Assembly (NCBI GenBank): GCA_036936605.1
Contig: JAUPFV010000001.1
Span: forward strand, 75,597,910-75,661,909
Reading direction: 5' to 3'
Origin: Limnanthes douglasii subsp. nivea
Lineage: Eukaryota; Streptophyta; Magnoliopsida; Brassicales; Limnanthaceae
DNA: 64,000 nucleotides
A program made the position numbers and the translations under genes. The number at the start of each line of letters is the position of its first letter. Position 1 is the first letter of the stretch. The notes beneath the pieces were generated by a model. That model was not told the origin of the DNA and did not search any database. It saw only the letters and a program-made list of their open reading frames with translations. Of this stretch, positions 1 to 64,000 are shown one piece after another.

Positions 1-3000
1 CTCTAAATAATACTTATAATGACTTTTAAAATGTTAAATTGGAATGTTAGAGGAGTAGGTAACATTAAAACACTTAGAAGAATAAAGAATCTAACTAAAA
101 AGCATTTTATTAATATTTTAGCTTTGCAAGAACCTATGGTAGCAGTATAAAAGTTTAGAAATTTGTTCTAAGTTAGGTTTTGAGTCTGTTCAGGCAAATA
201 TAAATAACAAAATATGGATTTTATGGAGAAATGGTTTTAAAATTGATTTCATTGATAATTTTGAACAGCTTCTAAGTGCTAGGGTTAGTCATTCTGCACA
301 TATGGAGGTTGTTTTGCTTACTGTTGTGTATGCTAAGTGTAACATTAGTCTTAGATTATCTTTGTGGAATCAGCTTAGGAATATATCCATTGTTAAGTTG
401 CCTTGGTTTGTTGTAGGAGACTTTAACTCTATATCTAATACTAGTGAACAAAGAGCATGTAATAATCTGCATACTAAAAGTTTGGATGATTTTAATGAAA
501 TGATATTTGATTGTAAGTTAGAAGACCCTGGTTATGTAGGTTCTAATTTTACTTGGACTAATAAACATAAATGGAAAATGTTAGATAGATGCCTATATAA
601 TGAAATTTGGAGGAATACTTTTAATGTCACAAGGGTGGATCATCTGGCCAGAACTTGTTCTCATCATTCACCCTTGTTAATAACTATTTTAAAACAAATT
701 AGTTTTCAAAAAACATCTTTCAGATTTCAAAATATGTGGTTAAAACATGATGATTTTATCAAAATTGTTGAAAGTAACTGGTCTATACCTTTAAATGATT
801 ATTATGATATGTATATATTTTGGTCTAAACTTAAGAGATTAAAAAAGCATTTGCAAATTTGGAATAAGAATGTATTTGGTAACATTTTTGTTAACTTAAA
901 CAAAGTTGAGAATGAAATAAAACTTGCTGAAATTGTGCTTGAGGAAAACAATTGTATTGAAAACCAAATGAAAGTACAAGAATTGAATACTACTTTGATA
1001 AATTTGCTTGAAAAAGAAGAAATTTACTGGTATCAGAAAAGTTATGTAAATTGGACAACTGAAGGTGATAATAACTCCTCTACTTTTCATAACTATGTTA
1101 AGAAAAGAAAAGTTAAGAGCAGAATTAATGGAATTTTAGAAAATAATAATTGGATAGAAGATGAGGAATTGATTGGTCTCTCTGCTGTTGGTTATTTTAC
1201 AAATTTGTTGAACAAAACTTCCCTTATGCATGATCTGTCTATTGTTAGAAACCTGCAATTTTAACTGAACAAAGTAATGAAAGTATCTTGAAAGAACCTA
1301 CTCTAGAAGAATTATATGATATTATTAGATCCCTTAATAAAAACAGTGCCTTTGGAGTTGATGGTTTCAACTCCAGATTCTATTTTGCTTGTTGGTCTAT
1401 AATTAAAGTTGATTTGCTTAATGCTGTTAAAGGATATTTCTTGAGTTCAGATATACCTAAAGGTGTTTATTCTACTTTAATTTGTCTTATACCTAAGGTC
1501 AGGTCTCCCAAATATTGGACTCAATTTAGACCTATTAGCTTGTGTTCTGTGTTTAATGTGATAATTTCAAAACTGATTCAAAGAAGATTAGCTAAGCTTC
1601 TCCCCTTAATATTTTATGATGAACAAGGTGCTTATATTGACAATAGAATGATTTAGGAAAATATTTTAATAGCTCAGGAGATAGTAAAGGATTTGAATAG
1701 GAAAACTAGAGGAGATAATCTTATCTTAAGCCTTGACATGTCAAAAGCCTTTGATAGACTTGAGTATAGGTTTATATATGAAGTTATGTCTGCATTTGGT
1801 TTAAATGATCTAGTTATAGACTTAATTAGAAAATCTATAGAACATATTTCATATTCTGTTATTACTAATGGGAAGACTTCTGGCTACTTTAAGTCTAAGA
1901 ATGGTCTTAGGCAGGGTGATCCTCTATCACCTTGTCTATTTATAATTGCTGAGGAGTTTATTATTAGGGGTATAAAGATGTTGGTTGGTCAGCAAAAGAT
2001 TAGGGCCTATAATATGAGAAGTAGCTTAAATATTAGTGTTTTAGCTTATGCTGATGATATAATATTATTTATAAATGGTTCATTAGCTAGTGTTAGAAAT
2101 TTATCTAGTTTCTTAGATCTATATCAAAATCTATTTGGACAGCAACTGAACAAAGACAAATCTACTTTCTTAGCTTCTTCAAAAATGAGTAGAAACAGAT
2201 TAGGACACCTTAAGGACTTCTTAGGTTTTAAGCTTTCAAAATTACCTTTTACATATCTAGGTATCCCGATTCATTCAAATAACGTTGCTGAACATTTTGA
2301 GTGTTTAATAGACAAGGTTAAGGATAAGATTCATGAATGGAATTCTAAACATATTTCTTTTGGTGGAAAGATAACTTTAATTAACTCTGTACTCATGTCC
2401 TATCCTATATATTAGTTGCAGTCAACAAAATTGCCTTTAAAAGTTATTACTAGATTTAATAAATTGTTAAATAAATTTTTGTGGGGTTGTAATGAGAATA
2501 GCAGAAGTCTTATTTGGACTAGTTGGGCTAGTTTATGTAAGCCATTTAAGGAGAATGGTCTTAATTTTAGAAGCTTAGAGGATATTCAATCTGCATTTGC
2601 TTTTAAATTATGGTTCTCTTTTAGAAGTAATAAATCTTTATGGTCAAAGTTATTACACTCTAAGTACTGTAATAATATACATCCACTGCAAGCTAGATTA
2701 AGGAACACTGATTCAAAAGTTTGGAAAAGAATGATGGAAATTGGATTAGAGGCTAAGAAGCATATTAGGTGGAGGATAGGTCAGGGTAATATAGATTTTT
2801 GGTTAGATCAATGGAGTGATATGAAACCTTTAATTTTATTAACTGATGTTAATTCTAGGTATTATCAGCAAACAAAAGTGAATGAATATATAGTTAATAA
2901 TACTTGGAATATCCTTAAACTTCAAAGTAGCTTGCCTTTACAGTATGTTAACAAGATTATTAAAACACATATAAACCAGAATGTTATGGACTCTGTTATT

Positions 3001-4458
3001 TGGAAATTGTCAAATGATGGTTCTTTTAAGTTAAAAGATACAGTCTTAGAGTTAAGACAGAAACATCCTTCATCAATAATCAAAGATAAAATTTGGAACA
3101 ATCTTTCACCTAAAAAATGTTCTTTTTGTCTTTGGAGGGTTTTAAATAATCTAATTAGTATAGATACAATCCTGCAATCTAAAGGTTTTCAACTTGCTAG
3201 TAAATGTGTGCATTGTGATAACATTGAGTCTTTACATCATGTATTTGTTTCCTGTGATACTGCTTGGCTTGTGTGGAATTTCTTTGCTGATAAATTTAAT
3301 ATTAAGATAGGTAGACACATGACTATTAATCATATTGTGAATATATGGTTTCTGTCAACTGTTAGAAGAGTTCATGTTAGGACTGTATTGCCATCTATGA
3401 TTATCTGGAACATTTGGAAGGCTAGAAATAAGTATAAACATAGTAATATTTCGACATCTCATAAACAGATTGTGAGTCAGGTTCTTTTAATGCTTACATC
3501 ACTGGATTTAGCATCTGTATTAACTAGAAAGCATTGGTCATTTGATTTAAATATAGCTAAACAGTTAGGTTGCCATAATCATGTTAAACTATCTAAGCCT
3601 TTCATGTATATTAAGTGGGAAAAGCCTGTAAATAATCATGTTAAGCTAAACTGTGATGGTTCTACACTCATCAATGGTGAATCTAGTTGTGGTTATATAA
3701 TAAGAGATAATTTAGGAAAGTTAATAATGGCCAAAGGGAATGTGTTAGGAAAGTGTTCTTCTATTTGTGCTGAAATAGCTGGGTTATTAAATGGTTTAAC
3801 ATACTGTAAGGAGACTAATCTTAAAGTTGTAGACATTGAAATAGATTGTTTAGCCTTATTTAACATGTTAGCGTCTGGTTTTAGTCCCTGGTATTTAGAG
3901 CATAGTCTATTGTGTTGTAGACAGCTGATTTCATCACAAATGACTATTAGGCATGTTTTTAGGGAGCAAAACTTGGCTGCAGATTGGTTGGCTAAGTACG
4001 CTTTGGAAATTAAGAATAGTTTCTCTATTCAGTCTCTGCAAAATTTTAGTGATTTAGCTAACATTTTAAGATCTGATGCTATGGGTTTGGGAAACTTTAG
4101 ATATGCTTAATATTTTGAATATGTGATTTCTGACATTGTTAGCAAGTTGAAAGATTTGACTATATGGTTTTGCTTGCAGGTTCAGGTTTAGGTATACAAA
4201 TGTGAAGGTTTGAGGACTGTGGAAGGATTGCTATGGATGCAGAAGTAGGAAGATAGGAGCTGTTGGGAGCAGATTGATTAAGAAGGATGGAAGAAGGAAG
4301 GAGGCTGCTGATGGAGAAACAAAAGAATAGCTTCTTAGTCATAATTTATGTAATCATGGAGCTTTTAGCTCACAGATTGTTTGTAATTAACAGGCTGTAA
4401 GATTTTTTCAACATCAATAAAAGTAACTTCTTGGGAAATTTTTTTTTTTTTTTTTAAA
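1..4458 (+). mobile_element. L1-type LINE (LINE-1), 5' end outside window, decayed
   Basis: A non-LTR retrotransposon in plus orientation. The window begins just before the second ORF, so ORF1 and the 5' UTR are not seen. ORF2 domains appear in order: endonuclease, reverse transcriptase, zinc-binding region and C-terminal RNase H, as in plant L1-clade elements. After the last stop a 3' UTR of about 330 bp runs to a polyadenylation-like AATAAAAG near 4417-4424 and ends in a T-rich run at 4441-4457 rather than a clear poly(A) tail. That end is unusual and may be altered. The element is more AT-rich and more decayed than LINE-2. Its end lies about 430 bp upstream of the decarboxylase-family gene. 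Confidence 0.9.
19..4110 (+). pseudogene. LINE-1 ORF2 (endonuclease - reverse transcriptase - RNase H), broken
   Basis: This is the ORF2 polyprotein that would nick target DNA and copy the element RNA. The start near 19-33 gives the usual LINE opening with an asparagine-rich WNVRG motif. The endonuclease GDFN motif is near 415-425. The reverse transcriptase has the SKAFDR block near 1740-1758, a LRQGDPLSPCLF block near 1909-1945 and the catalytic YADD box at 2047-2058. A zinc-binding C..C..H...C region is near 3205-3255 and an RNase H (RVT_3) domain with a CDGS motif is near 3651-3662. Breaks: frame changes near 148 and near 1250, and in-frame stops at 1654 (TAG in place of a Gln codon) and 2413 (TAG in place of the usual Trp). 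It cannot make a full protein. The TTG-initiated reading from 2416 is only the continuation of the same frame. Confidence 0.9.
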
Positions 4459-4883
4459 TAATACTAATATAATATTAATATTCTTATTATAATTACAAAT
4501 CGATTCTATAAAACTTAAATTTAGTAAGTATTATATTTAAATTTAATTAAATAAAAAGTTTTAATCTTTATTAATAACAAAAAGTAAATTGATATTGAAG
4601 AAGGTTATAAAAAAGTATAACATTCACATTAATGGTCGCATAAAAACACGTTAATGATTACTAAAAAGTAACTAATAAATGCCTAGCTAACCGGTGCGGC
4701 GGTGCCCATGGCACCGGTTAGCCAAACCCTTTTTAATATCCTTACAGTGACTTTAAATCGGAGGAAGTGTGCACCGACCACGATTGACGTGATATATATG
4801 GATTTCATGTACACTATAAATTTGAATCAATGGTATGACAGTGGTAGACAACAAATATTTCTCATATTATATATATAAACCAA
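4459..4883 (+). promoter_or_regulatory. Probable promoter region of the aldehyde synthase/decarboxylase gene
   Basis: There is no gene here. A TATAAAT box at 4815-4821 sits 63 bp upstream of the ATG at 4884, leaving room for a short 5' leader. A second TATA-rich run lies directly before the ATG (4866-4878). Upstream, 4686-4697 and 4711-4722 form a perfect 12-bp inverted repeat (GCTAACCGGTGC with its complement) around a 13-base loop that contains a smaller GGTGCC/GGCACC palindrome. This GC-rich foldback stands out in AT-rich DNA and could be a regulatory structure or the relic of a small transposon. Which TATA is used is inferred from spacing. Confidence 0.5.
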
Positions 4884-6407
4884 ATGGAATTCCAAAACAA
4901 AACAGCCTCCAATATTAAGCCACTGGACCCTGAAGAATTCCGGAGACTAGGACACATTGTCGTAGACTTCCTTGCTGATTACTACAAAAACATTGAAAAA
5001 TACCCGGTTCTTAGTCAAGTCGAACCTGGGTACCTCCAAAAATGCTTGCCCAGTTCTGCTCCTTACAACCCTGAGCCTTTCGAAAATATCTTGGCCGACA
5101 TTGATAAGCACATTGTGCCGGGCCTAACCCACTGGCAGAGTCCCAGTTTCTTTGCCTATTTCCAAACAAACGGAAGCATTGCTGGTGTTCTAGGGGAATT
5201 GTTAACCAGCGGTTTTAATGTTGTAGGGTTTAACTGGATGGCATCTCCAGCTGCGACCGAGCTAGAGTCCATTGTCATGGATTGGCTGGGCAAAATGCTT
5301 CATCTTCCAAAACCATTTCTTTTTGCTGGTGATGGTGGAGGCGTCATACACGGAACTACCTGCGAGGCCATTCTTTGTACAATGGTAGCTGCAAGAGATC
5401 AAATGTTGAATCGAATCGGGAGAAAATATATAACGAAATTAGTTGTCTATGGCTCCGATCAAACACATAGTGGATTCGTAAAAGCTGCAAAGATTGCTGG
5501 AATAGAGCCAACAAATATTCAAGTCATAAAGACAACCAAAGACTCATTTTTTGAATTGTCCCCCAACCTGCTGCGCAAAAGAATCGAGAAAGATATAGAT
5601 TTTGGCCTAGTCCCGTTGTTTCTCTGTGCCACGGTGGGAACAACTTCAACAGCCGCTGTTGATCCAGTGGGGGCACTATGTGATGTTGCTAAAGATTACA
5701 ATATTTGGGTCCATGTTGATGCTGCTTACGCGGGAAGTGCTTGCATATGCCCTGAGTTTCGACATTTCATTGATGGCATTGAAGGAGCAAACTCGTTTAG
5801 CATGAATGCACATAAATGGTTATTGTCCACTCTGGATTGCTGTTGTCTGTGGGTTAAGGATCCGTCGGCTCTCATAAAATCCCTCTCAACGTATCCAGAG
5901 TTTTTGACCAATAAAATTAGTGACTTGAACCAAGTGGTGGACTACAAGGACTGGCAACTAACTCTAAGCAGAAGATTCCGAGCCATGAAACTGTGGCTGG
6001 TGCTTCGGACCTATGGCGTGGTCAACCTTCAAAATTATCTTAGAAAACATGTCAAAATGGCCAAACTTTTTGAAGGGTTTATAGCTACTGATAAAAGGCT
6101 CGAAATTGTTGTTCCTAGATCTTTTGCTATGGTTTGTTTCAGGATTTCCCCTGCTGCACTAAGAGTCCAAAACGTAGATGTTAAAGGGCTTGAACATATT
6201 GGTGATGAAGAACACGCAAACATGATAAACCGGAAACTATTAGAGTCCATTAATGCATCAGGACAAATTTTCATGACTCATGGTGTTGTAAGTGGTATCT
6301 ATATCATACGCTTTGCGATCGGTGCGACCCTGACTGAGGAAGAACATGTTATAAATGCTTGGAAGGTTATACAAGAACATGCAAGTACCATCCTCAACGC
6401 ACTATAA
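4884..6407 (+). CDS. Aromatic amino acid decarboxylase family; predicted aromatic aldehyde synthase (Phe/Tyr type)
   Basis: This intact, intronless 507-residue protein belongs to the PLP-dependent group II decarboxylases (plant TyDC/TDC/AAS), the usual length for the family. The PLP lysine is K311 in NAHKW, H195 in SDQTHS is the ring-stacking His, and D279 in HVDAAYAG contacts the pyridine nitrogen. The catalytic loop reads PEFLTNK, with F340 where true decarboxylases have Tyr (PEYL). In this family Tyr-to-Phe is the known switch from decarboxylation to decarboxylation plus oxidative deamination. The predicted products are therefore phenylacetaldehyde or 4-hydroxyphenylacetaldehyde, with CO2, ammonia and H2O2. 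S362 in LSRRF is the residue associated with phenolic substrates; tryptophan decarboxylases have Gly. Oddities: Q94 replaces the usual Pro in AYFP, and H156 replaces Gln in VIQGTT. A plant cytosolic enzyme of scent, tyrosol/salidroside or alkaloid precursor metabolism is likely. Plain TyDC activity is the alternative. Confidence 0.9.
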
Positions 6408-7796
6408 ATATGCCAATTACATGAATGTCTTTATTATTGCGGTTTATGTTGCTTTAACTATTTTCTCTAGTATTGAAGTTTAGGCCACTTTCTTACTAGT
6501 ACTTATAACAATATTTTTTTGTAATTATTAGTCTACAAATTTAAACAAACACTTAAAAGACCGGTATTTTTTAACAAATCTATGTTAAACTATATTTTAA
6601 CAGATTGGTGATTTTAAATTTCTCAACGTGTATTCTTGACACAAAAAACTTGATTATTGTGGTTTAAAAAACTTAAATCGAATATGCTTTGTACATCGGT
6701 AGTTTGTAAGATAGATTATCTGATATCACAAATGAGTTTTAAATCTATATAGAAGCCAATTTAGCCATCGAACCATGATGTAATCAAACCAAAAGATGCA
6801 AGACTACGTAGTGTGGTTCGCCACGACAATGACGCAGAAAAAGATGTTGATGTTATTCGCAAAACTTAGTCTATATGTATTGTGAATCACAATACAATTA
6901 ACTTGGATAAAGTTTCAGATGCGACGTGTTAGGTGTTTTTTGGAAATCATTTTTTTATTACGTTGGATATTTTAGGTGGGAAACTAGGCGTTGTATTTGA
7001 ATTACCAAACCTAGTGAACATATATCTTGCGAATTGAAAGTACTCAGCAGTTCCTGCATCGGTTAGTCCATAAATTTTTTAAAGCTCCAGAGTTGAAAAC
7101 ATCTCTCGATTTATGAAATCAATCAAAGTTGATTTGCCTCCGGCATACTTCAAATACTTCTTTCCTACTCAGTTTGTTGCAATAGTGGTACTGAATTGCA
7201 AACAGATGTTTGTTATAACCTGAAAAATAAACAAATCATAGCTTAGTGGTTAAAAGCAACAAATACAGTAAACATACGTAGCATCATGCAGCTAAACTAA
7301 AGAACAAAACTTGCTAGAGGAGGGGATGTGACAAAATCACATGAACATCCAACTGAGGACCAAGGTAACCAATTCATTTCTTTTTTACAGTTTTGGTACA
7401 TTGCATTGAATTGTCCCGTGCCTTCTGGTTAGGGAACATGATGTGCAGATAATTATTTCAGAAGAACATAAGTAATCTGCTAAGGAAGAACATAAGTAAC
7501 TTTGGAAGATATGAGTATCTATTTGAAGTCTTCGGTATAACATATGCATTTTTTATTCTGGCTTGGTGATATTGTGGATGTACAATAAATTCTGATCATA
7601 ATCGCCTACTATGACATATGTGAGTTTCTATCTATTATACTTGGGAACCTTTTCAGTAAAGAAAGCACATTTGTCTTGTCGTCTTAGAAGGTAAGTAGCT
7701 CATAACTTGATCAACTAAGAAAAGTTATTATGATTTCATCCTTCTTTTTTTAATACCAAAGCTATGCTTGATGATTCTAAAAATATCCAAAGACTT
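6408..7796. other. Intergenic region with a possible decayed coding fragment on minus
   Basis: The first 150 bp are the likely 3' UTR of the upstream enzyme gene. The rest is AT-rich and has no open gene. On the minus strand from about 7220 to 6990 one frame reads like a protein (segments such as YLKYAGGKSTLIDFINREM and YGLTDAGTAEYFQFARY), interrupted by two stops. I do not recognise the family. It may be a pseudogene fragment or chance. Confidence 0.3.
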
Positions 7797-7811
7797 AAAG
7801 CGACAAATATC
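7797..7811. repeat. Target site duplication, 5' copy, of LINE-2
   Basis: AAAGCGACAAATATC directly precedes the LINE-2 5' end. The copy at 13631-13645 differs at one position. A 15-bp duplication of this kind is the signature of target-primed reverse transcription. Confidence 0.85.
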
Positions 7812-7899
7812 GGGATCTGATTATTGGAAGCAAGGTTGGTGCTGTGAGCTTGCAGGCACAGCCGGTGGTTGTGGTGCTGCTAAGGGCTGGTGGTGCATC

Positions 7900-9180
7900 A
7901 TGGAGGGGCTGAATGATGAAGAGTTCCCACCATTAAAAGCCAGTTCGGTGGACAGTATCAAGTCGAAAGAGGTTGCTCCAACTGTTAGGTCTTATTCGGA
8001 TGTGATAAGGAAGAAGGTGGTGGCTTCTGTGTTCAAGCCAATGGATGTAATCACTCGTGAGGACGGCATTATAGTTAAGTTTAATAGTCAGGTGAAGGCT
8101 GATCTGTGTTCTAAATCAAGAACAACGTTGATAGCCAAATTCAGCGAAGGAATTCCAAAGAAGCAGGCATTCCAACTGTTTCTTGATACTTTCAAGTTCA
8201 AAGGTTTGTATACTTATGTCACCATTGATTCAAGACAAATTCTCGTTGAATTTTCTCTACTGGAGGATGCAGGGCGTCTGTGGGTTAATAGGTTTTGGAA
8301 AGTCGAGGGCAAAGTGATGAGGGTGATCAAATGGAGTCCGCAGAGCAGTAAGAATTTCGAATGTCCTGTGGCTCTTATCTGGGTCAGATTTGAAATGTTA
8401 CCTGAGTTCATGTATGATGCTGCTCTTGTTCAAGAACTAGCTTCAACCATTGGAAAGGTGCATCATGTAGTTGTTCCTGAGATAAACAGGGCAAAATGGA
8501 ATGCCTGTTTTGCTTTAATTGAAGTTGATGTTTCTCAATCTTTAAGGAGAAGGTTGTGCGTCGATTTTGGGGATGGAAAGGTGTTCTCTATAGTGGTAAG
8601 TTACAAAAATGCTCCTGGTTATTGTAATGAGTGCAGGCATATTGGACATAACTCAGATGTATGTAAAAAGAAATTGAGAGTAGAAGCCAAGAAGAATCAA
8701 GAAACTGATAATGTTATTGCACAAAAACATGTTCAGCAAGAAACTACACAGAGTTTACAAGAAACAAACAAGATTGACAGGCCTACGAAGATTCAATCAT
8801 TTACTCAAGTCTATAGAAGGAAACTAAAGTCGATTATTACAAAGAAAGACATGCAATCGGTGTCCTGTCCATCAACTAGTGTTGGAAGTCCTAATAAGGA
8901 AAGAACAGTTTTGAATAATGACCTTGATGTCATCAGTGCTTTGCAAAATCTTGAGGAAGAGGAGGAAGATGACAGGAACTTGGTGTCTCCTCGTAGAGGT
9001 AATCCTGGTAGTTACAATCCTTCTCCAAAAGTAAGCTCTAATGACCCTGAAAAAGAGTTTGAAACTATCATTGCAAGGAAGATAAAGTCTGCTAATAGAA
9101 ATAATAATAACAGAAGACTGTCTATAAACTCTCTTAGGAAGAGAGAAATGGATACTAATTATGCATCTGATAATGATTAA
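7900..9180 (+). CDS. LINE-2 ORF1: DUF4283/CCHC zinc-knuckle nucleic acid-binding protein
   Basis: This is the open ORF1 of LINE-2, the RNA-binding gag-like protein that packages element RNA. I start it at the ATG at 7900 (MEGLNDEEFPPL). The longer reading from 7768 begins outside the element, upstream of the target duplication, so it cannot be the original start. The N-terminal two thirds match the plant DUF4283 domain. A zinc knuckle with CX2CX4HX4C spacing (C-NE-C-RHIG-H-NSDV-C) is encoded near 8626-8670. A charged C-terminal tail with an acidic EEEEEDD stretch and basic clusters follows. Its stop overlaps the start of ORF2 in ATGATTAA. About 427 residues, no internal stops. Confidence 0.88.
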   Translation: MEGLNDEEFPPLKASSVDSIKSKEVAPTVRSYSDVIRKKVVASVFKPMDVITREDGIIVKFNSQVKADLCSKSRTTLIAKFSEGIPKKQAFQLFLDTFKFKGLYTYVTIDSRQILVEFSLLEDAGRLWVNRFWKVEGKVMRVIKWSPQSSKNFECPVALIWVRFEMLPEFMYDAALVQELASTIGKVHHVVVPEINRAKWNACFALIEVDVSQSLRRRLCVDFGDGKVFSIVVSYKNAPGYCNECRHIGHNSDVCKKKLRVEAKKNQETDNVIAQKHVQQETTQSLQETNKIDRPTKIQSFTQVYRRKLKSIITKKDMQSVSCPSTSVGSPNKERTVLNNDLDVISALQNLEEEEEDDRNLVSPRRGNPGSYNPSPKVSSNDPEKEFETIIARKIKSANRNNNNRRLSINSLRKREMDTNYASDND

Positions 9181-12100
9181 GTTTGTTAGCTAGAATGCAA
9201 GGGGAGTTTACAACAACCCTACATTAGCTAGGCTTAAGTTCATTATTAACAGTGAGAACATAAAATTAGTTACAATACAAGAACCAATGGCTAGGTTGGA
9301 CAAATTGGAGATAGTGGCTAAGAGAATTGGATTTGAGAATTGTATGTCTAATATTACTAACAAAATTTGGGTTTTCTGGTCTAATGATGTGGGGGTTTCT
9401 ATTATTGATGATCAAGATCAGTTTGTGCATGCTGAGATTAATTATGCTACATTTAGATGCTGTTTTACTTCTGTTTATGCAAAAAATATGAGAGTACAGA
9501 GGTTGATGCTTTGGAGACAGATTAGTAGTGTTACGTGTGACATCCCTTGGATAATAGCTGGTGATTTCAACTCAATAAGGTGCCCTGACGATCAGCTAAA
9601 CTGTGTAACTTATGATGGAGTTAGTGTAGATGACTTTGACAGCTTCATAAGGAATTGTAATCTGGAGGCACCTGCACACATTGGAACTCGTTATACTTGG
9701 AGTAACAATAAGGTCTGGAAAAGGCTGGATTGGGTGCTTATAAATCAGCAGATGCTTAACAACTTAAGCATACAGGTTTGCCACATGGTCAGAACTTGTT
9801 CTGACCATGCTCTTCTTCTAATTACAGTTAACAAACAAAATGTAACTAGGCATAAGAAAGGGTCTTTTAAGTTCCTCAACGCTTGGGCAAACCATCCTGA
9901 CTTTATGAATTGTGTGAGTCAGGATTGGTCTAAGGACTGTATTGGTGAGGATAACATGATATTTTGGCTTAAGCTCAAAAGATTGAAAAAGCATTTAAAA
10001 CAATGGAACTTTTCAGTTTTTGGAAATATATTTAACAAAGTAAAAGAAGCTGCTTTACAAGTGGAAAACTGTCAATTGATACATCAGCATATAGATGATA
10101 ATGAATCTAAATCTAAATTGTCAAAAGCCAATAGCATTCTCATCCTTGCATTAAAGGATGAGGAATGCTATTGGAGGCAAAAATGTTTCAACACATGGAT
10201 AAGTGAGAGTGATGGGAATACAAAGTTGTATCACAGTTTTGTTGCAAAGAAAAAAAAGAGAAATATTATTGCTGGAATTAAAGATAGGGAGGTTTGGCTT
10301 ACTGATCAAACTGAGATTGCTGCTTCTGCAGTTGAGCACTTTAAAAAGATCATTTCAAATGAACCTGAAAATTTGTATAATGTTAATGAAAATGAATCAA
10401 TACTAACAAATATTCCAAAGCTAGTTTTGGACAGTGATAATACAGAAATTGCTAAACCTACGTGTGCTGAGGAAGTTAAAGCTGTTATATGGAGCATGAA
10501 GAAGGATAGTGCACCTGGCACAGATGGGTTCAATGTTTTTTTCCTTAAACATTGTTGGAACATAATAAAACTTGATCTATGTAGCTCTCTAAATGCTTTT
10601 CTTAAGGGCAAACCTATTCCTAAGGGTGTGTTTGCTACAGGGATTGTCTTAGTCCCTAAAATGGCAAATCCAATAACATGGAGTAACTACAGACCATTGA
10701 GTATGTGCACAATATTGAACAGATTGTTTTCTGGGCTTATTAATAGGAGAATATCTCTCATTTTGCCTAGAATTATATCTAAAGGCCAGAGTGCATTTGT
10801 AAAAGATAGGTTGATACATGATAACATTTTGACTATAAAAGAAATGTTGCATAACATAAGAAGGAAGCCTTCAAGAGGCAATATTATCCTACAACTAGAC
10901 ATGTCTAAGGCCTTTGATAGGCTATCTCATGCATTTATTATTAAGATACTAAAATGTTTTGGTTTTTCAGAAAGTATTGTTTCACTAGTTTACAGTCTTA
11001 TTTCAAACGTTATGGTATCTATTTTACTGAATGGGTCTTGTAATGGCTATTTTCCTCAGAAAACAGGACTCAGACAAGGAGATCCACTTTCTCCTTGTCT
11101 GTTTATCCTGGCTGAGGAAGCCCTATTGAGAGGGCTAGAGAATTTATATGCACAGAATCATAAAGTACAATTTTATGTTAGATCTGGAAATGTCTTACCA
11201 TGTTTGACTTTTGCAGACGATGTCATTATTTTCTCCAATAGTGATCCATCCTCCATCAAGTGTTTGAGTGGCATGTTAAACCAATACCAAAAAGAATCAG
11301 GGCAGCTGATAAATTGTGAGAAGACGAAGGTCATAACATCTTCTAGATGCTCAAATGCAAGATCAGCAAGAATTAATGCTACGCTGGGATTCAAGACTGA
11401 AAATGCACCTTTCAGTTACTTGGGCATTACAATAGCATCAAACAACACAGGGAAGAATTATACAACTCTCTTAAGCAAAATCTATAATAAAATTAGTGAA
11501 TGGGATTTAAAGAACCTGTCTTACAGTGGCAGGTTGTCACTTATTAGACACGTTCTTTATCCCATTGTATTTTTTTGGATGCAAAACTGTTTTATACCAA
11601 AAACAATACTAAATAAACTGGAACTCTGTTTTAACAAGTTCCTTTGGAGACCAAAAGTGAATGAAAGAGCAATACATTGGAATGTGTGGAGTAATCTATG
11701 CAAGTCCTTTAGGGAGGGTGGGTTGAATGTCAAACTTCTGTCTGACATTCAACTCACATTTGCTTATAAACTTTGGTACTTGTTTAGGAAAGGAGGCTCA
11801 CTATGGTCTGATTTAATTACTAACACCTACTGTAGAGATAGTCACCCACTGTATGCAAAGTGTGGTGCTAATGATTCCATTGTATGGAAAGGCCTTTGTT
11901 CAGTTAGAAAAAAGGCTGACCAGTTAATTCATTGGAAAGTAGGTAGAGGTGAGATTGATTTCTGGAGGGATTCATGGATAAAGTCTGGTCCAATTGTCAC
12001 TGACCAAAACTCATGGTATCTTCCAGCTATGATTAAAACATTTTGGAAACAAAACTGTTGGGATCCTATTCTATAATCATTTCTGTCCAACGAAAGATTT

Positions 12101-13246
12101 CAACAAATAAGTTGTGTTAAAATCAATCCTGACCAGAATGATTGCATAGAATGGAGCATTTCAAAAAATAAAAAATTTTGTACTAAAACCACTTGGGAAA
12201 ATATAAGAGTAAAACACAATTGTCCTTTAATTTTCAAAAGAATCTGGCATAGCTTTATACCAACAAAATTTTCATTTTTAACCTGGAAGATACTAAAGAA
12301 TTTTGTGCCTACTGACAGTGAACTTGCAAAGAAACACATCTCAATTGTGTCTAAATGCCAGTTTTGCTGCAACTGTGAAGATACAACACACCTCTTCATC
12401 AGTTGCAGCTTTGGTTGGCAGTTATGGAATTACTATGGGGTTTTATTTAAAATCCCAGTGAAACGCTTTATGACAATTAGGCATATGCTATTCATATGTC
12501 TTAATTCATCTTACAGCAAATTCCATATTAATCATATTGTTCCACAATTGATTTTATGGACAATATGGTTTAATAGGAATCACTGTAAGTTTGACAAACA
12601 AACAGATAACTTTTACAGTGCTATTTGCAGAATAAACAGACTGATTTTAGCATTCGACATGAAACTCAAAACTAAGCACTGGCGAAATGCAATTGATGCA
12701 GGAATCAAGATTGGAGCTATGTCTATAGAGCAGAGAAAGATGACTTACAGGACGTGGAAGGCTCCAATTCCTGGTAGAATGAAGATTAACACCGATGCTG
12801 CTTGCTGTTACACAGGAGAAGCTGCTGGTGGGCTAGTTGTAAGGGACGAACAAGGGAACTGTGTTGAAGGTGCTGGATTTCTTTTCGGGAAGCTTTCACC
12901 ACTTCAAGCTGAAAGAAGAGTGCTACTGGAGGCGCTCTTGCTTTGCAACAGAAGAGGTTGGAGCTTTGTTGACATTGAGTCTGACTGTTGGACTCTAGTC
13001 AGTAGGCTCAATGTCAACGTGAACGAAACCAGTACAGATGAAGAAAGGCTCTGTAGAACCCTAATTCGACCAGAAATGAAAATCAGCCACATTTCCAGAA
13101 TGGAAAATGCTGTGGCTGATTGGATATCAAAGTGGACTCTAGATAAGAAAGAAAGTCATTCCTTCTCAGTCTATGAAATCCCAAACCAGCTTCGAGCGAT
13201 TATTGTGCTTGAAAGCATTGGCGTGGGATACATAGACCCAGGCTAG
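9173..13246 (+). pseudogene. LINE-2 ORF2 (endonuclease - reverse transcriptase - RNase H), two nonsense changes
   Basis: The ORF2 start codon at 9173 overlaps the ORF1 stop. The frame continues to 13246 without frameshifts and is interrupted only by TAG at 9191, where the family has Trp in the WNARG opening, and TAA at 12074. Domains: endonuclease with GDFNS near 9560-9575; reverse transcriptase with SKAFDR near 10902-10920, TGLRQGDPLSPCLF near 11064-11103 and the catalytic FADD box at 11210-11221; a zinc-binding region (C..C....H...C) near 12356-12410; and an RNase H-like RVT_3 domain from about 12760 with NTDAA, AERR and ESDC acidic residues. It would encode about 1,357 residues. The inner frame from 9287 is a downstream ATG, not the true start. 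Confidence 0.9.
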
Positions 13247-13630
13247 GGCTTGAAGGTATGAAGAAATTAAGGAATGAAGGAAGTATTGAAGCATGAAAGA
13301 TGTATAGTGTTTGATTGACGAAATGGGTTAGAACTGAGAAGTTGGAAGCTTGGGTTGGCTGTTAATGGCGGTAATATGAGCTGCTGTGATGAAAGATAGG
13401 GTTTCAAGAGGGGGAGAAGTCTGAGTTGATATGATTAGGGTTTGCTATTAAGACAGTCATAATCGATTTGGGGCTAATAGCTTAGTCCTGAATCGGATGT
13501 CTTAATTGGGCCAAGTTGGATTACTTAAGCCTAAACATGTTAGGCCTTGTTTGTTTCCAGTCCAATTCTTTTGGGCCTAGTTTGTAGAACTTGATTTATT
13601 TTAATAAAGTTACCAATTAAAAAAAAAAAT

Positions 13631-13645
13631 AAAGCGTCAAATATC
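13631..13645. repeat. Target site duplication, 3' copy, of LINE-2
   Basis: AAAGCGTCAAATATC follows the poly(A) tail. It matches the 5' copy at 14 of 15 positions. Confidence 0.85.
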
Positions 13646-14395
13646 AAATGAATTTTAAGTGGTGTAACGACAAATGTTAAAAAGAGAAACTAAAATTATA
13701 ATTTAAAGAAAAAGAAAATCTCTCAAAAGTAGTTAATGGTGTTAAATCATTCTCTTTCTATGTGCAAAAGTTGTTTTATATAATGAATATTAATGGCCCC
13801 AATTGGGTTTACACGGTTTACCCCGTTTTAGGCTATTATATTCTACTAATTTGTTATAATTAAATATATTTATTTCTTATTACGTATTACACATTTATTA
13901 AATTAGTACTACCACTAAATTTTCGTCCAGTTTTTATGGGTTCGGATACGTGGGTTAAATTAGTACTACCATTTATGTGTAGAAAATTCATCCATGGTAT
14001 TGAGATCCACATTAAATGGTTGGTTTATCCCAGTATTTCTACGTTTTGAATTCATTTTAAAATTAATAACAGTTTTTTTTTTAAATATGCAATAAAATAC
14101 TAATAATAAAATCTAAATTTAGACTAATAACAAGATAGAACAACTAAATTTAGACTAATAACAAGATAGAACAACTAAATTTAGACTAATAACAACTAAG
14201 AAACAATTTGCAGAAAAACAAAAATCAAACAATTTCGAACGTAGGAGTAGAATATGTAAATTAAGTAATTATAGATTTCTAGAACTTTTCGAACAAGTAG
14301 ATAGATTTAGAGAGAAGTAGAGAGTTGTTTGAGAGGTGTGAGTATTGGTGTTGGGGTCTCCTCTATTTATAGGGGAGACCCATAAAAAAAAACCG
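13646..14395. other. Non-coding AT-rich spacer with a 31-bp tandem repeat
   Basis: No gene is seen. At 14113-14194 a 31-bp unit (CTAAATTTAGACTAATAACA followed by AGATAGAACAA) is repeated about 2.7 times with no visible changes. The left end of the downstream transposon may lie in here but I could not place it. Confidence 0.6.
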
Positions 14396-14399
14396 AAAA

Positions 14400-14657
14400 A
14401 AAAAATATTCGCCCGGACCATCCGGATGGGCGTCCGGATGGTCTGGGCACACGGTCCGGGGCATCCGGACGGTTTCGCCCGGACGCCCGGACAGACAAAT
14501 CGGACCATCCGGATATCGATCCGGATGGTCTGGTTGTAACCGGGGCATCCGGACGGTTCGGCCGGATGCCCCGGATGACCAACGGCTAATTCAAACGAAC
14601 TAGCCGTTGGCTATGGTCCGCTTGATGACGTCATGCTGACGTCATCAAACGGCTAGT
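14400..14657. promoter_or_regulatory. GC-rich palindrome cluster with two TGACGTCA sites upstream of the P1 gene
   Basis: From 14408 to 14580 the core CCGGA/TCCGG recurs about a dozen times in both orientations. Downstream, TGACGTCA occurs at 14626-14633 and 14637-14644, the two halves of an inverted repeat extending over 14622-14648. This spacing resembles the tandem TGACG as-1 type elements bound by plant TGA bZIP factors. Flanking CTAGCCGTT and AACGGCTAG copies add an outer foldback. Copy P2 keeps a reduced version (41690-41730). Regulatory function is inferred. Confidence 0.5.
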
Positions 14658-14673
14658 AGGAATAAAAAAAACC

Positions 14674-14681
14674 TATAAATA
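14674..14681 (+). promoter_or_regulatory. TATA box of the P1 transposon gene
   Basis: TATAAATA is followed by a pyrimidine-rich CTCTCC leader and an ATG at 14829. It is downstream of the palindrome cluster. Confidence 0.6.
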
Positions 14682-14828
14682 CAACCTACATCCTCCTATA
14701 TTTTTCACTCCAACTCCACTACAAATCTCTCCCCTCTCTCCCTCTCCACTACAAATTTATCCCCTCTCTCTACTACACTTCTCTAATTTTTTTTTTTCAA
14801 ACTCTATTGAAATTTCAGGTTTCGCTAA

Positions 14829-16314
14829 ATGTCTTCGAAAAGAACAAAGAATGCTCGTAAAGGTGGATGTAGTCAACCAACCGCTTCCCAAGTGAGAGAT
14901 GGAAAATATGTTGTTTGAATCCATGGAGGTAACGGAGAGCGAGACTATCGAACATCGCCCCGAGGGGGAGATTCGCATCCGTAATCAGCAAGGAGGTCGA
15001 GGTGTAACAAAAATTTGGTCCGGTATGTTTCTGGACTACGAGGAACTGATCCAAATAGAGGGTATGCAAAAAAATTCAAACTTATTGAACCTACTAATGG
15101 CCTAGGTTGGATTACACTAGCTACATTCAAATGTGATTGGTATATAGAACTAGTGCGAAGGTTTTATTCCACAGCTAGATTAATCGAAAATGATCCAATA
15201 GGTTTAGGAATGAATTGTTTGATTGATGGTAAAGACTATTGTTTTTTTGAAACTGATTTCGAAGATCTTTTTTCCGTTCCAACCCATGATATGTATACCG
15301 GTAATAAATTACCTCCCATTAGTTATCGCCCTACGATCTGGAGTGATGATTGGCCTTTGTCTTACGAAGAAGCAGTAGAGATTCTTACTTGTCCTGGTGC
15401 GGAAGCTCCGAAAATTAGCGGTAAATTTCGAGCCATGCGGGGTAATTTGGATGGTATTGGGAAATTAGCTTTGAAATTGGTAAATAGTATAGTTCTTCCC
15501 CCTAGTAACAATGATTCGCAGCTTTCATATATTCAAACATTTGTTACTGCTTTTATCATTCGAAATCAGGGAATAATTAATTTACCTAGCTTGATGATTC
15601 GAAATATGGTTACGAGGTGTGGTACGGATAAACTACCTTATGGGATGATATTGAGTAAATTGCTTGTTTCGAAAGGAGCTAATGTGAGTATGTACACTCC
15701 GGTGAAGGTGAGGCCGACTAGTGCTATAGGTAGAAACTCTTTGCGTTTGCAGGAAATATACTCTTGGGATGGAGAGTTGATTTCGAAATTGGAGGCATGG
15801 AACCACCATAGAGAATACTTGAATCAGATATATATTGCGAACGGTCTTACAAAACCTCCAAATCCACCTACTCAGTATCGAGTTGAGGCTGCAGCGTCTT
15901 TCGATCCAAATGCTAGTGGTTCTTCTGGAGTACCACCACAACAAAGACGAACCGATCGCGAATTTGCTGAGTTTTCGCATCAGCATCATATGGATTATAT
16001 GCAATTTGCGCATACTCAACAAAAGGAATGGTATGATGATTTTATAATTGGCAGGGGGGGTAAATGACCAGCTTAGCCAGATACAGCAGTGGCAAGTAGG
16101 GGTGAATGATCAACTTGGTCACCTCGAGCAGTGGCATGGTCAATACGAGCAGTGGCATGGTCAATACGAGCAGTGGCATCATGGACAAGAACAATGGAAT
16201 AAGCGATTTGCAAACTCTCAAGCCCAACAGTCGGAGTATATGCGACAGATGATGGAGAACATGCATTTGCAAGGTCAACCACCTAACAACAACAACAACG
16301 ATGAAGCTCCTTAG
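14829..16314 (+). pseudogene. Putative plant transposon protein with Gln/Trp/His-rich repeat tail, frameshifted
   Basis: The likely original start is the ATG at 14829 (MSSKRTKN), but a TGA follows about 30 codons later in that frame, and a continuous reading resumes only near 15015. The 15015-16067 part (about 350 residues) resembles the plant-specific 'putative plant transposon protein' domain, with segments such as GLGWITLATFKCDWYIELVR and SYEEAVEILTCPG. A run of seven G at 16054-16060 carries a frame change; the next frame (16048-16314) continues the same protein as a tail in which (E/Q)QWHGQY repeats, encoded by a 21-bp unit near 16128-16190, precede a C-terminal helix and an Asn run. The role in transposition is not known to me. 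A degenerate paralogue is at 41835-42801. Confidence 0.65.
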
Positions 16315-17141
16315 TTTTTCGCAATTGATTTTCATTATCGTTGTAATGTTTATCTTTTTTATTTGATTGAACAACTATGTTACTTGTTTGGTTTTTATTT
16401 TTAATGAATTGTTTGTTTTGCTTCTATTTTTTATTAAATGTTATTTAAATCACTTACCTAGCTTTCAATTTTTATTTTGTTCTTTACAACTTACAAGTAA
16501 TTTATGTTTATGCATATAAACTTCTAATATTGAATAGTTCGAAAATACAATAAACTATATAATTCATCTAACCATAAACACTTCAAGCTTGAAAGAATCT
16601 AAAGAATCACCTAATAATTTAAAATTTTAATACAATTATATGTCTAATAGGTATATATTATTTAATAGTAATATATTATTCAAACGTATCAAAATCAAAT
16701 TACAATTATTATTTTAAAATGTAATTGATGATTATAAAATTTCGATTAAAATGATAACATATTTAAATTAAAATACATGAAATAGAATAATTAACTCGTG
16801 TATATGGTACATATCTAATTTATTGAAATTAGATTCAATTAACACTTACAAATTAATTTTAAATAACATTATAAAATATTCTGATAAACGGTTCTTAAAT
16901 GGTTAAATGGTTTGGCTGTTGGTTTGAACTGGTAAACAGTTCTTAAATGGTTCGTCTGGTGGTTTGAACTGGCGGTTTAACTGTGAAACTGACCCATTAG
17001 AACTGCAACCTGGCAGGACCGCCAGACCGTCAAGACCGGATAAGAGCAACCCGCCAGGATCGCAACCGGGCAGGACTGCAACCCGTGGTTCTGATTTAAA
17101 CGGTGCGGGTTGGTGCTGGTTCAACCCGTTTGACACCTCTA

Positions 17142-17310
17142 GTAAATATTATCAAACAAACAAGAGAAAATAAGCATATCAGTTTCGTATAATAAAGATA
17201 GACCCAGTTTCTTATAGTAAAGATAGATTACCAGTACCGCATACAGAGTTTCTTAGGAAATATTACTGAAATTAGATTGCCACGCATAGAGAGCTATGGC
17301 TTTGCCTTAA
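17142..17310. other. Short spacer between the P1 element and pseudogene A
   Basis: AT-rich DNA corresponding to the 3' flank of F-box/PP2 gene A. No feature is recognised. Confidence 0.5.
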
Positions 17311-18570
17311 TTAGTTATAAACCACTTTAGGCCTGATCTCGATACCTAGAATGATGAGGCCACCCTTTCCATTATAGTTTTTGGTGTCCATCACACTCAT
17401 TTCTAGCTCCTCCTCTATGTCTATGTCTCCCTTGTTGTAAAACTCTCCAAGCTCTACCTCGAGCCACCCAGCTCCTCTCTCTTTAAAGTCCATATTCTTT
17501 TCTCTACGAGGATAAGAGACCATAGGCCGATGTCTATTCTTATCGTAGCGATCTAGAAAACCCATTATCTTATTGCTTTTACCTCCCACAGGTCCAAACG
17601 AAACCTCTATTGCTTGATTTTCAAAACCATAAGTGTGCAAAGTTGTTTTGTACACAAAGTAAGCTCCATAAAGAGTTTTTTTTCTGACAGCATTTGAGTA
17701 TTAATGGTGCCGTGAATTTCGAGCCAAAACACTTCAAAAGTTCAACAACTCTTGAAAACCTATTCATATATATATATATATATATCAAACACTTGAAGAG
17801 ATAATTAAAAATGACGATTTATAACTTGTTAGAATTGATGTGAGCGCGTGTGACCGACCTCACGGACTAGCGAGATATTGTCCGCTTTGCGCTCGTAGGC
17901 GCGCACGGGTTTGCTCTTGGGTGTACTCCCAAAAGGCCTCTTGCTAGTTGAGGTGGGTCCACACTTATATACACTCTTTTATGGTCCTTGTTAGCAATGT
18001 GGGATTGGGAGTCCTCTATGGGATGAAGTTTATTCTTCACATAACTGGAAGAAAAAAGAAACACATACCTACGGTCCGGAACAGAGATCCATCGCCAGTA
18101 TAAACAAGAGTCGATCCATACTATTATCAAGTCATTGGGAGCTATCATGTAACACTCTTTCCCACTCTTTTTTTCAAGTGAAAAACACTACTCATCCAAA
18201 AAAATTAAATCTTAAATAGTTGATAAAGAAACCAACTATAAGAAACATTATATAAACATTAACAAAACCAAACCACCGAAATATGTCGGCAAAGACGGTC
18301 ATAGAAATTATCATTACCTTCTTTCCATCTTCAATTAAGATGGGATGGTCAGACAAAGTGAGATAAAGTTGTTTCACCGATGTGTAGACATTAGAACTTG
18401 ATTCAACAGTACTTGGCAAAATGAGTGGTAGAAAACTCTTCCAAACTTCGTCGGAATCCGCGATCAGTTGGATATGTTTTGAGACTGAGGCCATAGTACA
18501 TGCCTCGGCGGGAGTGGTAGAGGAGATAATCTTGAGGAGACAGTTTCGAGGTTAGGTCTCAAAAATCCAT
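17311..18570 (-). pseudogene. F-box/PP2 (PP2-B-like) pseudogene A
   Basis: This is a three-exon relative of intact gene B at 45849-44674. Exon 1 (18570-18318) encodes the F-box region but has one extra T after the third codon, giving a stop at codon 4; a shorter reading from 18494 lacks the F-box start. Exon 2 encodes a well-kept PP2-type segment (KKSGKECYMIAPNDL then a WRWIS block) ending near 18069. Exon 3 starts near 17740 and has small indels against gene B before the frame re-opens at 17655 for the PP2 lectin-like domain ending in GIEIRPK. The repeat insertion of gene B is absent, so A shows the ancestral loop. The upstream TATA equivalent is mutated to TCTAAATA near 18623-18630. Confidence 0.85.
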
Positions 18571-20089
18571 CAGAGCGGTAATATATGTTGTGTGACCTAT
18601 TGATAGAGAAAAAAGTGTAAGAGGATATTTAGAGGATGCATAAGTGAGTCGCTTGAATTTGGTAGTATTACGTGTTATCAGTATTTGAGAAACTTTGCAG
18701 AGTGCAACACGTGATTTTCAAGGACAATAGTGAGTCGGCACCAAGTTTCATATTAAATTACTGACCTTCTTCTCATCAGCTCTAATATATTCTCACTTTA
18801 GAAAAATAGGATAAAAGATTTATATTGTTCTATTTAAAATACATAATATTATTAATCTTAATGACAACAGAATATAAAAACACAATCCATCTTAAAATCC
18901 CAATTTTACTTAAAAAATGTTGTTATATACAAATACAAATTTATTGAACCCACATTAACAAAATAGTAAAACAAATATGCATTTACAAAGTATTAAAAAA
19001 ATAGACGGATGTGGAAAATGTTGTTAAAAAAACTAAAATTTGTCTCAAAATAAGATAAAACATTATTTTAATGTTTTGTTTTGTTTTATTTTTTTAAAAA
19101 ATTAATTTTTGAAACAGAAGCACCACACGTTAGACGAAACGATATATGTATCGTTTAATCGGTGGTACATGCGGTGAATACTGTATGTTTGAACATTTTT
19201 AATCATCGATTTACAATTTTTTGTAGGACTGGTTCGCGCTCTTTGAATCACTAATTCAAATACCTTGTACTAACTCTTCATGTTTTTTTTACCACCGGTT
19301 CACAAGTAATGCATTTTTGTGATTGTCAGTCTATGTTTCGTTTACTTATTTTTTATTTTTATGTACTTTCAAATCGCATGATGAGAATGATATTGATGAG
19401 AATGATACTGATGAATATGCATGAGATTTCACAACAGATTGTAGTAATGTCTTTTTCAAAACAGATTATTATACGCGAAAATTATTGGTTGAGCGGTTAA
19501 GAAAATCACGCGACCAAACAAATTGGTTATCAACATAAAATGTCGTGATGCTTTGTATAGTATAAAAATCCTAAAATATGTTTTGAATTCGAAAATTTAA
19601 GAAAATGTCGACCGAATAAAAAATTTGTGGTTGCTTTTTCGAGCTTAAAGGGAGTATGCTAATTCCAGACCAATGATTATTAAACGTTACCTACGGGATT
19701 CACAATCATCCAAATGTTAAACACATAGACAGTCATTAGTGGGACATTTGACTAAAGAAGAGTTAGATTTGTAGAATGTTCTACCTATCATACCCTTGAA
19801 AAATGTTGAACGAAGTAAAGAAGTTGAACAAAGGAAATTTTTCATCCACACAGACTGTTTACAATGCTTAGACAAAAAAATTGGATGTTTGAGAAAGTCA
19901 GTTGGTCATAGTTGCAATAATTGTTAGGAAAACTCAAACGGTATCATTATTTTGAATGAGGTGGTTCTTCTGTCACCGGAACAAGAGAGGTATGCAGTTC
20001 AGTTACTAAAGGATATGCTGCTTGAGTCGTAACATGGACAATTTTCGAACTAGTCTGTGTCATCTTCTTCTCACTACTATGTTTGTCCC
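18571..20089. other. 5' flank of pseudogene A, duplicated at 45900-46870
   Basis: No intact gene. From about 19310 to 19570 the sequence aligns by eye with 46620-46870 (shared TTATACGCG and AAATGTCGTGATGCT-like blocks), so the duplication that made A and B included more than 1 kb of upstream DNA. The reading frames here are broken and I do not recognise a protein. Confidence 0.55.
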
Positions 20090-20149
20090 CCTAGTTTATT
20101 TTTTAAGGGCTCTATTTTTCTCATTTTTTAAGGTTGGGGGCTCTTCAGG

Positions 20150-20271
20150 TTCTTCTTGGAATGCCAAGGAATCATCTAGAATAATGTTTTATGCATTGTA
20201 CCATCCAATTATTATTGGTACCCATTAATTTTATCTTATATGTCCTATAAAGAGAGGCCCATATACCAACA
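20150..20271 (-). repeat. 3' LTR remnant of the Copia element
   Basis: On minus it starts TGTTGGTATATGGGCC just after the polypurine tract and aligns with 24655-24774 of the other LTR, including a shared TTCTTCTTGGAATGCCA block on plus. Confidence 0.75.
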
Positions 20272-20286
20272 AATTCCCCCTCCGAC
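20272..20286 (-). other. Polypurine tract of the Copia element
   Basis: GGAGGGGGAA on minus lies immediately before the TG of the 3' LTR, the expected primer for plus-strand synthesis. Confidence 0.75.
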
Positions 20287-20479
20287 CTATGTAGAGGGTA
20301 ATATCTATCTTCGTTTTGATCTGTAGACTTCGAGCTTGTTGAGAGACAATGTTTTTCTCATCATGTTTGAACCATTTTCATCCAATTAATTTGATCTAAG
20401 TGTAGTATCTTATGTTCAAGTATATCCCTAATCCCATGATATCAAACATCGATATGCTTCAACTTTGAAATAAAATGTT

Positions 20480-23400
20480 GAGTTCTTACTTTGGTGGATA
20501 ACCATCTCGCTATCGTAATACACTACATAGTTTTCATTCTTTACGAAAAGTTCTCTCGATAACCTCCTCAACCATAATGTTTCCTTGCAAACTTCTGTTG
20601 TTGCGATAAACTCTGACTAGGTAGTTGACAATGTGTCATATTTTTGTAACTTCGATTGCCAGAATACAGCTCCACCACCAAATGTTATCATATAACCCGA
20701 AGTAGGCTTTCTGGAATCAACATCTCTAACTATATCAACGTCTGTATAAGCATTTAATTCCGGGTTTCCTCCAAAAAACATAAGCACATCTTTGAAGTAC
20801 CCTTAAATATCATAGAATCCACTTCACAATATTATCCTAATGTTTTTTTCAAGGATTAGAAAGAAATCGAGTAACGACACTAACTATATGGGCAATGTCT
20901 ACTCTGGTACAGACCATGGATTACATCAAGCTTCCGACCACGAATGCATTTGGAACTTCATTCATTCTATTATTCTTCTTCTCACTCTTTGAAATTAAGT
21001 AGTGCTTAACTTAAAATGACTTGCAAGGGGAGAAGATACAGTTTAACTTTTCTCATGATAAATTTCTCAAGAACTTTCGCAGCACATTCTTCTTGAGACA
21101 ACCATAGCTTCCTACTATTACTATCTCTAATGATATTCGCTTCAAGAATATGCTTAGCCTCTCCCAAATATTACATGGAAAAATATTTATTTAGTTCCCC
21201 CTTAAGTTTGTCAATCTTCTCAAAGTCACGCCTAACAATCAACATATCATCCATATAAAGAAAAAGGATGATGAAGTCTCCATTATAATATCTTTTGATA
21301 AACACGCATTGATCAACTGGGTCATTTTAAAGTTTTTTTCAAGCATTAAAAAATTAAACTTTTTATATCATTGTGGTGGAGCTTTTTCAGCCCATAGACT
21401 TCTTTTTAGCTTGCATATAATAGTTTATTCTCCTTTTATTTCGAAGCCTTCACGTTGTTCCATATATATTTATTTTTGTGAGTCTCTGTGTATGAAGGTT
21501 ATCTTTACATCTAGTTGTTCGATTTCAAGATTCAAGTTTGCCACCAAACCAAGTATGGTTCTAATAGATCTCATCAAAGTCAACTCCTTTCTTTTGGTAA
21601 AATCCTTTCACAACCAAACGAGCTTTGTACCTAGGTTGTGAGCTGAAATCGTGAACTTTAATATTGTACAACCATTTATTCTTGAGCGTCTTCTTTCCTG
21701 TGGGAAGTTTCACCAAGTCATAGGTGAAAATACACTTCAAGGATTCTATTTCTTCATCCATAGCCTATACTCATTCTTCTTTTTTATCAAGAGACGTATA
21801 TTCTTCATACCTTTCGGGTTCCCTGCTATCTGTAAGCATAACATACTCATTTGGATTGTATCTTGTTCAGGGCCTTTATCAGATCTTCTTAGGACAACTG
21901 GTTTCTCGCAAGGTTCCTCCTGATTTTGTTGTTTCTCCTCACCTAACTAATTTTAATGTTTTTGTGGTTACTTCATACGTGCAGCTTCATATCCATTCCC
22001 TCCATTGTTTTGTGTCATAGAGGAGGAAATAGATTCCAAATTGACTCGAATTTCAGGATTTACTCTTGGTGGAGGTTCCTCTTTCTCCATGTCACTAAGA
22101 TTCTCATCTTTAGAGAAAACAACATATTTGCTTCTTATTATCCTTCTTGAAATTGGATCCCATAATGTGTAACCAAATTCTCCATATGAGTATCCTATAA
22201 AAATGCATTCATTCGTCTTAGCATCTAGTTTATTTCTTTAATCTTTGGGAATATGAACAAATTCCTCGCATCCAAAAACTCGCAAGTGCCCATAAGAGAC
22301 TTCTTTACAACTCCATGCTCTTTGGGGAATTTCATAACCCAAAGGAATCGATGGAAAGAGGTTGATAATATTGATTTCAATCTGCATAGCTTCACTTCAT
22401 AAGGATTTCGATAACTTCGTATTAGAGAGCATGCTCCACGTACGTTCTCAAATTTTCCTTTTCATTCTTTTAGTCACATTATTTTTTGTTCGGGATATTT
22501 GGGAATTTTCTTCTCCAACTAGATCCAATAGGACATGCGGTAGTTCTCAAAAGGACCTCGGTACTCTCCTCCATTATCTAACCAAGTGAATTTCAACATT
22601 CTACTAGTCTCTCGTTCCACCTTCTTATGAAAGTTTTTGAAAACTTACAAGACCTGATCTTTATTCATTAAGGTATATGCAACTACTATTATGGAATGAT
22701 TATCGATGAATTTTATGTGTAAATTATTTGGCCCCAAGTGAATTTTTATCCATATAACAAACATCCATATGTACTAAATCCAAAACATGTAACCTTTTAT
22801 GTGTAAAAATTTTTTGGAAAGAAATTTTGTGTTGTTTACCAGGTAAACAATGATAACATGGTTTAAAGGATATACATTTCACTTTTGGTATGAGCTCTTT
22901 CTTCGCCAGCGTTTGCATATCTTTCTATCCCATGTGCCCAAGTCTTTTGTGCCAAAATGCAGTAACATCTTCTTCAGATATATAGTTTATCTCACTCTTT
23001 TTAACGCTTCTTGCATTGAGTAGAGGGAATTCTTCTTCAATCCTGTAGCCACCACAAGAGAAATTTTACTAAGCTTTCATTTCTCATCACCGAAATAATT
23101 TGAATACCCTTCATCATCAAGCTTTCTAGTAGATGTCAAATTGAGTCAAATACTAGGAATATATCTCACATTTTTTAGAAATAATTTGTTCCCTTCCTTT
23201 GTTTTTAAGCAAATGCGATCCTTTTTAATAGTTTTTGCAATACCTTGGTCTCGGATTCGAACATTACCAAAATCACCAATTGAGTAGGTAGTGAAGAATT
23301 CACCATGAGAGATAACATAATAGAATGATCCTGAATCAATCACCTAATCACTATAATCACTTACTAAATTAATACAAATATTATCATAAACAAGACTTAC

Positions 23401-24240
23401 CTCGTTGTCATAGCATGATATAACAACTGATGTTTTTTTATTATTTTTACATTTTATATCTTTGAACTCTTTAGCTTGATCCGTCTTAAGAAATCTGTGC
23501 ATGTTCCTTTTATGAATAACTTTTTTACAGTAGAAGCACACAATACCCGTGGGCCATGATTGTGATCTCCCTCTCGATCTATTATTCCTCTTGTCCTTAG
23601 AGCCTTTTGTTTGACTATTTCCCCCTTTCAAAATTTTAAAAAACAAGAGCTTTTAGTCCATGAGACTTATTATGAGTTCATGTATGTTTTCTTTTTTTCC
23701 TGTTCATTTAGGATACTATCATTTACCATATTCATGGTACGCTACCATTTCGAGCAAAATTTCTTAGGGAAATAACTAGAGTTTCTCAACTATCGGTAAA
23801 GAACTAAAAAATAATAATGCTTGTAATTCATCATCAAGATTAATTTTCATACTAATGAGTTGAATTTCAAACCTTGAAAATCACTTAGATGCTTTGTGAT
23901 GCTCCTTCCATCCTTGAATTTGAGATTCAAATGTCTTCTAATCAAAGAAGCTTCATTTTATGATTTTTTACGCTCGTACATAGAATCAACGTTTTCCAAA
24001 GCACATCCGCTTTTGTCTCTTTAGAAACATGATGAAAAACACATTGATCTAACGGCTGATAATGGCCATTCTCTTCTGATGTATCACCTCCCACTGCTTA
24101 TCTAGTTTTATCATCGGGTTTTGCTTCATCACCTTAAATGGGTTCATAGAGATCTTTGGAATAAAGAATGCCCTTCATTTTTGTCTTCTAAATTGAATAA
24201 TTTGAAGAAGTCAACTTTAGCATACCTCTAACAAATATAT
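20480..24240 (-). pseudogene. Copia gag-pol polyprotein, many stops and frameshifts
   Basis: Fragments in minus-strand order. Gag ends near 23646-23344 with a zinc knuckle whose last Cys is lost (C-FY-C-KKVI-H-KRNM-H). Protease at 23343-23146 begins with the DSG active-site motif. The integrase zinc region near 22918-22724 contains CYHCLPGKQHKISF. Reverse transcriptase near 21761 has NKWLYNIK and RYKARLVVKGFYQKKGVDF, and the catalytic YMDDM box lies near 21250. RNase H is preceded by a GSLM-SMVCTRVDIA block near 20915 and has a DSRKPTSGYMITFGGGAVFW block near 20700-20660. Each piece is interrupted, so no functional polyprotein is possible. Confidence 0.85.
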
Positions 24241-24274
24241 CATTCATTAAGATGAATGCTCAAAATAGATTCTA

Positions 24275-24287
24275 GCTCTTATACCAA
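24275..24287 (-). other. Primer binding site of the Copia element
   Basis: TTGGTATAAGAGC on minus sits two bases inside the 5' LTR. It matches the initiator-Met tRNA type site TGGTATCAGAGC with one change. Confidence 0.8.
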
Positions 24288-24289
24288 TT

Positions 24290-24774
24290 TGTTGTTCTGA
24301 AAAGCACTAAAATATATAACTAAATAAGAGCAAGAGAAAAAGAAGACTTACGTGGAAAACCATTCAATGTGAAGGAAAAAATCACAAGCGGCCTCGAGCA
24401 AAACTTTCACTATATGAATAATAGGATTACAAGATTAAATAACTTTTTACACTCACAAATGTAAGGATCTATCTTTTTTTTATTCTATATATCTCTATAT
24501 TTAGCTCACTCAATATAGGTGTTTCTCAAGTTTATTTGATGATAAACTCCACAAATCATCTACCTTTTATAGAACTAAAATGAAGTATTTATACACATTA
24601 ATTAATTGGAAGTTAAAGAGACTCCTCCAAAATTTAATGTACTTTCTTTTCTAGTTTCTTCTTGGAATGCCAAAAACTCTTCTAGAATAATCTTTCAATT
24701 TATTACACTATCCAATTGGGATACCTATTAATTTTATTATATATGCCCTACATAGGTAGGCTGATATATCAACA
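24290..24774 (-). repeat. 5' LTR of the Copia element
   Basis: A 485-bp LTR that on minus begins TGTTGATATATC and ends ACAACA, next to the primer binding site. It is the better-preserved LTR. Confidence 0.8.
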
Positions 24775-24879
24775 ATTTATAGTCGGTCTTGAAGTGTTTC
24801 AAAGCTTTGTGGCTAAAAACCTCCGATAACGCTTCTGAACCCCTAGTTGGAATTATTTTTCATGTCCGAGAAGGTGAGA

Positions 24880-26760
24880 GTTAACATCTTAAACACCCGT
24901 ATTTTTGGGGTGGTTTTTTTATTTCTAAGTATTTTATATTCTTATTTTTTGAGGTTAGATTTTATTCTAATCACTTTCGTAACTACTTGACTTGGAATGT
25001 TAGCAACAAGGATGGATATTTTTTCTCAATGGTTGTGAGCCTTTATTTCGTAATTTTGTAGTTACACTCCAATAGTAGACCATCTCACTGTGATTTTTTT
25101 AATGTTTATCACTTTCTGGAGTGTTCACGAGTTAAAAGGACCAATAAAACAAAAATATGTCACGATGGATGGGACATGGGTCATCTGGAACCCTATTATC
25201 TTTTCTACTCAAAAGTATTTATGCTTATAATGATAGTCATGAACATCATCCTCTATATATTAAATTGGAGACTCTCTTTGCTTCATGTCGTGACCATCTT
25301 TAGGTTTTTCTTTTAGGACTTCAACGTTATCAATAAACCCGAATAACGTACTAGCTCTTTCAATCGGTGTGAGATTGACAAATTCAATCATCATTGTTAT
25401 CAATGTGAGTTAAATGATCTTTACTCATTTGGTTTCCATTTCATTTGGCTCAAAAAAAATCCCTTAAGCCACACAATATCGAGGGATGATTGATTCTTAG
25501 CTAAGGGTGCATAAAACTATAATATTCATTGCCCATTTTGGACCTCCCCAATATTCATATGATTATACTATTACTCTCAATTTGGGTACTTCAAGGCCGC
25601 GTATTAAAAAACCTTTCAAATTTTTTAACATGGTGGATTCTCACTCTCGGCTTTAATGTTCCTCATTAAACCTTAATCGCAAGGAATATATAAATATTAG
25701 CTCTGGGATATTTAATCCCCAAAATCACTTCCTCTCAACCTAATATCATTTAGCTAATGCCTCGTTCAATCATTTGTTGATCTTAGCTGAGATTGTTACC
25801 TCTTCTACCTACATCTCCCTCAAGCATATCTGGAATATTTCTATAATAAAAGTCTAGAGATACTTTTCTCAATCTTTGAGACCATAAGACTAAATTTATT
25901 CATGATAGTATAAAAAATCATATCTTGAGAAATAAAATATTCTCCATCTCTAATAGTAACTGGGACCTTGCCACTTCATCAAACTGCATGGCGAGCATCT
26001 TAGTTAACTATTTTTAAAACCTTCTTGGCTCTTGGTATCTCTTGGGTTAATCTTGTCTTGCTAGAACATCTTTGCTTATTTCTATAAAAATCAATTCTCA
26101 AGATCGTTCTTCGATGATTCGTCATGTTACTTTCTTAGAAATTAAAAGTGCTCATTTTAGTATTGATAACGATAAATCCCCAAGGCCTGATGACTTCAAT
26201 GCTCGTTTCTTCAAGAACTCCTACAATATCGTCGTAAGATATTTGCGATGAGATCTTGTTGTTCTTTAGTTCTGGTCATCTTGAGCAGCCGTGGAACGTC
26301 ACCTTCATTTCCCTAATCTTGAAGAAAGAATCCTCTTTTACCATCGTGGATTTTAGTCCAATTGCATGTTGCAATGTGGTTCACAAAATTATTTTCAAGA
26401 TCCTGGTTGGCAATATCAAATAACCATTTATTTGTCTGATTTCAATTCTCAACCTGCTCTCTTCGCTAACCGTAATATCATGGATAACATCCTCCTCTCT
26501 CAAGGTATTTTATGAGGTTATAATACTAATTGTAAAGGTTCGTGCATCACTCTGAAAATTGATGTAATGAATGCCTTTGAGAACGTTCGGTGACATCTTA
26601 CCGTAGATATCTTGGTGGCCGTGAATTTTCTAGAACAGGTGATTAACTGGATCATTCAATGAATTATAAATCCTCCATACACTATTAATACTAATGGTGA
26701 CCCTCGCGAGAGTTTTTACGCCATCATAGAAAAGTGACTAAATAAAATCATACATTGTAT
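24880..26760 (+). pseudogene. Decayed LINE ORF2 fragment of a third family
   Basis: No long ORF survives, but plus-strand readings show LINE features in order: an endonuclease-like DFNVINKPE near 25318-25345, a FGFHFIWLKK segment near 25420-25460, a FIHDSIKNHILRNKI linker near 25895-25940, then reverse transcriptase IKSAHFSIDNDKSPRPDDFNAR near 26140-26205 and a LKIDVMNAFENVR block near 26545-26590. Stops and frameshifts are frequent. The wording differs from LINE-1 and LINE-2, so it is another lineage. The end near 26760 coincides with a short A-run. Confidence 0.7.
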
Positions 26761-26779
26761 AATACAAAAAAAAAATTGT

Positions 26780-27930
26780 CTATTTATAAAAACCATAGTC
26801 TAAAATGGAAACAAAGACATCAAGTAAACATTACCAACATAAGTCATAATATAAGAGCAATGATTCAAGGAAAAAGAATAGAGCATCACTCTATCACATA
26901 CATAACCTTTGATAATGTCCATCCTTCTAATTAGGTAGTTGATTTAATGAATATTTTTCCCAGACAATGAGCTCTAATGTGTTCATACAAGTATGAAATT
27001 ATCTCTAAATAAAACAATATGTTATAAATATATGATTATTAAAATAATTTTAAATATTGTTAATCATATAATAAGTATAAGTTTATTTACTTAAATCTTT
27101 CTCTTTCAAATCACTTAAAATAGCACATGTAGTGTTTTGAGTCGCACACTAGGGTCCACTAACCTCTTTACCAACAAATTAATAATATTTCAGCCTCGTA
27201 GTGTTGTAGGATTGGTGAGCTATTAAAGTTAGAAATTGGTAGTATATCCAATAATTTAGCATGATCACAAACCGTACAGGTTCTACTTCTAATATTTGGG
27301 AGCATTCCCCAAAGCAAGGTAAACAAATCCAATGAACTCACTCCCAAATTATATCCCTCTGCCATTTTTCCTTGTTGTCCAACAGTAAAGAAAGTCATCC
27401 TTCACATTTTTCTAAATGGTATCCGTGAATAACGTGCATCCAGAAAAAATGCACAAGGTATGCTTGTGATACCTGGTGGAGACTCTTTATATCGATTAAC
27501 TTATGATACAAATACCTCATAAATTTATCCCTAAGGGATGTAAAAACTAAATCTGACTCTTCGTGTATAGTCCAATTGTGCATGGAAATCATGAACTATG
27601 AGTTCCGAAAAGCGGACATAATCGTTATAAATCTCTTCTGTCGTGACCTTCTTGTCCACATCTAATGTTCTACCAACCACCTAGAAGCATCTCTAAACAA
27701 AGATATCTTCTAGTGTGAGAGTCATCTCCCCAAAGCCAAATTGCATATGTTGGTTATTGGTGTCAACGTTTAACAAAAACCTCATTCAACACTGGACTAG
27801 TTTAATATCTAGCCATATAACCAATCAGAGGACCAAATGGAGTACCGACCATAAACCTCTTTACTATAAGATGGGTTTTCAGGTCTCACATACGCAATAC
27901 CAAGTAATGAGCCTAGATGGCGAGAGAAAT
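26780..27930 (-). pseudogene. Plant mobile domain (aminotransferase-like) transposon relic, copy 1
   Basis: On minus, the segment from about 27770 reads FGEMTLTLEDIFV, followed by a GRTLDVDKKVT-like stretch. This is the characteristic opening of the plant mobile domain found in plant transposon proteins. Downstream fragments at 27592-27395 and 27398-27168 continue the protein (LVHFFWMHVI, then WGMLPNIRSRT). Stops separate the pieces. A paralogous relic with the same flanking DNA lies at 49990-51390, so both derive from one repeat family. Confidence 0.6.
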
Positions 27931-27959
27931 ATGAGGCTATAAAAGAAAACAATGGATAA

Positions 27960-28965
27960 GAACAACTTTATTTATTAAGATATATATAAAAATAAATAAA
28001 TTAATATAATAATTATAAACTTAGCCTTATGCAAGTATGACACAAAGTTTATCACTATCAGGCTTATGTTGATCGTGGTGTAGTAGACTTCACCGTGATA
28101 ACCCCAAAACATGCTCACGACAAAATAAGAAACAAAACCTATTGGAAATGTGCAACATGACTTCATCACAATTGGAAAAGTGTTGATCACGGTAAAACGA
28201 ACATCGTGATGATTACAAAAGTGTTGATCACGGTAAAATAAACTTCGTCGTGGCAAACATTCAGATTGTCAATATCAACTTAGAATTTTTGATTACCAAC
28301 ATTAGGTAACTATTCCAACTGAAACGTTTCTGTGACCGGAACATCGCTGATCGCGACAAAGTCTGACAGTTGTGTTCTTGTAAATAATTGAATTTTTTAA
28401 AAATTATTTCGAAAACAGTTGTAGCTTTATCTAAATATTTATAAATGATTACAACTATTTGGAATGTTTTTATCATTCAATATTTAAAAAACAAATCACA
28501 ACTCCATATTAAATTTTCGAAACTATCTATTACATATGTCTCTCTTATTTTAATCAAACTGTATCAAATATGATCTAATATTTTCTTTGTATTTGAGTTA
28601 AAAAAAGTTGTTATATTATAAAAATATTCCTATAAACATCAAACAATAAATTAATGAGAAAAAAAACGTAAACATACTTATATTAAACTCCACGGTAGTT
28701 TTTTGAAAATTTCAAATAGAGTTTATTGTTATAAACTATCGTTTCCCATTTTATTTTCTAACTTCTGACAAAAAATTAAAAATTATAAAATATAGATGTA
28801 AATTAAAAAAAAAATATAAAACATATTTTTATTGAACACACACGACTGTATATAAAAAAATATATTAGAAAATAGGCTATGGATAAATCTCATCCTATAT
28901 AATGTTAACCAGTCCTAAAAATAGAAGATTTTTGTATTTTTACTGTTTTATTTTTACATCCTGTT
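27960..28965. other. AT-rich spacer with a short direct repeat
   Basis: No gene. Within 28056-28260 the phrase AAAGTGTTGATCACGGTAAA occurs twice and related ATCGTGATGA/ATCACGG words recur. The rest is AT-rich with no recognised feature. Confidence 0.5.
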
Positions 28966-29322
28966 TGTTCCCCTACCGGGTGAGACCTCCTCAACCGTCG
29001 GGTGACTTGTATTCATCCGACCGGAAACTTTTCCGGTTGAACAGTTCTCATTTGACGGGATAAAAAAATATTTTTGCTATGTTTTTTAATTGAAAACTTT
29101 TTAGATGATTATCTTCTTTAAATCAAATTTAACCAACTCCTTAAAATATAAATTTATTTATTGTAAATATACTATTCTATAGGAGGCTTACAAGGATAAG
29201 TACTGTCACTTCTAGAGAGAGTTATGGTATTCGATTCTTTATCAAAAACACCTCATTTCAGAGGTTAGAGAATCACATGTTACATATGATGTGACATCAC
29301 TATGGTTAGAGAACGTAAAACC
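28966..29322. repeat. Direct repeat R1 (about 355 bp)
   Basis: Begins CCCCTACCGGGTGAGACCTC and ends GTTAGAGAACGTA. It is nearly identical to R2 at 30073-30423. The pair flanks the TTTGG minisatellite and the Copia LTR remnant. Confidence 0.85.
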
Positions 29323-29379
29323 GTGAATTCAAATTGATTTTGATTTTGATTTTGGAAATTTAAAATTGGCAATTGGAAA

Positions 29380-29860
29380 TTGAGTTTAGTTTGGTTTTTG
29401 GATATTAGTTTGGTATTTGGATTTGAGATTGGATTTGTTTGGGTATTTGGCATTGAGATTTCGTCTGGATTTCGTTTTGGTGTTTAGATGTCGTTCTTCG
29501 TTTATAGATTTCGTTTATCTTCGTTTGAAGTTGTTTGGATTCGTTTTGACTCCGTTTGGACTTGTTTGGCTTTATTTTGGATTCGTTTGGATTTGTTTGG
29601 CTTTATTCTGGCTTCGTTTGGCTTGGTTCAGCTTCGTTTGGATTCGTTTGGCTTCGTTTGGACTTGTTTGGTTTTGTTTTGGCTATGTTTGGCTTTGCCT
29701 GACTTTGTTTAGATTTGTTTGGTGTTTGGATTTCGTTTGGATTAGTTTTGAGTTTTGGAGATTGGAGATTGGAGCTTGACGATTGGAGTTTGAAGATTGG
29801 AGTTTGATTTTTTGCTTTTTTGACGTTTCGATTTTGGTTATGATGTTTTGTTTTGATTCA
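29380..29860. repeat. Degenerate TTTGG-type minisatellite
   Basis: Tandem variants of TTCGTTTGGATTTGTTTGGC, about 10-15 bp per unit, first purine-poor then with GATTGGAG units near 29750-29800. It produces a low-complexity Leu/Phe/Trp reading that is not a gene. Confidence 0.75.
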
Positions 29861-29940
29861 TTGATGTTTCAATTTTGTTTCTTTTATTTTGTGTAACAAA
29901 CTCTCAATGCAAGAATAAGCATTGCGAGTTTGAGAGAGGG

Positions 29941-30076
29941 TGTTAGAGATATAAGGCCTAAGCCCATTAGCCCATATAGTTTATCTATAAATAATAGATT
30001 TAGACTCTATGTAATATATACTTTCTAAATAATAAAAAACCCTAGCCGTTCTCTTTTCTTCTTTTGTTCTCTAACA
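29941..30076 (+). repeat. Small Copia-type LTR (3' LTR) with adjacent polypurine tract
   Basis: A 136-bp unit starting TGTTAGAGATATAAGGCC and ending TTCTCTAACA, with a TATA-like CTATAAATAATAG inside. It is directly preceded by GAGAGAGGG, a polypurine tract. These are the terms of a small Copia LTR at its 3' junction. The internal region upstream is not recognisable and no 5' LTR was found. Confidence 0.65.
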
Positions 30077-30423
30077 CCCCTACCGGGTGAGACCTCCTCA
30101 ACCGTCGGGTAACTTGTATTCATCCGACCGAAACTTTTCCGGTTGAACAGTTCTCATTTGACGGGATAAAAAAATATTTTTGCTATGTTTTTTAATTGAA
30201 AACTTTTTAGATGATTATCTTCTTTAAATCAAATTTAACCAACTCCTTAAAATATAAATTTATTTATTGTAAATATACTATTCTATAGGAAGCTTACAAA
30301 GATAAGTACTGTCACTTCTAGCGAGAGTTATGGTATTCGATTCTTTAACAAAAACACCTCCTTTGAGAAGTTAGAGAATCACATGTTACATATGACGTGG
30401 CATCACTATGGTTAGAGAACGTA
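30073..30423. repeat. Direct repeat R2
   Basis: Second copy of R1, starting right at the end of the small LTR (CCCCTACCGGGTGAG) and ending GTTAGAGAACGTA. Differences from R1 are scattered single bases. Confidence 0.85.
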
Positions 30424-30443
30424 GTAGCGTGTTTCTTCATATG

Positions 30444-30841
30444 TAGGGTTGGCAAATGAGTTTGGAACTGCGAGAAAAAATTGGGACCTGTCAGTATCCC
30501 GGTAGGTAACTTTAAATCCGGGCCGTTATATCTGCAACCCGTCAGACCTGTTTACTTGTTAGACCTGAATAAGTAGTAACCCGGTAGACCTGCAACCCGG
30601 CAGACCAGTTTAAATATTATAAGTGTTGTAATTATTTTATAAACCAAAATCATATCTGAAGTTATATTTTAAAAAAAAATTATAATGTATATGATTATAA
30701 ATTTATTATTACATTTTGGTTAGTATTAATTTGTTTTGGTTATTAATATTTTAAGGGTTGTAATATCATATTTGAATTATAATTCCGAACAAACGTGCTA
30801 AATATGATGAAATATTTTGAGTGTTAGCCGAAATATTTTTC
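30444..30841. mobile_element. Left end of a hAT-like element related to P1, truncated
   Basis: Starts TAGGGTTGGCAAATGAGT, close to the complement of the P1 right terminus (TAGAGGTGTCAAACGGGT). It is followed by CCGGTAG, AACCCGTCAGACCTG and CAACCCGGCAGACC words like those at the P1 and P2 ends. After about 400 bp it is cut by the F-box/PP2 copy C segment. Confidence 0.5.
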
Positions 30842-31383
30842 GAAAACTTAAAGACTAACTATAAAACCTATATTACACAAGTGCAACATAACCATTCATA
30901 GATTATCAAAATGAGTTCCGCAAACATAACATACGAGTTTTTCGACTGATGTAAATACTACTAAAATGAGATTGGCATACATAGAAAACTGTATCCTTGG
31001 CTTATTTAGTTATTAACTGTTTTAGGCCTGATTTCGATACCTTGACTGATTATGCCACCCGTTCCATCAACGTTTTTGGTCACCGTTATAATTACTTCTA
31101 GTTCCTCATCTAAGTCTCCTTCATTGTAGAAGTCTCCTACCTCTATCTCGAGCCACCCATCTCCTCTTTCTTTTAAGTCCGGAATTGTTTCTCTTGGAGG
31201 ATAAAAGATAGCAAGTCGATGAAATATTCCACGCCTTGAAATATCAGGTCGCGGTCCACACCTAGAAGTATCATGTCGCGGTCCATGCCTTGGAATATCA
31301 CGTCGAGTCATACGCCTTGAAACATCACGTCGAGTTCCATTCGTATCGTAGCGATATAGAAAAATCGTTCTCTTATTGCTTTT
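30842..31383 (-). pseudogene. F-box/PP2 gene fragment C (part of last exon plus 3' flank)
   Basis: About 540 bp match 44510-45050 of gene B with only a handful of base differences seen by eye. The copy covers the C-terminal half of the PP2 domain, including the four 27-bp repeats (31231-31338), and the 3' flank. It stops abruptly inside exon 3, where a 17-bp unit AAGTACTAATAAGCTTT is duplicated (31384-31400, 31401-31417). F-box and the first two exons are absent, so it is a displaced fragment and not a gene. Confidence 0.88.
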
Positions 31384-33609
31384 AAGTACTAATAAGCTTT
31401 AAGTACTAATAAGCTTTAGATGTTGGTTAAAATATACATAGGAAATGTTTAGATGTTGTTTGCTAGCAACATCATTATAATTGATTTAGCAAACGTAATT
31501 ATAAGTTGTCTATCAACGTTAATATGTTGTATTATCATTGTAAAAATAATGTAAATATGATGTATCTCGCAATGGCAGCTGTCTAAGTATTTCGTATGCT
31601 CGTTTGATTCAGGTTGAAAAATTGAAGAAAGACTTGAACGAACTGAAACAGAAGCTGGAGGTGGAAGATGAAAGAGTGGATGGTGAGGATGATGATCTGC
31701 TGAACACCTTATCAATGCCATTTTACCGTATTGATGAGGACGATGTTGAAACTGTGGATGCAAACATTACTGAGAATGTGGTTAAGGAAACACTGGTTTA
31801 CAAATCTCGGAGGCATGGATTTGTTCCCAAGAGGAACCAACAAGTTTCTGATACCGAAAAAGCAATAGAAGAAGAGGATGTTTAGGGGTAGTCAACAGCA
31901 GAAGAACATAAGGATCTTGAGACAACTGAGGAAAAAGAAAGTGAAGTATCAGAGGAGGAGAAGTTAGAAGTTGATGGAGGGCAATCCGAAACACCTGTTG
32001 AACCAATGCAAGAAAGTACTACACCGGAAGCTATTGTTGTTGATGTCACTGGGAAGCAGAAAAGGACTACAATAATTGGTTGTGACGCTGGTAATGAGAA
32101 AGGGGAGGTGGCAGAAAAATTATCACCCCTAACTCATGCTGCCGGTGCGCAAAATGAAGTTTTCGTAGCTGAACAGGGACACGGAGTTGGAAACAAAAAG
32201 GTTGAACGACAGGAGCTGATGGTGGACAGAATTGATTTGTTGGACAAAGGTTCCAACGAAGGAACGAAAACACTGAAATAATAGTTGGAGGACTCTGAAA
32301 AAACCGTAGAGGAAGGACAAAATGCGGAGACAGGTCAAGACAAAGAAGAAGCTGACACAGTAGCAACTACTGTGTTGGAGAACGCAGCCACAGAACTACA
32401 GGGGCCAGAACCTGTCTCTGAGAATGTGGTGGAGAATGTGGCTGAAGATATAAGTGGATCTTAAAATCGTTAAGATTCATATTTTTTTAGTAATTATGTT
32501 TTGGCTGGTTTTGAAATGTTCAAACTCTAGATTGGATAACATTTAAGATTGGTTGTTTTTTGTATCAAAAAGTTGGTTTGACAGTATCTGTGTAGTGTAA
32601 GACATGATTTCAATGATTGTCTCAATGAGTATTAGTTGATGCATGTTTGACAAATCGCAAACACAATATGTATATAGTCTGATAGATACAAAATATGTAG
32701 AATACCGTTTTCATTGCAAACAAGCCGCAATGTATAATAGGCGTAAATAGCATCGTTCTATTGGAAACCCATCTAGCAATGATAGTTGTGCTTATATCGC
32801 AATGTATGTTGATAATATTGTCATGTTATGTTATTAGGAAATGGAAACAGCGGCGCCTGAAGACACACGACATTCTAATGTAAAGATCTTGGCATACACT
32901 GGGATTGAAAAAGCAGTAAAGTGCGAACAACTATCGCAAGCTGTCTCTCCATTAAAGGTGATTCCAATTATCAACGGAGAAGAGCGATCCGCAGAGAAGA
33001 TTGAAAAAGTGTCACAGGTCGAGCAATCTCTGTACGCAACACCACAACAACATAAAGCAACATCTAACGATCTGATTGTCCGATCGGTTACACCGTTGGC
33101 TGACGATAGCTTTGTAGACTACACTCAATCATTTTATGCAGAAGTTGACAAGGCTGTTGAAAATTCAAACGAGAAGAGACGTACACTGGACTCCATCGAG
33201 GAAAAATAAACAGACGTTGGCGTAAGTAGATATATTGTATTATCAATAAACCTTTAAAAAGTAATGTTAACAGTTTACTCTGATGCTTTATATTAGGTGC
33301 CCGTTGATGAAATGCCTAAATGGAACTTACTTACTCCAACGCAGGTTAAACAACAACAGACTGTGGTCGTAGATTGGTCGTTCCCGACAGAGACAACAAA
33401 ACTGATCAATGTCAGTGAGTACGAGAAAGTGATGAAACTTGCCAAGGAAGAAAAACAAGAAGATCCAGAAGTATGGTACTTGCCAATAACGGAGTTCTCC
33501 TATAGGCTTTCCATTAGTGTGACCGAGATAATGAAACTGCCTAACGAAACTCAAGTTGACTTCAAGGTAATAAGGTTTCAGGTTGTATCTATCATAGTAA
33601 ATTTGTAAG

Positions 33610-33666
33610 TCTAGCAATGTGTCTATGTACGTCTAGCAATATTAATATGCAGCATCTAGCAATGTG
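33610..33666. repeat. Three motif copies in a Ulp1-gene intron
   Basis: TCTAGCAATGT, TCTAGCAATAT and TCTAGCAATGT follow one another at 33610, 33632 and 33655, within the intron after 33566. Confidence 0.8.
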
Positions 33667-34214
33667 TCTCATTGAAGTTATAGTCTTAGTTGTCAACCTA
33701 TAAACCGTTGGTTATTCTTTTGAGTAATTTTCATTCAACTGATTTGAGCTTGTAATTGTGTTTTGATAGATAATAGATGCTTGGATATATAAGCTGTTAA
33801 AGGATTCAGATTGGAAAGTCCCTCTGAAAGGGTTTGATGATGAGTATTCATATATGATCAGCGCCATTCAAATAACTAGAATTGCAACTGTAAGTTCCCC
33901 GGGAATTATGTGTCTTATATTGGAAACATCTACTTCCTATAGTAATGACGCAAATTTGTAGGGAACACTGGCTATCAAGGGAGATTTGTCTGTCATTGTG
34001 GACAAGGTTTTTGAACAATGAAACCAGACACATATGTTGCACTTGTTCCTCTTTGTACCGTTAACACGTCTGGCGTGAACCACTGGACGCTCCTGGTTAT
34101 AGACATGGAGAATGGGGCTACCAGTAGCTACAACCCACTGTTGCCGTGGAGCAAACACATTGTCGATAAGACGAAAAACACAGCTGATGCTCTAGTATCA
34201 AATTTAATGCTAAG

Positions 34215-34309
34215 GATCTTGGTTGCCTATCTAGCAATGTCGTATACTATATCTATCAATGCATATAGAAGTACATAGCAATGTAACTATGGATTACTTG
34301 ATTATGCAG
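34215..34309. repeat. Three motif copies in the intron between the two peptidase exons
   Basis: TATCTAGCAATGTC, TATCTATCAATGC and ACATAGCAATGTA lie in the roughly 95-bp intron that splits the catalytic His exon from the catalytic Cys exon. Confidence 0.75.
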
Positions 34310-34559
34310 CTGGCCTATTGCATGAAGAAAAAATACATACCTTATGTAAAAGGTGGATACAAAATAAAGACAATGAGAAATATCCCACAACATGAGAATG
34401 ATAGCCTTGACTGCGGTGTTTTTGTTTGTAAGTACGCAAAAGACATCATTACGAGAGGGTATGTTCAGCGAGAATATGGAAAGGAAATGTCGGCCGAAAC
34501 AAGAGCTGAAATATTTAAGCATTTCATGAATGATCAAAACACAAACAAACATTGGTAGT

Positions 34560-35480
34560 ATGTAATTCATTTTTTTGGTACCCACTTCTATGATTCGGAT
34601 AGATTAGGATGGGTGAATTATACAATTAATATGAACTTATTAGAAAACTCTCGTATCAACAACAATTTTCACATCACTGTTACATCCTTCAATGGTGAAT
34701 CTAGTAATTTCTATATGTTGTATCTATTAGAGTAATTTTCAAGTAAATCGCAATGTCTTTATTATTACCTATCAGACGTGAATTAAAATATCTATCAATG
34801 TTATATAATGTATCTATCAGACCACTTTTTAACGGATCTAGCAACTACATAGTGCGACATCTAGCGTAGTCTATATAGTCTTATCTATCAGACTATTATT
34901 GACGGATCTACTAATATACGTTTGTCCTATCTATCATACTTAGACTAACTTATCTAGCAATGTCTATTTTTTCGAATCTATCAGAATCCTAAACAAGTGG
35001 TGTATGTAGCAATATACAAAATTCGTATCTATCAGACTTAAACTCAAGTAAATATAAAGGGAAATGTTTTTCTAAACTACCTTGGAAGATCCTGCCTTTG
35101 TTGCATGAATAAATTTCACATCACTAATCAATTCCTCAATGATGTATCAATTCTTCCTATCTAGCAGACATTTACTCAATTATCTATCATACTTATATCC
35201 AAATACATATCAATGTCTATCCGTCTTATCTATCGGAGTTATAATCAAGTGTCTATGATAGTCTGAATTACATATCTATCAGACTAATTATCTAGTATCT
35301 AAGAATGTCCACATGTCAAAACAGCTTTGTTACGAACCATATAGTCCACTTTTGGATTATGTGTCTATCAAAGTCGATACCATTTAGCAACATCAGTATT
35401 ACGTATCTAGCACGGAAAGGTTTTATATTTTAAATATTATATATCTAGCATTGTCGATTAGGCGTAAATCGCATATAACA
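34560..35480. repeat. Motif-dense non-coding spacer 1 of the MULE
   Basis: About 25 copies by eye of a degenerate motif with cores TCTATCAGAC, TCTATCAATG, TCTAGCAATG and TCGCAATG, mostly in plus orientation and irregularly spaced every 20-60 bp. There is no ORF. The copies are too diverged and too irregular to be a satellite. The density drops sharply at the acidic gene. Confidence 0.8.
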
Positions 35481-35744
35481 TATTAGTGATGGACCAACTA
35501 TATATTTGGATTGGAGGATATGTTTATTGGTAGATGAGTAAATTTAATTTTTCGAAATGACTGTTAACTACACCTATCACTCATTAGAAGTAAATGTATT
35601 AAACCTATTGGTTAGATTGAAAGTTGAAAAGACAAAGGTAGATGGACTTGAATGATTACATGCATTAAATAGATGTGTGCCATTAAATTTGTGAAAGTAA
35701 TTATGGTTGCTAGATGGGACTTAGCCTTGAGCATTGTGTTTTGC

Positions 35745-35752
35745 TATAAATA
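35745..35752 (+). promoter_or_regulatory. TATA box of the acidic-protein ORF
   Basis: TATAAATA lies 116 bp upstream of the ATG at 35861, followed by CATCTCACACTT as a plausible start region and an A/C-rich leader. This is a typical plant core promoter. Confidence 0.7.
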
Positions 35753-35860
35753 GAGGTTGATAGTTGAACGTATTCATCTCACACTTCTCTGCAAAGCAAA
35801 AAACCAACCAGCAAACCACCAGCCACTCTAGCCTAAGTTGAAACCAAACCACCATCGGTA

Positions 35861-36253
35861 ATGGCACCTTCCTCACCATTCTCACCAATGAACTCCAACA
35901 ACGACGGATGGTTTACTGACTACTACGTAGACAACAAGGCTTACAAGAGAACTGCAACGTCTGAGTACTCGTCCGATAAGGAATACGACTGGTCCATTTG
36001 GTCTGAGGAACACGAAGACCCCTACGCTTCATGGGACTCATGGTCGCTTGACGACGGTTATGACTCTGACAGTCTCACACTTCCAAAAACGAAGAGACGT
36101 CATGACAGTTGGGAGTCGGAGAAAGGAGAGGATGATGATTCTGGGGAAGCAGGCGATGATAAGTCTGAGGACGAAGAAGACGAAGAAGTGGATGAAGAAG
36201 AAGAAGAAGAGGAGGAGGGATCTGAAGGAACAGATGAAGATGATTCTGATTAG
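35861..36253 (+). CDS. Small acidic protein encoded within the MULE
   Basis: Intact 130-residue ORF with its own TATA box, a good start context (GGTAATGGC) and no motif copies inside it. The N-terminal half is Ser/Asp/Tyr/Trp-rich (repeated W-S and Y-D pairs: WFTDYY, YDWSIW, YASWDSWSLDDGY). A short basic patch KTKRRH follows, and the C-terminus is almost continuous Glu/Asp (36165-36245). No known domain is recognised. It is the only fully open gene of the element, whose protease and transposase genes are broken. In VANDAL elements a third gene (VANB) of unclear function occupies a comparable place, but there is no visible homology to support equating them. It could instead be a captured host gene. 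Acidic tails of this kind suit histone or basic-protein binding, which is inference. Confidence 0.7.
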   Translation: MAPSSPFSPMNSNNDGWFTDYYVDNKAYKRTATSEYSSDKEYDWSIWSEEHEDPYASWDSWSLDDGYDSDSLTLPKTKRRHDSWESEKGEDDDSGEAGDDKSEDEEDEEVDEEEEEEEEGSEGTDEDDSD

Positions 36254-36559
36254 GTTTAAACATGTTCATGCAGTTTCCTTTTATTATCTTTCTATGTTAT
36301 TGTTTCTAATGTTTTGTTTATGCTTTGTTGAACTGTAACTTTTACGAGCCCTGTGCAGCAGTTTCATTTTTTGACAGGGTTGGTGTATTTGGAAGATGTG
36401 TAGCATTGACTGATTTTCTAGTAATGTTAAGGTTTTATTGCATTTTGTGTTCGCTATCTTAGAATTTTGTGTTAAGTTTTGAATGTAACAAGTTAACATT
36501 GATATGAAGCAGTTGACTGAAGCAGTTTTAATGGCAGTTATAATCCACAATCGCATGGT

Positions 36560-37230
36560 ATGTAAACTAATCTATCAGATGTAAGTTAACCTTAAAAGCG
36601 CAGATGAAAATAGCTGTATCCATCAATGTTGGATATGGATGATTGGAACATCAACTATGAAATACCTACTCTTTTATATATACTTAATCTATCAAATGTA
36701 AGGTAACTTTATCTATCAACCACTACAAAACGAATCTATCAATATAGATGTCATATTTATGTCATCAATCTATCTGGCTATATTATCCGTGAATCCCAAC
36801 ACCTATTAAATAACGAGATGAATCAGGCATGGGAGATTTAAAGGACCTCTTGAACAAATGCAAGTAAGATATCAGATGGATGTAGACTAAAATAGAATAC
36901 ATAAATTGATGTATCTATCAGATGTATAATCCAGGATCTATCAATGTTACATAGCGTGTCTATCAGAGTATTACTGGCGAATCTAGAAATCTCTATCAGA
37001 TTTATACTAAAGTATATATTAATGCATATGTCTCGTATCTATCAGAGTTTGAAGCATACATCTAGCAAGGTATTGGAAGTAGTTAACGACTATCTAGCGT
37101 TATAATCGCAGCGTATCTAGCAATGTAGAAATTAATATCGAGAAGAATAATCTTTTCAAACAGACATGGTACATATCAATGTTAAAAGTATCAAAAAATA
37201 TAAGTCGAAAGATAAGGAGTGCTTATCTAT
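36560..37230. repeat. Motif-dense non-coding spacer 2 of the MULE
   Basis: About 16 copies of the same motif (for example TCTATCAGATG at 36571, TCTATCAATG at 36936, TCTAGCAATG at 37116) lie between the acidic gene and the 3' end of the transposase gene. Confidence 0.8.
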
Positions 37231-37268
37231 GAGATGCAAAATGTTACTAAAAAATCGGTAAAAAAAGT

Positions 37269-39843
37269 TTAGAACGGAGCATCACATGACCTCCTATTAA
37301 GCCCCGATTTGAAACATCGACCACAACGGGACTGGCTGCTAGTAACCTCACCTCTTGACGGAATACGATTTTTCCTCGGCCGCCCATGTCGTCTTTTAAC
37401 GTTTGGGGGCATCACCACTGGCTGTCCATCATAATTTGCAGTACTAGATTCACCGAAATCTGTTATAGCCGGTATGTTAAAAGAATAGATGGACCGGTAA
37501 TTTGCAGCACTGAAAAATGGTCTACTAATGTCATCGGATCTTCGTTTAGAGATGCAATTGTAGCCAATGCATGATCGCATGGGAAAACTTCTTGCTGCCA
37601 AGAGCCGCATGTGCATTTGAAATCAAGTATGTTGACCACCATGATTGGGTCTGATAAAACCTCAAAATAAGCGGCAGAAGACTTGCAAACTAACCACGTC
37701 CGACTGCATTGTACATTCTCTTTGAACATCTTGTCAAACTCGGGGAATAAATGTGTGTTCCAACTTAGGCCCTCTCCTAAACGTCGAGACATTTGAGTCA
37801 TCAGAAGAGCTCTAATCCGGTCGACCAATTCTATTATAGGCAGATGGCACAACTTTTTAATCTGGGAATTGAACGATTCAACAGCGGTTGATGCCATCGC
37901 CCCATACCGTTTGCCTTTGACATATGCCTGAGCCCATTTTTCTGGTGGAAAATTTCTTACAAAGTTGCCAATACGCTCACCCCCTTGGCGCACAAACTGA
38001 CCAAAACGTTTATTAAAAAGTTCCACCGTCGGGGCATAAGCACAGCTCTTAAACATCACTAGCATATTGTTTTTTGTAGACTCTGTTAGTGTGTTCAAGA
38101 GCTTTATTCAAGTTCTGGATCAGATGGAAGATACAATAAGTGTGGTAGTCATTAGGATAAAGAGTTGCGACATCGCTAATAATACCAGCATGACGGTCTG
38201 AAATGAAAGTTATTTGGCGCCCTAACAAATGAGGTTTTAAACTTTCTAAAAAACAAAACAAGTTTTCTGAGTCTTCACTACCAAATATACCAAAAGCTAT
38301 GGGGAAGAGACCTGAAACCGAAACAATACAAGTGAAAAACAGTACTACATTGACAGGGGTGAATGGACTCAAATCGCAATGTATATATAACATATCTATC
38401 AGACTCAGGAAGTCTGTGTAATAATCAACGTAGCACACTAAAACAGGCTTAAATCATAGTGTAAACATAACTAAGCTAGCAATCTATCATAACTAAAATA
38501 GCAGGGCATGTAACCTAATCTATCAATCAATGCAAGTAAATCGCAACGACTATATGTCAAACCTAGCTAAAATCGCAACGATACACAAAAACAGATGCAC
38601 ATTCAATAATATACCAATCTAGCAATAACAATCATAGCATATGATAGACATTGGTTGGGTGAGTGAACTGAACTCGCAATGTATATAGAACCTGTCTATT
38701 AGAATAAGGCAATGACATCAAAACAACCAATCTAGCAAACTAGGTCTACCTATCTAGCGTGCATGTTCAAATAGCAATGTAAAACTAACCAATCTAGCAA
38801 CATAAGCTCACGATAAACATTTGAAAAACAAAATCACTAATGCAGACCAAAAGTATAGTGAAACATGGACTGACCGTTGTTTCCATCTTTTGCCACTGCT
38901 GAAAGCAACACGCCACCGTGCTTCCCTGTTAGGTGGGTTCCGTCAACGTACATAGAGGGCGGCACGAATGGAAACCGAAAGAGGTATTGCTATCTCCAAA
39001 TACAACACGTCGGGCCTTCTCTAACGCATTCCAAGATAGATGATATGAAATGTCTAAACCGTAGTCTTGCTAGATAGAGGACTGTACAGTCTTAGCTGTT
39101 ACAGATTGGCAGTTCCTAAGAGAATCATGAATTTCATCAGCAATCAAATCGGACGACAGATGCCTGCTTTTCTTCGTTGTGAATACGGGACTGCACGTAT
39201 GGGTACTGACAAATCTTTTTATTGTCATCAAACCGGTCTTAGAATCAACAGAAGCATAAAGCCTCCATTTGCAGCCGTCCGAATCTTTGTTTACACAATA
39301 AATGGTGATCTTGCTAAAGGTATTGTGCATGTACCTAAACGCAAAACTGTTCTCTAATGCATAAAGGGATAAGGATAACCTTAGACCTTGAGCACCATCT
39401 GGAAAATACTGTCCAACACCGATGATAGCTTTTGCCCATCCAGTTGTAGCTAGATGCCTTTTTTGGGGGGTTGAAATGGCCAAACAGCTACTGCTTTCAC
39501 CGCTAGTTCGTTGCATATGCGAGGATTCCTCGAACAGTTGAACAGGTTGTTTACGTTTAATGGCGGAGCCTTTATCAGAAATATGTTCTTCGATAAGAAA
39601 ACTAACACTCTTCAGACGCTCAACATCAAGGTAACATTCCAACCCAATAAAATCGGTCTCCTTATTAAACATACAATTATTCTGATTACCGCAAGAGTAG
39701 GTAATGATGTAGTTGCCTCTAACAAGCCCCTGCCATGTTTCCTCAACATACTGTTGAAAAGACTCGAAGTTTTCGAATTCGGACAGCGGAACAATAGCTC
39801 TTCGGTACCAAATTTGAAAATGCAAACTTTTGGTTTCGACATT
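37269..39843 (-). pseudogene. MuDR-type (Mutator-like) transposase gene, two exons visible, frameshifted
   Basis: From the ATG at 39843 the reading gives a MULE N-terminus, the MuDR DNA-binding region near 39420-39130 (GQYFPDGAQ to FVSTHTC), the first catalytic Asp in MYVDGTHLTG near 38955, then a 563-bp intron (38874-38312; exon joint G-N-N-G-L-F). Exon 2 has the second Asp in FISDRHAGI, the CIFHL block, the catalytic Glu in ESFN and a SWIM zinc finger (CTCGSW..FPCDHA). The C-terminal tail resembles the GRPRKNR plus zinc-knuckle end of other MULEs, but the knuckle His is replaced by Leu (GLNRRSC). Breaks: frame changes near 39800, 38958, 38080 and 37500, and a stop at 39072-39070. The protein cannot be made, so the copy is non-autonomous. 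Confidence 0.88.
38312..38874 (-). other. Intron of the transposase gene, rich in the element motif
   Basis: Minus-strand donor GTCAGT and acceptor TTTCAG join in phase. The intron holds about a dozen plus-oriented motif copies (TCTATCAGACT near 38395, TCTAGCAA near 38620, 38730 and 38795), while the adjacent exons have essentially none. Confidence 0.8.
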
Positions 39844-39946
39844 GTGTACCCTGAATTGTAGGAGTTTTGGTTAGTTTGTTGTAAGGCAGCGTACAACAGC
39901 TGAATGTGTTACAGAGTTAAGTACATGTCTAAATGGTAAATGTTTG

Positions 39947-40450
39947 AACACATCTAGCAATCTCCCATAACTAAAATCGCAGGGTATATGCAGTCATGGT
40001 ATATGGTTAAACACATCTAGCAACCTATCATAGCTAAAATCTCAGGGTATATGCAGTCATGGTATATGGTTGAACACATCTAGCAACCTATCATAGCTAA
40101 AATCTCAGGGTATATGCAGTCATGGTATACGGTTGAACGCATCTATCAACCTATCATAGCTAAAATCTCAGGGTATATACAGTCAGGGTATATGGTTGAA
40201 CACATCTAGCAACCTATCATACCTAAAATCTCATGGTATATGCAGTCAGGGTATATGATTGAACACATCTAGCAAGCTATATTAACTAAAATCTCAGGGT
40301 ATATGCAGTCAGAGTATATGATTGAACACATCTAACAAGCTATCATAACTAAAATCTCAGGGTATATGCAGTCAGGGTATATGATTGAACACATCTAGCA
40401 ACCTATCAAAACTAAAATCTTAGGGTATATGCAGTGAGGGTATATGTTTG
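39947..40450. repeat. 63-bp tandem repeat, eight units plus a partial ninth
   Basis: Eight consecutive 63-bp units, each starting AACACATCTAGCAACCTATC and containing GGTATATGCAGTCA, fill exactly 504 bp. A partial ninth unit follows. Each unit carries one copy of the element motif (TCTAGCAA). The array lies directly upstream of the transposase start codon, in its 5' leader or promoter region. Confidence 0.92.
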
Positions 40451-40559
40451 AAGACATGTAGCAACCTTTACCATACTATAACAACAAACAAATCACAGCC
40501 TTTAACATACAGCACATAACACAAATCGTAATCTATATAACAGAGGTGAAAAACTGAAA

Positions 40560-41100
40560 TTTCTTATAGGAATGTAATCGGTGCCGGTATCGTTGTTTTG
40601 AATCGACCAGAAACAGAAAATAACTGACTCCCGGTCATTAACATACATTAAATACGGCAGTGATTCTAATATCAAGATCGAAAATGGGAAAAAAATGCAG
40701 TTTAAGAAGAGTCACGATATCGTTCTATATCTTCCAGACGTCGGAGCTGCTATCAACGGGGACGTCGACGGACGTTAGTGGTGCACCGGTCGAGCGTCGA
40801 GATTGACTCGACGGAAAATGACGTATGAACCTCTGCAACCGATTACAGAGCACCTGTCGAGCTCGTACTGTTTACCTCCGATTACAGAGTTCGTCGAAAA
40901 ATCAGTTTGGCAGTGAACGGAAGTGAAGTCGACGGTGGTTATATCGAAGTTCGCCGGTGGTTAGGATGTAATCGCCGGAATGAGTGTAATCACGTCTCCG
41001 TTTTTTGAAACGAATAGACGTTCTTGAAAAATAAGTTGTTTGTTATGTTGAGAGAGAGGAGAGAGGGGCTAATAAGTTCAAAATTCAAAATTCAAAAAGT
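40560..41100 (-). promoter_or_regulatory. CpG-rich terminal/promoter region of the MULE
   Basis: Between 40690 and 41030 CG dinucleotides are frequent (GACGTCGGAG, GTCGACGGACG, GGTCGAGCGTCGAG, TCGCCGGTGG) in otherwise AT-rich DNA. GATTACAGAG occurs twice (40841, 40880). The position upstream of the transposase gene fits its promoter or the terminal region. No ORF is present. Confidence 0.45.
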
Positions 41101-41287
41101 AATAAGAAGATTCTGTACCCAAAATGGTCCATTTTTCACAAATTAAACCTTATATACTAGGTTGAGGGTAATCATTGTATTAATAAAAAATTAAGTATTA
41201 GAAATGGATATATTTAATGAGATGGATATTAAATATACTAAATAGTAATAGGTTTGGTTAAAAGGTACTTAGTTTCATTTCCTTTTC

Positions 41288-41676
41288 ATTTATTAAAAGA
41301 AATAGTCTATTTGTTTGAAACAAAAACATAAGTGGTAAAAGCGTTTGAATGAATTCTATTTACTTTCAAATTAATCCCCATTTCCCAATTGTGCCCAATT
41401 TCGATAATTTATTCTAATCTTTTTTTTAAACCTTATTAACTAACTTTTAAACTTTGTTTGTCCAACCAAATGCGTATTATATTGCCATCGTAATAAACTA
41501 TGTGAAGCTGAAATTTCATACTTAACCATCAGTGTATACCAAGATAAAACAAGTAGAGAAATATTAATATTGATCACTAGTTTACAGCACTAGTAAGGGA
41601 AATATAGACTATCAATATGGACCATCAGTTTACGGCACTAGTAAGAAAAATATAGGCTATCAGAGTCCAAAGTCCG
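41288..41676. repeat. Direct repeat X1 (about 390 bp)
   Basis: Matches 44096-44484 closely (shared GTGGTAAAAGCGTTTGAATG and GACCATCAGTTTACGGCACT), ending at CAGAGTCCAAAGTCC in both. In the right copy this sequence is the 3' flank of F-box/PP2 gene B. Confidence 0.85.
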
Positions 41677-44060
41677 GACTCTTGTTCGGATGGCCCGGAA
41701 GGATGATGTCAGCAATGACGTCATCCTAATGACTAATTTTTAAAAAACCAAAAAATTAAAAACTCAATAAATAGCCTACAAATTATATGTATATACTTGT
41801 GAAAAAATACCTTCCATTTCTTATCCTCATTCGGACTGGGGTGCTGATTGGGATATGTCCTACGAAGAAGCAATAGAGCTTCTAAGTTGTGGTTTGGACG
41901 CTCCAAAAATTAACGGTAAATTCCGAGCCATAAGAATTAATTTGGATGCTAATGGGAAATTAGCTTTGAAATTGGTAAACGGTTTATTTTTTCCCTAATA
42001 ATAATGATTCGCAACTTTCTTATATTCAAACATTTTTAATTGCTTTTATGGTACGAAATGAGGGAAAATTAGTTTTCCTAGTTCGATGATTCGAAATATG
42101 GCTATGAGGTTTGGGGTGGATAAACTACCTTGTGGGATGATATTGAGTCATTTGCTTGTTACGAAAGGGGTTGATGTGAGTATGTACACTCCGATGATGG
42201 TTAGGCCAAGTAGTGCTATAGGTGGAAACTCTTTGAAATTGCAGGAGATATACACTTGAGATGGAGAGTTGATATCAAAATGGCAGGTATGACGTCAGCA
42301 TAAGCACTCGTTGAATGATATATGGGTTGCGAACAATCTTACCAAACCGTCAAATCCAACTTATGAGCAACAAATTCAATCGCTTGTCAATCCAGCTACT
42401 CATGGCGGTTCTTCTGGACTACCGCGACAAGAAAGACGTTCCGACCGCGAATTTGTTGAGTATTCACATGAGCAGTAGATCGAGTATATCCACTGGGCGC
42501 ATATTCAACATACAGAGTGGCATTCTCAATATACGGAGTGGCAGAGTCAATTGAAGCAATGGCAGTGAGGGGTGAACGAGCAATTTGGCCAGCTACAGCA
42601 GTGGCAAGGAGGGGTAAACGGGCAGCTTGGTCACCTACAGTAGTGGCATAGTGGATACAACCAGTGGCATGATAGACAAGAGCAATGGGATGAGCGATTT
42701 GCAAACTCTCAAGCAGAACAGTCAGAATACATGCGACAAAGGATGGAGAACATGCATTTGCAAGGTCCACCACCTAACAATAACAACAATGAAGCTCCTT
42801 AGTTTTTTACATTTGATTGTATAAAGCATTTTCATTGTAACGTTTTTATTCTTTATTTGATTGAACAACTATGTCACTTGTTTGGTTTTTATTATTAATG
42901 AATTGTTTGTTTTGCTTCTATTTTTTATTAAATATTATTTAAATCTCTTTTAATTTTAATTTTTATTTTGTTATTTACAAGTAATTTATGTTTATGCATA
43001 TACGTATACAATTCTAAAAACTTTAAATTTATACTTCAAATAATGAATAGTTCGAAAATACAATAAACTATTTAAATCATCTAAACATATACACTTCAAG
43101 CTTGAAAGATCTAAAGAACTACAAAATAATTTAAACTCAAAATACAATTATGTGTCTAATAGGTAAATAATATTTAATATCTACCTAAGATTAAACAAAA
43201 TATCTTAAATATCTAAACATAATCAAACAATATCAAAATCAAATTACAATATATTGTTCAAAACAATCAAATAATTAATTTTATAATCGTAAAAATATTT
43301 TCAAAAATATTGAATTCTATAATCAAAATACAGTTACATGTATATATATTATTTAATATCTACCTAATATTAAATATCTAAATGTAATAAAAAAAATATC
43401 AAAATTTATAATCGTAAAAATATTTTCAATAATATTGAAATTTATAATCAAAATACAATTAGATGTATATATATATATATTATTTAATATCTACCTAATA
43501 TTAAATAAAATATCTTAAATATCTTAATATAATCAAACAATATCAACATCATATTACCATATCTTATTTAAAATAATCAAATTATTAATTTTATAATCGT
43601 AAAAATATTTTCAATAATATTGAAATTTATAATTAAAATACAATTAGATGTATAAATTTTATTTAATATCTACCTAATATTAAATAAAATATCTTAAATA
43701 TTTAGATATAATCAAATAATATCAAAATTATATTACAATTATATTTTTTACAATATCATTGCTTTGATTATAAAATAGCCTAATTAGTTCATTTATTTAT
43801 ATTCTACACATCTCAATTATTACTTAATTAACACATACAAATTAATTTTAAATAATATTATAAAATATTCGATAAACCGTAATTTAAATGGTGGGTAATG
43901 GATAATCTACTAACTTTACCCATTATACCTGCAACCCGGCAGACTTGCATAAACAGTAATCCGCTAGTGATCCAACAAAAAAATATTAAATTCTTGCGGG
44001 TCTTGGTTTGACCCATTTACCAGGTAACCACTGCCATTTGTATAAATATCAATCACCTTA
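41677..44060 (+). mobile_element. Second copy (P2) of the transposon-protein element
   Basis: The element lies exactly between direct repeats X1 and X2. It shares with P1 the TGACGTCA-containing 5' region (41707-41732), the gene, the 3' flank following the gene (42802-43200 aligns with 16318-16720) and a CAACCCGGCAGAC terminal zone near 43930. Its middle part (43150-43740) has expanded AT-rich repeats in which ATTTAATATCTACCTAATAT and AATCGTAAAAATATTTTCAA recur several times. Confidence 0.65.
41835..42801 (+). pseudogene. Putative plant transposon protein, copy P2, heavily broken
   Basis: Aligns with 15340-16314 of P1: MSYEEAIELLSCGLDAPKINGKFR near 41855, the KLALKLVNG segment and the QW-rich repeat tail near 42500-42700. 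Frameshifts and stops interrupt it throughout, and the N-terminal part is missing. Confidence 0.7.
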
Positions 44061-44095
44061 GAATGCAACCTTAAATATGATCATAGTTTAATTTA

Positions 44096-44484
44096 ATTTA
44101 TTAAAGGAAACAGTTTATTTGTTTCAAACAAAAACATAAGTGGTAAAAGCGTTTGAATGAATTCTATTTACTTTCAAATTAATTCCCATTTCCCAATTGT
44201 GCCCAATTTCGATAATTTATTCTAATCTTTCTTTAAACCTTATTAACTAACTTTTAAACTTTGTTTGTCCAACCAAATAAGTATTATATTGCCATCTTAA
44301 TAAACTATATGAAGCTTCATACTTAACCATCAGTATATACCAAGATAAAACACGTAGAGAAATATTAATATTGACCACTAGTTTACAGCACTAGTAAGGG
44401 AAATATAGGCTATCAATATGGACCATCAGTTTACGGCACTAGTAAGAAAAATATAGGCTATCAGAGTCCAAAGTCCTCTGTTTT
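44096..44484. repeat. Direct repeat X2
   Basis: Second copy of X1. It lies between the P2 element and the 3' flank of F-box/PP2 gene B. Confidence 0.85.
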
Positions 44485-44673
44485 CGTGTGCATATAGGGA
44501 AAGTGAGTAGAAAACTTAAAGACTAACTATAAAACCTATATTACACAAGTGCAACATAACCATTCATAGATTATCAAAATGAGTTCCGCAAACATAACAT
44601 ACGAGTTTTTAGACTGATGTAAATACTACTAAAATGAGATTGGCATACATAGAAAACTGTATCCTTGCCTTAT

Positions 44674-45849
44674 TTAGTTATTAACTGTTTTAGGCCTGAT
44701 TTCGATGCCTTGACTGATTATGCCACCCGTTCCATCAACGTTTTTGGTCACCGTTATAATTACTTCTAGTTCCTCATCTAAGTCTCCTTCATTGTAGAAG
44801 TCTCCTACCTCTATCTCGAGCCACCCATCTCCTCTTTCTTGTAAGTCCGGAATTGTTTCTCTTGGAGGATAAAAGATAGCAAGCCGATGAAATATTCCAC
44901 GCCTTGAAATATCAGGTCGCGGTCCACACCTAGAAGTATCATGTCGCGGTCCATGCCTTGGAATATCACGTCGAGTCATACGCCTTGAAACATCACGTCG
45001 AGTTCCATTCGTATCGTAGCGATATAGAAAAATCGTTCTCTTATTGCTTTTTTCTCTTACTGGTCCAAAAGCGACCTCTAAGACTTGATTTTCAAAGCCA
45101 TAAGTGTTTGAAGTTGCTTTGAAGACGAAATAAGCTGCATAAAGAGTTTTTCCTGATAGCATTTGAGTATTAATGGTGCCGCGAATTTCGAGCGACCACA
45201 CTTCCAAAACTTCAGCAACCTCTTGAGATCTGTTTTCAAATAGATGCCTATATATATATATAGACCAAATACTTTAATTGATATCAAATACTTGAAGACA
45301 TCACTAAATAGAAGAAAAGAAAGAAACGTACATAAAGTTAGGGGAATAAATCCGTCTCAAACATAATTGAGAATCAATCCATATGATAACCAAGTCATTG
45401 GGAGCTAGCATGTAGCAATTCTTCCCACTCTTTTCCTCAAGTTCCTCAAGTTGAGACCTCTATTCAACCAAAAAGTTAAAAAAATTGGATTTCAAAAGGT
45501 TGATAAAAAAGACCAACTATAAAAAAACATAACTTCAACATTAACAAAACCACGCCACTAAAATATATAGGTATAGACGGTGATACAAATTGATTACCTT
45601 TTCTCCATCTTCGATCAAGATAGGATGGTGACACAAAGTGAAATAAAGTTCTTTTTTCGATGGGTAGCCGTTGGAACCTGACCGAATGGTATTGGACAAA
45701 AAGGGTGGCAGAAAGCTCTGCCAAACTTCATCGGAATCGGCGATCAGTTTGATAGGTTTTGATACCGAAGACAATATACATGCATCGGTGGGAGTGGTAG
45801 AGGAGATAATCTTGGTGAGACACTCTTGAGGTAAGGTCTTAAAATCCAT
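44674..45849 (-). CDS. F-box/PP2 (PP2-B-like) protein, gene B, three exons, intact
   Basis: Exons 45849-45598, 45459-45332 and 45229-44674 all have GT-AG borders and join in phase to 312 codons with stop. The N-terminus is an F-box (LPQECLTKIISSTTPTDACI ... SDEVWQSFLP) that would bind the SKP1 adaptor of an SCF ubiquitin ligase. The rest is a phloem protein 2 lectin-like domain (KSGKNCYMLAPNDL, WSLEIRGTINT, TLYAAYFVFK, GDGWLEIEVGDF, GIEIRPK) that would recognise glycan or protein targets. Family members are usually 280-300 residues. Here four tandem nonapeptides rich in Arg, His and Pro are inserted before the FHRLAIFYPPRE strand, encoded by 27-bp repeats at 44899-45006. Pseudogene A lacks them. 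Expression and function are unproven, but the open three-exon frame argues for a gene under recent constraint or a very recent origin. Confidence 0.85.
44899..45006 (-). repeat. Four 27-bp coding repeats in gene B
   Basis: Units at 45006-44980, 44979-44953, 44952-44926 and 44925-44899 encode GTRRDVSRR, MTRRDIPRH, GPRHDTSRC and GPRPDISRR. The same four units are present in fragment C (31231-31338). Confidence 0.9.
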
Positions 45850-45896
45850 GAGAGCGGTGATATTTGTTGTGTGATAGAGCAGAAAATGTAAGAGTA

Positions 45897-45904
45897 TATT
45901 TATA
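45897..45904 (-). promoter_or_regulatory. TATA box of F-box/PP2 gene B
   Basis: TATAAATA on minus lies about 48 bp upstream of the ATG at 45849, giving a short leader. The corresponding site in pseudogene A is TCTAAATA. Confidence 0.6.
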
Positions 45905-48900
45905 GAGAAAGGTGAATATTAGGCTAAACCATGGGAATTTTTAAATATTCCTTTTTAATTATCATAAGTGAGTCGGTCGGATTTAGATAAGTTTTCACCT
46001 TATGGTCTCTCCCATCACCTTAAAATAAACATTGTTGATGTCGGTTGAATTTGGAGAGGTATGGGAGTGCAACGCCAAATTGTTGATGTCTATCCTAAAC
46101 AATAGGAATGCGGAATAATATATGAAATCACTACTACCATTTAAAATATACTACTACCATTAAAATCTCTTTTCATTTCGGATTTGTTTTACATTTATTT
46201 GAAATATTTTCATTTACTAATCTATATATTATATAAAAAATACTAAAATATCTTCTAATATCTTCCACGTACATTTTAAAAACCATTAAAAAATTGGAAC
46301 ATATTTTTCTTAAAATTCACAAGTTTATATTTTAAAAAAATAGTTTTTACAAAAAAAAAGTAATAATCAGCCAAGATAAATAATAGAAAATGATATGCAT
46401 CCATTAGAAAATTAGAAATAGAAATCACGAAGAATATATTAGAGAAGCTAAAATCACGGAAAAATAAAATAAAATACTATTTCAGAGTTTTGTTTTCTAA
46501 TTTTTTTTAATTTTTAAGATAGTTACGTACTATAGGTTCGGTCAGGATAAACCGACAGTACGTGCCGTTTAAATGGTGATAAATATGGTGAATCATTTGT
46601 ACAATATATTGTGCATCGTTGTAGTTGTTATTTTATGTTTTGGCTTTATGTTTTGTTTACTTAATTTCATTTTTAAATATCTTCGAATTGCAAGATAAGA
46701 ATAATACATATGGATATGCAGAGAATTTAATGATGGATTGTACTCATATTTTTTTCACAACATAATATTATACGCGATACTTATTGGTTGAGTGTGTTCA
46801 GAAGACAGGAAAACAAACATGTTAGTTTTTTATATAAAACGTCGTGATACTCTGAAGAGTAGAAAAAAATACTTGTATTACTTCGACTGGGTGACTTCTG
46901 GATGGTATAATCTGACATGGACGTTCTTTTGGATATAAAGAAATACATGAATTATGAAGAGATCATGAAGCTTTTACATCTTCGTGGAAAAAGATGACAT
47001 ACTCATAGACACCCCGTGAATTTTAGACATTCATATTAAGATGTAACATGACTTCAAACATTTTCCTAAAGCAATCGAATACACCGAAAAGTCTTTGTTA
47101 TTTCCTTTGACTGATAAGTTTGTGGTTTGAAAATCTAGCAGGATCAAGCATTTGAGACACATAACTATTAGCGAGCTGGAGAGTGTTTATTCTAACCCTA
47201 CTCTTTTATACTTATGAGAAAACTTAACGTTGAGTTATTTTATGATGGATGTGTTGTTTAGTCGAAATACAACATGAAGTAATTAGAACATCATTTAAAT
47301 AATTTGATTCATAGCATAATATAAATTTGGAGATAATATGTTCGAAAAAGTCAAAGGTAACACTTCGAACACTTCTTTAAAACCTTTTTTCGAATTATAA
47401 GGTGTTAAAGATAATGATGAAATTATTACTTGTACAATACGATTTACATATTGTATCCTATATTGGCACCTAATTCGCGAGTGTCTCTCTAGAAATATAT
47501 TTTCACATTTAGAATATTTGGTTGATCATCGGAAAAGGTTAGATATAATGGTACAAACAAACCTGACCACGATAGAGTTCTTGAAATAAAAAAAATGATA
47601 AACTTGTAATTTATGTCATAAAATCAACAACGAAAAACACATTAATCATATTTATAAGAAATTATTAAAGTAGTTTATTAAGAAATATCTATCATTTTAA
47701 AAACTTTAGAGAAACATAAACACCAAGATTGTTCATATGTCAAATTAAATTATATATTGATGTATTATCCATTAGACGAAATAAAGAGAAATACGTGATA
47801 GATTCAGAAAAAGTAAGTGAACCTTTGATACATAACCTTTTTATAAATCTTCTTATAAATGTAAAAAAAGTGAAAAAATTACACCAGAAAATAAATCTGT
47901 TAATTTGGAAATACGAACGAATGGGAATGGCCATACATATCCATTAAAGAAATCAACGGTAGTTGGAACTCATTTGATAGTGTTGCAATCTAGCAACAGA
48001 AAACCGAGCTCCAATATTCAATCTAAACCATTTTTTATGATCTAAACATTTACTTAGGAAAATTTCCCTTTCATTGTTGACCTTTTATAACTATAACTAA
48101 CGAAGGTAAACCCGATGTGCACTGCAAGTATCGATCAGTTTTATATGGTTTGTATGACTAACAAGATACATGCCAGCTTGTCCCTCGATTTTGGATAACC
48201 CTGAAGTTTATATGCAAATATTTAATGGTAAAGATTAGTATATCAAGATCAATTAAAGTATACACTACTATAAAGATATTGAAACTATAGTGAGCTGATT
48301 GATGATATTAGAGTCGAGAATAATGATGACATCAAAGTTTAACCGCATAGTCCATTTTATAGCATAGTCAGAATCGATAAGTTATAGTTTTACTTTTTTA
48401 CCATTATCATGTGCACCCGTCCTATGTCTCAAAATAAGAAAATTAGATTTCGTTTTGTTATCCATCGACTTTGCAAAATCTTAAAATTGAGTCCCTACAC
48501 CAAGAAAAAAGACCCTCGTTATGGACTAAATTTATAGATTTTACCAAATCGTGAAACTAAATTTATAAATTGTGTAAGTCATTGACTAAATTTATGGATT
48601 TTGTCAAGTCCAGAGACCCTCATCGGTGATTTTGAAGTCGATGGACTAAATAAAAGAACCGAGATAGTCGAGGGACTATTTTGCTAATTTAAGCCTCGTG
48701 AAGTATATGATGTTTGATGGAATCAATAATCCTTCAACCAAACACGTTACACACTTTTTGTCGGACATCGTGCAAGACGACATAGACTCGAATATAGTTG
48801 GAACTAATTCTAAATATTGTAAACCAATATACATATTATGCGACACATATTTGAAGATGAACTAAAGAACATGAAATGAATATAAAACATGTAATGAACA

Positions 48901-49980
48901 TAAAAACAAATTAAAAATACTCAAATGAACATTAAAAATAACATAAAACAACATTAAATACGAACTACAACAACACATATAATTTTAGTTAAAGACATAT
49001 CCTTCCTTAAATACATGAATTCTCTCTACAACTGTTTTTTGAAAGATTCGTTCCACTCTATATCATAGTATATCGTTTGTCTAAAAATCAGTTACCTTCA
49101 AATTGAATGAGTTTAATCTATCGGTTTCAACTTCATATGAGAGGTCAAACACTTAAAATATAAGTTATTATTTTGGATAACTTTACATGGTAGAGAATTC
49201 TTCACGAATCTGTCAAGACAAACATGGATTTTATCCTTTATGTCTGTACAATTAGTACATTGTAGTAGATAGTTGTCTTTATTGAAAGTTTATTCCATAT
49301 CGAACTAAATTATGAGTTTGATTAAAGGATATATTTTTGTTGATGAAGTTGTGTTTACATTGTTATGTTATTCACGTCCCATATATAAAGAAATAGATGA
49401 TGAAGGAAGCGGGTAACAATTTAGATAGGAAATTAAAATAAGGGGGAAATCCTATGTGGTTGGTGCCTAATATTATGCAAATACACCATCTGCACAGTAC
49501 CTGTGCACTGATGATCCATAGTTTTTTGCACCGATGGTCTCATGGTATGGTGCTACTTGAACAATCGATACGTCTGGTACCGATGGTTCTAATTCACAGC
49601 ATCAGTAAAAATAATAGCCATTAATTATATAATTAGCACCATCGATACCAAGTGTACCGATGATGTTAATTGCACCATCTGTGCGTAGTATTATGCATCA
49701 TCGGTGCAAAATACTATACATCATTGGTTCCTATGCACCAATGGTGCATACTTTAGATATTGAAACCATATACCATTTAAGAAAAAAAAAATTATCCTGT
49801 GAATTTACAACCGAAGTTTTTAAGTAAAAGAATACAACTTACACTATGTGACTTGATAACAAATCTTAAATAATTTTTTGAATAAATTTACAACCTAAGT
49901 GTTTTAGTAATTTTTAAATTATATATAATAATTTCCAAGTTGATAAAAATATTCAAATATCGTCAAATATAACACATAAT
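45905..49980. other. Gene-free region: duplicated 5' flank, then unrecognised repeats
   Basis: 46620-46870 aligns with 19310-19570 upstream of pseudogene A. 48455-48705 contains recurrent GACTAAATTTATAGATTTT-type words and ends with GGGACTATTTTGCTAATTT, typical of low-grade plant interspersed repeats. 49480-49760 is rich in CACCATCTGTGC, ACCGATGGT and ATCGGTGC words in both orientations (a foldback). No intact ORF is credible, and short frames such as 47729-47947 show no family features. Confidence 0.5.
49480..49760. repeat. Foldback-like cluster of GGTGC / ACCGATGG words
   Basis: The words TGCACCGATGG, GGTACCGATGG, TGTACCGATGAT, ATCATCGGTGCA and ATGCACCAATGG alternate on both strands around an AATTATATAATT centre near 49633-49645. 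A small non-autonomous DNA transposon is likely. Termini were not defined. Confidence 0.5.
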
Positions 49981-49989
49981 AGAAGATTG

Positions 49990-51277
49990 ACTAAAATAAA
50001 AGCATTCATGGTATAATACAAAACAAAACTATTTGAAAAAGAAAAATATTGTCTGAAATATAAACAAAGACATCAATTAAACATAACCAACATAAGTCCT
50101 CATATAAGAACAATGAGCCAAGGACAATCAATATGCAACAATCGTTTGTTAAAGAGCCTCAAACATTATTAATCATATTTCGTTCCAATGATATTGATCT
50201 TACCAAGAACCTTAACTTCTTTGTCATCAATCTTTTTCATTGACCTATGACATGAAGTAATATGGACTATCATACGATCATCACGAAGTAAATGATTACG
50301 TAAATCTTCTCAAACCAAAATAAGCAAAAGATAATGATTTGAATATCCCTCCTTATAGCTAGGTATCCCATCTACACTAACACGTCACTCTAGCATGCAT
50401 ATAACCTTTGAGTGTGTTTGTTTAATTGGATAATGATTAGACGAATCTTTTGTACGGAAAAAATGAGCTATAATGTGTTTATATGGCTACAACTGATATG
50501 TAAAACAGAAAACAACACAGTATATTATAAAAAATGATAAGTAAAATATTATAAATATTGTTAAACATATAATAAGTATAAGTTTGTTTACTTACATATT
50601 TCTCTTTCAAATTTCTAAGAATAGCGGGGGCGGTGTTTTTGGTTACACACTAAGGTCCACCAACCTCTTCGACAAACAACTAATAATACTAAGCCTCGTA
50701 ATGTTGTAAGATGGGTTCGGTTTAGATTTTAAATTTAGAAATTGGACGTATATCCAATAGTTTAGTATGGCCACGAACCCGTACAGGTTATTATGTGAAG
50801 ATTTGGAAGCACCCCCCAAAGCACTATAAAGGAAATAAATGCACTCGCCTTCTAAGTTATATCTCTCAGTCCACTTTCCATGTCCTCCAAATTGTAAAAA
50901 AAGTCAGCCTTCACATTTTTTTGAATTATATGAATAAATAATGTGTATTAAAAAAATACATAAGATATGCACGTGATACATGGTGGACAATATATATATC
51001 GATTAAATAAAGATACCAACCCTGCGTAGATGTATCCTTTAGCCATTTCAAACTACGCATGGATATTATAAAATATGAGTCCTAACAAGCGGTCATATTC
51101 GACATACATATTTTCTCTCGTAGTGTGCCTGAGCACTTCCAACTTTCTACCTAGAACTAGGAGGCCTTTCATGAAAAAGACGTCATTGGCGTAAGATCCA
51201 TCTCCCTAAATCCAAACTGAAATGCATTGATTCTTGGTTCCATCGTTCAATGAAGACCTCGTTCGCCACATGACTAG

Positions 51278-51331
<54 letters not shown>

Positions 51332-51390
51332 AGATGACCAGTCAGAGGTCCAAGTGAAGTACCGACCATAAACCTATCTACTATAGGCTG
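49990..51390 (-). pseudogene. Plant mobile domain transposon relic, copy 2
   Basis: Aligns by eye over most of its length with copy 1 at 26740-27930 (shared ACAAAGACATCAA, ATAATAAGTATAAGTTT and GGTCCACYAACCTCTT words, then the protein part). It is more decayed: the FGEMTLTLED-like segment near 51215 is barely readable. A TA microsatellite (51281-51329) has grown inside it. Confidence 0.55.
51281..51329. repeat. (TA)n microsatellite
   Basis: Uninterrupted TA dinucleotides, about 24 units. Confidence 0.95.
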
Positions 51391-54300
51391 AAAACGTACT
51401 TTTATTATGTTTTTTATATTTTCATCGAATAGACAACGATGTATAAAAATGGGATAAGTATAATTTAATATCCAAACGAAATACTAGTATCCACTTAAAA
51501 CCCATATTTTCATGTATTTCTCAGAAAGACCCATTTCACTTAAATATTTACCATCTCATGCCCAATAATACCCTAAATAACTCCATTTAATTATATAAAA
51601 GCCTTTATGTTTTTTCTTCACCTTTTTTCCCCAATTTTTTTCTCTTTTTTCTATTACGTAAATATAAAAATACCCTAATATTATAAGTAAAGATTCAATT
51701 GTGTAATCGATTTCTTGTTTTTCTTTTGTTTCCGTATGATTTTATTGTGTTTTTACTTGATTCTGAAGTTTTATTTTGGATATCTGTTTATATAATTTCA
51801 TTTGTGTGTTTAGGTAACTCACTTTTTAATTTCAGAATAAGTAATTTGAGATTTGTTTTCTTTGTGATTTTTTGTGTTGTTCTGGTATTACGTTGCTAAT
51901 GTAGTGTAATTGTTGTATTTCAGTAAGGTTTTCGTCGATTTTAGTGTATTTGTGTGATCCTGGAAATTTATGTTCGAGTTAGGGTTTATGGTTTAAAACA
52001 AAGAAGATGTGTACTTTACGTACTAATAGTTGCGAAACGTGTTTATTGTTTTGCACTACCGGGATGCAAAACCTGTTTTTTAATAGATGTGAAATGTTGC
52101 TATAAAATATAATTTTTTGTAAAAAAAATCAAAACATATCATTAATGGTACTAGTTTTGTTCGTCTTAAAAAAGAAAAAAAATAGTATTTTCGGAATTTT
52201 TTCACAGTTACAGTTTAACGATACAGAATTTTTAATTTTTAATTTTTAATTTTAGAGTTTAACGAAAAATACGACTAAAAAAGATGTGAAACCTTCTTTA
52301 TGCTAGATGCGAAACCTTTCTAAGTTTGTACTGGTAGAGCGAAACTATGCAATTATGATAAATGTAAAACGAGACCAACTATAATAGATGTTATACTAGA
52401 CCAACTTTGATGGTCGTTTTAGTATTTCGATATAAAATTTAATATTGTTTATTAATTTTTATCTATTAATTTTAACTTTTCTTTTATTTTTATAAAAATG
52501 AAAAATAGAATAGTATATTTTAATATTCATGTATAATCTTAAAACCACATTTACAATACGAGTATGTATACATTTCTTAATAGAAGATCGAAACCGGAGA
52601 GAGAGGGTTGGAGTATTCTGTTATTTCAATTTTTCATCTTAGCGCCGTGTCCTCCATATGGTTAGATTAATATACTAATTATGAAACGTGGCGTGAGTTT
52701 AGGTATAAAACGTAGGTGTGCCTTTTTATATGAAACGTGGCATCAATTTTCTAATAATTTTATAATCAATTGTTTATACATCTTCAAATAGCTAATCTAC
52801 TATATTTATAAGTATCCAATATATTTATCGATAATGTTATCAGATGGATAAAATACTGGATTCGAATTAAAAATATAAATAATTATTTAATAGTTTAAAA
52901 TATTTTTTATTTTTTATTTTTTTAAATAGAAATTATCATTTGATAGTTTAAAATATTTTTTAATTGTTTTTTTAAAGGATATTTTTCAAACCATATGAAA
53001 AAGCAAGATCCATGAAAGATATTTTTTGAATTTATTTTTTTATTTTTTTAGTTGCATAATTATGTGTAATTGGATTGTAAAATAAGTTTGGAAAAATAAT
53101 TTTGTTCAAGTCTTTTAGTTGATATTTTTTGAATTTATTTTTATACTATTTTAGTTGCACAATTACATGTAATTGGATTATGAAAAAACAAGCGTGTAAA
53201 GTGTCGGAAAAGGTCTCTTAAATAAAATCACAAAACTCATTTACAACCACAATCAAACGCTAGAGGACCATGTCAAACCATTCAACTTCAGATTCATATA
53301 ATCGAGTCACCGACGAGAAAAGTCATCCAGTCGCTACAATGAGGCAATATCTGGATAACTCATAATAAATGCACGCATAATGTATCATGGCTATGAAACA
53401 TATGGTATACGGCTTGAAAGAATATGCACTATTGGCACTTCCACTATCTCAATTGGTAATATTGTCGACCAACTGATCAATTACTACAACAAGAACAAAG
53501 AGAAGAATAATATCATCAAGACATAAACTATGGGGGATAATTTGATAATGGATTGATATGAAAAAATAATATCATCATCGTTTTCACTATTGATCTCTTT
53601 CAAGAAGTGAACATTCTATTTTTCATTGGAAATTATAATATTTTTGCCTTTGTCGAGCCAAGTAAAAGAGAGGAGAAGAGTCAGTCAGGTTATTCGATCG
53701 TACAAAATAGAACAAAATACGATAGAACAAGTAACACCAAAGATCACATGGAGTAATTTTGAAATGAGATGTTAGGATTTTGCAGCATTGATATTCTCAT
53801 CTGATGATCTTTCTCAGACCTTCTGAGAAAGTGTATGAACATGGTTAAACCATTACCGTACATGCTTAATACATACTTTCATCATTATTTGGTTCGCATT
53901 CAAATACTAGTTAATATGAGCAAGATAATCCAAAGAGACGGGTAAGACATCATTCACATTAAGAAAAAAATTAAATGAGAGCTTGCGCGACTATACCAAA
54001 ATGTTTATTAAAATAATCAACATAATAGAGAACTGCCACGATGAAAAATGTATCCCCCCGAATTGTTGGCAAAAAATATCATGAAATGTGATGTTTTCCA
54101 TTTTGAATTTTTTTTTTATTCAAGGTGGAGAAACATGTAAAACTGGAAGAAACCATGTGAGCAAGGATGTCAATAAGATCGATCACCTATTAATATATTC
54201 GGATAAAAGATTGAGATCCGAACACATATTACTAGGGTTTTACGCTAGTTTCTAAAGATAAAATGGATATGTATGGAGATTGAGATATACATAATGGAAG

Positions 54301-56399
54301 AAAAAGATAGTTAATTAGAGTTTAAAAATCGTATTGTCAGCTACGTAAATAGGTGAACATCCTGAGCTCATAGGTTGAAGTTCTCATATATAGTCCGGTT
54401 ATCTATGTAATTAGCAACACTGATTATAGAAATTACTTATTTAATGGTCAGTATGTGCTATGTTGACTAATATTAATAGCTTAATAAATTTCTTTCTACT
54501 CAAATACTTTCTTGACCCCTTTATAAACTAAGGTTCGGTCACAGTACATACAATAAGACTTTTGCAAAATTGTTTATAGTACCATGGCTAGTGTAGATTA
54601 CAAGTTGAGCTCAGTAATAGCTCACCTTTGGGCATGATAAAGATATATCATGCATCACTAGCCTCTCTATGCCTTGAAAAATAAAATTAGAGGAATATAA
54701 ATAAAACCAGTACGACCTACTGTCGTCTTATATGATTGAATTTGTCGATCATGAGTACGTGGGACTTTAGTTTGACTGAACGAGTAGGCTTTATAATGTT
54801 CAGTTAATCTATCATGATGCTCCAGCTGAGACATTATTTTATCACTTTGAATTTTTTATTAGCTAATATTTAGTGTGGAGAGCCTTTGAATTAAACGGTT
54901 GTTAGGCGTTGTGCTGCTCTCGCCCTCCAAAATATCCTGTTTTCTCTATCCATACTAGCATGACTCTAGAGAGCTCGATTTGTGTTGGTCATGTTTTTTC
55001 TTTTTAAAAAACCTTCACAGTAAAGGAAAAAAAGTATAGAAACAAATAGCATGTTGGTAAAATCTATGGTACGCTTTTCTGAATAACAACACTTGATTGT
55101 GACTTTTTCCTAAGTTTTTAACCCTTCTAGTTCTTTAAGGTATATAAAATAAGGGTATTGTTAGCGAACAAAAAAATTAGAAAATAAGAATAAAAATAAA
55201 TACCAATATGTTAGGAATGAAAGATAGATCATGGATGTGCTCGAGCCTATGTGAAAAAATAAGAGAGAGATGAGACATTTTAATTTCTGAAACCTATAGG
55301 CATGATCAAAATAAATATGAGCCCTTAAGTTGTTTGAGCATATATTTGATACCTAGCTATGTTATCTTCCTAAGAAATGATATTAATTATCGAAGAAGAT
55401 GGAGTTGTAATATGAAAGAAGTTTTACGATTTTGGGCCTAAAGCCTTTGAAGGAAAATGGAAGGTGCCTTAAGTCACAAGTAATAAGATTATTCCAAGAA
55501 TTTTAGTGTCAGATAATCTTTCAGATATGTATATCGTTGATGCTGAGCTTGATGTAAGACTTATTGACCGACTGTCGCTTGTTATTAGCAAACAGAAATA
55601 CAAAGAATTCAGTAATGGACAGGTGGCCTAAATGAGACTGCTCGAGAGTATCTAATTTATACATGATATTCTTTTGATTACATTGTTAGGTCATTACCAA
55701 TATTTTTATACACAATAGGATGTTGGAAATATAAGTTCGTGTATGTCAGAGGCTACTAAAAGAGATGCCGTAGTGGACTTGAGGTTGTTATGATGAGAAA
55801 CTGGATGACTAATAAATGATTGTACATAATATTGTTGATACAATGATAATTTGTAATAGATGTTGGGCACTATGATACATTACTAATTGTGATAGACATA
55901 GCATAGGCAGTTAGTAAATAGGAAGCACTTTGGGACAACACATATAGATTTAGACAAATTTCGTCTATTTCAATAGAAAAATACAAAAATCAAGTCCTCT
56001 AACAAGCTATGACTTCAAACGAGAGACCTTCATAATAAAAACGTAGCAACTCTTCACCATCAAAGTGAATATTTAATATGACTTCGTCAACAGATATTCC
56101 AAAAACAAAAATTAGTCATCATCAATGACTTCACTTTACAACTTGAACTTCAGAAATTCAACCTAAAAAGGAGGTATTCCTTATAACTCACCTTAATCAT
56201 CACATAAGACATCATAAAAATAATAGTTAACTTGCATACATTTAAGAAATGTTCATTGTTTTAGAGCTTTGATCTCTTTTGACATTAATATAAAGATAGA
56301 TTGTGCATAACTTTATATGAGGCTATACAACAATGTTCGTCATCAACAAAAAAGAGGTCGCGATATAAGACCTAAAAATGAAAATTATCAACCCATCTC
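51391..56399. other. Long degenerate stretch without recognised genes
   Basis: No ORF with family features. 51690-51900 gives a short hydrophobic frame that looks like chance. Around 52010-52400 the words GCGAAAC, GATGTGAAA and TAGATGCGAAACC recur irregularly. The rest is AT-rich with scattered stops, probably very old transposon DNA. Confidence 0.45.
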
Positions 56400-56419
56400 C
56401 ATTTTAGATAATGATATAC

Positions 56420-57260
56420 AACAAGTGATCCTCATCTCATATTCCTTTCGACGATAGAAATTCTTCAAGCCAGGTTATCTTCATGACATACGTCAAACGA
56501 TCTCAATAATAGAAAGGCTTTAAGCCAAGTGATCTCCTTGATAGAAAGGATTTAGGTAAAATGATCTTTATGATATATGCCAAGTGATATCCATGATACA
56601 AAGGTTGTACGCTACACGATCCTAATGTAAATAATAACGGGGGTCATGTACATTGACTATATAGAAATCATGGTTAGAAAATTGCGCCTGCATTTTACGA
56701 ACTAATAAGATATGCAAGTAGCCTTATTGGGTCCTGGCTTATGAGTCTAATCACAATGTTAGGAATCCAAACTAATCTTGAGGTGAAAACACAATTAGGA
56801 TATGCAAGTAGCATATTGGGGTCTGACTTACATTTCAAAAACATTTATGACAAAATAATTTGTTCAAATGGATAATCTCCTTAAGTATCAAAAGTCATAA
56901 TTGATAGGGTCATATATTTTTGGAAGGACATTGTTGTGTAAACCGGAGGGGCAGTTCATGTATATCTTAGCCACACAAATCAAGAACAGTCTGACCATTC
57001 AATACATGACTCAGCTGTGTGCAAACATTATTTAAGGTTTGGGCTTTAAAGATTGAACCAGATCCAGGGTCCGCCCCGTAAGGCCCATGGGTCACAGAAT
57101 GAATATAAATACCCAACCAAATTCATTTAAGAGGTTGGACTTTTCTAAAAAAACATTAAATTCAAGCATACACCTCCTTTATCTCACTACTCACTACTCT
57201 GAAAATAATATTCAACTTAAAAACTCTCTAAAATACCCTCCACCCACAAATTATACACAC
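56420..57260 (+). repeat. Probable LTR-like promoter region of a Ty3/Gypsy element
   Basis: At 56420-56640 a degenerate unit of about 50 bp (ATAGAAAGGCTTTAAGCCAA and GTGATCTCC words) is repeated four to five times. At 56710 and 56798 a 35-bp unit containing GATATGCAAGTAGC is repeated. A TATA box ATATAAATACCC near 57103-57114 is followed by a CACTACTCACTACTC leader. This resembles a Gypsy LTR upstream of the pol relic, but the ends and the primer binding site were not found. Confidence 0.35.
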
Positions 57261-57829
57261 TAATAACAAGCAACTTAAGCGATATTGGACGAAACACGCC
57301 TACCTGAAACATGACAACCCATAATATGAAGACTTGGAACATGAAGACTTCAAGTACGAATCTAAAACAAGGCAAGTAACTCGATGATAAATCAACAAAT
57401 AGCTTTTACTTCAATCTTGAGAAAAAATAAGGGTGGCTAATCATACGTGTCCAACAAAGAATCGAACACCATGCAGAAGAAACATGCAACAACCTAGTCG
57501 CATACTAATTACTAGTTGTACTATTTCCTTTTGGAAAAATAGAGATTTTTTATCCTCTTATGAGGTTTTGGACTGTATAGGGTTTTAACGAGGCATCAAC
57601 ATTTAAGTACGAACCAAGTTGGAAGACGTTTCTTATAACAGTTGAACTAGGAAAATCAAACTAACCAAGCCTTAAGATTTTTAGGAATCTAGCCAACATG
57701 GGTGATATTATTTACTTTGGCATGAATAGTAGAGCCTTGACAAAAAACGATAAATGAAGACAGAGCTTTGGTAGTCGAAAAATCCAAAATTACATGCATC
57801 CATAAAAAAATAATAGGTGTCCTGAAAGG

Positions 57830-59440
57830 GTTCGGTTAGTTAGTGACTCCCAGTTACTTATTAATCAAGCTCAAAGGAAATATGAAACTAAAAAAGATGA
57901 GTTAATAAAGTATCTCTAGGTGTTGAGAAAAGTTGCCATAAGTTTTAAAAGTATCCAATATGAGCACGTCCCTAGATCAGAGAATACTATGGCAAATTCT
58001 TTAGCCTTCATAGCTTATTTTCAAGCTTACCTTTGGATTCTTATGCAAGAATGCCCCTCCATAGTTTCAATCTAAGATAAAGAGGGTTAATGTGAAGCAA
58101 ATTTGAGTGTATCTGGTCTATCATCCAAAGATTGGAGATTTGATATATATCAGTTCATTTCTGATGACGTTTTATCTCTGTACAAGATCTTGGCTAAAAA
58201 ATCCAAGTATAAGGCTTGTGGTTTCTTGGTTTTAAGGGAAATTTTTTACAAAAAATCTTTCAGTAGGACTCTCCTACTATGTTTAGGGTTTGAGGAATCC
58301 CAAAGTGTCTTATCCGAATTATATGACGGAGAAGGATCAGCACATTCCGGCCATTACGGCTATAACCAGAAGAGTTTTATTAAAAGGGTACTACTAGCCA
58401 ACAATAATGGCAGATGCCAAAGATATGGTCAAGAAGTGTGATCCTTTCCAAAGATATGACAATGAAATCCATACGCCAGTTGTTCCTATGAAGTCTATAT
58501 CTGAACCCATACATTTTGATATATGGGGTTTGGATTTGGGTGGGTCTTTTCCCATGGCGTCCGGAGGGTATCAAACAATAATAGTGGCAATTGACTATCT
58601 CTCTAAATGGATAGAAAAAGTACTCTTAGCTGGAACCACTTCTAAGGCGATCATAAAATTCATTATATCCAACATATGTTGGCAATTTAGAGTTCCCCGG
58701 AGAATCACTACAAACAATGGGCCACAATTTGATAATAAAGACATGGAGATATTTTGCACTTCCATAGGAATTCAACACTGTTTTTATTCTCCTTTCCATC
58801 CTCAGGCTAATGGGCAAGTTGAAGTTGCTAATCGAATGATTATTCAGGTTTAAAAAAAATCTGGAAGGAGCTACAGGAAAGTGGCCAAGTTATTTGCAAG
58901 AAGTATTATGGGCTTACCGAACTACTCCCCGGACTGCTACACAAGAATCCCTTTTTTCTCTCGTTTATGGGATGGATGCAATCACACCCATAGAAGCTAG
59001 CTTACCATCCTTCATGATCTAAAACTATTCCGAACTGGAAAATGATTTAGCATTTAGGAATCAGTTGGACTTGATTTTTAAAAAAGGGTCAAGGCATATT
59101 TAAGTTAACACACTATAAGGTTTTAATGAGATGCATATTTGCATACAAGCTTTAAAGAAGAGATTTCCAGTTGGGAGACAAGTTGGAGAAATTAAATTCC
59201 AGTTAAAAATTAGCCATATGAAGAAAAATGAGTTTGTACGAAGGAAAGACTTAACATTATATCTTGATCAGAACAAGTCTGATCCACAATCACAAAAATG
59301 CCTTGGCCATCCACGGACTTTAGTTTACAAGACAAGGGTTGAAAAAGATAAAGAAATTCCTTGGTCATCCAAGGAATTTAGTTTTGAACATAAAAACAAA
59401 CATTATAACCTTAGGGCTTGTCCCCTTCGGTTTTTTCCTT
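57830..59440 (+). pseudogene. Ty3/Gypsy pol relic: RNase H and integrase
   Basis: The 57830-58010 reading (RLVSDSQLLINQAQ, then YEHVPRSENTMANSLAF) is a plant Gypsy-type RNase H. Next comes an integrase zinc-binding segment near 58240-58350 (FYKKSFSRTLL, LGFEESQSVLSELYDGEGSAHSG). The integrase core at 58407-58853 has VAIDYLSKWIE, then TNNGPQF where active enzymes have an Asp before NG, and the Glu in NGQVEVANR. A late piece at 58945-59010 reads FSLVYGMDAITPIEASLPSF. Frame changes separate RNase H, zinc and core parts, and a stop cuts the core at 58853. With the second catalytic Asp replaced by Asn, the integrase would be dead even if read. Confidence 0.85.
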
Positions 59441-61400
59441 AACATCGTCTTTCTTGGGACTCTTAGTATTAGAGCTTGAGCTTTCACTAGTGACTTTGTC
59501 AGAATCATCTTCACTTAAATAACCATGCTTATCACCATCCACCATGGTGTGAAAATGTATCTCTTCGTATGGTACACATTTCCACAAAGGTCCAAGGGTC
59601 CTCTTTGGAAAGGTCTAATAGAATAGCAGAACCATGTCCGACTTGACCCCCTCGTCTCTCTTTTTTCCAAAGAATCCACTAACCCAGCAACATACCTCTC
59701 TATGGATGCAACTATCTCTTGAGTTTTGTTTTCCTTCAGAGCTTTGTTCTTTTTTCTTTCTCTAAAATAGCTTCTTCTAGTTTCATTTTCTCTTCGGTTA
59801 AAGCAACAATCGTGTTTGCGCTGGTGGTTTTTTGTTGCTTCAACGTTTTGATCTCACTAGAGGAATTGGTTTCCAAGGTGAAATATTAGGTCTGGATCTC
59901 CTCTTGAGCACTCTTGGAGTAGTTGGGTAGCCAAGTCCTCATTCTCTTTGTTTAAAACTTTTATTCTTTGTTGAGCAGTAAAGAGATCGGTTTTTAAACT
60001 CTGGTTTGGTGTGGTAAGAGTACCGATGTTCTCATCTTGCTCCCTGACCAGCTTCTCCAAATCTACTATTGGCCTAATGAAGCCTAAAATGGCATGGCCT
60101 AAAGTGTCATGTTCGCTTGACATCTCGAAAGATTCCCCATTATAAGTGAATACATTGGGAATAGTGGGTTGAGAGAAAGATCCAAATTCATCTTTGTCTA
60201 GGTCGCTGAAGTACATGTTGCGAAATTCATCAAGGTTGACCTCTTCTTCAATAGATGGCTAGTTAGCCGTGGGAAAAATTGAAGGAATAAGGTCAGCCGG
60301 TGCCTCTACCTGTGGAGGAACATCGGGTGGGAGTGTAGGATTGTTAACTGCCGACAGTTACATATAACCCTCGGTTACTTTTGTTCTTCTTCCTGGTTCT
60401 TTGGTTATCATCTTCCTTGGACCTCGTATGAGCTCTCTTCTTAGCATGAGGGGCCTGATCCGATTCCCCAATTTCCCCAACCGTTGCAGCCACAGCTTCC
60501 AACTGGCTGGTTCACGATTCTGGAGAGATGGATCGGTTTCGGTCTTCTTCTTTTTCTTCATTTTGTCTAAATGACTAGGAGCTTTACTTTGGGCTGGTAT
60601 TACAACTTGCCATCATTTACCTCTGTCCTTTTTAATATAAAATCTGCTGGAGAGAGAATGGTCAACTGTTCTGAGGTGAGGTCTCCGCTTCCACCTGTGT
60701 TCCACAGTTGAGCCCTCAACATGTTTCACAAGGTGAAACAGTTATGGAAGCCAAGGCCCCATCTTTCTGATACCCATTGGTTCAGTTTGGAAAAGGTAGC
60801 TTTTCCAGGCTCCAAATTCTGAGGAAACATCTTTGAAAGCACTTCAAAATATGAACAGTAGTTAGTTTGGTCTATACACTAGAGAGTTCGAATATAACTA
60901 AAATATCAAAAGGAATGTTACATGAGGTCCTCGACTACCTAGTCAGTTGACTCAGATTTGTTTAGTAGTTGATCTTTTTGTTATTCTCCCTGGCCCCGCT
61001 AATTAACAAAACTCGGTCCTCCATGGTTTCTCAGCCTCTAGCAGGTCATTCACTACCTTGTAGTCATTCCCCATGTTGTAGTGATATAAAGGAATTTGGT
61101 AGTAATTGAATCTTTGATAGTCTGGAAGCAATGATGCTGGCTAGAAGGGTATATCAGGCATTCAGACTCAGTTGGATGGGGCAAATCTTAATCAAATAGA
61201 AGTACCAAACTACTTCTGGGTCCAAGGGAAAGCGAAGTTCCCACTTTAGCACTTCGGTGTACACCACCAATCCATTTATCTTGTAATCTAAAAGATTCTC
61301 CGGTGTAACTAGGATCCTAACTTTAATAGATTCTGGGAAGCCCTACTTTATTCATATCCGATCTAGTTCAGCAGTAAGTGTATACATGTAGTTAATTTTT
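59430..61400 (-). pseudogene. Relic resembling the 'putative gypsy type transposon' domain protein
   Basis: On minus, 61350-61130 reads like the conserved plant domain of this name (LVVYTEVLKWELRFPLDPEV then FYLIKICPIQLS). A basic linker follows (60561-60358, KKKKKTETDPS), then a coiled-coil segment (60216-59857, with heptad-like LEKLVREQDENIGTL and LNKENEDLATQLLQE) and an acidic/Ser-rich C-terminus near 59540-59430. Stops and frame changes break it. It converges on the Gypsy pol relic, overlapping its end. Whether both belong to one nested element is not resolved. Confidence 0.5.
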
Positions 61401-62409
61401 TGAAGGGCCAAAAAATATTTCACATTGACTTTGCGAAGATGTGGCCCAACTTTCCCCTCTAAACACTTCATGAATGATTCGGTGTTAGGAATTCGTGGTT
61501 TTTTCCTATTAGACCGATTTGGTATAGTATTCTAAGTCTGTCCGGACGTCTCTAGTGGGGTGTCTTCCCCACTGTCCTCCATAACTTCCTCCATTATAGT
61601 TAACCATTTTTCGGTCAAATTAGCACTAGTGGCCTATTTTTCAACTTGGGTGGCCTTATCATGAAGGGACATATTGTCCGGATCTACTGGGGAATGGGCA
61701 GTAGGGTTTAATGCATCCGAACTAATATTTTTGGACGACGAAAGGGTGCCTTTAGGTTTAAAGAGTCGAGTAACTCTCTGAGTAGTAGCCTCTTCTATAT
61801 CTGATCCCATGGCTATGAAAAGTGAGGGTTTCCTAACACTAGAAGTAATTTTTATCTGAGAGAATAATCTAAAGATGCTTGAACTGAAGGTTCAGATTCT
61901 AGAGTGGATCATGTAGGAATGGAATAGGGTTTTAGCGTTACCGATATTCGGGATGATGATGTGCTCTTATCAGATTCTGGCACCACATCTATATGACTAT
62001 TTTATAAATGATTTTACAAATATGTTATACTAGTTTTGAAACTATAAAATAAAAATTCTCATTACTTATAAAATTAAAAAATAAGATTAAAAACAAAAAA
62101 AATAAACTCTAACATATGTATTGTATAACATGTCATACACAACTCTCCGCAATAGTTAAGGTACACCAAATAACCATACGAGGATCCACTTTAGATAATA
62201 TACTCTTGCATATCAATTTTTTTTCAAATTTATAAGATACTTTAAAAATAGTTTATAATCATTTTTAAAAGATATATAGTAAATATATAAAAACATTCCA
62301 TACAAAAATTAAAAGGGTAGGATAAAATTTCCTAAAAACATCAAATCAAACAAGTAATATAGATTTTTAAAGTCATATAATGCATTTTAGGTAGTAACAA
62401 TTTATCTTT

Positions 62410-62410
<1 letters not shown>

Positions 62411-62490
<80 letters not shown>
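62411..62490. repeat. (TA)n microsatellite
   Basis: About 40 TA units with one TTTA interruption near 62430. Confidence 0.95.
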
Positions 62491-62494
<4 letters not shown>

Positions 62495-62499
62495 GCAAA

Positions 62500-64000
62500 T
62501 GATACATGTTTTGATCTATCCAGAAAGTAATGACTTCCAAAAAGTGTAAAGCAAAACCTAATTAAAAATAAATAAGATTTTTTATTGTTTTATAAGAGTT
62601 TTTTTTACATCTTCAAATCAGCCTACAGGAAGAATATGTAAGAATATATGTTTATAGAATATATTTTATATTGTGTTCAATTTAAAAGTTAGCAATAACC
62701 ACAAAGACAAAAATAAAATGCATTTGTAAATGATGATGGACTATATATGTGAGCTATAAACTTTGATGTATTAGGATAGAGATAAAAATATATAAATGTG
62801 GACTAGACTAAATCCAATCTCATTTAGTAGTATGATATTATCTATTTTTTGTTCAAAATTGAGCAAGTTTTGTTTTTGTACACTCCCGAAAATCTAATTT
62901 TAGTTAGATAAATCTATACTTTTGTCTACGTGATTTGGAACACGTGCAAGTTATTTTATCATTACTTTGTCCTATACTTCGAAAAATATGTTGTATCAAA
63001 TTTGAATGTGTTTGACACATTTTTAATACTATTTCCAGTGCCAACCTTGTCCTTTTGTGTTGTTTTCCACGACCAAATAAGAAAATTGGATGTCAAACAC
63101 AATTATGAGCTTGAGACTGTTGTGCACATCATTGACCCTCTTTAAATAGTGAGAGCTAGGTGTGAATTCATTTTCGATCATTTGTATGAGAGAAACACTT
63201 GTAAAACTTAAGAGATAGAGTTAGAAACTTTCACAATATTGAAGTATAAGATACATACTTAAAGATATTATGAGATTTATAGTTATTCAGTAATCTTAGA
63301 GTGATTTGTAACAAATATTAGTGGTTAAAAGGGTCTTTTTGTAACCTCTTCTATATAAAGTTTGTGTTTGTTTCCCGTAGATTTAACACTTCCTTACAAT
63401 CTGAACCATGTCAAATATGTCTTGTGTATGTGCTTAGATTTACATTTTAGTTATCTCTTGCTTAAATATTTAGGGGTTCATAGCTAAGCTTTAGTTACGA
63501 GCCAAATATGTATAGCTCTCATGTTTCTTACGAGACAAACAAGTTTCAAGTAGAGTAGTTGAGCTTCGGATAATGTTATATGTAGGTTTGATTGTTGTTA
63601 AAATATGAAGTTGTTGATTATTCTAAATCACATGTGTTCATGTAAGACGAGGTCCCCCAACAAGTGGTGGGGTGAACGTGGATAATAAAGATCACCAACG
63701 TGTCCAGTGTTGATACAAAGAATAAATGACGAAGATTATTTCAAATTTTGAGATTAGAGAGAATATTTTTACCGAGATATCAACAAAAAGTCACAAAGTT
63801 GAGTTCCATGAAGTGAAACCTAGAAAACATCAACAGAGATAATAATTCTAGTATCTAGATAATTAAGATTATAGATTTCCTAGTACATAAGAGATTGGTT
63901 GATGTAATTGATACAAAATCTATGAATAAGGTTGATGCCGAACTGTTTTACAAACCTCATATTGAGCTTGGAAAATGAAACGGTTTGTGAGGTATTTGAA
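62500..64000. other. AT-rich region without a recognised gene, possibly LTR or transposon flank
   Basis: TATA-like TTTAAATAG near 63140 and TCTATATAAAG near 63350-63360 are each followed by leader-like DNA, as in retrotransposon LTRs, but no second LTR copy, primer site or domain is seen. The short frame 62930-63145 has no family features. Confidence 0.35.

Follow-up and report, generated by a model that had tools for sequence, protein, structure and literature searches.

Oriented motif arrays in the non-coding DNA of a Limnanthes MULE family and a proposed VANC-like anti-silencing system

A MULE family of Limnanthes douglasii subsp. nivea carries dense arrays of a short motif (ATCTAKCA), predominantly in one orientation and within its non-coding DNA, and we propose that these arrays belong to a VANC-like, sequence-specific anti-silencing system with a motif of its own, a reading to which we assign a probability of about 60%. 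One copy of the family lies in the window, by which we mean the whole stretch of 64,000 nucleotides that was analysed. The explanation starts from what is observed, namely the arrays, their orientation and spacing, their restriction to non-coding DNA, the turnover between subfamilies and the selection on a protein; from these we infer that the C48 protein is the binder of the motif and that anti-silencing is the outcome. The motif arrays would be binding sites for the product of the element's own C48 gene, putatively a protein with an N-terminus that weakly resembles a Plant Mobile Domain (PMD), a basic and acidic variable middle part and a C-terminus with the C48/Ulp1 fold. Supplied by any intact copy, this protein would bind the sites of introns and spacers, which are phased and share one orientation, and would remove or block DNA methylation over the whole element, whereby transcription of the transposase might be allowed.

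The window copy is a left-truncated and broken member of the family (Table 1), and both of its genes are interrupted by in-frame stops and frame shifts. The original prediction had placed the element at 31384..41100; its right end is now corrected to ~41283, and 31384 is a point of truncation, full copies beginning ~3 kb further to the left, so that the C48 gene of the window copy lacks its opening exons. The left edge is also the end point of a 542-bp host duplication, and an LTR nature of the flanking 542-bp direct repeats was rejected, as they contain host Phloem protein 2 sequence. Copies for which both ends were found measure 12.4-13.6 kb and have the termini GAGGAAAGTACC... and ...CATTTCCC, with degenerate or no TIRs; a 9-bp target duplication is exact in two of the seven two-ended copies (e5 and e10), agrees at the same offset in 8/9 positions in e2 and 7/9 in e6, and is not clear in e1, e8 and e12. 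At least 40 copies were scored, from 2395 first-look candidates. The predicted layout of a C48/Ulp1 gene on the plus strand and a MuDR transposase gene on the minus strand is borne out by the Pfam domains found on those strands: Peptidase_C48 on plus (PF02902, E 3e-9 when C48 exons of e3 and of the window copy are combined, and 1.1e-4 for the last exon in the window taken alone), and the MULE, DBD_Tnp_Mut and SWIM domains (PF10551, PF03108 and PF04434) of a MuDR-type transposase on the opposite strand. Exon boundaries are predictions made by eye, and the catalytic residues, given as likely, were assigned by the spacing of the Ulp1 triad; Asn occupies the place of the catalytic Asp in 14 of the 14 copies that cover that position.

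Table 1. Features of the window copy and its motif-bearing segments (positions in the window).
Feature	Position	Strand	Remark
Left-truncated MULE-family copy	31384..41283	.	Alignment with sister copies
C48 (VANC-like) gene, acidic middle exon, in-frame stops here	31613..32463	+	Same frame open in sister e3
C48 gene exon	32838..33224	+	Boundaries predicted by eye
C48 gene exon	33297..33567	+	Boundaries predicted by eye
C48-gene intron, 4 plus motifs 22-23 bp apart, 1 minus	33568..33768	+	
C48 gene exon, protease domain start	33769..33888	+	Boundaries predicted by eye
C48 gene exon, likely catalytic His; Asn at expected catalytic Asp	33962..34217	+	
Short C48-gene intron, 2 plus motifs 22 bp apart	34218..34309	+	
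C48 gene last exon, likely catalytic Cys (DCGVFVCKY)	34310..34558	+	Pfam PF02902, SENP5 match
Spacer, 14 plus motifs, 0 minus	34559..35460	+	
Third gene, 130-aa acidic frame, open in window copy	35861..36253	+	Listed with TATAAATA at 35745-35752
Spacer, 11 plus motifs, 0 minus	36561..37268	+	
MuDR-type transposase 3' exon (MULE catalytic domain, SWIM)	37269..38349	-	Pfam
Transposase-gene intron (gene on minus), 6 plus motifs, 1 minus	38350..38869	+	
MuDR-type transposase 5' exon (DBD_Tnp_Mut)	38870..39845	-	Pfam
63-bp tandem array, 8.5 copies, 7 plus motifs	39935..40467	+	
Element right end	41276..41283	.	Sisters finish ...CATTTCCC

Motifs were counted over ten copies totalling 125.8 kb, eight of subfamily A and two of subfamily B, the left ends of e3 and e9 being approximate; e7, whose stretch holds two partial copies, was left out of these totals and of the alignment. 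ATCTAKCA occurs 422 times on plus and 25 times on minus in this set, with 0 and 1 occurrences, respectively, in 57.9 kb of predicted exons and 422 and 24 in 67.9 kb of non-coding DNA. As background we used the flanks of the copies (1 on plus and 3 on minus in 74.5 kb) and the remainder of the window, where the shorter core TCTAKCA is found 9 times on plus and 10 times on minus in 54.3 kb, compared with 46 and 5 in 31384-41100; in 300 dinucleotide shuffles of 31384-41307, TCTAKCA occurs on plus 1.65 times on average and at most 6 times. The cores listed in the original prediction occur in the element and in the rest of the window, respectively, 6 and 0 times (TCTAGCAATG), 6 (5 on plus, 1 on minus) and 0 times (TCTATCAGAC), 3 and 0 times (TCTATCAATG) and 5 and 1 times (TCGCAATG). 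With a 15-bp weight matrix built solely from the two copies of subfamily B, the window copy has 51 plus sites (0 in exons) and 5 minus sites (1 in an exon) at a score of 10 or more, compared with 1 and 6 in the rest of the window; the corresponding figures are 58 and 7 compared with 7 and 20 at score 8, and 72 and 10 compared with 34 and 51 at score 6, so that only high scores are specific. The 51 sites agree with the more than 50 copies that had been claimed, and the restriction to non-coding DNA likewise stands: introns, spacers and the tandem array are filled, none of the 422 plus sites falls in a predicted exon, and the motif is rare in exons, in the copies' flanks and in the rest of the window. 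Among the sister stretches read, 15 of 15 carry it, some of them being partial copies; within this range neither of the outcomes named as refuting the original prediction was seen. The single orientation, which the original prediction did not mention, is that of the element and not of the genes, since the motif keeps it though the two genes lie on opposite strands; the same bias is seen in e7 (29 on plus, 1 on minus over the whole stretch), and the plus/minus counts are 37/3, 37/2, 37/0 and 37/1 for e11-e14 (whole stretches, flanks included) and 26/3 for L037 (shorter core).

The arrays differ between the subfamilies. Seven of the eight A copies have the 63-bp array in 5.5-11.5 units (e4 is without it) and both B copies have a different, 45-bp array of ~5 units, and the totals of plus motifs are nevertheless alike (46-54 in A, 51 in B). 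Copy e13 is a natural chimera: its transposase half is of the A type, and its left half contains a diverged VANC-like gene with an N-terminal exon 38% identical to that of A. On the left, the longer motif GGTTTCGCATCTATCA forms 26-bp-spaced arrays, 17 of 20 motifs having GTTT upstream, and on the right the A motif is found, with GTTT upstream in 0 of 19. These comparisons bear on the alternative that the sites are bound by the element's transposase, or by a host factor that helps it, in the manner of Spm TnpA and with a role in transposition, which we consider unlikely. The orientation of the motif with the element would suit such a role, and a portion of PMC10398659 links Spm TnpA and maize MURA, both encoded by transposons, to demethylation of the encoding element. 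However, MURA acts on TIRs according to the same text, whereas TCTAKCA is absent from the ends, the expected binding place, in the two copies mapped (the first ~640 bp of sister e1 and the last ~840 bp of the window copy), and subterminal transposase sites were rejected for that reason; it is introns and spacers that hold the sites. Moreover, the A and B arrays differ despite nearly identical transposases (11 fixed differences in 1594 columns), and the motif of e13 changes together with the VANC-like half.

Adjacent sites in the window copy lie 22-24 bp apart in 14 of 45 cases, a regularity that had gone unmentioned in the original prediction. When the 63-bp array is set aside (59 pairs), a periodicity as strong as the observed one arises in 0 of 500 jittered sets, and the best-fitting spacings are 11.25-11.5 and 23-24 bp. 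Helical phasing at 10.5 bp is not supported, 298 of 500 null sets reaching it, and the fact that the spacing is no multiple of 10.5 bp counts against the anti-silencing reading. Helical periodicity, together with domain gain and loss, is reportedly treated in Sasaki 2022. Over 14 neighbouring pairs the spacers agree in 28% of positions, a chance level of similarity when compared with the 32% of 660 distant pairs, and the motif persists, the sites having been chosen by their core; information outside the seed is found mainly at -4, -1, +7, +9 and +10 and weakly at -16.

Fixed differences between A and B occupy 31 of 327 motif columns and 527 of 5140 other non-coding columns, and the ratio of fixed to singleton changes comes to 0.66 for motifs and 0.52 for the other columns, with 0.43 for columns under 300 permuted patterns. 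Within A, shared changes and singletons amount to 4.0% and 14.4% in motif columns, compared with 7.3% and 19.7% elsewhere, and of 51 A sites that can be aligned, 28 persist in the two B copies, where by our own arithmetic a divergence of 10.3% leads one to expect ~24. Site-by-site conservation was accordingly rejected as a proof of selection, there being no excess over other non-coding DNA, and the lack of higher A-B conservation at single sites counts against the anti-silencing reading. Among 2038 singleton changes, 804 are C>T or G>A, an excess consistent with past methylation. We regard it as improbable that the motifs are functionless, minisatellite-like remains of slippage, missing from exons since coding sequence is intolerant of repeats. 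Tandem duplication did give rise to the 63-bp and 45-bp arrays, and the conservation of single sites at background level is what such remains might display, but the same core in one orientation is found in eight introns or spacers of the window copy that are separate from one another, and in three more in the left part of e1, the core and its spacing outlast randomised spacers, and the totals are alike in subfamilies with different arrays. An RNA signal, for example in splicing or processing, is very improbable in spite of the many sites in introns, since the two intergenic spacers (15.5 per kb) are about as dense as the dense introns (11.5-21.7 per kb) and the orientation count rejects it, one DNA orientation in the introns of the plus-strand C48 gene and the minus-strand transposase gene giving opposite sequences in their RNAs.

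The anti-silencing reading turns on the product of the C48 gene. Third codon positions hold most of the A-B fixed differences, both in the N-terminal exons (5, 2, 15) and in the C48 exons (4, 2, 19), and single-copy changes are roughly even across codon positions in both; as far as codon positions can tell, the comparison shows selection on the protein. The N-terminal exons have no Pfam match to DUF1985 (PF09331) at a limit of E 10, within which the HMMER filters drop most matches above 0.1, and any relation to DUF1985 may be too distant for Pfam. The same region has weak matches to PF10536, the Plant Mobile Domain (E 3e-3, and 1.8e-3 and 6.5e-4 for N-terminal strings joined from two copies), which at 17-19 bits fall short of the curated threshold (34.9); the diverged e13 exon of this region matches neither DUF1985 nor PMD in Pfam. 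A protein database search found no relative of the C48 gene product, and the nearest transposases were 24-39% identical. The missing DUF1985 match, the missing PMD match in e13 and the missing database relative all count against the anti-silencing reading.

Passages of PMC5735166 describe the targets of VANC proteins in Arabidopsis as short motifs, dense in introns and in intergenic and terminal non-coding DNA and in the same orientation, that grow as tandem repeats and diverge quickly between related families, and they describe the transposase of VANDAL21 and VANDAL6 as more conserved than the second gene. The Limnanthes family resembles these elements, with their VANC21 and VANC6, in being a MULE with a transposase, a second gene that is variable and less conserved than the transposase, and dense, oriented non-coding motifs; degenerate TIRs are a further likeness to the Arabidopsis VANDALs (excerpts of PMC10398659). 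It differs from them in its motif, ATCTAKCA being unrelated to YAGTATTAY and AGTTGTCC/AGTTGTAC, in having a conserved acidic third gene and no DUF1985 match, and in a core common to two diverged gene lineages in one genome. The proposal of a related anti-silencing system with its own motif is upheld in part: the sites are non-coding only, in one orientation and grown by tandem repeats, and they differ between related families, but membership in the VANC family is not established, as the N-terminal part of the C48 product has no DUF1985 match.

In the KI-MULE/Kaonashi (KIU) elements, non-TIR MULEs of Arabidopsis, the Ulp1/C48 gene is in reverse orientation to mudrA (part of PMC2528002), and the Limnanthes C48 gene also lies opposite to the transposase gene. 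KIU-bearing VANDALs are said, in a section of PMC13317346, to recognise motifs of their own kind and to lose methylation, so that there is a precedent for a C48 domain in a system of this sort; that section dates Ulp1 capture back to the monocot-eudicot split and cites a paper in EMBO J (2022) on antisilencing systems among eudicot Mu-like transposons. As far as these passages go, extending the idea beyond VANC21 and VANC6 is not new in principle. They do not describe motif arrays for the Ulp1-bearing MULEs of grapevine, melon and rice, and in the Limnanthes copies Asn stands at the place of the catalytic Asp.

The core ATCTATCA is common to two lineages whose proteins are 38% identical, whereas the motifs of VANC21 and VANC6 differ more, an observation that counts against the anti-silencing reading. 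A modular code is conceivable, though we put it forward as doubtful: ATCTATCA would be read by the conserved part of the C48 protein in at least two diverged lineages, and a 5' extension specific to each family (GGTTTCGC) and the spacing (~22.5 or 26 bp) would go along with the gene and determine the copies that answer to it. In this case the fold of C48 might have turned from a protease (Asp to Asn, 14 copies) into a component of an anti-silencing factor bound to DNA, with the PMD-like N-terminus replacing DUF1985.

The family provides a further setting for the VANC idea, which has so far been worked out in Arabidopsis. Two subfamilies keep their motif total in differing arrays, and in the chimera a different gene goes with a different motif. 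How VANC-like proteins read their targets thereby becomes testable: two proteins with a common core can be set side by side for the extension and the spacing of their motifs. One protein together with a short motif in fixed orientation might also serve as a tool against transgene silencing, a use that the authors of PMC5735166 propose for VANC. The conserved acidic third gene is an open frame that the original prediction did not mention.

The best reading of this MULE family is that the protein of its C48 gene binds the repeated TCTAKCA motif and counters silencing as VANC does in Arabidopsis, and we would give a probability of about 0.6 to the view that the family works like a VANC system. 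Its target features agree with what has been reported for the VANC arrays of Arabidopsis, whereas the N-terminal family of the protein does not match VANC; the proposed likeness is therefore one of function, and the protein is not filed as a VANC family member.

The sister copies (e1 to e14) were sought in a genome of 1.78 Gb in 633 contigs, where a 1051-bp piece of the transposase gave at least 40 scored matches, the copy in the window included, drawn from 2395 first-look candidates; the other matches are 93-95% identical. The stretches examined comprised ten of 20 kb, four of 15 kb and one of 6.5 kb. Both ends were found for seven copies, which are 12.4-13.6 kb long, start with GAGGAAAGTACC or a near form and finish with CATTTCCC. 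Among these, e5 and e10 have a perfect 9-bp target duplication; it agrees at 8/9 positions in e2 and 7/9 in e6, and no clear one was seen in e1, e8 and e12.

Features of the window copy and the host sequence around it
Feature	Position	Strand	Detail
MULE family copy	31384-41283		window copy
C48 exon region	33962-34217		Asn in place of expected catalytic Asp; also in sisters
Acidic open frame	35861-36253		130 aa; between C48 and transposase genes
Transposase gene		-	
Phloem protein 2 (PP2) coding sequence	30842-31383, 44510-45051		direct repeats, 542 bp at 99%; PF14299
Further PP2 coding sequence	17258-18595		PF14299

In the fuller copies the plus-strand gene specifies an N-terminal domain spread over several exons, then basic and acidic stretches, and the C48 domain. 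The last is recognized by Pfam at 3e-9 (exons joined from two copies as query), and its best solved relative is SENP5 (6.6e-4). For the N-terminal part, Pfam returned only the Plant Mobile Domain (PMD), under the cut-off at 6.5e-4 to 3e-3, and no match to DUF1985. The Asn substitution occurs in all 14 copies that cover the site, out of 15 searched, e13 having given no match. The acidic frame has a TATA-like box ~110 bp upstream and has stayed open even in the damaged window copy; its sister form found no match in Pfam.

Outside its array, the window copy yields a weight matrix (39 sites) of C..ATCTA(G/T)CA(A/G).(G/C)T, to which the spacers add little information. Adjacent motifs lie 22-24 bp apart in 14 of 45 cases, with others near multiples of this distance. 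Neighboring spacers are no more alike than distant ones (28% vs 32%), which indicates that the units are old and that the motif alone is still recognizable. Plus-strand sites are absent from the leftmost 640 bp of e1 and the rightmost 840 bp of the window copy. Around the acidic gene they are missing from the 300 bp that follow it and from the 400 bp that precede it, the latter with one site on minus. In the intron of the transposase gene, 6/7 sites are on the plus strand.

Two subfamilies, A (e1-e5, e8, e10 and the window copy) and B (e6 and e9), have identities of 84-86% in the pairs listed from their alignment. Fixed differences between them number 5, 2 and 15 by codon position in the three N-terminal exons of the C48 gene and 4, 2 and 19 in the C48 exons, so selection has maintained the protein. 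The basic and acidic exons with the two that follow have a weaker pattern (14, 19, 30), resembling the variable regions of VANC. Changes confined to single copies fall about equally on the three codon positions of the N-terminal and C48 exons and less evenly in the acidic exon (32, 15, 19), so once inserted the copies mostly decay. Among the singleton changes of subfamily A in the sister-copy alignment, 804/2038 are G>A or C>T, a pattern as after cytosine methylation. Over 373 columns of the acidic gene no difference is fixed, and over 1594 of the transposase 11 are. These counts suggest an exchange of this half of the element between A and B.

The plus-strand totals of TCTAKCA are similar in the two subfamilies (46-54 in A copies, 51 in each B copy), but the arrays differ. 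A 63-bp array of 5.5 to 11.5 units lies near the transposase start in 7/8 A copies (tandem-repeat search found none in e4) and is missing from both B copies, each of which carries instead, in another spacer, an array of 45-bp units that hold two motifs apiece. Where most A copies have a site (60 columns), it is present in both B copies in 28 columns and in one in 6, is aligned but lost in B in 17, and falls in gaps in 9. Site by site, this retention is close to neutral decay, and it thus seems to be new arrays that keep up the motif number, not the guarding of old sites. This is at odds with plain purifying selection and in agreement with the account of Hosaka and colleagues (PMC5735166), in which the VANC targets of Arabidopsis evolved by tandem repeats.

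A single chimera, e13 (the joined stretch L034 + L033), pairs two motif forms. Rightwards from the 3' part of the acidic gene it is A-type (~90% in long pieces, with lower identity near the right end), whereas its left half represents another lineage, of which no intact member was seen and whose N-terminal exon protein is 38% identical to that of A (E 1.3e-15). The 20 sites of the left half, all on plus, read GGTTT(C)(G)CATCTATCAT, and 26-bp steps and multiples are frequent between them. GTTT precedes the motif at 17/20 sites on the left versus 0/19 on the right (and 1 or 2 out of the 46-51 sites in each of four copies from A and B), and the core has T at 18/20 versus 6/19. At the junction the match to an exon of the C48 gene runs straight into the acidic gene. 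The copy yielded no C48 match, which means that e13 itself is not a working system. Its N-terminal exon gave no PMD match; this, and the description of Ulp1-bearing VANDALs as acting in a VANC-like way in the review PMC13317346, slightly lower our confidence in the VANC-like reading. Next to e13, at 1336-3250 of the joined stretch, lie frames identified by eye as Copia-like reverse transcriptase and RNase H.

Alignment with the sisters shows that ~3 kb are missing from the left side of the window copy, among them the first exons of the C48 gene. Its left edge coincides exactly with the end of one PP2 repeat of the 542-bp host duplication (99%), and a 17-bp tandem repeat, TTTAAGTACTAATAAGC, spans the truncation point at 31381-31418. 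The window also holds older PP2 copies at 76-80%, and together these repeats look like a cluster of host genes in tandem. From 41284 host DNA resumes, resembling 44092-44476.
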